Shown piece by piece: positions 1 to 41,780 of a stretch of DNA of 41,780 bases (its first letter is position 1; each line of letters starts with the position of its first letter). The DNA is from Candidatus Gastranaerophilales bacterium. GTDB lineage: Bacteria; Cyanobacteriota; Vampirovibrionia; Gastranaerophilales; Gastranaerophilaceae. Below the pieces are notes generated by a model. The model ran no database searches and was not told where the DNA came from. It saw only the letters and a program-made list of their open reading frames with translations. Where the stretch lies: the NCBI GenBank assembly GCA_944322625.1, contig CALUPN010000008.1, positions 1 to 41,780 on the forward strand, given 5' to 3'. The translations under genes were made by a program, and so were the position numbers.

Positions 1-474
1 GATGAGCGATGAGAGGTTGGTATTTATTTTTAGCATGCCAGCCTCCTTTTGGGGTTTGACCCCTCTCCCGAATTTCTAAGTTTCGCAGAGCTCAACTTGA
101 AATTCTGCCCTCTCCCGCAAGGGGCGAGGGAACCGGCACGTTTAGCATTCAGCCTACACGCTCCGACAGATTGAACTCTGTGGGGGAAAGAAAAAGTGCT
201 AAAGCATTTATCAAAGCAGGAGTTTAGACTTACCCCCCCCCCGAAAAGCATGACTATATGCGGGTTTGAGGCAATTGAGGCAATATTCTGCATTTGCTCT
301 ACTGCTTCTTTCTTACACATATCTTAATCGCATCCTTGATTTATTATACTTTATTAATGCCACATTCTTATAATTTGTAACACTTTAGACGGTAAAATTT
401 TACATTTTTTTACAATTTTATTTAATTCTTAACCTTAGATTGACGGGCATGCTTTATAATATATAATTACAACT
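1..474. repeat. GC-rich interspersed repeat cluster and spacer upstream of the first gene
   Basis: This gene-poor stretch holds GC-rich palindromic blocks at about 57-75 and 108-132 (CCCTCTCCCGCAAGGGGC type), followed by text resembling the block at 41689-41780 at the other end of the window. A run of ten C lies at 233-242. On the minus strand an ATG at 318-320, with a TATAAT box at 343-348, opens a short reading frame that runs straight into the C10 tract and the repeats. It may be the 5' end of a broken gene. From about 350 to 474 the sequence is AT-rich and contains the promoter of the next gene. Confidence 0.6.
440..474 (+). promoter_or_regulatory. Promoter giving a leaderless transcript for the XRE gene
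   Basis: TTGACG (440-445), a 16-bp spacer and TATAAT (462-467) form a near-consensus sigma70 promoter. The ATG at 475 is 7 nt after the -10, which is where transcription should start. There is no Shine-Dalgarno sequence, so the mRNA is predicted to be leaderless. Confidence 0.6.
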
Positions 475-879
475 ATGGAAAGCTTGGCAGAATTTATTCA
501 AAAGAAAAGAGAAAAAGCCGGATTATCGGTAAGCGGGCTGGCTAAAAAGACCGGTATTAAATTAGAAATTCTTGAAGATATTGAATCAGGAAAAGAATTG
601 TTTCTGCCTGTTACCCAAAGGCAGCAGCTTGCAAGGGTTCTTAAATGTTCTGTTAAAGAATTAAAAGAGCATGAAAGAGAGTATAAATTTGATGTTGTGA
701 GTGACGATACAATTGATATTCTCAAAAGAAAAATTCTAAACAGGGAAACCAATCTCAGATGCCCTCTTTGCGGTGAGCCTCTTGTTACAAGAATTGCTAA
801 AATGTACGATTTGGAAGATAATTTAGTCCTGCAGCCAAAAGCTCATTGCGTAAAATGCGTTTTTCAGATTAAGGAGTAA
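475..879 (+). CDS. XRE-family HTH protein with C-terminal zinc ribbon
   Basis: This 134-residue protein is probably a small cytoplasmic DNA-binding regulator. Residues 3-65 match an HTH_XRE/Cro-CI domain (EFIQKKREKAGLSVSGLAKKTGI, then LEDIESGKELFLP). The C-terminal third carries CPLCGEPL and then CVKC, two Cys pairs expected to hold a zinc ion. The target is unknown. It is followed after one nucleotide by a secreted glycoside-hydrolase-like gene, so the two are probably co-transcribed and functionally linked. Domain calls are by eye; a structural rather than regulatory role for the zinc ribbon is possible. Confidence 0.75.
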   Translation: MESLAEFIQKKREKAGLSVSGLAKKTGIKLEILEDIESGKELFLPVTQRQQLARVLKCSVKELKEHEREYKFDVVSDDTIDILKRKILNRETNLRCPLCGEPLVTRIAKMYDLEDNLVLQPKAHCVKCVFQIKE

Positions 880-880
880 T

Positions 881-2410
881 ATGAAAAAAAGTCTGTTAAC
901 TTGTATATTAATAGCAGCACTTACCGCTCCCGTTCTTGCGGGAGAAAACAATGATTTAAGAACTTTATTTTTAAATAATAAAGCAAGAATTTGCGCTATT
1001 AATATCAGAACTTTTAACGCTCAAGACATCAACGGTAATGAAATTATTGATGAAGGAGAAGAATGCGGAAATTTTTTAAATGCAGTTGAAAGGCTTGATG
1101 AAATTAAAGATTTGGGATTCAACACTCTGCATGTACTCCCGATTACCCCTATTGGAAGGCTTAAAGCTTTAGGAACCGCCGGTTCTGTATATTCTGCGGC
1201 TGATTTTTGGAGCATTAACCCTCAGCTTGTCGATAAAAACTCAGAACTTAATGACATTGAACAGACGAGAAGGTTTGTTGAAGAGTGCCACAAGCGTAAT
1301 ATCCGAGTAATAATTGATCTCCCGAGCTGCGGAGCTTATGATTTATTCCTGACGCATCCTGAATTATTCATAAAAGACAGCCGCCAATGCTCCATTGTAC
1401 CGACAGATTGGACAGATGTCAGACTGCTTAACGTAGGAACAGATAAAAAACTTAATCAGGATGTTCTGGACACACATAAAAAATTTGTGGATTTAGTATT
1501 AAAAATAGGAGCTGACGGTATTAGAGCGGATGTTGCAACAATAAAACCTTTCACTTTCTGGCAGGAAATTATTAAATATACACGCTCTAAAGACCCGGAA
1601 TTTCTGTTTCTTGCAGAAGCTTCCGACTCCTGGAGAGAGCCGCCCAGCTTGTATGCCGTATTCACTCCTTATGACAAATTACTGCAAGCCGGTTTTGATG
1701 GATATTACGGAAGTTTTTTCAATCTAAAAGACTGGAACGCACCGGAGTTTATGGAACATATTAAGTTTAACAAAAAACTTCTTGATTCATACAAAGAGCC
1801 CAAGAGTGTAATCTTAAGTTTTTCGACCCATGATGAAGTAAGCCCCGTTTTACTGCATGGCGAAAATTTCTCAATAATGATATCCTGGCTTAATGCAACA
1901 TTGCCGTTTAATGCATATTGCATTGACGGATTTTTCAGCGGTGACGCGTACCTTTATCCCTGGGCGAATACAAAGGCCGAAAATTCTGAAACCGACGATT
2001 ATTCGTATTTTGTCCACAGGGGGAAACTGGATATTTTTAACTTCTCCAGAAAACCCGGAGGAGAAAATGAAAATATCTTGAATAATTTTAAAAAGGCTTT
2101 CGAATTTAGAATAAAAAACAGCGATTTAATTACCAAAGGCGAATTTTTGGAGCTAAAAACCGACAATGAAAAAGTTTTCGCATTTGAAAGAAATTATAAA
2201 AATCAATCGGTAATTGTTATCGGAAATCTTGATTTTAAAAATCCGCAGTATAAAATTACAGTAAGAGTTCCGAATGTAAGAAAAAAGAATGATTTTGAGA
2301 TTATTGCCGGAAATGAAAATATTAAAGCCGGAAATAAGAAAATTTTTACGGATTTGGATAACGGCGAAATCAAAGTTTTAAGACTCATCAAACAACGAAA
2401 GGATTTATAA
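881..2410 (+). CDS. Secreted GH13-type alpha-amylase family protein
   Basis: This 509-residue protein starts with a signal peptide (MKKSLLTCILIAALTAPVLA), so it acts outside the cytoplasm. A GH13-like (beta/alpha)8 barrel is indicated by region II GADGIRADVA with nucleophile D217, region III FLFLAEA with acid/base E246, and region IV SFSTHDEV with D318. Region I reads IIDLPSC (D146) and lacks the usual N-H pair of DxVxNH, which normally binds the -1 sugar. Substrate specificity may therefore be altered. Residues from about 430 look like a small C-terminal beta domain. The stop overlaps the next start (TAATG), implying translational coupling to trpS. The substrate cannot be assigned from sequence; an alpha-glucan is the default expectation for the family. 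Confidence 0.75.
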   Translation: MKKSLLTCILIAALTAPVLAGENNDLRTLFLNNKARICAINIRTFNAQDINGNEIIDEGEECGNFLNAVERLDEIKDLGFNTLHVLPITPIGRLKALGTAGSVYSAADFWSINPQLVDKNSELNDIEQTRRFVEECHKRNIRVIIDLPSCGAYDLFLTHPELFIKDSRQCSIVPTDWTDVRLLNVGTDKKLNQDVLDTHKKFVDLVLKIGADGIRADVATIKPFTFWQEIIKYTRSKDPEFLFLAEASDSWREPPSLYAVFTPYDKLLQAGFDGYYGSFFNLKDWNAPEFMEHIKFNKKLLDSYKEPKSVILSFSTHDEVSPVLLHGENFSIMISWLNATLPFNAYCIDGFFSGDAYLYPWANTKAENSETDDYSYFVHRGKLDIFNFSRKPGGENENILNNFKKAFEFRIKNSDLITKGEFLELKTDNEKVFAFERNYKNQSVIVIGNLDFKNPQYKITVRVPNVRKKNDFEIIAGNENIKAGNKKIFTDLDNGEIKVLRLIKQRKDL

Positions 2411-3417
2411 TGAAAAGCGATAAAATAGTATTTACCGGCATGAGACCCACCGGGAAATTGCATCTGGGGCATTATCTCGGAGTTATAGAAAACATGGTTA
2501 AGCTTCAAGATGAATATAATTGCTACTATTTTATTGCAGACTGGCATGCTCTTACTACAAAATACGATAAAACGGAAGGCTTAAAGCAGGATATTATTGA
2601 CGTCGCAACAGATTGGCTTGCAAGCGGAATTGATCCTAATAAAGCCGTAATTTATGTGCAGTCACTTATTCCGGAGACTGCTGAACTGCACGTATATTTG
2701 AGCATGATAACACCGCAAAACTGGGTAGAGCGTGACCCGAATTTAAAAGATATGGCAAAAATTCTGCGCTCTAAGGAAGGGTTTGCTTCTCAAATTAATT
2801 ACGGACTTATGGGCTATCCGGTTCTTATGACAGCTGATATACTCTCTTTTAATGCGGATTTTGTTCCGGTCGGTATTGATCAGGTTGCACATGTTGAATT
2901 AACAAGAGATATCGCAAGAAGATTTAATAATATTTATAAAACAGAGTTCTTCAAAGAAACCCAGCCGCTGTTGAATAACTGTCCTTTATTATGCGGATTA
3001 GACGGCAACAAAATGGGAAAATCTTTTAATAATGATATTAAAATCTCTGACAGTGAAGAAGTTACGGCAAAAAAAGTAATGTCTGCAATTACGGACAGAA
3101 GCAGAATGAGAAAAGATGATTTAGGGCATCCGGATGAGTGCGAAGTTGCTTTCAAATACTGGAAAATATTCGGCTCGGAAGAAGAAATTAAAACCGTACG
3201 CTCTGAATGCGAAAAAGGATGCAGAGGATGTGCGGACTGCAAAAGACAGCTTGGTGCTAAAATCAATGAAAAATTTGCTCCTATAAGAGAAAAACGGAAA
3301 TATTATGAAGAGCATCCGGAAATTGTCGAACAAATCTTAAGAGACGGTTCTGAAAAAGCAAGAGTAAAAGCAAAAGAAATTCTAAAAGAAGTAAGAAAAT
3401 TGGTAAAAATGTTCTGA
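2410..3417 (+). CDS. trpS: Tryptophanyl-tRNA synthetase with putative [4Fe-4S] site
   Basis: This 335-residue class I aminoacyl-tRNA synthetase charges tRNA-Trp with tryptophan. The HIGH-type motif is KLHLGHYLG (17-24) and the KMSKS-type motif is KMGKS (201-205). Near the C terminus four cysteines, C244, C267, C274 and C277, have the spacing C-x22-C-x6-C-x2-C. This matches the [4Fe-4S] motif known from Thermotoga maritima TrpRS, next to the anticodon-recognition region. One further Cys (C271) lies inside the x6 stretch. Length is normal for bacterial TrpRS. The gene is coupled by a 1-nt overlap to the upstream amylase-like gene, an unusual partner for a housekeeping enzyme. Confidence 0.96.
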   Translation: MKSDKIVFTGMRPTGKLHLGHYLGVIENMVKLQDEYNCYYFIADWHALTTKYDKTEGLKQDIIDVATDWLASGIDPNKAVIYVQSLIPETAELHVYLSMITPQNWVERDPNLKDMAKILRSKEGFASQINYGLMGYPVLMTADILSFNADFVPVGIDQVAHVELTRDIARRFNNIYKTEFFKETQPLLNNCPLLCGLDGNKMGKSFNNDIKISDSEEVTAKKVMSAITDRSRMRKDDLGHPDECEVAFKYWKIFGSEEEIKTVRSECEKGCRGCADCKRQLGAKINEKFAPIREKRKYYEEHPEIVEQILRDGSEKARVKAKEILKEVRKLVKMF

Positions 3418-3424
3418 AGGGATT

Positions 3425-3460
3425 TTGCAAAAACTTCTCCCGTATAATATAATAATTTGC
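3425..3460 (+). promoter_or_regulatory. Promoter giving a leaderless transcript for the DUF3326 gene
   Basis: TTGCAA (3425-3430), a 17-bp spacer and TATAAT (3448-3453) end 7 nt before the ATG at 3461. No ribosome-binding site lies in between. This supports the ATG at 3461 over the in-frame TTG at 3425, which is itself the -35 box. Confidence 0.6.
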
Positions 3461-4408
3461 ATGAAAACAGGTGCTTTTATTATTCCGACGGGAATCGGAG
3501 CTTCTATTGGAGGTTTTGCCGGCGACGCAAGTATTTGGGCAAGAAAAATTGCAAAAAAATGCAGGCTTATTGTTAACCCAAATGTGGTTAATGCTGCCTG
3601 TTTTTCCGGAATAACCGACAATATGCTCTATGTTGAAGGCTACACTCTTGATGAATTTTTTAAGGGTAGATTAAAGCTTAAACCCTCTAATGAGAATAAA
3701 ATCGGAATTATTTTTGATAAATCAATCAAACCGGATGTTCTTAATGTGCACATCAATACGATACATGCCGTTGAAACAGTCTATGGCATTAAAGTTACCG
3801 GCTATGAAATCACTGACGAAGATGTCGGAGTGGAATTTTTTATCGAAAATCAATCCGGTGCATCAGTCGGAAACGTAAAAAACCTTAACACACTGAAAAG
3901 AGCCGCGCAAAAGCTTCTTACTGCAGGGGCGGAAGCTTTGGCAATCGTGTGTCGTTTCCCCGATGAGCAAGGAGATGATTACTCCAAAGGAATAGGAGTC
4001 GATCCGGTCGGCGGCGCGGAAGCAATAATTTCACATTACATCTCTAAAGAATTTTCGGTTCCTTGTGCTCACGCTCCCGCATTTGATGATATTTCCATAT
4101 CCGCTGAAATCGTTGATAAAAGATGTGCCGCAGAATATATAACACCGACTTTTCTCCCCTGTATATTACTGGGTTTGAGTCAAGCTCCGCAAATTTCACT
4201 AAATGACGGAATAAGTATTGATTCGACGGATTTTTTGATTATTCCGCATAACTCCGTAGGCTGTATTCCTGTCCTGGAAATGCTTAAAAGAAAAAAGAAA
4301 ATATATGCGGTAAAAGAAAATAAAACCGTTTTGGATGTAACTCCCATGAATTTTTTATCGACATATGATATAATAGATACATATGAAGAAATTATGGAGC
4401 GATTATAG
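3461..4408 (+). CDS. DUF3326 family protein
   Basis: This cytoplasmic protein of about 315 residues opens with GAFIIPTGIGASIGGFAGDAS and contains VNPNVVNAACFSG and GVDPVGGAEAIISHYIS, conserved-looking glycine-rich segments. I recognise it as DUF3326, a family widespread in Cyanobacteria and of unknown biochemical role. There is no signal peptide or membrane segment. Late in the protein SVGCIPVLEMLKRKKKIYAVKEN suggests a nucleotide- or cofactor-type fold, but this is only an impression. The start was chosen from the promoter position. It ends one base before the pilin-like gene. Confidence 0.7.
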   Translation: MKTGAFIIPTGIGASIGGFAGDASIWARKIAKKCRLIVNPNVVNAACFSGITDNMLYVEGYTLDEFFKGRLKLKPSNENKIGIIFDKSIKPDVLNVHINTIHAVETVYGIKVTGYEITDEDVGVEFFIENQSGASVGNVKNLNTLKRAAQKLLTAGAEALAIVCRFPDEQGDDYSKGIGVDPVGGAEAIISHYISKEFSVPCAHAPAFDDISISAEIVDKRCAAEYITPTFLPCILLGLSQAPQISLNDGISIDSTDFLIIPHNSVGCIPVLEMLKRKKKIYAVKENKTVLDVTPMNFLSTYDIIDTYEEIMERL

Positions 4409-4409
4409 T

Positions 4410-5525
4410 ATGAAAAATTTTAAAAAGGCCTTCACTTTAGCCGAACTGCTTTTATGCGTCGGTATTATCGGTATTGTTTCCGCTATGGGGGTTGTTATTG
4501 CAAAACACAGTACTGACAAAGCTTACAATCTGTTTTATTACAGCGGATATATTAACCTGTATTACGCTATCGCTGACGCAAAAGCCCAAAATTCAGAGGA
4601 GTTGTCCAATAGAGCAATTATGGAAAATGTGGCAAATATCTTAAGTAAAGGTACTGAAAGTGCTTCATTATTAAATAATATTAATTTTTTAACGGCAGAG
4701 GGAACTCCGGAATTAAATTTTATTACATATAAGGCTATAAACGACAAACGTGTTTTACAAGGTTATGGCGGTGGACGGGATACATCTTCTGATCAAAGAC
4801 TCAAAAACCCGGATGATTTTGATTACCCAAGTTATGTTTTTGATGATGGCAAAGATGATCCAAACCTTGACCCCCGTCCGGACAGTCCTACCATACCGGA
4901 TAATCCGTCAAAACCGATTTCGAAAGAGCCAACAAAATCGAGTAACCCTAATCCGCCAGGCAATTCGACCAACCCCGTTATAGACATAAATAATCCTGAT
5001 ACGTGGCCCGGCCCCGATAATCCGAATTCGGTTGATATAGAAACAAACAACGGCATAACATTTTATTACCCGAGTGGACTTTCAGACGGATTGAACGGGA
5101 TAAATGCAGGTACTGAAGTAACCAAAGCAATCCCGATTACAATGACCGTTCCGCAAAGAAAAACACGCACAAATAACGGAATCGGTACGGTTTTGTTGGT
5201 ATATGTTAATGCAGATGACGGTTACTTAATTCCTGTTGCAGACAACGGAACGGTTAATTTACAAACCAGAAGAGACCTGCTTCCGGCATATCTGGATAAC
5301 GGCAAAGTAGGCAGAAATAATGTTATAAACAGAAATAATTTTGATTATCAGCCGATTGCATATGCAAGCTACAGAGATGCTTTCTGCACGGTAAGATACG
5401 CACTTGAGCATGATAAGCATGATGATCCACCATCTCTCGGGGATCTGATTGTATGCGGAATTAATCCCAATATTCCTCCGGGAGAAGGGGTTCTTAAAAT
5501 AGCAAATCCCCGCAAAGCAAGATAA
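4410..5525 (+). CDS. Type IV pilin-like protein with proline-rich middle
   Basis: The N terminus KKAFTLAELLLCVGIIGIVSAMG is a class III prepilin leader: a short basic peptide, cleavage expected before F, Glu at mature position 5, then a hydrophobic helix. The protein therefore probably goes through prepilin peptidase into a pilus or pseudopilus. The middle (about 120-190) is low-complexity and rich in P, N, D and S, acting as a linker. The C-terminal part is globular with two Cys. It is larger (about 371 residues) than a typical major pilin, suggesting a minor pilin or surface protein. The ATG at 4410 was chosen because it places the leader at the N terminus; an in-frame ATG at 4383 overlaps the upstream gene. 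Confidence 0.8.
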   Translation: MKNFKKAFTLAELLLCVGIIGIVSAMGVVIAKHSTDKAYNLFYYSGYINLYYAIADAKAQNSEELSNRAIMENVANILSKGTESASLLNNINFLTAEGTPELNFITYKAINDKRVLQGYGGGRDTSSDQRLKNPDDFDYPSYVFDDGKDDPNLDPRPDSPTIPDNPSKPISKEPTKSSNPNPPGNSTNPVIDINNPDTWPGPDNPNSVDIETNNGITFYYPSGLSDGLNGINAGTEVTKAIPITMTVPQRKTRTNNGIGTVLLVYVNADDGYLIPVADNGTVNLQTRRDLLPAYLDNGKVGRNNVINRNNFDYQPIAYASYRDAFCTVRYALEHDKHDDPPSLGDLIVCGINPNIPPGEGVLKIANPRKAR

Positions 5526-5542
5526 TAATAAACAAACAATAA

Positions 5543-5573
5543 AAAAAGTCGGACTTTAAAAGTCCGACTTTTT
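5543..5573. terminator. Bidirectional intrinsic terminator
   Basis: The near-perfect inverted repeat AAGTCGGACTT / AAGTCCGACTT is flanked by A and T runs. It lies between the convergent pilin-like gene and trigger factor and can terminate both. Confidence 0.85.
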
Positions 5574-5591
5574 CTATATCATAAATTCCTT

Positions 5592-6884
5592 TTATTTCAA
5601 AGTTACTTTATTATTCTCAGCAAGGAATTGCATAACCTTTTCATTCAATGCTTGTTGAGAAAGCGCATTAAACACACCCGGAGTTTGTGAAAGCTGCTTA
5701 ATCATTGTGGGAGCATCTATGTTATACATTTGGCTGAGTTCTGACAACTTCGCACCAAAGTCTGCCTGAGAAACAGTAATATTTTCTTCCTTTGCAATTT
5801 TATCAATTACTAAAGAGTTTTTAACTCTTACCGCAGCATCTTCTTTCAGGCTGTTCATAATATTATCATACCCTTGAGCCTGAACTGCCTGATCCCAAGA
5901 AAAACCTTGCATTGAAAGTTTTTGTTTATATTCTTCCAATAGCTGGTCAGCCTCTCTGTCAATCATTGATTGCTGAATGTCAACCTTTGCTTCTGAAGTA
6001 ATTTTTTCAAAAACGGCCTTTTCAGAATTTGTTCTGTCGATATCAGCTTTTTGTTTATCGAGATACTTTTGAATATCAGCCTTCAAATCATCAACCGTTT
6101 TAAAAGGCCCGACTTTTTGAACAAATTCATCATTTAGTTCAGGCATAACTTTAGTTTTGATTTCATTAATCTTACATTTAAATACAGCCGGCTTACCTGC
6201 CAATTTCTTTTCATGATACTCTTCCGGGAAGGTTACATTAATTTCAAACTCTTCTCCGAGCGGTTTATCAATCAGTTGTTCGGCAAAGCCCGGAATAAAG
6301 CTTGAATGAGCCAAATCCAATGTGTAATTCTTAGCATCACCGTGCTCTATTTTTTCACCGTTAGAAAAACCTTCAAAATCAAATACTACAATATCTGTTC
6401 CGACTGTTTTTCTGTCAGTTACAGCTACTGTTGAAGCATGCTGTTCCAAAAGCCCGTCTATTGACTTTTGAAGAGCATCCTCCGGAATTTTATAAGCTTC
6501 GACTTCGATATTCAAACCTTTGTATTCTCCGAGAGTCACTTCCGGACGTAATTCAAGCTTAGCAACAATCTTTAAATCTTCACCGACTTTGTAATCATAA
6601 GATTCTACATACGGCTGTGCCACAACATCAAATTTATTTTCTTTTATAACTTCTGAAAATATTTTCGGAAGAGCACCTTCTATTGCTTCGTGCTTAATTC
6701 TGTCTTCTCCTACATATTGTTCGACAATATTTCTCGGCGCTTTACCTTTTCTAAAGCCCGGAATGTTTACATACTGAGCTAATCTTTTAGCCGCACTGTT
6801 ATAATAATTAACAGCATCCTTTGCCGGAATTTCAATATCGACTTTTACGATATTTTCCGCCTGTTTTTCAATTGTTGTGTTCAT
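5592..6884 (-). CDS. tig: Trigger factor (ribosome-associated chaperone)
   Basis: This 430-residue protein binds at the ribosomal exit tunnel and assists folding of new chains; it also has peptidyl-prolyl isomerase activity. The ribosome-binding signature GFRKGKAP lies at about residues 44-51. An FKBP-type PPIase domain occupies about 155-245 (DIVVFDFEGFSNGE ... FEINVTFPEEYHEKKLAGK). The remaining C-terminal part is helical, the chaperone arms. Length is typical. A GAGGAT ribosome-binding site precedes the ATG. It is not followed by clpP or clpX here, unlike many bacteria, and appears monocistronic with its own terminators on both sides. Confidence 0.97.
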   Translation of the reverse strand: MNTTIEKQAENIVKVDIEIPAKDAVNYYNSAAKRLAQYVNIPGFRKGKAPRNIVEQYVGEDRIKHEAIEGALPKIFSEVIKENKFDVVAQPYVESYDYKVGEDLKIVAKLELRPEVTLGEYKGLNIEVEAYKIPEDALQKSIDGLLEQHASTVAVTDRKTVGTDIVVFDFEGFSNGEKIEHGDAKNYTLDLAHSSFIPGFAEQLIDKPLGEEFEINVTFPEEYHEKKLAGKPAVFKCKINEIKTKVMPELNDEFVQKVGPFKTVDDLKADIQKYLDKQKADIDRTNSEKAVFEKITSEAKVDIQQSMIDREADQLLEEYKQKLSMQGFSWDQAVQAQGYDNIMNSLKEDAAVRVKNSLVIDKIAKEENITVSQADFGAKLSELSQMYNIDAPTMIKQLSQTPGVFNALSQQALNEKVMQFLAENNKVTLK

Positions 6885-6958
6885 TTATTTATCCTCTTTT
6901 CTGGTACTGATATAAATAAACACTACTATAAACAGAGGATATATGCAACAAAAACGAA

Positions 6959-6994
6959 AAAGTGCGGAAATTTATATAACCACTCCCGCACTTT
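6959..6994 (-). terminator. Intrinsic terminator upstream of tig
   Basis: Nine-base arms AAAGTGCGG / CCGCACTTT surround an 18-nt loop. In minus-strand orientation the hairpin is followed by TTTTTCGTTTTT. It would stop minus-strand transcription coming through the repeat spacer before the tig promoter. Confidence 0.6.
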
Positions 6995-7114
6995 CTCATA
7001 ACTCTCGGTAAAAAATTGTAAGCCGGAGATTAGTCCGTCAATAACTGTAGTGCAGAATAAGCGGCGGGAGATAAAACAGAGATATAGCCCAGGTTATGAA
7101 CAGAAACGTACGCA

Positions 7115-7310
7115 AAGCCCCTCCCTTTTGAGGAAGGGCCGGGGTGGGTGATAGCTAAACAAGTATAAAACAAGGTAAACACTAAAAATACTACACCCTT
7201 ACGGGTTAGCACCCTTCCCAACCTTCCCTCAAGGGAAGGAGTGCTGCACGTACGGCGTGCGCAAAGCTCCCTCCCTTATGAGGGAGGGCCGGGGTGGGTG
7301 CTAACGGTAC
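7115..7310. repeat. GC-rich palindromic repeats (PTPALPHKGG-type)
   Basis: Two blocks of the class that reads CACCCACCCC-GGCC-CTCCCTCATAAGGGAGG in one direction lie at about 7115-7150 and 7206-7305. They contain the inverted core CTCCCT/AGGGAG. They are open in several frames and would encode peptides such as PTPALPHKGGS, but nothing else supports a gene. Related copies lie at 9319-9860. Confidence 0.75.
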
Positions 7311-7375
7311 TTTTTGTATGTTAATTTCGGCAAGCATAAAAACCCGGATAAAAGAAATTAAAACAAATAACAAAC

Positions 7376-7403
7376 CCCCGGCCGCCAATATTGACGGCCG
7401 GGG
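7376..7403 (-). terminator. Intrinsic terminator after the 93-residue protein gene
   Basis: The strong inverted repeat CCCCGGCCG / CGGCCGGGG is followed, in minus-strand orientation, by a T-rich stretch. It lies 20 nt after the stop of the gene at 7423-7704. Confidence 0.75.
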
Positions 7404-7422
7404 ATAATAACAGAAGTTTATA

Positions 7423-7704
7423 CTACTTATTATAATAATAATTTATATTCTCTTGTTTTGATACAAAATTGATGTGAAGCCTATTATCGTTTTCTTTTAC
7501 GGTTAGAGAGCAATTGTCCGAAATCCGTTTTTTATCTGCGGGAATTTCAATATCCCAGGTTTGCTTGATATAATTTTTTGCATCTTCCGCGCTGCTAATT
7601 TCTTCAAACTTTTGTATCAACACCATTATGTCTGTATATTGCTGCTGTTCTTTCTTATTTGTTAAAGATTGTTCGGCATACAAATTATATTTATTTATAT
7701 CCAT
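7423..7704 (-). CDS. Hypothetical protein, 93 residues
   Basis: I do not recognise this protein. It is soluble-looking, with no signal peptide or membrane helix, a helical N-terminal half and a short beta-like C terminus (NCSLTVKENDNRLHINFVS). A GCAGGTGA ribosome-binding site precedes the ATG. It lies 25 bases after the larger gene at 7730-9160 on the same strand and is followed by a terminator, so the two probably form an operon and may work together. Confidence 0.6.
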   Translation of the reverse strand: MDINKYNLYAEQSLTNKKEQQQYTDIMVLIQKFEEISSAEDAKNYIKQTWDIEIPADKKRISDNCSLTVKENDNRLHINFVSKQENINYYYNK

Positions 7705-7729
7705 TAGTCACCTGCTTTCTGTTCTTTAA

Positions 7730-9160
7730 TTAATATATTTCAATAGCATATTTTCTGCAAAGTTCTTCAAAATTTATCAGATTTTCAGGGACTGAATAAG
7801 ATGTAAAACCATTCGCATTCTCTTGAGCACCTACAGGGTTACCTTTTGCTTCGGAAGCAGCTCTTGCAACTATACTATCGCATTCGCTCTCTGTAAGATA
7901 CGGGAATTCTTCTTGAAGAATGTTTTTGTACAACTCTGCATAACAATCAATGTATTCTTGGACATAAACAAGTCTTGTCCGGTGATTTCCGCCATTTTCA
8001 TAATTTTCTTTTGCCCCTAGACATTCTTTCAACTTTTGTTCATTTTCTGTCAAGAAATAATCATCTGTATAGAGCAAATATTCTCCGTTATTTATGTAAT
8101 CTCCTTTAAAGAAGGATTGAACACTCGGTAATGCAAAACCTATACTCTTAAACTCTATAAGACCCGCTTCACCACTAGTTTTATCAGAGTTCTTTCCATT
8201 GACGTTTGTGCTTGAATCTGGAATACAGGCTTCTATATTTTCTTTTATAGAATTAATGATATCCTCAATCGTTGAAGTAGTATCAGGGCTATAATCAGGA
8301 CCATTTAAACTGTTACCAAACGTAGGGTTTTTATAAGCATCATCACCAAGGATTTTTAGCGTACACATTGTTAAACATATATCAATATATTTATCAGCAG
8401 CAGTACTGTCAAACTCTAAACCAAGAGTTTCTAATACGGATTTTAAATACTCTAAGAGCTGCGGTCTCATTTTATCAAGCTCTGCCAATAATGCATCCCA
8501 TCCAGACGCTATTTCATTGCCATATAAAAGCCCAAACGCCTTGACAGAAGGATCACCGGTCCAAAAATCAGCGATATTAGCATCTTTATCAACCCCTGCC
8601 GCCTCATAATCAAACTGGTAAGAATCTTCTTCCGGAGTATCTACCGGTTCATCAACCGGCGGATTTACCGGAGGATTAGCCTCAGGCTCTTCAACCGAAT
8701 CTTCAACCGGAGGGTTCACCGGAGCGCCGGTATCAGGAGCTCCAACCGAAGGATATTTACTCTCGTAATTAATATCATCATTCCATTCAGGATTTATTGT
8801 AATAGTTCCGGTAAATCGATTTAAATAGCTGTCCAATAATGTATGGCCATCATCTTTGCTATCATCTGTATTGTTATTGCCGCCGGAAGCATTACTTTTT
8901 CCGTAACAAACAATTGTATAGTTTGTGCCTTCATAGCTGTATTTTACTTTATATCCGTTGGCATTTTCTTCCAATTGATAAGTAATTTTGTGCTTTTCCA
9001 ATTCTTCAAGAGCTTCTAAATCTCCATTGCCTAAACGTTCATTTACCGACTCGGCATCAAAAACCTCTTCTTTTGGTTTTTCAGAAGTTTCAATGGTCTT
9101 AACCTCAAAATTCTTGCGCAAATAACAAACATCTTTTCTTCCTTGCGTATAATCAATCAT
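7730..9160 (-). CDS. Hypothetical acidic modular protein, 476 residues
   Basis: I cannot assign a function. The protein is very acidic and has no signal peptide or membrane segment. Residues about 35-85 form a compact segment (SVNERLGNGDLEALEELEKHK then YKVKYSYEGTNYTIVCYG). A proline/acid-rich linker with repeated NPPV(E/D)EPV motifs covers about 138-178. The C-terminal 300 residues are mostly helical with several Cys. The linker points to a multidomain surface or scaffold-type protein, but the secretion route is unclear. A clear AAGGAGT ribosome-binding site precedes the ATG. Confidence 0.65.
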   Translation of the reverse strand: MIDYTQGRKDVCYLRKNFEVKTIETSEKPKEEVFDAESVNERLGNGDLEALEELEKHKITYQLEENANGYKVKYSYEGTNYTIVCYGKSNASGGNNNTDDSKDDGHTLLDSYLNRFTGTITINPEWNDDINYESKYPSVGAPDTGAPVNPPVEDSVEEPEANPPVNPPVDEPVDTPEEDSYQFDYEAAGVDKDANIADFWTGDPSVKAFGLLYGNEIASGWDALLAELDKMRPQLLEYLKSVLETLGLEFDSTAADKYIDICLTMCTLKILGDDAYKNPTFGNSLNGPDYSPDTTSTIEDIINSIKENIEACIPDSSTNVNGKNSDKTSGEAGLIEFKSIGFALPSVQSFFKGDYINNGEYLLYTDDYFLTENEQKLKECLGAKENYENGGNHRTRLVYVQEYIDCYAELYKNILQEEFPYLTESECDSIVARAASEAKGNPVGAQENANGFTSYSVPENLINFEELCRKYAIEIY

Positions 9161-9226
9161 TCTTTTTTACTCCTTTCTTGTTGTAATAAACAAACAGTTA
9201 ACATTTATGATACGTTAATTGTTTTT

Positions 9227-9300
9227 ACGGCATTTTTTTTGAAAAACTTTAGAGTTTGCAAAAGAATTGTTACAAAAATTTACAATCATTGTAATTTTTG
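9227..9300. promoter_or_regulatory. Conserved AT-rich intergenic element
   Basis: This stretch shares ACGGCATTTT, AAAAACTTTA and the 18-mer GTTACAAAAATTTACAAT with 27425-27494. It ends in a near-palindrome centred at 9287 (TTACAAT-C-ATTGTAA). It lies upstream of the 476-residue protein gene. Its role is unknown. Confidence 0.4.
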
Positions 9301-9318
9301 AATAAGAAAGATTTAGTT

Positions 9319-9860
9319 AGCACCCACCCCAACCCTCCCTCATAAGGGAGGGAGCTGTGTGTACGCCTAACGTACAACACTCCTTCCCTTGAGGGAGCGG
9401 CTGTGCGCACGCTAAACGTCCCCCCCCCTTCCCTTGAGGGAAGGCAGGGATGGGTGCCAGCCCGCAAGGGAAAAACTGTAGAGTAGACTTCAGTCTACCA
9501 CAATAAAATATATTTTCCCTCAACTTCTGAACTCCTAAACTTCTCAACTCCTAAACTTCTCAACATCAATCAGCACCCACCCCAACCCTCCCTCATAAGG
9601 GAGGGAGCGGTGCATACGCCAAACGTACAACACCCCATCCCTTGAGGGAGCGGCTGTGCGCACGCTAAACGTACCCCCCCCTTCCCTTGAGGGAAGGCAG
9701 GGATGGGTGCCAGCCCGCAAGGGAAAAACTGTAGAGTAGACTTCAGTCTACCACAATAAAATATATTTTTCCTAAACTTCTAAAAGCCTAAACTTCTCAA
9801 CATCAATCAGCACCCACCCCAACCCTCCCTCAAAAGGGAGGGGGCAGTGCGCGCACTTTC
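9319..9860. repeat. Tandem array of about 240-250-bp GC-rich repeat units
   Basis: The block beginning AGCACCCACCCCAACCCTCC occurs at 9319, 9572 and 9809, giving periods of 253 and 237 bp. Two units are nearly complete and the third is truncated before the response regulator gene. Each full unit contains palindromic CCCTCCCTCATAAGGGAGGG, a TTCCCTTGAGGGA palindrome, a C-run of 8-9, GTAGACTTCAGTCTAC and a tail of CTCCTAAACTTCTCAA copies. The spacer 9161-9871 has no other gene I can support. Confidence 0.85.
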
Positions 9861-9871
9861 TGAGCAATTAA

Positions 9872-10561
9872 CTACACCAAACCTTCTTTAACAGCCTTTA
9901 CCGCGGCCTGCACTCTGTCATTAACGCACATTTTCTGCAAAATTGAACAAACGTGCGCTTTTGCAGTGTGAACACTTACAATAAGCTCTTTGGCAATTTC
10001 AGTATTACTTTTTCCCTCAACTAAATGTTTCAACACTTCAAATTCTCTTTCTGTAAGAGGTACGCGTCCCTCTTCGGAAGTCTTATCTCGCAATATCCCG
10101 AGTGTCTCTTGTTTGGGGAAAGAATCCAGAACTTTTCGTGCTATTACAGGATCCAGCCAGCAGACTCCGTTTTTTACGTCTCTTATTACATCCGCCAACT
10201 TGGCAGGATCAATATCTTTTAAACAATATGCCATAGCACCGGAAGATAATGCAGCTATTACTTCTTCTTCTCTGTCATGAGAAGTTAAGGCGATAACCTT
10301 AATATCTTTGTTCATTTCTTTTACTTTTAAAGTAGCTTCTATTCCGTTCATGCCGGCAAGCCCCAAATCCATTAATACAATATCCGGTATATGTTTTTCA
10401 ATTAACTTGAGTCCGTCAATTGCATTATCGCTCTCCGCAACGACATTAATATCTTCATTCGAATTTAAAGCACATCTTAAACCGACACGAGTTAATTTGA
10501 AATCCTCAATAATAATAACACTTATTGTTTTCTTTTCTGTGCTTAATGCTGATGCTACCAT
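9872..10561 (-). CDS. NarL/FixJ-family response regulator
   Basis: This 229-residue two-component regulator has a receiver domain and a LuxR-type DNA-binding domain. Acidic pocket residues are E19-D20, the phosphoacceptor is D65 (VLMDLGLAG), the switch Thr is T93 and the conserved Lys is K115. The C-terminal HTH reads LTEREFEVLKHLVEG ... NTEIAKELIVSVHTAKAHV. A strong AGGAGG ribosome-binding site lies 12 nt before the ATG, and TATAAT at 10588-10593 is the -10 box. No histidine kinase is nearby, so it is an orphan in this window and its signal and targets are unknown. Confidence 0.93.
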   Translation of the reverse strand: MVASALSTEKKTISVIIIEDFKLTRVGLRCALNSNEDINVVAESDNAIDGLKLIEKHIPDIVLMDLGLAGMNGIEATLKVKEMNKDIKVIALTSHDREEEVIAALSSGAMAYCLKDIDPAKLADVIRDVKNGVCWLDPVIARKVLDSFPKQETLGILRDKTSEEGRVPLTEREFEVLKHLVEGKSNTEIAKELIVSVHTAKAHVCSILQKMCVNDRVQAAVKAVKEGLV

Positions 10562-10753
10562 TTAATTAGTCCTCCTATCGGGCGCTTATTATACTCTCTC
10601 TTGCCCTTTACCCCCTCTATTAAATAATAGTCGAAATGCATAGTACATTCCCCGAGTATCTAATATTTATTGAACATATAATCTTTATCATTATTCTAAA
10701 CTATTGGTTTGTAAACATTTATTGCAATACATGAAATCTATATCAATATGATA

Positions 10754-10767
10754 TATAATATAAGTAT
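10754..10767 (+). promoter_or_regulatory. -10 box of a probable leaderless transcript
   Basis: TATAAT at 10754-10759 ends 8 nt before the ATG at 10768, and no ribosome-binding site is present. A -35 box is not convincing. Confidence 0.4.
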
Positions 10768-10986
10768 ATGTATATCGTCAAAAACTTGAAGGACTATAAT
10801 TTGTCCCACAAGCAGCGCATTTTTGCCGGCTACTTGAAGGATAATGTGGATTCGTTTGTTTGTTATGAAAAGATAACAAACCGTAGTGCAATGCGTAAAT
10901 ATTTTGCACCGGATAATGAATTTTATGAATATTCCACAGCCATTGCCGAGCCGGCTGAACTTCTGGCCCGAGCTATCGTTGGATAA
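10768..10986 (+). CDS. Hypothetical small protein, 72 residues
   Basis: I do not recognise this protein. It is short and soluble-looking, with no signal peptide. Support comes from a -10 box placed for a leaderless start, use of the ATG right at the predicted transcription start, and position at the head of a same-strand gene run. It ends in EPAELLARAIVG. It could be a small regulator or an adaptor, but nothing in the sequence decides this. Confidence 0.5.
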   Translation: MYIVKNLKDYNLSHKQRIFAGYLKDNVDSFVCYEKITNRSAMRKYFAPDNEFYEYSTAIAEPAELLARAIVG

Positions 10987-11008
10987 TCCGTAAATAAAAT
11001 CATAACTA

Positions 11009-11023
11009 TGTTATACTTTATTT
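11009..11023 (+). promoter_or_regulatory. Extended -10 promoter, leaderless
   Basis: TG-T-TATACT (11009-11017) is an extended -10 element. The ATG at 11024 follows after 6 nt without a Shine-Dalgarno sequence. Confidence 0.5.
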
Positions 11024-11602
11024 ATGAAAAGAATTATTTTTACTCTGTTTTTTTGCCTTATATGTACAACCTGCAGAGCTTCTCAAAGCTTTGAGACTGA
11101 TTTTAACGGACAAAATTACAAACTTCTGTACAGCGAAAAAATACCGGAGCATTCAGGCTATATAAACGAATACTTTAAACCCCGCGAAAACCGCAACTCT
11201 TGGAGTGAAACAATAAACGTTATTCATTTTCCGAACGCATATTCACCCATTGACCATGCTCTTGAGTTCAGTAAGTATTTGAATACGATGAATTGTCCGA
11301 ATGCCGTTGATATCGACGAAAAGCAAAATATGGCAATACTTGATTTTATAATAATTGACGGACAAAAGCTCCCGATAAATCTGGAATTTAATGTTTTTAA
11401 ATACGAAAAAAATCCGGAATGCGGCACTATAGCCATTCAGTATATAAAAAAATACAGTGTATATAATACAAAGCAAGTTGAAAAAATAAAAAAAGAATTC
11501 GAAAAACTTCGCCCCAAAACACTAAAATCAATTAAAAAATTTGAAATTCCGGAGATTGTAAAACAAAATACTGATGAAATAAAACTTAACGATTTGCCAT
11601 AA
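11024..11602 (+). CDS. Hypothetical exported protein, 192 residues
   Basis: The N terminus MKRIIFTLFFCLICTTCRAS is a signal peptide with cleavage likely after CRA or in that vicinity; the Cys residues leave a lipoprotein possible but no clean lipobox is seen. The mature part is a mixed alpha/beta domain with a basic helical C terminus (about 150-180). It lies just before fliP but has its own leaderless promoter, and fliP has its own ribosome-binding site. Function unknown; it is not FliO by appearance. Confidence 0.65.
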   Translation: MKRIIFTLFFCLICTTCRASQSFETDFNGQNYKLLYSEKIPEHSGYINEYFKPRENRNSWSETINVIHFPNAYSPIDHALEFSKYLNTMNCPNAVDIDEKQNMAILDFIIIDGQKLPINLEFNVFKYEKNPECGTIAIQYIKKYSVYNTKQVEKIKKEFEKLRPKTLKSIKKFEIPEIVKQNTDEIKLNDLP

Positions 11603-11661
11603 CCTGCTGTTATCTGTTAGCATATATGAGGATAATAGTCGATTTTAAGGAATTATAATAA

Positions 11662-12417
11662 ATGAATTTGAATTTTAGAAAATGGGGGAGCGTACTCGGT
11701 GCCGTATTTTTAACCGCAATTCCGTCGCATGCTGCAATGACCTTTCCTAATATTAATATAGGCTTAGGAACAGCTAATACTCCGCAGGATTTCACAAACG
11801 GCCTGCAAATACTCATTTGGTTAACGATTTTAACCTTAGCTCCGAGCATATTAATTATGACAACCTCCTTTATAAGGCTTGTTGTAGTTCTTTCTCTTAC
11901 CAGACAAGCTCTCGGGGCCGGAACATTACCACCTAATCAGGTCATTACAAGCCTTGCGTTGATTCTTACGTTTTTCATTATGGCGCCGACATTTAATGAA
12001 ATTAACGAAAATGCGCTTCAACCATATATGAAAAATCAAATAACCCAGCAAGTTGCCTTAGACAGAGGAATTATTCCGGTCAGAAACTTTATGTTTAAAC
12101 AAACGCACGAAAAAGAGCTTGCACTATTTGTCAGAATGGCTAAAATAGAAAAGCCCAAGAATAAGGACGGTGTGCCGACATATGTATTATTACCTGCGTT
12201 TATTTTAAGCGAGTTAAAAACTGCATTCACTATCGGATTTGTTGTTTATCTTCCTTTTCTGGTAATTGATATTGTGGTTTCATCCGTTCTGGTGTCAATG
12301 GGTATGATGTTCTTACCTCCGACAATGATTGCACTTCCGTTTAAATTAATCATGTTTGTAATGGTAGACGGCTGGTATTTAGTTGTAAAATCACTTGTGG
12401 AAAGTTTTGCAAGGTAG
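11662..12417 (+). CDS. fliP: Flagellar type III export gate protein FliP
   Basis: This 251-residue inner-membrane protein is a core subunit of the FliPQR export gate, through which axial proteins leave the cell. The family signature PSILIMTTSFIRLVVVLSLTRQALG is at about 68-92. A signal peptide-like N terminus (ending PSHAAM) and a C-terminal pair of long membrane helices (FVVYLPFLVIDIVVSSVLVSMG) are both typical of FliP. An AAGGAAT ribosome-binding site precedes the ATG. fliQ follows 10 bases downstream. No FliO gene is seen upstream. Confidence 0.97.
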   Translation: MNLNFRKWGSVLGAVFLTAIPSHAAMTFPNINIGLGTANTPQDFTNGLQILIWLTILTLAPSILIMTTSFIRLVVVLSLTRQALGAGTLPPNQVITSLALILTFFIMAPTFNEINENALQPYMKNQITQQVALDRGIIPVRNFMFKQTHEKELALFVRMAKIEKPKNKDGVPTYVLLPAFILSELKTAFTIGFVVYLPFLVIDIVVSSVLVSMGMMFLPPTMIALPFKLIMFVMVDGWYLVVKSLVESFAR

Positions 12418-12427
12418 GGAGAAATTT

Positions 12428-12703
12428 ATGAATCAGGATGTAGTTATAACTCTTTTACAGAAAATGTTTATATTAACTCTGGAAATATCAGTTCCGATTT
12501 TGCTTGTCGGAGTTGTACTGGGTTTGTTGGTCAGTATCTTCCAGACTGTTACACAAATACAGGAATCAACTTTGACATTTGTGCCTAAGATTGTAGGATG
12601 CGTGTTGCTGCTAATCTTTCTTATGCCCTGGATGATAAGCATGTTTGTTACAACGGTTAACGAATTCATGGATATGATACCTCAATTGATAGGCGGAATT
12701 TGA
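12428..12703 (+). CDS. fliQ: Flagellar export gate protein FliQ
   Basis: This 91-residue protein has two membrane helices (SVPILLVGVVLGLLVSIFQ and VGCVLLLIFLMPWMI) joined by the FliQ-type loop TQIQESTLTFVPK. It is a subunit of the FliPQR gate. The start at 12428 follows an AGGGAG ribosome-binding site and gives the family length. An upstream in-frame start at 12395 would overlap fliP and add non-conserved residues. Its TGA overlaps the ATG of fliR (TGATG). Confidence 0.97.
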   Translation: MNQDVVITLLQKMFILTLEISVPILLVGVVLGLLVSIFQTVTQIQESTLTFVPKIVGCVLLLIFLMPWMISMFVTTVNEFMDMIPQLIGGI

Positions 12704-13482
12704 TGTTTAACCTGGATATTTTATTTTCACCGGCTAATATAATTTTATTTATGGCAATTTTTACGAGATTGTCAGGATTATTTGCTTCCGCACCGGTATT
12801 TTCGACATTCCCCATACCAACACAGGTAAAAATATGGCTCGCAGCTTCAATTGCTTTTATATTGTTCCCGATTGTACAGTATAATACAGTTTTTGTTGCT
12901 CCGAATTCAGTTCCGGCACTTACTTTAATTCTTTTTAAGGAATTTGTTATCGGTTTTGCAATAGGCTTTTGCGCAAATATACTGTTTGCGGGCATTGAAC
13001 TTGGGGTAAACACATTCGCCATCCAGATGGGTTTGTCTGCAGACCAAGCTTTGAACCCGACCTCCGGCGGGAATTCTCCTGTTATTACTCAAGCTTACAC
13101 ATTTCTTGCGACAATGATTTTTTTAATTCTCGGCGCGCATCAATGGCTTTTTTCCGCAATTTATAACAGCTTTAAAACCATGCCGGTCGGCTACACATTT
13201 CCGCTCTCACCGGAGCTTGTCGGGCATATTGCCGCACTTTCCGGACAAATTTTCAGCATAGCTTTAACAATAGCTCTTCCTATATTCGGAATCCTTTTTA
13301 TTACAGATGTATTATTGGGCTTTACCTCAAAGATGATGCCTCAGATGAACATTTTTATGGTTTCCATTCCTTTAAAAATCTATCTCGGCTTACTGTTGTC
13401 CTTAATCTTTATGCGCCCGATGGCAGAATATATAGCAGTCCTCGCAGAAAGGTTTCTCACACAAATTGCAGGCATGTTTTAG
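12703..13482 (+). CDS. fliR: Flagellar export gate protein FliR
   Basis: This 259-residue polytopic membrane protein completes the FliPQR gate. FliR features include an early hydrophobic stretch with SAPVFSTFPIPTQVKIWLAASIAF, the amphipathic segment IQMGLSADQALNPTSGGNSPVI, and the later helices VLLGFTSKMMPQMNIFMVSIPLKI, well conserved in the family. It starts within the stop codon of fliQ, so translation is coupled. A gap of about 110 bases with a fresh promoter follows before flhB. Confidence 0.96.
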   Translation: MFNLDILFSPANIILFMAIFTRLSGLFASAPVFSTFPIPTQVKIWLAASIAFILFPIVQYNTVFVAPNSVPALTLILFKEFVIGFAIGFCANILFAGIELGVNTFAIQMGLSADQALNPTSGGNSPVITQAYTFLATMIFLILGAHQWLFSAIYNSFKTMPVGYTFPLSPELVGHIAALSGQIFSIALTIALPIFGILFITDVLLGFTSKMMPQMNIFMVSIPLKIYLGLLLSLIFMRPMAEYIAVLAERFLTQIAGMF

Positions 13483-13578
13483 TTAATAATTGCTTCTTAT
13501 AACTCCTATATAAACTTCAATCTGCATCCGTTCAACCCTTATTCATTTTTACCTGCTGTTTCAACATTGAAAAGTTAA

Positions 13579-13595
13579 TGCTATAATAATACTTG
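13579..13595 (+). promoter_or_regulatory. Extended -10 promoter, leaderless, for flhB
   Basis: TG-C-TATAAT (13579-13587) precedes the ATG at 13596 by 8 nt. An in-frame TTG at 13593 is an alternative start. There is no ribosome-binding site. Confidence 0.5.
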
Positions 13596-14675
13596 ATGGG
13601 AAATGAAGCGGCAGAAAGAACCGAAGAAGCCACCACCCGACGGCGAACCAAAGAAAGGGAAAGGGGTAATGTTGCAAAAAGCAGGGACATGGACTCCGCT
13701 CTTGTTATGGTAGCCGGAATTGCCTTGCTTGCACTTTTTTTGAAAGGGATGCTGGAAAATATCCTGAATATGATGAGGGAGTGTTTCTCACATTTGGACC
13801 CTTCCATTGTTAATAATTCAAACATTATGGGCATGCTGCTTCCTTACTTTCATTATCTGGCAATCATTGTCTTGCCGTTTTTTGTCCTACTTTTAATATT
13901 TTCAATTATAATTATACGATTGGATGTCGGACACGTTTTTGCCCTTGAGCGGGCAAAATTTAACCTTGAAAATTTATCTCCGAGAAGAATATTTCAAAAT
14001 GCAAAAAGAATATTTAACCCATTTGAACCTCGCTCATTAGTAGAATTTGTAAAATCGATTTTAAAAATAGTAATAGTCGGAGCATGCGGTTATTCTGCTA
14101 TTAACAGCAGAAAGGGGGATCTGCTGGGCCTGGTCGGACTTGAAATTCCGGTTGCATTAAATATTCTCGGCTCTGTGCTTATTAACATGATAATTAACAT
14201 GTGTCTTGCAATGCTGATTTTGGGTTATCTTGATAAAAAATATCAGAACTATGAATACGAAAAATCAATTAAAATGACTAAACAAGAAATCAAAGATGAG
14301 CACAAAGATACTGAAGGGGATCCTAAGATTAAAGCAAGGATTAAGTCCATCCAGATGCAAATGGCCCGTCAAAGGATGATGTCATCAGTTCCGACCGCTG
14401 ATGTAGTTGTTACAAACCCTACGCATTACGCGGTTGCAATAAAATATGATAAAACAAAAGCCCCCGCCCCGATGGTAGTTGCCAAAGGAGTTGATTATCT
14501 GGCTTTCCAAATAAGAGAAATTGCAAAAGAAAACAATGTTCCGATAGTAGAAAACAGACCTGTTGCAAGAGCTCTGTATAATACAGTTCCGGTAGACGGC
14601 ATAATCCCGTCTGATATGTACGTTGCCGTTGCAGAAATTCTTGCTTATGTTTTCAGACAGAAAAACGGAAATTAA
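13596..14675 (+). CDS. flhB: Flagellar export switch protein FlhB
   Basis: This 359-residue protein controls substrate specificity of the flagellar type III export apparatus. The N terminus has the classic ERTEEATTRRRTKERERGNV ... AKSRD segment. Four hydrophobic helices follow, then the linker KMTKQEIKDEHKDTEGDPKI. The cytoplasmic domain contains the autocleavage motif NPTH at 274-277 and the typical HYAVAIKYDKTKAPAP. Length is normal. It is transcribed separately from fliPQR by a probable leaderless promoter. Confidence 0.97.
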   Translation: MGNEAAERTEEATTRRRTKERERGNVAKSRDMDSALVMVAGIALLALFLKGMLENILNMMRECFSHLDPSIVNNSNIMGMLLPYFHYLAIIVLPFFVLLLIFSIIIIRLDVGHVFALERAKFNLENLSPRRIFQNAKRIFNPFEPRSLVEFVKSILKIVIVGACGYSAINSRKGDLLGLVGLEIPVALNILGSVLINMIINMCLAMLILGYLDKKYQNYEYEKSIKMTKQEIKDEHKDTEGDPKIKARIKSIQMQMARQRMMSSVPTADVVVTNPTHYAVAIKYDKTKAPAPMVVAKGVDYLAFQIREIAKENNVPIVENRPVARALYNTVPVDGIIPSDMYVAVAEILAYVFRQKNGN

Positions 14676-14714
14676 ATTTTAAACTTAATAATATTGCCAT
14701 TTTACCCCTGATGA

Positions 14715-14767
14715 TGTTAAAATATTAATATTGGAGAGGAACGCCTCAGATAAGGCAAAAAATACGG
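14715..14767 (+). promoter_or_regulatory. flhA promoter and 5' leader with small hairpin
   Basis: TG-T-TAAAAT (14715-14723) is an extended -10. The leader carries GGAGAGGA (14733-14740), far from the ATG at 14768. A short hairpin GCCT/AGGC (14743-14746 and 14753-14756) lies between them and would shorten the effective distance. Confidence 0.35.
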
Positions 14768-16876
14768 ATGGAATTAGGCAAGTTATCAAAATTACTAAGC
14801 AATAACGATATCGTCCTTGCAATAGGCTTGGTCGTTATTGTTTGCATGATGGTAATTCCTATCCCGGCCCCTCTTTTAGACCTTCTTCTCACAATAAACA
14901 TTTCGCTTGCGGTTGTAATCCTTCTGGTATGTTTATATACACAAGAGCCTCTTGATTACTCGTCTTTTCCGACCGTACTTTTAATTGCAACACTTTTCAG
15001 ATTGGGGTTAAACGTAAGCTCTACAAGACTTATTCTTCTCTACGGAGAAGCCGGAAACGTAATTAACTCCTTCGGAGAATTCGTAGTCGGCGGTAATTAT
15101 GTAGTCGGTGCCGTTATATTTTGTATCTTAGTTTTAATCAACTTTATGGTAATTACAGGCGGTGCAACCCGTGTTGCAGAAGTTTCCGCAAGATTTACAT
15201 TGGACAAGATGCCGGGTAAGCAATTAAGTATTGATGCTGACTTAAATTCAGGCTTGATTAATGAAGATCAGGCAAAAGAAAGAAGGCGAAAGCTGGAGCG
15301 TGAAACGGATTTCTACGGTACAATGGACGGTGCTTCGAAGTTTGTAAAAGGTGATGCAACAGCAGGTATTGTTATCACAATTATAAATATTGTCGGAGGC
15401 TTGATAATAGGTGTTGTTCAACTTCATATGAATGTACAAACTGCACTTTCCACTTATACAATATTAACCGTAGGTGACGGTCTTGTATCTCAAATTCCCG
15501 CACTTTTAATTTCTACAGCAACAGGTTTAATCGTATCAAGAGCTACAGGCAAAGATGAATCTTTGTCACAGGATATTAAGAAAGAAATGTTCTCTGACCC
15601 GCGCGTATTAGGAGTTGTAGCCGGCCTCATCGGTTTTATGGGTATAGTTCCGGGAATGCCTACGATACCGTTTCTTACAATTGCCGCAATAACCGGCGGT
15701 ATGGCTTACTTTAAAGTTAAAAACAAAAAAGAAGCTCAACTTACACAAGAAGCTCAAAAAATTGAACAAGAACAAAAAGAAAAGCTCGGGAAAAAAGAAA
15801 AAAGAGCAAAAGCAACAAGAGAAAGTGTTATGGAGCTTCTCAATGTTGATACGATTGAAATTGAAGTCGGCTACAGACTTGTTCAACTGCTAAATGTCGA
15901 AATGGGCGGAGATTTGCTTGAACGTATAGCGCAGATAAGAAGACAGACAGCTTTGGACTTGGGCATAATATTACCATCTATCCGCGTAAGAGATAATTTA
16001 CAGCTATCTCCGAATTCATATCAAATAAAACTTAAAGGAGTAGCATTAGAATCAGGCGAAGTTTATCCTGAAAGATATCTTGCAATGTGCGCAGGAGATC
16101 CGGTCGGGAATCTTGCAATTAACGGTATTCACGCAATTGAGCCGGCGTTCGGGCTGCCTGCTTTATGGATAGAAGCTAAAGACAAAGATATGGCCGAAAT
16201 GTCAGGATATACGGTTGTCTCAGCCTCAGCCGTAATTTCTACACACATCACGGAAGTTATTAAAAAATGCGCTTCCGAAATTCTTTCAAGATATGATGTT
16301 CAGCAGCTTATTGACAATCTTAAAAAAGAAGTTTCGGAAGATTATGTAAACGATATTATGAAAGATATTACCGTAGGCGATGTTCAGATAGTTATGCAAA
16401 ACCTCTTAAAAGAAGGAGTTGCAGTAAGGGATTTGAAAACCATATTAGAGACTATAAGCTTGCAGGCTAAAATTAATAAAAACCCGAATTTCTTAACCGA
16501 GCATGTTCGTCAGGCTTTATCAAGAAATATTTGCAAACAAAATCTTGCCGATACAGGTGAACTTTATGTAATAACACTGTCTCCCGATGTGGAAAATACT
16601 ATTGCAAAAGGTGCAAGCCCTGACGGTCAAAGCGTTACTTTGGAACCCGGATTTACTAAAAATATGTTTGATAAGATGAATTTGGAATTGGAAAAAGCAA
16701 TAACAACGACGGGAAATCAACCGGTAATTCTTTGCTCTTCACCCATAAGACTTTTGTTTAGAAAATTGGTAGAAAGAACGTATCCGCAAATTGCGATTAT
16801 GGCATATAATGAAATTAGTCCGAATGTAAAAGTTAAATCGGTCGGAATGGTTAAAGTAGAAGCTGTTAAAAGATAG
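14768..16876 (+). CDS. flhA: Flagellar export apparatus protein FlhA
   Basis: This 702-residue protein forms the nonameric export ring of the flagellar type III system. The N-terminal half has about eight membrane helices. The FHIPEP signature RFTLDKMPGKQLSIDADL lies at about 142-159. A charged linker (about 318-350, rich in K, E and Q) leads to the cytoplasmic domain, which ends in the family-typical ILCSSPIRLLFRKLVERTYPQI. Length is normal. It is followed 16 bases later by the PilZ gene and heads the second half of the flagellar gene run. Confidence 0.98.
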   Translation: MELGKLSKLLSNNDIVLAIGLVVIVCMMVIPIPAPLLDLLLTINISLAVVILLVCLYTQEPLDYSSFPTVLLIATLFRLGLNVSSTRLILLYGEAGNVINSFGEFVVGGNYVVGAVIFCILVLINFMVITGGATRVAEVSARFTLDKMPGKQLSIDADLNSGLINEDQAKERRRKLERETDFYGTMDGASKFVKGDATAGIVITIINIVGGLIIGVVQLHMNVQTALSTYTILTVGDGLVSQIPALLISTATGLIVSRATGKDESLSQDIKKEMFSDPRVLGVVAGLIGFMGIVPGMPTIPFLTIAAITGGMAYFKVKNKKEAQLTQEAQKIEQEQKEKLGKKEKRAKATRESVMELLNVDTIEIEVGYRLVQLLNVEMGGDLLERIAQIRRQTALDLGIILPSIRVRDNLQLSPNSYQIKLKGVALESGEVYPERYLAMCAGDPVGNLAINGIHAIEPAFGLPALWIEAKDKDMAEMSGYTVVSASAVISTHITEVIKKCASEILSRYDVQQLIDNLKKEVSEDYVNDIMKDITVGDVQIVMQNLLKEGVAVRDLKTILETISLQAKINKNPNFLTEHVRQALSRNICKQNLADTGELYVITLSPDVENTIAKGASPDGQSVTLEPGFTKNMFDKMNLELEKAITTTGNQPVILCSSPIRLLFRKLVERTYPQIAIMAYNEISPNVKVKSVGMVKVEAVKR

Positions 16877-16892
16877 AAAGGTTTAATATATT

Positions 16893-17492
16893 ATGAGAGA
16901 ACTGATAAAAGAAAATCAATTAGTAACAATAGTTCCGCAGGACTTTAAAAAAACAAATAAAGGAAAAGTTTTGGAAGTTTCTATGGACGGTTTCAGGATG
17001 GAGCTTAAATATAAACCTGAAGGCCTTATGGTTAACCACATTTGCGATTTTTATTCTTTTACTGATAACGGTTATTTGTATTTTGAATCATATATTCAAA
17101 ATATAGAAAATAATGTAATTTCAATTGCAAATCCCGTAAAACACAGATTTCTGCAAAGACGTAAATTTACCCGTATTAAATTCCTTGAAGATTTGGAACT
17201 TAAATATAATGATATTACGCATAAAGCAAGAACTTTGGATTTATCAGCCGGCGGTATGAAAATAAAAACCGCAGATAATATTGATATGGAAAAAAATTAC
17301 GATGTATCAATAAAATTAAGCGACGAACAAGAAATAAAATGTAAATATCAATTAATCCGAACGGAAAAAAGTGACAGCGGCTTATATACAATATCCGGCA
17401 GATTTATAAGTTTGAGTAATATTGATAAAATGACATTAGTACAATTTTGTATGAAAAAAGATATGGAAAACTTAACCAAAAAAGGTGAATAG
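16893..17492 (+). CDS. PilZ domain protein, YcgR-like c-di-GMP effector
   Basis: This 199-residue cytoplasmic protein has an N-terminal YcgR-type beta domain (about 1-85) and a C-terminal PilZ domain. The c-di-GMP-binding signature is present: RRKFTR at 89-94 (RxxxR) and DLSAGG at 116-121 (DxSxxG). In the family this architecture slows or steers the flagellar motor when c-di-GMP is high. Its place in the flagellar operon, 16 bases after flhA and 3 bases before the next gene, supports that role. No diguanylate cyclase is in the window. Confidence 0.88.
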   Translation: MRELIKENQLVTIVPQDFKKTNKGKVLEVSMDGFRMELKYKPEGLMVNHICDFYSFTDNGYLYFESYIQNIENNVISIANPVKHRFLQRRKFTRIKFLEDLELKYNDITHKARTLDLSAGGMKIKTADNIDMEKNYDVSIKLSDEQEIKCKYQLIRTEKSDSGLYTISGRFISLSNIDKMTLVQFCMKKDMENLTKKGE

Positions 17493-17495
17493 ATT

Positions 17496-17843
17496 ATGGG
17501 TTATACGGAGAATATGAGACTGCTTTTCGTTGTTATAACAATGATTGTTATAGGAACGGTTAGTATTGTGCGCGTCGGAGTTATAGATCTCCATGCAATT
17601 TTGACTACAGCGGCAATTTTAATTCCTGCTGTTATTGTTATGGGATATTTAGGACAACGCATCGGAGAGATTATAGATAACCCGAAAAATAAAGCCGATG
17701 CTGATTATAAAATGGCAGTGTTAAATGCTTTGAAAAAAATGGATAAATCCATTACCCTTCAGGAGCTTAACGAAAAACTTACCAAACAGGTTGCCGAACC
17801 GGATTTACCGGAAGCGGAAAATGAAGATGATTTAGATGTTTAA
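17496..17843 (+). CDS. Small two-helix membrane protein in the flagellar operon
   Basis: I do not recognise this 115-residue protein. It has two predicted membrane helices (about 8-28 and 34-54) and a cytoplasmic-looking acidic tail, including a helical segment KMAVLNALKKMDKSITLQELNEKL. It starts 3 bases after the PilZ gene, so it is co-transcribed and may be a membrane partner for the PilZ protein or the export apparatus. This is inference from context only. Confidence 0.65.
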   Translation: MGYTENMRLLFVVITMIVIGTVSIVRVGVIDLHAILTTAAILIPAVIVMGYLGQRIGEIIDNPKNKADADYKMAVLNALKKMDKSITLQELNEKLTKQVAEPDLPEAENEDDLDV

Positions 17844-17885
17844 TCAATATCCCGCCACATATTTTATTATGTTAAGCTCTCTTTA

Positions 17886-17921
17886 TTGACTTAATTTGTA
17901 CAATTGGAGTATAAGTATAGT
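17886..17921 (+). promoter_or_regulatory. Promoter giving a leaderless transcript for the first secreted paralogue
   Basis: TTGACT (17886-17891), an 18-bp spacer and TATAAG (17910-17915) end 6 nt before the ATG at 17922. The GGAG at 17906-17909 overlaps the upstream side of the -10 box and would not be in the mRNA. Confidence 0.5.
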
Positions 17922-18821
17922 ATGAAGAAGTTTTGGGGAGTATTACTGATAATATTACTTTTAACGCCGGCTAAAGTTTTTTCTGCGGGAGAAGATGTCG
18001 TTACTCTTGATAAAAAAGATTTAGAAAAACCGGAAATTACGCTGGAAACAAATGCAAAAAAAATTAAAGGCTCACTACTGGTTAATGATTCCGAAACATT
18101 AGCAAATTTAATCGAAATTCAAAAAGAACATGATATTAAAGATTTGGAAAAACTGTGGCAGGGAACCGTTGAAAACAACCAGGTAATTGAATTTGCATTA
18201 AAAAAGCTTGCAACTCCTGAATCACAAAGACGCATACATTCATCACTTATGGCAAAAACTCTTTCTGCAATTGTAGCCGGAGCATCCTTTGTGCCAAGCT
18301 TAATGGGTGCAAATTACGGCGTTCAGACATCCGCATTTTCTGCAGGAAGACTCGCGCAAGGGTTAATTAATAAAAAAACAATGCCACAGGAGACTCCACT
18401 TACCGATACTGAAATTATTGAACTTGCAAGCATGATTGAAGATTTGCAGGATTCTTTAATAAGCTCCTATTATAATTATAAAAACACACTGAGTCAGCTT
18501 AAAGACACGCGCTCCAAAATGATTTTATACAGCCGCAACTATTCAAAAGCTTTAAACGGCAGTAACGTATTGGAAATAGCTATTTCATCATCCCTGTATG
18601 ATGCAATGAGAATTCAGGAATTTAATCTTGAACAAGCCGCAAAAAAATACCATATTCAACTTCAAAGATTGGCAGGAAAAAAAGTCGTAGACGACTTGGA
18701 ACTTTACCAGTACGATTTCAATTCTGTTCTTTATAAAGACGGAACTTCCGCTGTTAAAACAGATAATAAAAATCAGCAAAAAAATTCAGATAACAAGGGG
18801 GGAAAAAATGGCAAAAAATAA
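17922..18821 (+). CDS. Exported helical protein, first of a paralogous pair
   Basis: This protein of 299 residues has a signal peptide (MKKFWGVLLIILLLTPAKVFSA) and a largely helical mature part. It contains DLEKLWQGTVENNQVIEFALKKL and later MIEDLQDSLISSYYNYK with LQRLAGKK near the C terminus, which give weak resemblance to helical TolC-like envelope proteins. I do not assign that family. The tail is K/N/G-rich. It overlaps the next gene by 14 bases, and the two proteins share these segments, so they are tandem duplicates translated together. The start at 17922 matches the signal peptide; an in-frame TTG at 17904 lies upstream. Confidence 0.7.
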   Translation: MKKFWGVLLIILLLTPAKVFSAGEDVVTLDKKDLEKPEITLETNAKKIKGSLLVNDSETLANLIEIQKEHDIKDLEKLWQGTVENNQVIEFALKKLATPESQRRIHSSLMAKTLSAIVAGASFVPSLMGANYGVQTSAFSAGRLAQGLINKKTMPQETPLTDTEIIELASMIEDLQDSLISSYYNYKNTLSQLKDTRSKMILYSRNYSKALNGSNVLEIAISSSLYDAMRIQEFNLEQAAKKYHIQLQRLAGKKVVDDLELYQYDFNSVLYKDGTSAVKTDNKNQQKNSDNKGGKNGKK

Positions 18822-19689
18822 ATTAACGGCATTTTTTCTGCTTTTTTGTTTAACCCTGTCACCGGTGCTTGCCGAAGTAAAATTGGACGACGTAACAACT
18901 CCGAAAGACATATTTTTCAGACTCGGCACAACAGACATTCCGGAAAATAAAGTAGATGTAAGCGGAAAAATTGAAATCAAACCTTCTATTTCAAGAGACG
19001 AAAAAAACGAAGCATTAACTTATGCGGATTTAAGTATAAAAAAAATGGCCGCAGAAGTTTCTAAATCCGTAGAAATTGATTATAACGAGATGTTGGAAGA
19101 TTTATCCCTTCTCTGGCAGGGAGCAGCAACAAAAAGCGATACAATTAAGTTTGCGATTTACAAGCTTTCAAATCCTGATAAGGATAAGCCCGACTCAAGT
19201 GCAGTAAAAAAAGTTCTTACAACAATAGCCGGAATGTCAACCTTTTTAGGAGCGGGTACAGGCAACCCCGTACTTGCAAGTGCGGCTTTAATCGGGGGAA
19301 ACACTCTCGGCATAATGTCACAGGATGCAAAAGAACTAAATTACAAATATTCGCAAGTAACAGATGCCGATATGATTATTCTGGTAAGAAAAGTTGATGA
19401 CCTTCAACAAAAAGTCGTCGATATGTATTATGATTATATGACAACAAGGCAGCTTTATGATATGACAACCGAAATGGTGAAAATGAGATATAATAACTAT
19501 CTCAATGCACAGAACATTTCTAAAGAAGTTATATTAATTACTGATACTTTTTACCGGGAAGCTCTGGATGAGCAAATAAAAGCACGCGGCAGCTTTTTTG
19601 AAAAACGTTCACGCCTTGAACAACTTGTCGGAAACGATATTTTTAAACAGTTCGAAGAACGTGTTGATGAAAGAAATGCAGCAAGCTAA
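18808..19689 (+). CDS. Exported helical protein, second of a paralogous pair
   Basis: This 293-residue protein has a signal peptide (MAKNKLTAFFLLFCLTLSPVLA). It shares with the upstream protein the segments DLSLLWQGAATKSDTIKFAIYKL and KVDDLQQKVVDMYYDYM at matching positions, plus a small hydrophobic Gly/Ala-rich region between them. A GGGGGG-type ribosome-binding site lies inside the end of the upstream gene. Stable overlap and shared domains suggest the two products form a hetero-oligomer in the envelope. Context suggests a flagellar or motility accessory role, but no known basal-body protein matches by eye. Confidence 0.7.
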   Translation: MAKNKLTAFFLLFCLTLSPVLAEVKLDDVTTPKDIFFRLGTTDIPENKVDVSGKIEIKPSISRDEKNEALTYADLSIKKMAAEVSKSVEIDYNEMLEDLSLLWQGAATKSDTIKFAIYKLSNPDKDKPDSSAVKKVLTTIAGMSTFLGAGTGNPVLASAALIGGNTLGIMSQDAKELNYKYSQVTDADMIILVRKVDDLQQKVVDMYYDYMTTRQLYDMTTEMVKMRYNNYLNAQNISKEVILITDTFYREALDEQIKARGSFFEKRSRLEQLVGNDIFKQFEERVDERNAAS

Positions 19690-19747
19690 ATCTTTACAAT
19701 TCTTAAGAATTATGCTATTTTAGGATTAGCGGTTTAAAGGAAGTGTT

Positions 19748-21424
19748 ATGTTTGACAGGAATATAAAGTTTATTGATAATGAAGGGCTTAAAGAGAGATT
19801 AAAAAAAATTCCGCTTGAAAAATCAAGCAAAAATATGTCATATTGTATGACCCCTTCTAATGACTATCTTTTAATGAAAAATGATGTTCCTCTTGATGAT
19901 ATTAATAATCCGAGAGATGCGATAAAAAAAATGTTAAAAACCGCAATAAAACATCCTATGGAAAAAAATGATATCATAATAACATTCGGTATCGGTTTAT
20001 GTTATCTGCTGGATGAAGTTTTTAACACTTATCCCAGCAGAGTTTTTGTATATGAACCGGACACGGAACTTTTACATTTTGTCTTGAATAATGTTGATAT
20101 CTCAGAACATCTTTCGAGCGGAAGGGTTTATATAACCGATGACTTGAATGAATTATTAAGAAAACTTGCAGCTTCATATATTACAAGAGATAAAGTCGAA
20201 ATCGTTTATTTGAAGAACTATGCCGTAGTTAAAAATCAGGAGCTGCTTAAATTGACCCAAAAAGTTTACGAAACCTGCAAAAGCAAAATGGTGGACGTAA
20301 ATACAATAGTCAAATTTTCTAAAACCTGGCTTAAGAATGCTCTTATAAATATTTCTACGGTAAACAATTCAAATATCTGTAAACTTTCGGATTTAGAAAA
20401 CAAATTTACCGGACAAACAGCTCTGATACTGGCAGCAGGGCCTTCCTTAAAAGATAACATTGAAAAAATTAAAGCAAATCGGGATAAATATGTTATTTTT
20501 GCAGTAAATAAAGTTTTACGGGTTCTTAATACGGAAGGAATAGTTCCCGACTTTGCGGTTTGTATGGATGCAGCAGGGATAAAAGCAACACTTACGGGAC
20601 TTGAGGACTTTTGCTCAAAAATAAACTGCATATCGGACTTAAAATCAGACAGCAGCATACTTACAAAAAATTTTAAACGCTTTTTCTTAACATTTTCTGA
20701 AAATGATTTTGTTGTTAAAAAGCTTGCTGAATATAATTCTTTTATAAAAACATATGAATTCGGCGGTTCCGCCTCTACAATGGCATATGTCTGTGCCGTA
20801 AAATTAGGTTTCAGCAAGATTATTTTTTGCGGGCTTGATTTAGCTTTCAAAGGTGACGTATTATATTCTACCGGAGAAGAAATTAAAAAAGTTTCTGATT
20901 CACAAATTGCAATCGGCAAAGTTAATAAAAACATTGTAGAAATTAAATCCGTAACCGGCGGGCTTGTTAAAACCCGTGATGATTATGCGGCTTTTGTTCC
21001 ACACTTTGAAGCGCTCATAAAAGATTTAAATAGCGGAGAAATTTATAACACATCTTCCTTCGGAGCTTTAATTGAAGGAATGAAAAATGTTACATTTGAA
21101 GAAATACCGTTATTTTTCTCTTCAAACGGAACTCCTTTTATTTTGGGAGAAGCAAGACCTTTTAAATTTGAAACAAAGGACTGGACACAAAATGAATTGT
21201 TCCTGATTAATAACGTGATTGCGTTACTTTCAAAAAATGTATTCTCTCCGGCTTTGGTTTCATCTATTGTAAAATCTTCACTTTTATATGCATATATGCA
21301 GGCCGACATTTTAAAAGTATTACAATCAAAATTTGATTCTGAATTGGCTGAAAACTTTATAGAAAAAACAAAAACAGGAATAAAAGAAATAATAGATACT
21401 TTGCAAAAAAATCGTCTTATTTAA
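19748..21424 (+). CDS. DUF115 / Maf-type motility accessory factor
   Basis: This 558-residue cytoplasmic protein belongs to the DUF115 (MAF_flag10) family, whose members transfer nonulosonic acid sugars such as pseudaminic or legionaminic acid to flagellin. The central domain holds TALILAAGPSLKDNIEKI (about 224-241), AVNKVLRVLNTEGIVPDFAVCMD and KIIFCGLDLAF, all diagnostic of DUF115. The N-terminal third (about 60-200) matches the usual accessory region. An AAAGGAAG ribosome-binding site precedes the ATG. The flagellin gene and sugar biosynthesis genes are not in this window. Confidence 0.85.
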   Translation: MFDRNIKFIDNEGLKERLKKIPLEKSSKNMSYCMTPSNDYLLMKNDVPLDDINNPRDAIKKMLKTAIKHPMEKNDIIITFGIGLCYLLDEVFNTYPSRVFVYEPDTELLHFVLNNVDISEHLSSGRVYITDDLNELLRKLAASYITRDKVEIVYLKNYAVVKNQELLKLTQKVYETCKSKMVDVNTIVKFSKTWLKNALINISTVNNSNICKLSDLENKFTGQTALILAAGPSLKDNIEKIKANRDKYVIFAVNKVLRVLNTEGIVPDFAVCMDAAGIKATLTGLEDFCSKINCISDLKSDSSILTKNFKRFFLTFSENDFVVKKLAEYNSFIKTYEFGGSASTMAYVCAVKLGFSKIIFCGLDLAFKGDVLYSTGEEIKKVSDSQIAIGKVNKNIVEIKSVTGGLVKTRDDYAAFVPHFEALIKDLNSGEIYNTSSFGALIEGMKNVTFEEIPLFFSSNGTPFILGEARPFKFETKDWTQNELFLINNVIALLSKNVFSPALVSSIVKSSLLYAYMQADILKVLQSKFDSELAENFIEKTKTGIKEIIDTLQKNRLI

Positions 21425-21442
21425 TAAAAATAGGGGGGCTTA

Positions 21443-22108
21443 ATGAAAAAATATATAATTGCACTAATGTTATTATTACAAGTTACGGCTTGTCACGCTG
21501 CAACACAAATTAAAGTTGTCGCTCTTGAAGAATTCCGAACGGACAAACCTACTGAAACATTAAAAGTCCGGGTTTTGCAGGATGCAGTGCTCGGCAATTA
21601 TGACATTGGCGTAAATTCAATCTTAGAATGTCAGGTTCTTAAGATTGTAGACCCCAAAAGACTTAAAAGAAATGCCTCTTTCTACGTAAAACCGCTGTCT
21701 TATACGGTTAATGATACTACTTGTAAAATAGAAGAAGATTTTTACGGAAAATATTCAACATTTGTACTTTCAAAAGAAGAAATAAAAGAAATTCCGCCGG
21801 GAAAAGTTATAAAAAAAGCCGCAATGACAGTAGGAGATTATTTTGTAAAAGGTCTTTCCACTTGTGTAGCTTTTGTTCAAGGATTTGTTAAGAACGAAAA
21901 AGATAACAGACTAAAGTCCGGAGTAGTTAATGCATATGAAGAATCTCCGCTTTCATATATAAGTGAAGGCCAGCAGCTTGATATTAAAGTTGGTGACGAT
22001 TTTTATCTTGTATTCAAAACAAAAGAAGATGAGGAAAAAGAAGAATCTCCCGCAACAAACGAAAACAACTCCGAAGAAAATCAAGAAAATGCTGAAATTC
22101 TACGGTAG
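21443..22108 (+). CDS. Hypothetical exported protein or lipoprotein, 221 residues
   Basis: The N terminus MKKYIIALMLLLQVTACHAA is a signal peptide. VTAC is an acceptable lipobox (Cys17), while CHA-A would suit signal peptidase I, so lipoprotein status is undecided. The mature protein looks beta-rich up to about 165, then ends in a very acidic E/N-rich tail. A GGGGGG ribosome-binding site lies 18 bases after the DUF115 gene, so it closes the flagellar operon. Function unknown. Confidence 0.6.
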   Translation: MKKYIIALMLLLQVTACHAATQIKVVALEEFRTDKPTETLKVRVLQDAVLGNYDIGVNSILECQVLKIVDPKRLKRNASFYVKPLSYTVNDTTCKIEEDFYGKYSTFVLSKEEIKEIPPGKVIKKAAMTVGDYFVKGLSTCVAFVQGFVKNEKDNRLKSGVVNAYEESPLSYISEGQQLDIKVGDDFYLVFKTKEDEEKEESPATNENNSEENQENAEILR

Positions 22109-22131
22109 AATATGCCTGATAATTAACAAAA

Positions 22132-22953
22132 TCAATGTATCATATATGTTGCATTAGCGCCCAAGACTTTGTCTTTCAAGCGTTTAAAGCCTTTGCCGTA
22201 AATATATCTCATCTGCTCAACAAGGTTTTCTTCCACATCAATCAAATACATATCATGTACAATAAATTCTTTTATAATAAACGCAATGCTTTTATTTTTA
22301 GTCCAGATAATATTTGTATCTGAAATATCATTCTTTAGTGATGATATTTTACCAATAACCCCTTCAGTATCATCTGAGGCGATAATTATCATTCTTCCGC
22401 CTAAAGAAAGTTCTATATCTTTTGCAAAAGCATGTTCAAACACTAAGCCGAAACGTGAATTAAAATTATCATAGCCGACAATTCTAATTTCAACATTTCT
22501 GTTGTACGCATTTAAAAGCTCTTTTTCGAAAACCTTGAAATCCTGAGACCAAACTTCCATATATATTTCACGTTTTGCGTTTTGAATAACTTCAAGGATT
22601 TTATCCTGAATATTTTGTTTGCCGGTAATAGTTAAAATAGGCTCGTTATAATCATCTTTTACTTCCGGCAGATGCTTATCCAGGAAATTTATTGTGGAAT
22701 TTATCTTTTTTTGAAACCTTGACGTTAACAATTTAGGCTTAATCGGAGTATAAGTTACGGGTTTAGTATTAGCAGATGTTACAATATTCTTTTCTTCTAA
22801 AACTTTTAATGTGTCATAAGTCCTGGATTGCGGTATCCCTGCAAGCTTTGAGACCTCGTAACCCGTTGCAGGGTATTTTTTAAGAAGCGCAATATAAACC
22901 TTCGCCTCATAACTATTGAACCCGATTTCCTTAAGTTTTTCCACTAAATCCAT
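22132..22953 (-). CDS. TrmB-family transcriptional regulator
   Basis: This 273-residue protein starts with a winged-helix domain typical of TrmB: LKEIGFNSYEAKVYIALLKKYPATGYEVSKLAGIPQSRTYDTLKVLEEKNIV (about 6-60, quoted in part as motif text). A short helix follows and then the PLD-like sensor domain (from about 105, ITGKQNIQDKILEVIQNAKREIYMEVW). TrmB proteins are sugar-responsive repressors or activators, common in Archaea and found in some bacteria. It is divergent from the gene at 23043 and convergent with the flagellar operon. The bound ligand is unknown. Confidence 0.85.
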   Translation of the reverse strand: MDLVEKLKEIGFNSYEAKVYIALLKKYPATGYEVSKLAGIPQSRTYDTLKVLEEKNIVTSANTKPVTYTPIKPKLLTSRFQKKINSTINFLDKHLPEVKDDYNEPILTITGKQNIQDKILEVIQNAKREIYMEVWSQDFKVFEKELLNAYNRNVEIRIVGYDNFNSRFGLVFEHAFAKDIELSLGGRMIIIASDDTEGVIGKISSLKNDISDTNIIWTKNKSIAFIIKEFIVHDMYLIDVEENLVEQMRYIYGKGFKRLKDKVLGANATYMIH

Positions 22954-22987
22954 ATTTTGATTGTAACATTTGTTTACAAAAAGTCAA
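22954..22987 (-). promoter_or_regulatory. Leaderless promoter of the TrmB gene with overlapping palindrome
   Basis: On the minus strand TTGACT (22987-22982), a 16-bp spacer and TACAAT (22965-22960) end 6 nt before the ATG at 22953. The -10 is extended (TG-T-TACAAT). The palindrome TTGTAA-N7-TTACAA (22961-22979) overlaps the -10 and could be an autoregulatory operator. Confidence 0.5.
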
Positions 22988-23042
22988 TTTTTAGCCCGAA
23001 AAAGACTTTATATATATAAGGTTAGATTAAATAGGTAGGATT

Positions 23043-24377
23043 ATGGTATCATCAGTAAATTCACTAGCAAATATGGAATATATGCTCTACGGAGGGGCTT
23101 CAGGATTAAATGCAAATACTCCGAGCTACCTTAACGGATACAGAGCTAATACAGGGTTCTATGGGAATTACTATAATCCTTATATGTACGGTTATAATAA
23201 CGGATATTATAATACAAATCCTATGCAGCAAAGTGTATTTAATACCCAAGCATCAACTGCGGAAGCTGTAAACAATCCTCAAACAATAGGCTCTGCAAAT
23301 GATTGGAATACATTAGGCGAGTATTATATAAAAGGGCAGAATCCTTCTGAATCATTAGGAGCAGCTGCAATCGGCGGTGCTGCATTCGGTATGATGACAA
23401 ATTTAAGATTTTTTGCACACCCCTGGAACTCGCTTTCAACAATCGGAAAAGTAGAAAAAACTTTTGCTGATGTTAAAAAGAAGGGAACTAAGATGTATGA
23501 ACTCTGGAGCAATCCGGAAACTCATAAACTAATGACAGATGCTTACGCAAGAATGCATAAACTTGAAGGCGGAGCTAAATCAAGACTGGGTTTATTCAAA
23601 TCAAGAATTGATAAAACAACATATAAAGCTCTTAAATCGGAAATGGAAGCAGCATTAAAAAGCGGTGATAAAAAAGCTATCGCAACAGCAACAGAAAAAA
23701 TTCGTGTGGCAACAAATGCTAAAACAGGTTATATTCCTCAAGCCTGGAATAAATTAAAGGTTGCAATGGGCGGTAAACCTTCTAAAACAATCGCAGAAAG
23801 AACTACTGGAGAAGCAATCTCTCAAGCTGTCGGTAAGAATTTAACAGAAAAAGGGACTGCATTAGGTTTAAAAGGCCAGTTCAAACACAGTCTTAAAGGC
23901 CAGGGCGGAGTAGGCGGAGCTTTAATGTTCGGTATGGAATATCTGTTTGACTGGGGCAAGATTAAGGCCGCATTCTCGAAAGACAGTTCTACCGGCTGGA
24001 CTCAAGTTGGTCAAACAACCGCAAAAGGTTTAGGCTCACTCATTGGATGGACGGCAGGTGAAGCAGTCGGGTCATGGGCCGGCGCTAAATTAGGAGCAGC
24101 TTTAGGTACTGCTGTAGCTCCCGGAGTCGGAACGGCAATCGGTGCTATCGCAGGTCTGGTTTGCGGTTCAATCGGGGTCGCTTTAGCCGGCAAGTTTACC
24201 CGAAAAATTGTAGGCGAAGATGTCGGAGCTAAGGCAGAAGTAGAAAATATGAAAAAGACTCCGGAAGGGCAAGCTCAATTACTTCAATTAACCGCCCAAC
24301 AAGTAATGACCGACAAGAAACTTGATCCGAAAGTAGCTCTCGCTCTTCAAAATATTGTATCACAGGCTAATGCATAA
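23043..24377 (+). CDS. Hypothetical protein with Y/N/G-rich N terminus and glycine-zipper C-terminal region
   Basis: This 444-residue protein lacks a signal peptide. Residues about 15-65 are low-complexity and rich in Y, N and G. A basic helical middle follows (about 150-290). From about 320 to 390 there is a long Gly/Ala-rich hydrophobic region with GxxxG spacing (AGEAVGSWAGAKLGAALGTA and further), resembling glycine-zipper segments that insert into or span membranes. TAGGAT precedes the ATG. It is divergent from the TrmB gene. A secreted or membrane-active protein is conceivable, but function is unknown. Confidence 0.65.
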   Translation: MVSSVNSLANMEYMLYGGASGLNANTPSYLNGYRANTGFYGNYYNPYMYGYNNGYYNTNPMQQSVFNTQASTAEAVNNPQTIGSANDWNTLGEYYIKGQNPSESLGAAAIGGAAFGMMTNLRFFAHPWNSLSTIGKVEKTFADVKKKGTKMYELWSNPETHKLMTDAYARMHKLEGGAKSRLGLFKSRIDKTTYKALKSEMEAALKSGDKKAIATATEKIRVATNAKTGYIPQAWNKLKVAMGGKPSKTIAERTTGEAISQAVGKNLTEKGTALGLKGQFKHSLKGQGGVGGALMFGMEYLFDWGKIKAAFSKDSSTGWTQVGQTTAKGLGSLIGWTAGEAVGSWAGAKLGAALGTAVAPGVGTAIGAIAGLVCGSIGVALAGKFTRKIVGEDVGAKAEVENMKKTPEGQAQLLQLTAQQVMTDKKLDPKVALALQNIVSQANA

Positions 24378-24407
24378 AATCATAAATCCACAATTTTTAT
24401 TTGGCCG

Positions 24408-24448
24408 ACAATCCCTTTCGTGATAAAATCATCTACGAAAGGGATTGT
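24408..24448 (+). promoter_or_regulatory. Perfect inverted repeat around the probable ilvD -10 box
   Basis: Thirteen-base arms ACAATCCCTTTCG (24408-24420) and CGAAAGGGATTGT (24436-24448) are perfect inverted repeats around a 15-nt centre holding TAAAAT (24424-24429). It looks like an operator straddling the ilvD promoter. An RNA hairpin acting as a terminator for the upstream gene is a less likely alternative because no T-run follows. Confidence 0.55.
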
Positions 24449-24455
24449 AGTTATT

Positions 24456-26135
24456 ATGCGAAGTAACAATATTAAAAAAGGTATAGCAAGAACCCCGCAC
24501 AGAAGTCTTTTAATGGCAACAGGAGTTTCTAAAAAGAATATGGAAAGCCCGTTTATCGGGATAGCAAGTTCGTTTTCCGATTTAGTTCCGGGGCATACAG
24601 GAATGCGTGATTTAGAGCGCCAGATTGAAAAGGGTATTCATACAGCAGGCGGACAGGCTTTTATATTCGGAGTTCCTGCCGTGTGTGACGGAATTTCAAT
24701 GGGACATTCGGGCATGCAGTATTCACTTCCTTCAAGGGACTTAATAGCCGACTGCGTTGAAACTGTAGCTAACGCTCATCAGCTTGACGGACTTGTGCTC
24801 CTGTCAAACTGCGATAAAATTACTCCGGGCATGCTTATTGCCGCTGCAAGGATTAATATTCCCGCAATTATTGTAACAGCAGGGCCTATGCTTGACGGAG
24901 AAAGCAGATGTGAAAAACTCACTATGATAAAAGGAGCTTTTGAAGCAATCGGCAAATACAGAAACGGCGAGATTACAAAAGAGCGTCTTGAAGAGCTGGA
25001 AGAAGCTTCCTGCCCGTCTGCCGGTGCCTGTCAGGGATTATATACCGCAAACACAATGGCCTGTCTGACGGAAGTTTTAGGAATGAGCCTTCCTTATTGC
25101 GCTACAGCATCTGCCGTATCTTCCGAAAAAAGAAGAATCGCTTTTGAAAGCGGAATGGAAATAGTTGACAGGGTAAAGAAAGATATTAAACCGCTTGATA
25201 TAATTACAAGAGACAGCTTAAGAAACGCTATAATTGCGGATTTAGCTATGGGCGGTTCTACAAATTCGTTTTTGCATATATTAGCGCTTGCAAATGCTGC
25301 CGGGCTTGGCGGCGAAACAACTTCGCCGGCTGACACCTCACCCCATCCCTCTCCTCAAGGAGAGGGGGTTACCCTTAAAGACTTTGAGGAATTGTCATAT
25401 AAAATTCATCAATTTGTAAAACTTGAACCATCTTCAAACATTACAATGACTCAATTCCATCAGGCAGGCGGAATTCCGGCTGTAATAGATGAGCTCATTA
25501 AAAGTGTACCTGAATTTAAGGGGGGGGGATACAAAAGTGTATATAGCGATAAAAACATTGTTCATCCTTATTCTGAACCGTTTACAACAAAACCGGGCTT
25601 AGGGATTTTATACGGCAATATCGCGCCGGAAGGCTCTGTAATCAAGATTTCTGCAGTGGACGAGAGCTGTTATGAGTTTTTAGGAACGGCTAAAACTTTT
25701 AACTCGGAAGAAGAAGCTATGAAGGCGCTTGAAAACGATTTAATTAAAGAAGGAGATGTTGTTGTAATCCGCTATGAAGGCCCTAAAGGCGGTCCGGGTA
25801 TGAGAGAAATGCTCGCGCCAACTTCTCTTCTTGTCGGGAAAGGACTCGGAACAAAAGCAGCACTTATAACAGACGGCCGATTTTCAGGAGGAACAAGAGG
25901 CATATGCGTCGGTCATATCTGCCCCGAAGCAGCTAACGGAGGGGTAATTGCGCTTATTAAAGACGGTGATAAAATCAGAATTGATATAAATAAAAGGACT
26001 TTAGACCTTCTTGTAAGCGAAGAAGAGCTTGAAGCCCGCAGAAAAAATCTGAAACCTTTTGTAAGCAATGCTAAGGGGTATCTTGCCAAATATTCGAAAA
26101 CAGTATCAGATGCAAGTCATGGAGCAATTGTTTAA
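24456..26135 (+). CDS. ilvD: Dihydroxy-acid dehydratase with in-frame repeat insertion
   Basis: This 559-residue enzyme dehydrates 2,3-dihydroxy acids to 2-oxo acids in isoleucine and valine synthesis. Family motifs include [66 protein letters not shown] and [15 protein letters not shown]. Iron-sulfur ligand candidates are C77, C119 and C192. Residues about 286-306 (with [16 protein letters not shown]) are not part of the family; they are translated from a GC-rich palindromic repeat at about 25331-25370. The reading frame stays open across it. A G9 run at 25520-25528 lies further on. The ATG at 24456 was preferred to an in-frame GTG at 24420 inside the inverted repeat. Confidence 0.96.
25334..25369 (+). 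repeat. Palindromic repeat inserted inside ilvD
   Basis: ACACCTCACCCCATCCCTCT followed by CCTCAAGGAGAGGGGG is almost identical to the element at 27580-27615 in reverse complement, differing at two positions. The core has 8-bp perfect arms CCCTCTCC/GGAGAGGG around TCAA. It is translated in frame as part of IlvD. Confidence 0.85.
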
Positions 26136-26629
26136 TGAAAAACGAGTTAAGAAACAAATTAAAGAATATATGCAAAAGCGGCTGCAGCAGGGAACTTGCG
26201 GAAAAACTCAAAAATACAGAAGAGTATAAAAATGCCGTAAATATTATGCTTTTTTATCCCTTAAAGAATGAAGTCGATTTACTTTCGATTATGGAAGATA
26301 ACACAAAAAACTTTTATCTCCCAAGAATTGAAGGAGAAGATTTGCTCTGCTGCCCTTATAAACAAGGTGACAAGCTCGAAATTTCCTGTTTTAAAACGCT
26401 TGAGCCGTTAACAATTCCTGTTGATAAAAATTTGATAGATTTAGTAATAGTTCCCGCGCTTTGCTGTGACAGGAATAATTACCGTCTGGGTTACGGCAAA
26501 GGATTTTATGACAGATTTTTAAAGGGTTACAGAGGAAAAACCGCAGTATGTCTGCCAAAAGAATTAATAATAGATACGGTTTACCCCGAAAGTTATGACA
26601 TCCCTGTAGATTTAGTAATCACCTATTGA
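26135..26629 (+). CDS. 5-formyltetrahydrofolate cyclo-ligase
   Basis: This 164-residue enzyme converts 5-formyl-THF to 5,10-methenyl-THF with ATP, returning a storage form of folate to one-carbon metabolism. The signature YRLGYGKGFYDRFL lies at about 109-122 and VIVPALCCDRNN precedes it, as in the family. It is slightly shorter than usual at the N terminus. Its ATG overlaps the ilvD stop (TAATG), so translation is coupled. Its 3' end overlaps the end of the opposing gene by 7 bases. Confidence 0.92.
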   Translation: MKNELRNKLKNICKSGCSRELAEKLKNTEEYKNAVNIMLFYPLKNEVDLLSIMEDNTKNFYLPRIEGEDLLCCPYKQGDKLEISCFKTLEPLTIPVDKNLIDLVIVPALCCDRNNYRLGYGKGFYDRFLKGYRGKTAVCLPKELIIDTVYPESYDIPVDLVITY

Positions 26630-26955
26630 AAATTATAGGTAAATGAGTTCTGAATTCCTGCGTTAACAGCATTTCTTGCTGATTGATATTCGGCATTAAC
26701 CATATCAAGTCTCTGCTGGTATTCCTGCATTTGTAAATCCAGTTTTTTCTCTAAAACAATAAGCTTGTCTCTTCTTGCCTCCAGCTGTTTAACAGCAGGG
26801 TTTTCAGGATCCAGATCGTTACCTAAAGACATTATCTCATCGGATGAAGCCACCAATTCCATCTTGGCGGACGCAATCCACTGTATTTTTGATTCCAGCG
26901 AAATCTTATACGCTGTTAAATACATCATTCTGAAACTTGAGGCAATTAATCCCAT
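26623..26955 (-). CDS. Small coiled-coil protein with MGxxAS N-terminal and SF C-terminal modules
   Basis: This 110-residue protein is nearly all helical. Its N terminus MGLIASSFRMMYLTAYKIS resembles MGMAASQARYLALVARKSN of the 591-residue protein at 28655-30430. Its C terminus (LEKKLDLQMQEYQ, then AVNAGIQNSF) aligns with the C terminus of that protein (EDQQLELRLKQL, then IVKDNVEDSF). It thus looks like both end modules joined without the variable middle. No signal peptide is present. An AAGGAA ribosome-binding site precedes it, and it follows the gene at 26968-27237 by 12 bases. Function unknown. Confidence 0.7.
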   Translation of the reverse strand: MGLIASSFRMMYLTAYKISLESKIQWIASAKMELVASSDEIMSLGNDLDPENPAVKQLEARRDKLIVLEKKLDLQMQEYQQRLDMVNAEYQSARNAVNAGIQNSFTYNFQ

Positions 26956-26967
26956 AACTTGTTCCTT

Positions 26968-27237
26968 CTATCTTGTTTCGTTTAAATTCTTGCCTTTCAG
27001 GAATGTGTGCTCATTGCTTTCCGCTATCAGACTTTCCATTTTATGAAGCTGATGTTTGTGATAATTGACTCTGTATTTTGCCATCTTCAGCTTCTGTCTT
27101 ATGGTGAGCATGTCCTTCAGGCTCGATAATAAACTTACAGCCAGTGCCTTAAATGGATTTTTCCGTCTGAAAAACGACTGTGCAAAATTCAAAAAATTCA
27201 CTAACCGTTTTATACTTTGTTGTAGTTCTTCACGCAT
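26968..27237 (-). CDS. Small basic helical protein, 89 residues
   Basis: I do not recognise this protein. It is strongly basic and helical, with segments SIKRLVNFLNFAQSFFRRKNPFK and TIRQKLKMAKYRVNYHKHQL that look like a coiled coil. There is no signal peptide. It shares an operon with the 110-residue coiled-coil protein. A small helper or chaperone is possible from size and context, but this is not shown by the sequence. Confidence 0.55.
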   Translation of the reverse strand: MREELQQSIKRLVNFLNFAQSFFRRKNPFKALAVSLLSSLKDMLTIRQKLKMAKYRVNYHKHQLHKMESLIAESNEHTFLKGKNLNETR

Positions 27238-27634
27238 AAGCTTTTTCTCCTATGCATTCTAAGCCTACATGTATTATAAAACATGTAATCGTGAATAATT
27301 GCCTATTTTTAGAAGTATTTGTTACAAATGTTAACATGTTATTCAGAACTAGTCCTCTTGCCGGTGATACTGTTAAATACAAACCTTTTTTTATAATAAT
27401 CGTTTTGTACTACATTATTATTTAACGGCATTTTCTTCAAAAACTTTAATTCTTTTTGGTTATAATACCTCTGTTCGTTACAAAAATTTACAATTGATAC
27501 TATTGTTTTAAAAAAAGCATTATTGAATATAATATCCAACATTATTCTCAAAAAAGTACGTTCTCTCATAAATATTTCTCCCCCTCTCCTTGATAAGAGG
27601 GATGGGGTGAGGTGTTAACCGGTGCCCCTAATTA
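27238..27634. other. Spacer with conserved AT-rich element and a palindromic repeat
   Basis: No gene is supported here. TGTTACA occurs at 27320-27326. The 27425-27494 segment repeats parts of 9227-9286, including GTTACAAAAATTTACAAT. At 27580-27617 lies the palindromic GC-rich element also found inside ilvD. A 76-codon minus-strand reading frame (27339-27569) mainly translates these shared noncoding elements and is not called. Confidence 0.6.
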
Positions 27635-28492
27635 TTATAAGTCTTGAATATCTTTGCTTGCAGATTCAATATCATCTTTAAGCATTTTTCTTACAACATC
27701 ACACTGAGTATCGAGCATTTTACAAACAGTTTCAATGTTTGCGACCTTTTGGGAAAGAATTGTATCGGCGTTTGCAATAACGTTGCTGGAAACTGTTTGA
27801 TAAGCAGAAAGTGCAGCGGAAGTAGTCCCCTGCATCAAGTTACCCATAACAACTGCAGGAAGCCCGAATTCACCCAAATAAGGCGCTGCAGCGGTCATAA
27901 TTCCGCCCCAGCCTGACACTATACCCGCCAGCGGCATAAGTATATTCGCGGCCCCTATTCCGTAGCCGTTTGCGGTTCCTACGCCGTACGCAGCCGTACT
28001 TGCAATATCTGCAATGCTTCCTATCCCTGATGCGTAACCTGTTGTAGCACCATCAGAAGAACCGAAACCTGTTAATAAATCTCCGATAGATGAAGCGCCG
28101 CCTGTTGTATAACCGCTTTGTCTGTAGCCGTAATTTGCGGCATATCCGCTTGGAAATCCGGAATAATTTCCAAGACTGTTTACGCCAAAAGACGAATAAG
28201 TTCCCGTAGTACCTCCGGTTCCGCCTGTATATTGTGTCCAATAAGAAGTCCCTGGGATATTCATTGCGGTAGTTCCGCCTAACGTTGTCATAAATGCTGA
28301 TGGAGCAAATAAGCTTGCAAGTTGATATAAAAACCCGCCTGCGGCTTCAAAACCTGTACCCGAACTTCCGGAACCGGCTACAGTTAAGTCTCTTAACCTG
28401 TCATAGGTTTCATAGAGCATAACTTTTGCATCGGATGAGGCCGAGCTGAATCTGTTTGCTATTACTAAGTATCCATCATTCTTGTATGACAT
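27635..28492 (-). CDS. Hypothetical protein with G/S/Y-rich middle and helical ends
   Basis: This 285-residue protein lacks a signal peptide. Its first 38 residues and last 70 residues are helical, while about 40-185 is low-complexity, rich in G, S, T and Y. The C-terminal KMLKDDIESASK resembles KIVKDNVEDSFK in the neighbouring 591-residue protein (K-x-x-K-D-[DN]-[IV]-E). An AAGGAAA ribosome-binding site precedes the ATG. It lies downstream of the 591-residue protein gene on the same strand. A surface structural or secreted role is plausible but unproven. Confidence 0.65.
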   Translation of the reverse strand: MSYKNDGYLVIANRFSSASSDAKVMLYETYDRLRDLTVAGSGSSGTGFEAAGGFLYQLASLFAPSAFMTTLGGTTAMNIPGTSYWTQYTGGTGGTTGTYSSFGVNSLGNYSGFPSGYAANYGYRQSGYTTGGASSIGDLLTGFGSSDGATTGYASGIGSIADIASTAAYGVGTANGYGIGAANILMPLAGIVSGWGGIMTAAAPYLGEFGLPAVVMGNLMQGTTSAALSAYQTVSSNVIANADTILSQKVANIETVCKMLDTQCDVVRKMLKDDIESASKDIQDL

Positions 28493-28523
28493 TGTTTTTT
28501 CCTTTTTAGTTTAAAAGTTGAAC

Positions 28524-28633
28524 AGTTTAGGAGTTTAGAAGAAATTTTAGTTTATTCCTTTTGTTTATTTAGTTTATTTGTTGAAAACAATTTATATTTC
28601 TTATAAACTACTCAACTTCTAAACTCATAAACT
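28524..28633. repeat. Eighteen-base inverted repeat between two genes
   Basis: AGTTTAGGAGTTTAGAAG (28524-28541) and CTTCTAAACTCATAAACT (28616-28633) are inverted copies with one mismatch, 74 bp apart. The same CTCCTAAACTTCT-type sequence forms the tails of the tandem units at 9530-9565 and about 9780. Confidence 0.65.
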
Positions 28634-28654
28634 TCTTTTTATGCTGCTATTCTA

Positions 28655-30430
28655 TTAACCGCCGAAGGTCTTGAAGGAATCTTCAACGTTATCTTTAACA
28701 ATCTTAGAAACTGCATCTATTTCTGTAGAAAGTGCATTCTGTTCGGTATCTAATTGTTTCAGTCTTAATTCTAACTGCTGGTCTTCCTGCTGAATCAGAG
28801 AAGTTTTTGCATTGATATCCTGAACCATTTTATCGTACTGTGCACTTTCATAATAATACTGGTTCATTGCGTCTTGATAAGCAACATCGTCTGTTATTGT
28901 TTCCATATTAAGCGTATAAGTAATTGTATCATCGCCGATTCTTACGGAAGTAAATCTTCCCTGTCCGTCAGTCTCAAGAAGGGCTTTTTCTGTTTTTTCT
29001 ATTTTTGTAGAAACATAAGTTGCATTATAGTATGCAAGCTTCTGCTGGTTATCAATATGGTTTATACCGGTTCCGCTGTTTGCTGTTTCGGCTAAATCAT
29101 AATATGTTGTATAATACGTTACTCCGTTTTGGGTAAAGCTGTAAATACCGCCGGAATAAGTATCTGCATTATAAGTTCCGTCTAAAGTATCAAAACATTT
29201 TGTCAGATTTGTTTCAATACCTTGAGCCTGCATGTCCTTAATAACCTGTGCAATCTCAGCCATTTGATCTGCTGTTAATTCGCTCAATGCATTCAATTGG
29301 CAGTTACCTATGTAACTTGGAACACTCATTGCGTCAAATGTAGCCTGCGCTAAATCCAGACGTGCTTTTGCAGTATCAGATAAAGCTTTCAGATTTGCTA
29401 TCTCATCATTCATCCCGTTAATAGATTTCCAGGTGGCTGTATCATCTTTCCCTGCAGGATCATCCATATAATATAGCGGCAATAATGTTTTTGTACCCGT
29501 ACCCACTCCGATTAATGAGCCTAAGTCAGATTCAAAGGCTATTGTTTGGTTTGCGGTGTCATAATAAACATCATTCAAATCAAAATCTTCTTCTAATGCC
29601 CCGTTAGCCTTTAAAGCTTCAACGGCTGAGGTCAGAATTTGTTTATCAGCATCAGATAACGAAGCGTAAGGCGTATATGTTTTTTGGTCTGAAACCGGAG
29701 TATACTGACTCTTATCTTCTGTTTCATCAAGATTATATGTATATCCGCCTGCACCATCTTCAACTCTGATATAAAAATTCCCGTCTTTATAAAAACGATA
29801 TAAATCGGAACCGGCGGCTGATTCATAAATTAAATATCCATTGTCATCTACCTGTGTAGTAGATACGGTAAATGTCCCATCATCATTAAGCGTAGCATTA
29901 TTTACATTTGCGCTTGTTAAACTGTCTGCATAAGATTGGAGTTTTGATGCTTCACTTAGTTTTGTTTGATATGCAGCTAATTTTTCATCATAATCAGCCT
30001 GAGCATCGGCAATTTCCTTTTGTGCTTCTTGTATTGCAGATATTTGCGCAGCATAAGCGGTACTGTCCGTCGGGATTGAACCTGAAAACTGAACTTTCGG
30101 GTCATTCATCTTCTTTTGAGAGCCTGTATAAACATCAGCGTTGTAGTGATAATTTATAACATAGTTGTAATCTTCTTCGGGAGAGGCAAGCTGCTGCCAG
30201 CTGTCAATTGTAGATTCATTAATACCATCCGTAAATGAGTACTGCATTTTTGTAAAATCCTGCGTGCTTGGAGGGACAGGAACACTTAAACCCAACATTT
30301 GGTTAAACAAATTTGCAGTTTGATTTGATAAAACAGTTCTGGCCTGATTTATCTGTTGTCCTTCATATTCACAATTGGATTTACGTGCTACCAGTGCTAA
30401 ATATCTGGCCTGTGATGCTGCCATACCCAT
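28655..30430 (-). CDS. Large protein with conserved helical ends and variable beta-rich middle
   Basis: This 591-residue protein has no signal peptide. The N terminus MGMAASQARYLALVARKSN and following EYEGQQINQARTVLSNQTANLF are helical. A coiled coil occupies about 130-170. The middle (about 180-490) is beta-rich, acidic and rich in Y, D and T. The last 70 residues are a coiled coil ending IVKDNVEDSFKTFGG. Conserved helical ends with a variable middle is the plan of flagellar axial proteins and similar type III substrates, but there is no clear flagellin, hook or FlgL motif. A GGAGA ribosome-binding site is present. I recognise the MGxxASQAR start only as recurrent in this lineage. Confidence 0.7.
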   Translation of the reverse strand: MGMAASQARYLALVARKSNCEYEGQQINQARTVLSNQTANLFNQMLGLSVPVPPSTQDFTKMQYSFTDGINESTIDSWQQLASPEEDYNYVINYHYNADVYTGSQKKMNDPKVQFSGSIPTDSTAYAAQISAIQEAQKEIADAQADYDEKLAAYQTKLSEASKLQSYADSLTSANVNNATLNDDGTFTVSTTQVDDNGYLIYESAAGSDLYRFYKDGNFYIRVEDGAGGYTYNLDETEDKSQYTPVSDQKTYTPYASLSDADKQILTSAVEALKANGALEEDFDLNDVYYDTANQTIAFESDLGSLIGVGTGTKTLLPLYYMDDPAGKDDTATWKSINGMNDEIANLKALSDTAKARLDLAQATFDAMSVPSYIGNCQLNALSELTADQMAEIAQVIKDMQAQGIETNLTKCFDTLDGTYNADTYSGGIYSFTQNGVTYYTTYYDLAETANSGTGINHIDNQQKLAYYNATYVSTKIEKTEKALLETDGQGRFTSVRIGDDTITYTLNMETITDDVAYQDAMNQYYYESAQYDKMVQDINAKTSLIQQEDQQLELRLKQLDTEQNALSTEIDAVSKIVKDNVEDSFKTFGG

Positions 30431-30611
30431 AAAGCGGTCTCCTATTTCTTGTACTTATATATTTGGTTTAATGAACTTTCTGCTAAAGTCAACAATTATA
30501 ACATCATTATATAGTATTTTTGCTTATATTAATATAAGTGATTATGAAAAAATCAATCAAATAAATTAACAGGGATAATAAAAATCGTTTAAATGAAGGA
30601 TGGGGGTATTA

Positions 30612-30626
30612 TGTTATAATTAATAA
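30612..30626 (+). promoter_or_regulatory. Extended -10 promoter, leaderless, for the porin gene
   Basis: TG-T-TATAAT (30612-30620) precedes the ATG at 30627 by 6 nt. No ribosome-binding site and no clear -35 box are seen. Confidence 0.55.
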
Positions 30627-31781
30627 ATGAAGTATTTCCTTTTGGTTTTTGTTTTGTTAACATTGCCTCTCTCTGCTTTTGCAATTGAGGAAGTACTTCT
30701 TGAAGTCGATGATAACCTCAAACCAGAGGCTTCTGCCGGTAAAATTTTTGATGAAGATGATGAGCTGACTTTGTATGAAAAAATCCAGGATATAAAAGCT
30801 AAAGAGGTTAAAGATACAAACAGTTCTGCTTACCTGCTGGATGGAATTCTAACCAAAAAATTTGCTTCGGGTCCGATTGAGACTATGCATTTGTTCGGCT
30901 ATTATAGAGGTGCGGTCGATATGGATTTATCAGAGGGCGGAGATACTCTATATGATTTTAACGCAATTCAGGCCGGTATTAACGGGAAATTCAGAGGGGG
31001 GCAGAACTTTTATGAAGCAAGGTTCCGGTTTGATCCTGTTGAAGGGTATTCCTTTCTTCAAACTATGCCGATTGATATTTATGTGGCAAATGCTTCAATT
31101 CCCCATCATACAATAATCCTCGGAAATACAAGGACACCGACAGGTTATGAAGGCTCGCGCTCGGATACGATTATTCCGTTTATTTTGAGGTCGCAAATAT
31201 CAAGGAATTTTGGTAATACCAGAAAAGTCGGCTTAAGAATAAAAGGTAATTATGATCTTATTGAATACGATTTAGGCGGTTATAGTTCGGATACTTATTT
31301 TAGAGAGTTTTTCCCGGGGGCTGAATTCTCCGGATGGGTTAATCTAAAACCGCTTGGAAAAACAAGGGGTAAATACGGAAATCTTACCCTTGGAGGGGGA
31401 ATTACTGCCGGAAATAATGTTACTGATTATTTTGTAGGCGGCTTGTATGCAGGTTATGAATACAAAAACTTTATGGCTAATTTTGAGTACGCTTCTGCTA
31501 ACGGATATAACGGCGCAAGAACGATTTCAACCAATCAGGCAGAAGGATTTTATTCAACTGTCGGGTACAAAATTACGCCAAAACTGCAGGTGCTGGCGAG
31601 GTATGACCATTATATTCCGGATAAAAATTTCTCAGACGATATAAGACGTGAATATTCAGTCGGACTTAATTATTTTATAAAAGGTCAGGCGCTAAAAATA
31701 ATGCTTAACTACGTTTTCTGCCAGAATGATATCTTAGAAAATTCTCACCGTCTTATGCTCGGCACACAAATAATACTTTAG
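30627..31781 (+). CDS. Outer-membrane porin-like beta-barrel protein
   Basis: This 384-residue protein has a signal peptide (MKYFLLVFVLLTLPLSAFA), a short acidic N-terminal stretch, then from about 80 alternating hydrophobic/polar strands typical of a beta-barrel (for example LQVLARYDHYIPD, YSVGLNYFIKG and the terminal HRLMLGTQIIL). The pattern resembles phosphate-selective porin O/P family barrels. Substrate preference cannot be read from the sequence. Its last four bases overlap the end of the opposing CHAP-like gene. Confidence 0.7.
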   Translation: MKYFLLVFVLLTLPLSAFAIEEVLLEVDDNLKPEASAGKIFDEDDELTLYEKIQDIKAKEVKDTNSSAYLLDGILTKKFASGPIETMHLFGYYRGAVDMDLSEGGDTLYDFNAIQAGINGKFRGGQNFYEARFRFDPVEGYSFLQTMPIDIYVANASIPHHTIILGNTRTPTGYEGSRSDTIIPFILRSQISRNFGNTRKVGLRIKGNYDLIEYDLGGYSSDTYFREFFPGAEFSGWVNLKPLGKTRGKYGNLTLGGGITAGNNVTDYFVGGLYAGYEYKNFMANFEYASANGYNGARTISTNQAEGFYSTVGYKITPKLQVLARYDHYIPDKNFSDDIRREYSVGLNYFIKGQALKIMLNYVFCQNDILENSHRLMLGTQIIL

Positions 31782-32530
31782 GCCCTTACCGGAACAAATA
31801 TAGCATCCGGCTGCTTATTAAGATTTTTTGTAATCCCGTCTGAAACAGCCCTGTTATCCCCGGTTGTAATTTCAGTATGACCGTATTTAGCACTATACCC
31901 CTGTGACCCTTTGTTATACACAATAACGCATCCGGCCGGTAAATCTTCCACATTTACGGAAGAGGGTGATATTTCTTTAAAGTTTTCATTTCCTCTCAGT
32001 ATACTTGTCATCTGGTAAGCGTCACCTTGTTGATATGCTCCGAGCCCCGCTTTTTCTATAGCTCTCTTAACATACGTTGCACAATAACCGCTAAAACCTT
32101 TTGAGTTCCTTAATGCGATTTTTGCCAATTTCTCTCCGCTTTCCGCATTGTACTCAGCAACAGAAAAACCCTTTTTATTCTTATTCGATAATGTAAAGCT
32201 ATCACCCCAAACTGCATTTGTGCTATTAAACCGGGATGTATTATTCCATATAGAAGAATTACCCCAGCCACTCCAAGCGGAATCATTATTCCAGCTTACA
32301 TTATCCCAAATATCAGTCGGAAACAGTTTTGAAAAATCAAAACTGAAAGACGGCATCGGAAGTGCATTAAAAAACAGAGAAGTAAAGGTATTAAAATTAA
32401 AAGAGTTAAATGAATTAAAACCGCTCCACCCCGCAAACGGCAATGTCGGACTAAACCAGCTCGTTTGAGTGTTTATTCCGTTCGACAAATAGTCCATATT
32501 CAGATTTGTGAATTGGTTATAGAAAGTCAT
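31778..32530 (-). CDS. CHAP-like cysteine hydrolase with aromatic/N/S-rich N terminus
   Basis: The C-terminal half (about 120-250) has the arrangement of a CHAP or NlpC/P60-type peptidase/amidase: candidate nucleophile C150 in GFSGYCATYVKRAIEKAGLG and candidate H218 in KYGHTEITTG. Such enzymes cut peptidoglycan peptides or amide bonds. Residues 1-110 are low-complexity, rich in N, S, F and W, with no signal peptide. A route through a non-Sec exporter, possibly the flagellar gate, would fit but is speculation. TATAAT and AAGGAT precede the start. Confidence 0.65.
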   Translation of the reverse strand: MTFYNQFTNLNMDYLSNGINTQTSWFSPTLPFAGWSGFNSFNSFNFNTFTSLFFNALPMPSFSFDFSKLFPTDIWDNVSWNNDSAWSGWGNSSIWNNTSRFNSTNAVWGDSFTLSNKNKKGFSVAEYNAESGEKLAKIALRNSKGFSGYCATYVKRAIEKAGLGAYQQGDAYQMTSILRGNENFKEISPSSVNVEDLPAGCVIVYNKGSQGYSAKYGHTEITTGDNRAVSDGITKNLNKQPDAIFVPVRA

Positions 32531-32599
32531 GACAAATATCCTTAATTATATAAAGTATATAATTAACTGATAATTGCCTTTTTGTAACAAAAATTAATA

Positions 32600-33040
32600 C
32601 TACCAATCCTCTGAACCATATATTTTATACTTATCTATCACAGATTTATTATGCTCAACAGTCATTTGTACATTTCTGTCGGAAGAATGTAATGATTCGC
32701 AATATATAATTTCCTCTTTTAACTTTCTTATATATTGCTTAAATCTTTCGGATTTTGAAAAAATCTCACCGTAAAAGCCGCAATTCTCCGGAATATATGC
32801 AAACGGAGAGGACGGATAATTAGCACACTCTTTAGGTTTATTTGAATTCACACAGAGATTATTTTCTAAATACTTACATGAACAAAAAGTTATATTTTTC
32901 GTTTTACTTACCGGATAAAGCATTTGTTCAAATTCGTTTGTTAAAATTTGAACCCCGTCAAAAAAAATAATACGTTTCTCAAAATCTACAGGTATTCGCC
33001 TGCAGCAATCACCGCATTTATTACAAAAATTTCCGCTCAT
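32600..33040 (-). CDS. YkgJ-family cysteine-cluster protein
   Basis: This 146-residue protein begins with CNKCGDCC (C6, C9, C12, C13) and has further cysteines in FCSCKYLENNLC, KPKECANYP and ENCGFYGE. This matches the YkgJ family, thought to chelate zinc or an iron-sulfur cluster; the cellular role is not established. No signal peptide. A TATAAT box (minus strand, 33053-33048) lies 7 nt before the ATG, suggesting another leaderless mRNA. Confidence 0.75.
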   Translation of the reverse strand: MSGNFCNKCGDCCRRIPVDFEKRIIFFDGVQILTNEFEQMLYPVSKTKNITFCSCKYLENNLCVNSNKPKECANYPSSPFAYIPENCGFYGEIFSKSERFKQYIRKLKEEIIYCESLHSSDRNVQMTVEHNKSVIDKYKIYGSEDW

Positions 33041-33053
33041 AGCTAATATTATA
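33041..33053 (-). promoter_or_regulatory. -10 box of the leaderless YkgJ-type gene
   Basis: On the minus strand TG directly precedes TATAAT (33053-33048), and the ATG at 33040 follows after 7 nt with no ribosome-binding site. Confidence 0.5.
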
Positions 33054-33125
33054 CATTTAATATAGGATAGGCAAAAGAGTAAAAATATAATATCATGTAA
33101 TCAGATTAGAAATAGGAGATGAAAA

Positions 33126-33518
33126 ATGAAGAGATTAGTTCTTGCTTTAGGATTATGTTTTGCACTTCACGGAGCTGTCTATGCAGACGGAAATGCATTT
33201 ACACCGTTGGATTTTAACGATACGGCATATGGAAGCGCAACAACTTCCGCAACAAAATCTGCAGTAAATTATTCCTCTGTTGACGGAGATGCCGTAGGAA
33301 ACGGAAACATTCAAAATGCTATACAACAGCTTGATAATGCACAGGTTGATATCAGAAACGACCTTTTAAACTGCAAAACCAAGTATGCTGATGTTGATGC
33401 TCAATACAAGCTTATTAAAACAGAAAGAAAAGCTTTGAAAAAACAGGTTAATGCAATTGAAAAACGCATTAAAGAAATCGATAAAGCTAAAGAAAAAATC
33501 AGAAAAAATATGTTATAA
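33126..33518 (+). CDS. Exported small coiled-coil protein
   Basis: This 130-residue protein has a signal peptide (MKRLVLALGLCFALHGAVYA) and a C-terminal coiled coil (about 60-128, ending with KRIKEIDKAKEKIRKNML), basic near the end. Between them is a short S/T-rich stretch. GGAGATGAAAA precedes the ATG. Likely periplasmic. I do not recognise a family. A bidirectional terminator follows immediately. Confidence 0.7.
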   Translation: MKRLVLALGLCFALHGAVYADGNAFTPLDFNDTAYGSATTSATKSAVNYSSVDGDAVGNGNIQNAIQQLDNAQVDIRNDLLNCKTKYADVDAQYKLIKTERKALKKQVNAIEKRIKEIDKAKEKIRKNML

Positions 33519-33541
33519 AAAGAGGGCAATGCCCTCTTTTT
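33517..33541. terminator. Bidirectional terminator between convergent exported-protein genes
   Basis: AAAAAGAGGGC / GCCCTCTTTTT with a 3-nt loop overlaps the stop codons of both flanking genes. Confidence 0.85.
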
Positions 33542-33881
33542 ATTTACCCTGCTGAAACAGCGGTTTGTTTCTGTTCCGGAGACAAACCCCAAATTGGCAG
33601 CTGGAATTATAATTGTAATCATTTTCCGTCGGGGCAAAACTTTCAGCCTGCTCTCTTATATCACTTCTGTCAATCGGTTTCAACCTGGCTTCGGGTGAAT
33701 CTGAGAATTCACTAAGATTATCCCCTGTCGGATTATATACAGGCGTAACGCGTTCCCTGAACCCGGGCAGAGAACAAACAGTTTCACCTCCTTCGATAGG
33801 ACAAGCTGCCCGGACCGGTGAATTAAGCGGAAATAGAGGTATGGCGACCAGAAATGACAACATTATTAAAAACTTTTTCAT
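33540..33881 (-). CDS. Small exported protein, 113 residues
   Basis: The start at 33881 follows AGGAGC and gives a clear signal peptide (MKKFLIMLSFLVAIPLF then NSPVRA|A). The mature part has four Cys (ACPIEGGETVC and CQFGVC), possibly two disulfides. An upstream in-frame start at 33932 would bury the signal peptide and is rejected. Function unknown. Confidence 0.6.
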   Translation of the reverse strand: MKKFLIMLSFLVAIPLFPLNSPVRAACPIEGGETVCSLPGFRERVTPVYNPTGDNLSEFSDSPEARLKPIDRSDIREQAESFAPTENDYNYNSSCQFGVCLRNRNKPLFQQGK

Positions 33882-34045
33882 AAAATTAGCTCCTTTTCTT
33901 TTATATCGTAATATTTTTTTTATTTTTATCATTAATACGCCGGGCTAGTCCGATAGCACTACTTTTTTAATTCCATTATTTGAAGGATGTAAGAGCTGAT
34001 ATTATAATGTTAGTATTGAATTGGGAGATTTGGAGGGATAGTTAA

Positions 34046-35251
34046 TTGTACGCATATCAACAACAGCCGAGAAAACCTGAGAGAAGATTACATGTCGTTC
34101 CCGACAGGAAACGGTCAATTGTTATAAATAAACCGGTTGTTAAAAAGAAAAAAAAGAATTTTTTAGTTGAATTTTTTAGAAAGATTGTTGTGTTTTCTTT
34201 TCTCGGGGCGTTTATTTATTATGTATTTCCCACGAGTTTTTCAAGGCTTATTGAAAACGTATTTTTCCCGCAGCCATTGCCGGCTAATGTAAAATCAATG
34301 CCTAATTTGCAAATAAAAAAAGATGAAATTATTAAAATGCAGAAGGCTGATTTATACTCAATTGCAAACCCGGTAACAAATTATTTAAACAATGATTTGT
34401 TCTTAAATCGTTTAATGTTAACCCCGACAATACAAAAAACCCACAGTGAAATTACAACAATGTATCAGACTTCGGAGATGACAGGTTTAAAGCAACAATT
34501 ACTGGCGCTTGCCGCACAATATCCGATGATTAAGCCGGCCGTTTATGTTTGGGAATATGAAAACGGAAAGTATGTTGATATTAATGCCGATAAAATGTAT
34601 TCTGCAGCAAGCATTATAAAGCTTCCGGTACTGGTAAGAATGTTCAAATCAATTGAAGCTAAGCAGATGACAATCTATGACGAGATGACATTAACCGATT
34701 ATTATAAATCATCAGGTTCAGGAAATCTGCAATATGCTCAAAGCGGAAGAAAGTATACGCTCGATCAGCTTGCAAAAACAATGATACAAGATTCGGACAA
34801 CACTTCCACTAACATGATTATGTCAAAATTAGGCGGCATGGACGATGTTAATATCGGCCTGAGAGACTGGGGAATTTCTGACACATACGTAAGAACCTGG
34901 CTTCCTGATTTAGCGGGAACCAATAAAACAACCGCTAAAGATATGGCAAAAATTCTCTATAACCTTGATAATCCCGGATTTTTGAACATAAATTCAAGAG
35001 AATATATTATAGATTACCTGAGCCACGTTAAAAATAACAGATTAATCGCAGCTGGACTGGGAGAAGGGGCAATGTTTGTTCACAAAACCGGTGACATTGG
35101 AACAATGCTCGGAGATGCCGGAATTGTTTATGCTCCGAACGGAAAGAAATACTTGGTGGTAATTCTTGCAAACCGCCCACACAATGCTCCGCAGGGAAAA
35201 GATTATATAGTAAAAGCTTCAAGCCTCATATATAAGGCAATCGTCGGTTAG
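34046..35251 (+). CDS. Membrane-anchored class A beta-lactamase-fold serine hydrolase
   Basis: This 401-residue protein starts at TTG, chosen because GGAGGG lies about 10 nt upstream and no in-frame ATG fits. A basic cytoplasmic N terminus and one membrane helix (about 46-62) anchor it with the enzyme domain outside. Catalytic motifs are S189-I-I-K192 (SxxK), S250-D-N252 and K347-T-G349. The omega-loop ExxLN (Glu166) is not found: the matching stretch reads RTWLPDLAG. Without Glu166 deacylation is expected to be poor, so a penicillin-interacting or peptidase role is as likely as resistance. Long N-terminal stalk (about 63-140). Confidence 0.8.
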   Translation: MYAYQQQPRKPERRLHVVPDRKRSIVINKPVVKKKKKNFLVEFFRKIVVFSFLGAFIYYVFPTSFSRLIENVFFPQPLPANVKSMPNLQIKKDEIIKMQKADLYSIANPVTNYLNNDLFLNRLMLTPTIQKTHSEITTMYQTSEMTGLKQQLLALAAQYPMIKPAVYVWEYENGKYVDINADKMYSAASIIKLPVLVRMFKSIEAKQMTIYDEMTLTDYYKSSGSGNLQYAQSGRKYTLDQLAKTMIQDSDNTSTNMIMSKLGGMDDVNIGLRDWGISDTYVRTWLPDLAGTNKTTAKDMAKILYNLDNPGFLNINSREYIIDYLSHVKNNRLIAAGLGEGAMFVHKTGDIGTMLGDAGIVYAPNGKKYLVVILANRPHNAPQGKDYIVKASSLIYKAIVG

Positions 35252-35258
35252 TAAATTA

Positions 35259-35289
35259 AACAGGTTTTAGATTTAAAACCTGTTTTTTT
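35259..35289 (+). terminator. Intrinsic terminator
   Basis: AACAGGTTTTA / TAAAACCTGTT with a 4-nt loop, followed by a T-run, closes the beta-lactamase-fold gene. Confidence 0.85.
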
Positions 35290-35320
35290 ATGTTATGCTG
35301 AAATAAGTTAGGAGAGTCGT

Positions 35321-36433
35321 ATGGAAAATAAAAATTTAGTTGTCGGAGCAGGATTTACCGGAGCGGTTATTGCAAGAAAAATTGCTGAAGAATTGGATGA
35401 AAAAGTTCTTTTGATTGATAGACGTAATTGTGCTGCAGGAAATTCTTACGACTACAAGGACAAAGAGACAGGGATTAGCGTACACAAATACGGCCCACAT
35501 ATTTTCCATACAAACAATAAAGAGGTTTGGGATTACTTATCAAGGTTTACAAAATGGCATTATTTTTTCTTAAAACCAAATGCCGTTATTGAGGGAGAAA
35601 AAGTTACACTGCCTTTTAATCTCACAACAATAAGAGAATTATTTTCTCCTAAAATGGCTGACAGGCTTGAAGAAAAACTTATCTCGAACTATGGTTACGG
35701 AATAAAAGTTCCGATTTTGAAGCTTAAGGAAAACGAAGATGAAGATTTGAAATTTCTCGCAGAATATATTTATGAAAATGTTTTCAAGAATTATACCACC
35801 AAACAATGGGGCTTAAAGCCGGAAGAAATTGACCCGACAGTTACCGCAAGAGTTCCGGTTTATATAAGCCACGATAACAGATACTTTCAGGACAAATATC
35901 AGGGAATTCCGCTAAATGGTTATACAAAACTTATTGAAAAAATGATTGACCATAAAAATATTGAGTTAAAACTCGGAGTTGATTACAAAGAACTCAAAGA
36001 AAAAGATTTTAAACGAATTTTTTATACAGGCGCTATTGATGAATTCTTTGATTACAAATACGGTGAGCTGCCGTATAGAAGTTTAAGGTTTGATGTCCGG
36101 ACTTTACATAAAGAATTCTATCAAAAAACAGTTGTAACAAATTATCCGAATAACTATGATTTTACAAGGATAACAGAACATAAATATTTCCTTGATGAAA
36201 AATCGGATAAGACAATAATTTCTGTTGAATATCCGGAGAAATTTGAATTAGGCAAAAATGAGAGGTATTATCCGATTTCTAATCCTGAAAATCAAGCTTT
36301 ATATGAAAAATATCAGAAAGAAGCGGAGAAATACCCAAATCTGCACTTCTGCGGCCGTTTGGGCGGATATAAATACTACAACATGGATTTGGCTGTCGAA
36401 AAAGCTTTAGAATTGTTCAAAAGCTTAAGCTAA
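35321..36433 (+). CDS. glf: UDP-galactopyranose mutase
   Basis: This 370-residue flavoenzyme interconverts UDP-galactopyranose and UDP-galactofuranose for surface glycans. The FAD-binding start LVVGAGFTGAVIARKIAEEL (about 5-24) is followed by NSYDYKDKETGISVHKYGPHIFHTNN, and near the end HFCGRLGGYKYYNMDLAVEKAL, all diagnostic. An AGGAG ribosome-binding site precedes the ATG. No other sugar or glycosyltransferase genes are adjacent; it sits before two surface exoprotein genes. Confidence 0.95.
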   Translation: MENKNLVVGAGFTGAVIARKIAEELDEKVLLIDRRNCAAGNSYDYKDKETGISVHKYGPHIFHTNNKEVWDYLSRFTKWHYFFLKPNAVIEGEKVTLPFNLTTIRELFSPKMADRLEEKLISNYGYGIKVPILKLKENEDEDLKFLAEYIYENVFKNYTTKQWGLKPEEIDPTVTARVPVYISHDNRYFQDKYQGIPLNGYTKLIEKMIDHKNIELKLGVDYKELKEKDFKRIFYTGAIDEFFDYKYGELPYRSLRFDVRTLHKEFYQKTVVTNYPNNYDFTRITEHKYFLDEKSDKTIISVEYPEKFELGKNERYYPISNPENQALYEKYQKEAEKYPNLHFCGRLGGYKYYNMDLAVEKALELFKSLS

Positions 36434-36549
36434 GCGGATTTAGAATTATTAACGATTGTAACAATTTAGCTAAATAAGCGCAAAAAATTTTTTATTGGCT
36501 TTTTGTTAGTAGTATAATAAAATCCCAGTCGAAAGAGAAGGTGTATTGT

Positions 36550-38565
36550 ATGAAAAATTTTAAGCGCAAATTATCAGCAGTTATTTTGTCAGCAATGTTA
36601 GTATCAACACAAGCTATGGCTATTGAATTCGATGGAGGACTTGATACTGGGCTTGGTAAAGAACACGGCGGCGCAGTAATTGATAAAATTACAGGTGGTT
36701 ATGTCGATTATAACAAAGGCAATAATTCCTTTGATTTAAACTTTAACGGCGATGCTCATGTTAATTGGGGAAATTTAAATATTGATAAAGGAGAATCTCT
36801 TAATTTTAATGCTGCTAACGGTGCTAACGGACTTACAATATTAAATACAGTAAATAGCGGAATGTCAACAATATATGGTCAGATAAATGCTAACCCGGGT
36901 ATTGCAAAATTAATTATTTCCAACCCGAACGGTGTTTTATTTGATGGAGCTCAGTTTACTACAGCTGGTGATGCGATGATTACTACTCAACCAATAACGG
37001 CAGAATTTATTAATGGTCAAATGCAGCTTGCAAATAATGTAAATTCTATACCTGTCGGAATGGTTCAAATAAAGGATTCTAATTTTAATGTCGGCGGTGA
37101 ATTCAATATTCTTGCTCCAGCTATAGATATTGCAAAAGGTTATATTCAAGCTAAAAACGGTATAAAATTAGTTACTGAAAACGGACAAGATTATCTTGCC
37201 GCCAATGCTGATAACGAAGATGCAATATATCCGGGAGTAAGGATGGAAGCAGTGAATATTGACGGTGATGTTTATATTCAAAACAAAGGCGGCAGCGTCA
37301 GAACATCAAATGGCGGAACGATTAACGGAAATGTAAATGTTACGTCAGATAATGGTTCGGTAGCATTCAACTATCGAAATAACGGTGAAAAACTTACTAT
37401 TAACGGGAATTTAAATTCTAATGCAAACGGACAAATGACTTTTGTAAGAAATGCTGATGTAAAAGGTAATCTTGCTCTTTCAAATAGCGGCGGGTTTGTT
37501 GATATAGGGGATGTTCATGTAACGGGTAATGCCGATTTAAAAACAACAGGAGTTGACGACATTACTGATAACAAGTTTAACCATTTTGTACACGTTATCG
37601 GCGAAACTCAAGTTGACGGGAATTTGAATGTAGATTCATCACAAAATATTCACATTGGCGGTTATGATTATGATGCGCAAAAACTCGCAGATGGTAAATT
37701 AACCGTAGGTGGTGATTTAACAGCACATGCTCATAACGGTCATGTTATGACAACAATTGATACAAGTGCAAACAAGATTTCTTTAAAATCTGATACACAT
37801 AATGTTTTAACAGATGGTAAAGCAACTTTGACAGCGAATCAGTATGACTTTTCTGCAAACGGTTATATCGGCGGTTTGCAAGCTACTGACGGTATGACCG
37901 TTGATCAAAAAGTTTTGACAATAATGGAAAAATATTATTTAATTCCTGAAACTGTTGGAACTCCTGCTTATATAAATATTGCAGGTGGTGAAGTTACCGG
38001 AATTAATACTCCGACCGGAGCTTCCGCTTATATAGCTTCAAACGGTAATATGACAGTAACCGGTGCAAATGCAGGCAATATTTATTTGACATCCTACGGC
38101 AAAGATATAAATATTACCGGAAACAATGTTCATGCTAACAATATTACAGTAGGCGGCGAAACTGACAAGTTAAAAGTTGATTATCCTTCAAGAGATTATA
38201 ACCTGACTTATACAAATATCAGAGACAATGCTCAGGTTAATATTAAAGGTAATGAAGAAATTACTTATAACTTGACGAATGGTGAAAACGGTTACAATAG
38301 AGGACAGCAAATAAAAGGTGAAAACACTTATCTTGTAGGGCCGGAAGGTCCGAATGAACCAGGCCCGGGACCAAATCCGGATCCTAATGAAAGTGCTAAA
38401 GTTTTGAGAAGCTATGAAAGACAGCCAAATGTAACTGCAGCACAGCCTTATACACCAATAGCTTATGCAGCTGACTTGGATGAAGATCAACAAAATGATA
38501 AAGGTATCAGAAAAAATGTTGATGGTTCAGTAACTGTTGTAAAAGCATTTCCTATGATTAATTAA
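36550..38565 (+). CDS. FHA/TPS-type filamentous exoprotein, paralogue 1
   Basis: This 671-residue protein has a signal peptide (MKNFKRKLSAVILSAMLVSTQAMA) and a filamentous-haemagglutinin N-terminal (TPS) domain with NPNGVLFDGAQFTTAGDAM, the NPNG motif read by TpsB transporters. The rest is a beta-helix-like repeat region rich in NG, GN and VDGN turns. The C terminus reads KVLRSYERQ, QPYTPIAYAADLD and RKNVDGSVTVV, also present in the next gene. Likely exported to the cell surface by two-partner secretion; no TpsB (FhaC-type) gene is in the window. Start at 36550 with GAGAAGG upstream. Confidence 0.85.
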   Translation: MKNFKRKLSAVILSAMLVSTQAMAIEFDGGLDTGLGKEHGGAVIDKITGGYVDYNKGNNSFDLNFNGDAHVNWGNLNIDKGESLNFNAANGANGLTILNTVNSGMSTIYGQINANPGIAKLIISNPNGVLFDGAQFTTAGDAMITTQPITAEFINGQMQLANNVNSIPVGMVQIKDSNFNVGGEFNILAPAIDIAKGYIQAKNGIKLVTENGQDYLAANADNEDAIYPGVRMEAVNIDGDVYIQNKGGSVRTSNGGTINGNVNVTSDNGSVAFNYRNNGEKLTINGNLNSNANGQMTFVRNADVKGNLALSNSGGFVDIGDVHVTGNADLKTTGVDDITDNKFNHFVHVIGETQVDGNLNVDSSQNIHIGGYDYDAQKLADGKLTVGGDLTAHAHNGHVMTTIDTSANKISLKSDTHNVLTDGKATLTANQYDFSANGYIGGLQATDGMTVDQKVLTIMEKYYLIPETVGTPAYINIAGGEVTGINTPTGASAYIASNGNMTVTGANAGNIYLTSYGKDINITGNNVHANNITVGGETDKLKVDYPSRDYNLTYTNIRDNAQVNIKGNEEITYNLTNGENGYNRGQQIKGENTYLVGPEGPNEPGPGPNPDPNESAKVLRSYERQPNVTAAQPYTPIAYAADLDEDQQNDKGIRKNVDGSVTVVKAFPMIN

Positions 38566-38574
38566 AATTTTATT

Positions 38575-38613
38575 AAACGGGCGGCGGTTTTAAAAAACCG
38601 CCGCCCGTTTTTT
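38575..38613 (+). terminator. Strong intrinsic terminator between the two FHA paralogues
   Basis: ACGGGCGGCGGTTTT / AAAACCGCCGCCCGT with flanking A and T runs shows the paralogues are separate transcripts. Confidence 0.9.
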
Positions 38614-38697
38614 GTTAACATACTGTAACAAAAAAGCAATTTTTTGAAATAAAAATACTTTTATATATTACGAGGATATAAAAACGAGGAGTAATAT

Positions 38698-40707
38698 ATG
38701 AAAAGTTTAAAGAAAAAGATTTCGGCTTTAGTTTTAACAACGGTATTTGCATCAATGCAATTATCTTACGCCGCATTAGCCCCCGGAGATACAGGTTTAG
38801 GCGCCGGACACGGCGGAGCAGTTATTACCGGAACTCAAGGCGGTTATGCAGGCATGACCGGTGCAGGAACCGGAAATGTAGATTTAAATTTCACAGGCGA
38901 CACACATGTTACCTGGGGCGAATTAAACGTAAACAGCGGTGAAAGCTTAAATTTTAATGCCATTAACGGCGCAAACGGACTTACCATTTTAAACACAGTA
39001 AACGGTAATATGTCTCATATTTATGGTCAAATCAATGCAAACAGCGGAATTGCAAAATTGATTATCTCAAACCCTAACGGAGTTTTATTTGACGGAGCAA
39101 AATTCACTACAGCCGGAGATGTAATGGTAACTACCCAGCCATACAATGCAACTTTTGTTGACGGGAAAATGGACATTACCAAAATCGGCAACACTCTTCC
39201 TGTCGGTGTAATAACTATCGAAGATTCAGATTTTTCAATAGGCGGTGAATTCAATGTTCTTGCTCCTTCAATTAATGTTGTCGGCGGTGAGATTGCAACA
39301 CAAAACGGAATGAAACTTGTTACTGAAAACGGGCAAGATTATATAGCAAACGGTTTTGAAGATGCCGTCAGAATGGAAGCTGTTAATATTGACGGCGATG
39401 TTTATATTGTTTCTAAAAAAGGTATGGTAAAAACAGTAGGCGGCGGTACTATTAACGGTAATTTAAATATTGATTCAGACGACAGTGTTTCTCTAAACTA
39501 TGTAGCAAACGGGAAAGCTCTTCACGTAAAAGGTGATGTTGATGTTAAAGGTAACGGAGTCTTAATGTATGCAAGAAATACCAAAGTTGACGGGAATTTA
39601 TCAATGGAAAACGGCGGCGGTTTCTTAGAAGTCGGTAATGTTCAGGTTGGCAAGGATTTGAACATAAAAACTGTTGCAAAGTCTGAAAATCCTGAAGGTT
39701 ACAAACACTTTGTCCACGTTGTCGGTGATAATACTGTAGGCGGCAACATGAATGTTGAGTCTGTAAATAATATTCACATTGGTAACTATAATATTGATGA
39801 AGGCAAGCTTCTCGACGGCAGCTTGAAAGTCGGTGGTGACTTGACGGCACACGCACAAGACGGTCATGTTATGGTTACGATTGATACTCAGGCAAATAAA
39901 ATTTCTCTTAAATCTGATAACTTGAATGTACTTACTGACGGCAAGGCAGTTCTTAGCGCAAATGAATATGAATTCGCATCAAACGGTTATCTCGGCGGTT
40001 TAAGCGGATATGGAGATTATACGGTAGATGATGTAATTATTGCAGTAATGGAAGGATATGTACCAATCCCAAATAACGCTCAAATTTCATCAAATATAAA
40101 TATCACAGGCGGTACAATCAGTAAGATTGAAACTCCTAATGGCGCAACTGCTAACATATCATCTTCCGGTGATGTAAAATTAACAGGTGCTAACGCCGGT
40201 ACAATTAATATTGAAGCTCCTGATAAGTATATTGAAATCACAGGTGACGTAAAAGCTAATACAATTAAAGTCGGTAATAAGACAGATAAGTTGAAAGTAG
40301 ATTATCCGTCAAGAGATTATGAATTAAAATACACAAATATTCGTGATGCTCAAGAAGTAACAATTAAGGGTGACGAAGAAATCACATACGAATTAACAAA
40401 CGGTGAAAACGGTTATAACGTAAACGAAAACAGAGCAGACGATACAACTTATCTTGTAGGTCCGGATAAAGAAGTTGAACCAACCCCGGAACCGGAACCG
40501 ACACCTGATCCTTCAATCGATCCCGAGGACAATGAAAACGTTAAGGTACTGAGAAGCTACGAAAGAATGGAAGATGTTAATAAAGCTCAACCATATACCC
40601 CGGTAGCATACGCAGCAGACCTTGATGATGATCTGGAAGATAACGGAGTCAGAAAAAATGTTGACGGTTCTGTAACAGTAGTAAAAACCTATGCGATGGG
40701 TAAATAG
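38698..40707 (+). CDS. FHA/TPS-type filamentous exoprotein, paralogue 2
   Basis: This 669-residue protein is a tandem paralogue of the preceding one. Shared features are the signal peptide, the LG-x-G/E-HGGAVI start, ESLNFN ... NGANGLTILNTVN, NPNGVLFDGAKFTTAGD, VRMEAVNIDGDVYI, the YPSRDY-KYTNIRD segment and the KVLRSYER ... NVDGSVTVVK tail. The middle differs more (about 440-470), as does the P/E/D-rich linker near 600-620. GAGGAG precedes the ATG. Expected to be a surface adhesin-like beta-helix. Confidence 0.85.
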   Translation: MKSLKKKISALVLTTVFASMQLSYAALAPGDTGLGAGHGGAVITGTQGGYAGMTGAGTGNVDLNFTGDTHVTWGELNVNSGESLNFNAINGANGLTILNTVNGNMSHIYGQINANSGIAKLIISNPNGVLFDGAKFTTAGDVMVTTQPYNATFVDGKMDITKIGNTLPVGVITIEDSDFSIGGEFNVLAPSINVVGGEIATQNGMKLVTENGQDYIANGFEDAVRMEAVNIDGDVYIVSKKGMVKTVGGGTINGNLNIDSDDSVSLNYVANGKALHVKGDVDVKGNGVLMYARNTKVDGNLSMENGGGFLEVGNVQVGKDLNIKTVAKSENPEGYKHFVHVVGDNTVGGNMNVESVNNIHIGNYNIDEGKLLDGSLKVGGDLTAHAQDGHVMVTIDTQANKISLKSDNLNVLTDGKAVLSANEYEFASNGYLGGLSGYGDYTVDDVIIAVMEGYVPIPNNAQISSNINITGGTISKIETPNGATANISSSGDVKLTGANAGTINIEAPDKYIEITGDVKANTIKVGNKTDKLKVDYPSRDYELKYTNIRDAQEVTIKGDEEITYELTNGENGYNVNENRADDTTYLVGPDKEVEPTPEPEPTPDPSIDPEDNENVKVLRSYERMEDVNKAQPYTPVAYAADLDDDLEDNGVRKNVDGSVTVVKTYAMGK

Positions 40708-40731
40708 GAGTAAAACTTGGTAACAGGATGA

Positions 40732-40763
40732 ATAAACGGCGAACCTTTTGGTTCGCCGTTTAT
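40732..40763. terminator. Bidirectional intrinsic terminator
   Basis: ATAAACGGCGAACC / GGTTCGCCGTTTAT with a TTTT loop lies between the convergent FHA paralogue 2 and pilin-like genes. Confidence 0.85.
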
Positions 40764-40767
40764 AATT

Positions 40768-41532
40768 TTATTGATAAATAACTTTCAGATTATTTTCAAA
40801 TACTGAACCGGCACAAGACCAGCCTGATGTTACGGTCGTTTCATTGCATTTATCTTTTGTTCCCGTTTTCCAATTATATTTATCACCGTCTGTAACACTC
40901 CAACCGTTGCCGCCTACAGGTTGCAGAGAACCGTCTGCACATAATTTAAAGAAAAACGCATCGCGTCCCAGCCTGTTAGGTTCTGCTTTTGCATTTATAT
41001 CAATCAAAAGCATCCCGATTTGTCTTTTATATACCGGTTCATTAGTATTTACACTTGCGGGAGTTCCGGCAATACCAATTCCATACAGAACATTGTCTTT
41101 AGATAACGCCAATTGCTGAACCCCGACAAACCCCAATAAAGCTGCAGATACCATATCCAACCCACCCGAAAGACCTGAAAGATAATTTTCACCGTGAAAA
41201 TTTCTCAATAGATCTTTGTATTTTGTATTATCATTTGTCTCGTCTAAATAAGATATTTTCATATAATTAGCCAAATTATTTACATAATTTTCTGCTGAAA
41301 TATTACTATCACCATTAAAAGCATTTGCGGCAGTTAATGTATCCATTGCAGCTTCGTTTAACAAGTTTTGATTCGCAATTTCAAATGTTGAAACAGCTTT
41401 AGCTAACTTAGGCCCTATTTGAGCAGAGCCCGTGTTTTGTACTAAAGCAGGAGCCGTTAATGCAGCTACAACGCCGATTATACCGAGCGTAATCAAGACT
41501 TCAGCTAACGTAAATCCAAGTTTTTTCTTCAT
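40768..41532 (-). CDS. Type IV pilin-like protein
   Basis: This 254-residue protein starts KKKLGFTLAEVLITLGIIGV: a class III leader with cleavage after G, Glu5, and a hydrophobic helix ending APALVQN. The rest is a globular head with Cys pairs near the C terminus (FKLCADG, DKCNETT, WSCAGS). The pattern is typical of the many pilin-like proteins of Gastranaerophilales. GGAGAG precedes the ATG. The long 5' leader carries alternative hairpins. Confidence 0.9.
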   Translation of the reverse strand: MKKKLGFTLAEVLITLGIIGVVAALTAPALVQNTGSAQIGPKLAKAVSTFEIANQNLLNEAAMDTLTAANAFNGDSNISAENYVNNLANYMKISYLDETNDNTKYKDLLRNFHGENYLSGLSGGLDMVSAALLGFVGVQQLALSKDNVLYGIGIAGTPASVNTNEPVYKRQIGMLLIDINAKAEPNRLGRDAFFFKLCADGSLQPVGGNGWSVTDGDKYNWKTGTKDKCNETTVTSGWSCAGSVFENNLKVIYQ

Positions 41533-41549
41533 ATAAGCTCTCCTAATTG

Positions 41550-41589
41550 TGTTACGTTGAATGTAACATAATACCTATTGTGTTACATT
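41550..41589 (-). promoter_or_regulatory. Alternative hairpins in the pilin gene leader
   Basis: On the minus strand three GTAACA/TGTTAC words lie in the leader. AATGTAACA and TGTTACATT (9 bp, + coordinates 41581-41589 and 41560-41568) can pair, or the middle copy can pair with GTAACA at 41550-41555, close to the GGAG ribosome-binding site. The two pairings exclude each other. An extended -10 (TG-T-TATAAT) lies upstream, near 41620. Confidence 0.4.
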
Positions 41590-41688
41590 GGGCATTACTT
41601 ATGTGCCTGAAACCATTATAACATATTTATTAGAAATTAATAGTGTTTATTTCGTAATTTTTTGTTACAAGCCTCCTTATAAATTCTT

Positions 41689-41780
41689 CCCTCTTCCACA
41701 AGTGGCGAGGGCTTATTACGCTAAGCGCACAGCCTACCCTCCCCCTGTGGGAGGGTCGAAATCTTTGATTTCGGGGAGGG
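41689..41780. repeat. GC-rich interspersed repeat at the window end
   Basis: CCCTCTTCCACAAGTGGCGAGGG, followed by an AGCGCACAGCCTACCCTCC-like stretch and a palindromic CCCTCC/GGGAGG core, matches the type seen at 108-180. It is cut by the end of the window. Confidence 0.7.

What the first reader, a model, noticed from the sequence alone, without database searches (positions are those of the whole stretch)
36550..40707. Tandem TPS exoproteins sharing a conserved C-terminal tail, no TpsB nearby
Both proteins keep the TPS domain and a matching C terminus (KVLRSYER, YTPxAYAADLD, RKNVDGSVTVVK). TpsA proteins usually lack a shared tail of this sort and usually neighbour their TpsB transporter. The tail could be an anchor or a recognition signal.
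Basis: partly seen in the sequence, partly recalled or inferred. Interest (0 to 1): 0.5.

Follow-up and report, generated by a model that had tools for sequence, protein, structure and literature searches.

The report
Secreted-protein tail matched to its exporter
Two neighbouring surface-protein genes of an uncultured gut bacterium end in the same short tail; across the genus that tail has evolved in step with the single outer-membrane export pore rather than with the rest of its own protein, which suggests that the tail is a docking or holding signal for the pore.

Summary
Two tandem TPS exoproteins (671 and 669 aa) share the stated C-terminal motifs. The genome is a relative of Candidatus Gastranaerophilales. 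"No TpsB nearby" holds for the window only: the genome has one ShlB/FhaC-type TpsB on another contig. 63 of 65 genus genomes have a strong TpsB match; in one, TpsB sits beside a tailed TpsA, as TpsB does in many sister-genus loci.
The tail is genus-wide (59 of 65 genomes), on TPS-type proteins wherever I extracted long frames. An 11-residue block is invariant in 58 of 58 aligned proteins. AlphaFold2 models a beta-helix, then a disordered linker and tail. No tail has the cysteine pair of HMW1/HxuA anchors; LapG is absent (0 of 20 genomes).
New result: the two copies of a genome have diverged in body (60% identity) but carry matching variable tail halves (79%; matched between-genome pairs about 34 points lower), mostly without matching synonymous sites. 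Between genomes the tail tracks TpsB (partial r 0.66), not its own body, BamA or a third gene. Best reading: a cysteine-free docking or retention motif read by the shared TpsB. That function is inferred, not shown. New variant of a known kind.

The parts
36550..38565 (+). TpsA copy 1 (671 aa): signal peptide (by eye), TPS domain, beta-helix, P/G/N/D-rich linker, conserved tail
   Evidence: PF05860 43.1 bits; TIGR01901 40.4 bits
36745..37458 (+). TPS secretion domain of copy 1
   Evidence: PF05860 match
38386..38562 (+). conserved C-terminal tail of copy 1
   Evidence: tail profile A1, E 7.0e-32
38452..38475 (+). tail box TPIAYAAD of copy 1
   Evidence: position; conserved box
38509..38541 (+). 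11-residue block RKNVDGSVTVV of copy 1
   Evidence: homologous block invariant in 58 of 58 proteins
38575..38610 (+). terminator-like hairpin after copy 1 (16 pairs, 10 G-C, then T run)
38698..40707 (+). TpsA copy 2 (669 aa), same architecture
   Evidence: PF05860 49.0 bits; AlphaFold2 model
38896..39558 (+). TPS secretion domain of copy 2
   Evidence: PF05860 match
40468..40530 (+). low-complexity Pro/Glu/Asp linker of copy 2 (residues 591-611)
   Evidence: sequence; pLDDT below 50 for residues 591-669
40531..40704 (+). conserved C-terminal tail of copy 2
   Evidence: tail profile A1, E 1.2e-33
40597..40620 (+). tail box TPVAYAAD of copy 2
   Evidence: position
40651..40683 (+). 11-residue block RKNVDGSVTVV of copy 2 (residues 652-662)
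   Evidence: invariant in 58 of 58
40732..40763 (+). terminator-like hairpin after copy 2 (14 pairs, 7 G-C)

Best explanation
The two genes encode type Vb (two-partner) exoproteins: Sec-exported, with an N-terminal TPS domain and a beta-helical passenger, carried across the outer membrane by the genome's single unlinked TpsB (domains shown by profiles and model; transport inferred). Each ends in a flexible low-complexity linker and a disordered but strongly conserved linear motif. Inferred mechanism: after the helix has been threaded out, the tail stays in or reaches the periplasmic mouth of TpsB and binds it (most likely its POTRA region), so that the exoprotein is docked or held at the cell surface, the job that the disulfide-looped C terminus does in HMW1/HxuA but here without cysteines. 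Because both copies use one TpsB, both tails must fit it, so the variable half of the tail evolves with TpsB and with the other copy, not with its own body. Shown: architecture, tail conservation, tail-specific homogeneity within genomes, tail-TpsB covariation. Inferred: physical binding, periplasmic location, retention.
For: TPS domain in both. One TpsB with POTRA_2, POTRA and ShlB domains in the genome. TpsB beside a tailed TpsA in G044. Tail in 59 of 65 genus genomes; of 84 long tail-bearing proteins extracted, 83 carry NPNG or NPDG in the first 300 aa. The 11-residue block is invariant in 58 of 58 although residues 591-669 have pLDDT below 50, the pattern of a linear motif under selection. 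In 32 genomes with two extracted copies, bodies are 60% identical and the variable tail half 79%; this exceeds between-genome pairs of equal body divergence by 0.34 on average and in 30 of 32. In a sliding control the excess peaks at residues 611-632 (0.33) against body windows (starts 27-560) of mean 0.002, sd 0.071, maximum 0.117. Synonymous identity in the tail is raised in only 7 of 32 pairs (one-sided Fisher p < 0.05, uncorrected). Among 26 genomes (1300 pairs) tail identity correlates with TpsB identity r 0.91; the partial correlation is 0.66 with body, BamA and a third protein held fixed (ranks 0.51), against 0.03 for body, -0.10 for BamA and 0.12 for the third protein; 500 genome-label permutations reached at most 0.24. 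The same partial for 59 body windows is at most 0.24, and 0.04 for the TPS domain.
Against: No binding, localisation or retention was tested. All correlations are from pairwise identities, which are not independent, and TpsB may simply be the best clock of the species tree; by ranks the third protein keeps a partial of 0.30, and among close genomes only (BamA identity above 0.85, 620 pairs, run while one third-protein row was faulty) the TpsB partial falls to 0.31. Gene conversion probably contributed in some genomes (7 of 32). The tail of a paralogue is strictly closer than that of the nearest-body homologue in another genome in only 35 of 64 comparisons. The window's own pair has less alike tails (0.68) than its near relatives' orthologues do (0.91 and 1.00). 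The anchor features known elsewhere (Cys pair, LapG) are absent. Two genomes of 90% completeness or more lack the tail yet keep TpsB (G016, G025).
Confidence: 0.45

Rival explanations
1. The tail binds some other partner that each species has one of (a periplasmic or surface receptor, a protease, a peptidoglycan or lipid-linked factor) and follows that partner; the link with TpsB reflects shared ancestry.
For: Tail matching between the two copies of a genome needs only some shared partner. In several sister genera a TPR protein lies beside TpsA (by eye; two Pfam-checked). Rank partial with the third protein is 0.30.
Against: Partial correlation with TpsB stays at 0.66 after BamA and a third protein are held fixed. 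No obvious partner gene is next to the window's TpsA genes: upstream UDP-galactopyranose mutase, downstream a prepilin-like gene.
Confidence: 0.25
2. Recurrent gene conversion at the conserved 3' end homogenises the tails of the two copies without any functional match to a partner.
For: Synonymous identity in the tail is raised in 7 of 32 genomes and a little overall (496 of 864 against 2376 of 4685 in the body). The invariant block offers DNA homology at the 3' end.
Against: In 25 of 32 genomes synonymous identity in the tail is not significantly raised, including pairs with 84-90% identical tail residues and 37-47% identical synonymous sites (G002, G018, G035, G043, G053). Pairs that I did not class as tandem match about as well as the 12 tandem ones (0.78 against 0.81). 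Conversion does not explain why the tail tracks TpsB.
Confidence: 0.15
3. The tail is a processing site: AYA/AFA followed by A-[DE] looks like a small-x-Ala cleavage site, and cleavage would release the exoprotein, as LapG does for CdrA.
For: TP[VI]A[YF]AA[DE] is conserved from this genus to genus g50, and the second tail type, in nine sister genera, has an invariant Ala-Ala in the 16 rows aligned.
Against: LapG family PF06035 has no match in 20 of 20 genus genomes searched, with a positive control in Caulobacter. The most conserved block is downstream of the would-be site and would be discarded. Profile comparison does not show the two tail types to be homologous (probability 0.2 on hhalign's scale of 100).
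Confidence: 0.12
4. The C terminus is a CDI-type toxin or another effector domain.
For: TPS exoproteins can carry C-terminal toxin domains (PMC5472700 passages).
Against: The tail is only about 60 residues, conserved rather than polymorphic, modelled as disordered. The 132-base gap after copy 1 has no room for a gene of 60 aa, and copy 2 is followed by a prepilin-like gene on the other strand.
Confidence: 0.02

Closest known systems
HMW1/HMW2 and HxuA of Haemophilus influenzae (anchored TpsA)
   Same: TPS domain and beta-helix; a C-terminal stretch after the helix that a review says remains periplasmic and is locked in the TpsB pore (PMC5422565, passage). Foldseek best hit of the model is the HMW1 secretion domain 2odl (E 6.7e-06), with HxuA 4rm6 at 1.1e-04; TM-scores by query are only 0.20 and 0.29.
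   Different: The known anchor is a disulfide-closed loop; 0 of 84 tails here have two or more Cys in the last 63 residues. No glycosyltransferase or TonB-dependent receptor gene lies next to the window's copies. TpsB is not in the same operon.
FhaB/FhaC of Bordetella (retained C-terminal prodomain)
   Same: A non-secreted C-terminal portion after the beta-helix controls release (PMC5422565 passage). The layout helix, proline-rich stretch, conserved end recalls the FhaB prodomain (its proline-rich region and extreme C terminus are from recall; my search for that wording gave listings only).
   Different: FhaB is ~370 kDa (abstract seen) with a large prodomain (recalled). The tail here is about 60 residues; no profile link was tested.
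CdrA/CdrB of Pseudomonas aeruginosa
   Same: TpsA with a periplasmic C-terminal tail that decides surface retention (PMC5422565 passage).
   Different: LapG, the protease that cuts that tail, has no match in 20 of 20 genus genomes.
Neisseria meningitidis TPS: up to five tpsA and two tpsB
   Same: One TpsB of broad specificity; substrate specificity set by POTRA domains (PMC5472700 passage).
   Different: There the recognised part is the N-terminal TPS domain; here the TPS domain shows no covariation with TpsB (partial 0.04) while the tail does (0.67).

Membership tests
Two-partner secretion TpsA (type Vb) | TPS secretion domain near the N terminus | tested here: met
   PF05860 43.1 and 49.0 bits, cut-off 33.5; TIGR01901 40.4 and 46.3 bits, cut-off 29.1
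Two-partner secretion TpsA (type Vb) | Sec signal peptide | tested here: inconclusive
   n, h and AMA/SYA regions read by eye; no predictor was run
Two-partner secretion TpsA (type Vb) | Beta-helix passenger | tested here: met
   AlphaFold2 model of copy 2, mean pLDDT 78.5, strands to residue 587; Foldseek hits to HMW1, EtpA, HxuA. Handedness was not measured
Two-partner secretion TpsA (type Vb) | A TpsB (POTRA plus ShlB barrel) in the genome | tested here: met
   G000:C9, ShlB 98.6 bits, POTRA_2 60.5 bits, POTRA 49.4 bits
Two-partner secretion TpsA (type Vb) | TpsA gene next to its TpsB (usual rather than defining) | tested here: not met
   Different contigs in this genome; met in G044 and in many sister-genus loci. 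The review says other arrangements occur
HMW1/HxuA-type disulfide-anchored TpsA | Cysteine pair in the C-terminal anchor | tested here: not met
   0 of 84 tails have two or more Cys in the last 63 residues; 13 of 84 have one
HMW1/HxuA-type disulfide-anchored TpsA | C terminus stays in the periplasm | not testable with these tools
   needs protein localisation
CdrA/LapG-regulated TpsA | LapG protease (PF06035) in the genome | tested here: not met
   0 of 20 genus genomes, control positive in Caulobacter
CDI exoproteins (CdiA) | Polymorphic C-terminal toxin and adjacent immunity gene | tested here: not met
   Tail conserved across the genus; no room for a gene in the 132-base gap and a prepilin-like gene after copy 2

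The most novel reading that the evidence does not exclude
TpsA proteins of this lineage carry a second, C-terminal TpsB-recognition module: a disordered linear motif that, rather than the canonical TPS domain, has co-evolved with the species' TpsB, so that one orphan transporter keeps two diverging adhesin-like proteins on the surface. The strongest covarying TpsB windows lie at the start of its first POTRA (residues 86-140 from the MKK start; partial 0.47 at best, next region 0.29, run with one faulty third-protein row). This would be a cysteine-free, evolvable anchor code for type Vb secretion.
Probability: 0.33. Interest if true: 0.7.

Novelty: new variant of a known kind. Interest (0 to 1): 0.5.

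Why it matters
Two-partner secretion is understood from N-terminal TPS domain recognition; how and whether the C terminus is held back is known for a few proteobacterial proteins with disulfide loops or proteolysis. Here a genus of uncultured gut Gastranaerophilales keeps a cysteine-poor C-terminal motif whose variable half follows the transporter, not the passenger. That makes a direct, testable pair (tail and TpsB) and a hold on how one orphan TpsB handles two exoproteins. I found no paper linking Gastranaerophilales or Melainabacteria with this system: searches 'Gastranaerophilales' + 'two-partner secretion' (1 paper, a review of gut microbiota and resistance by its abstract), 'Gastranaerophilales' + 'adhesin' (7 papers, judged from the listing) and 'Melainabacteria' + 'hemagglutinin' (0 papers), all in open-licence PMC text only.

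Tried and rejected
Missing transporter: rejected, TpsB found. LapG-type release: rejected for this genus. Hydrophobic C-terminal sorting signals of the PEP-CTERM or sortase sort: rejected by reading, the tail has no long hydrophobic stretch (signal types recalled). One tail ancestral to the whole family: a second tail type (A2: 38 of 191 family genomes, 9 genera, on long frames apart from short ones in G174 and G290; the rows that I extracted are TPS proteins, the others were not checked one by one) resembles this one in an Ala-Ala-acidic box, but hhalign gave no support (probability 0.2), so I do not claim homology; only genus g50 shares the tail by profile (6 genomes, E 2e-7 to 0.003). A known family for the tail: no Pfam or NCBIfam model over its cut-off covers it. 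Acidic tail against the basic TpsB C-terminal extension: speculation, no test. Pearson correlation for the third protein was first spoiled by one contig-edge fragment (G010) and was redone without it. Rows dropped: of 30 genomes searched for controls, G011 and G020 lacked a usable BamA row, G043 and G010 a full third-protein row, leaving 26. The set of 84 proteins was chosen by RKN.DGS near the end, so '84 of 84' for the block is partly by construction; the 58-protein figure was chosen by NPNG/SPNG and length, though its loci came from matches to copy 2 or to the tail. Tail types were defined by me after seeing the sequences.
Full report
WHAT IS THERE. The window is contig C8 of a 2.1 Mb, 156-contig genome. 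Of 13 named loci with relatives of copy 2, 12 are from metagenome-assembled genomes titled Candidatus Gastranaerophilales bacterium and one from an uncultured bacterium. Two tandem genes, 36550-38565 and 38698-40707, encode proteins of 671 and 669 aa with TPS domains over the Pfam cut-off. Each gene is followed by its own terminator-like hairpin (38575-38610 and 40732-40763; 6 such sites found in the scanned region, 3.5 expected), so they look like separate transcription units. They are the only PF05860 matches in the genome at E <= 0.001.

TRANSPORTER. PF03865 finds one true TpsB in this genome (G000:C9; ShlB 98.6 bits with POTRA_2 and POTRA); the other weak hit is a BamA-type Omp85 protein. 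In the genus, 65 of 65 genomes have a match at E <= 0.001 (some of these weak, of BamA type) and 63 of 65 have one at E <= 1e-9, counted from the best_E column. In the 20 TpsB neighbourhoods listed no TPS gene was flagged. In G044, the only genome where searches place both on one contig, TpsB lies 385 bases from a tailed TpsA, tail to tail. In sister genera TpsB is often next to TpsA: Pfam-checked in g46, g35 (divergent) and g58 (same strand), and judged by length and sequence ends in many other loci. It was not seen in every fetched locus (for example those of g34, f7 and the tail-bearing g50 proteins, whose flanks were short). So the pair has most likely been separated in this genus.

TAIL DISTRIBUTION. 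A tail profile (A1, 13 rows) matches 59 of 65 genus genomes, 40 of 42 of those at least 90% complete and at most 5% contaminated. Of the six without a match four are drafts under 90% complete; G016 and G025 are 97% and 95% complete. A family-wide draw of 288 genomes gives the tail outside the genus only in g50 (6 genomes), over the first part of the profile; two of those frames, of 1596 and 2771 aa, are PF05860 matches. Aligned, the two genera share TP[VI]A[YF]AA[DE] and a later basic-DG-beta pattern (7 and 5 rows). Nine other genera carry a different tail (A2; 38 of 191 genomes, one match each except G290 with two), which I could not show to be homologous; several genera show neither tail.

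CONSERVATION AND STRUCTURE. In 58 full-length proteins RKNVDGSVTVV (copy 2 residues 652-662) is invariant; no other run exceeds 4, and 5000 shuffles never exceeded 6. AlphaFold2 (13 sequences; mean pLDDT 78.5) gives a beta-helix to about residue 587 and pLDDT below 50 for 591-669. Solved relatives by fold are HMW1, EtpA and HxuA. A linker of 9 to 76 residues, 76% P/D/E/G/N on average, precedes the tail (71 of 84 proteins measured). Conserved and disordered points to a motif that folds on a partner.

TAILS MATCH WITHIN A GENOME. Of 84 tail-bearing proteins from 52 genomes, 32 genomes gave two copies, 32 pairs in all. Pair bodies average 60% identity, the 22 residues before TPVAYAAD 79%. Between-genome pairs of equal body identity average 0.34 less; the within pair is higher in 30 of 32. 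A sliding window confines the effect to the tail: excess 0.33 at 611-632, body windows mean 0.002, sd 0.071, maximum 0.117; it begins to rise in the linker (0.12 at 576-597). On the body tree (quick method) the two copies of several genomes fall in different clades yet carry the same tail type (for example G020, G022, G046, G103); types agree in 31 of 32 pairs, shuffled mean 9.8, maximum 20. Counter-result: the paralogue's tail is strictly closer than that of the nearest-body homologue elsewhere in 35 of 64 cases only, and the window's own pair is not among the matched extremes (0.68).

NOT MAINLY CONVERSION. At fourfold-type sites identity within pairs is 496 of 864 in the tail and 2376 of 4685 in the body; between random genomes it is 4283 of 8350 in the tail. 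Seven of 32 genomes show raised tail values (one-sided Fisher p < 0.05, uncorrected), so conversion probably happens, but pairs such as G018 and G035 have 90% identical tail residues with 11 of 30 and 12 of 29 identical synonymous sites. Pairs not classed as tandem match about as well as tandem ones (0.78, n 20; 0.81, n 12).

THE TAIL FOLLOWS TpsB. Among 26 genomes, 1300 between-genome pairs, tail identity correlates with body 0.61, TpsB 0.91, BamA 0.83 and a third protein (beta-lactamase-like, window 34046-35251) 0.74. Partials: body 0.03, TpsB 0.66, BamA -0.10, third 0.12; by ranks 0.06, 0.51, 0.00, 0.30. Permuting genome labels of TpsB 500 times reached 0.24 at most. As a control, 59 body windows have partials of at most 0.24, and the TPS domain 0.04. 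Earlier versions with fewer controls gave 0.73 and 0.56; among close genomes only, the partial was 0.31. The best TpsB windows are residues 86-140, the start of POTRA 1 by the Pfam span.

READING. The simplest account is that TpsB reads the tail, and that the tail docks or holds the exoprotein. A review states that the C termini of HMW1 and HxuA are anchors expected to stay in the periplasm, with a disulfide-made loop that locks them in the TpsB pore, and that CdrA has a periplasmic tail cut by LapG (PMC5422565, passages). Here both devices fail: no tail has two cysteines (0 of 84) and LapG is absent (0 of 20). Hence a new variant of a known kind, works-like rather than member-of. Binding, location and retention are inferred.

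Noticed in passing
L138:3679-7938 and L139:2202-5735 (genus g34, genomes G152 and G302): Long TPS-like proteins (PF05860 below its cut-off) with an N-terminal signal-like stretch end in a C-terminal PilZ domain (37.1 and 31.1 bits). A c-di-GMP-binding type of domain on a seemingly exported beta-helix protein is odd and worth its own look.
   Followed up: partly
L126:1383-5574 (G044:C17): The only genus genome seen with TpsB next to a tailed TpsA, convergent with a 385-base gap; perhaps the ancestral linkage or a re-joining.
   Followed up: partly
L154:3568-5865, L153:1-1569 (G056, G005): A second TpsB class (frames of about 520-800 aa) in part of the genus, beside a large ORF starting MAKN; in G056 the transporter is Pfam-checked and the large ORF has no Pfam match.
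   Followed up: partly
G021, G042, G055, G043 and others: A second BamA-like Omp85 protein, 49-59% identical to the window genome's BamA, in 14 of the 30 genomes searched at E <= 1e-100.
   Followed up: no
L157:5611-7371, L168:7634-9778 and loci of g47, g51, g54: A TPR-repeat protein directly beside TpsA in several sister genera (two Pfam-checked, the rest by eye); a candidate third partner.
   Followed up: partly
window 34046-36433: The beta-lactamase-like gene lies within about 300 bases upstream of a TpsA copy in several genus genomes (for example G002, G026, G050, G053); in the window a UDP-galactopyranose mutase gene lies between them.
   Followed up: partly
contig ends such as G012:C62, G012:C81, G029:C12, G029:C148, G057:C27: In a few genomes tail-coding DNA sits at the very end of contigs, as if repeated tails break assemblies.
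   Followed up: no
C termini of TpsB in the genus (51 proteins): 51 of 51 have a DLDR or DFDR extension past the last barrel strand, mostly RLIPLRNP[EQ]K[LI] (DLDR was one of the selection patterns); most adjacent TpsBs of sister genera stop at the barrel, but those of g58 and g63 have a similar extension.
   Followed up: partly
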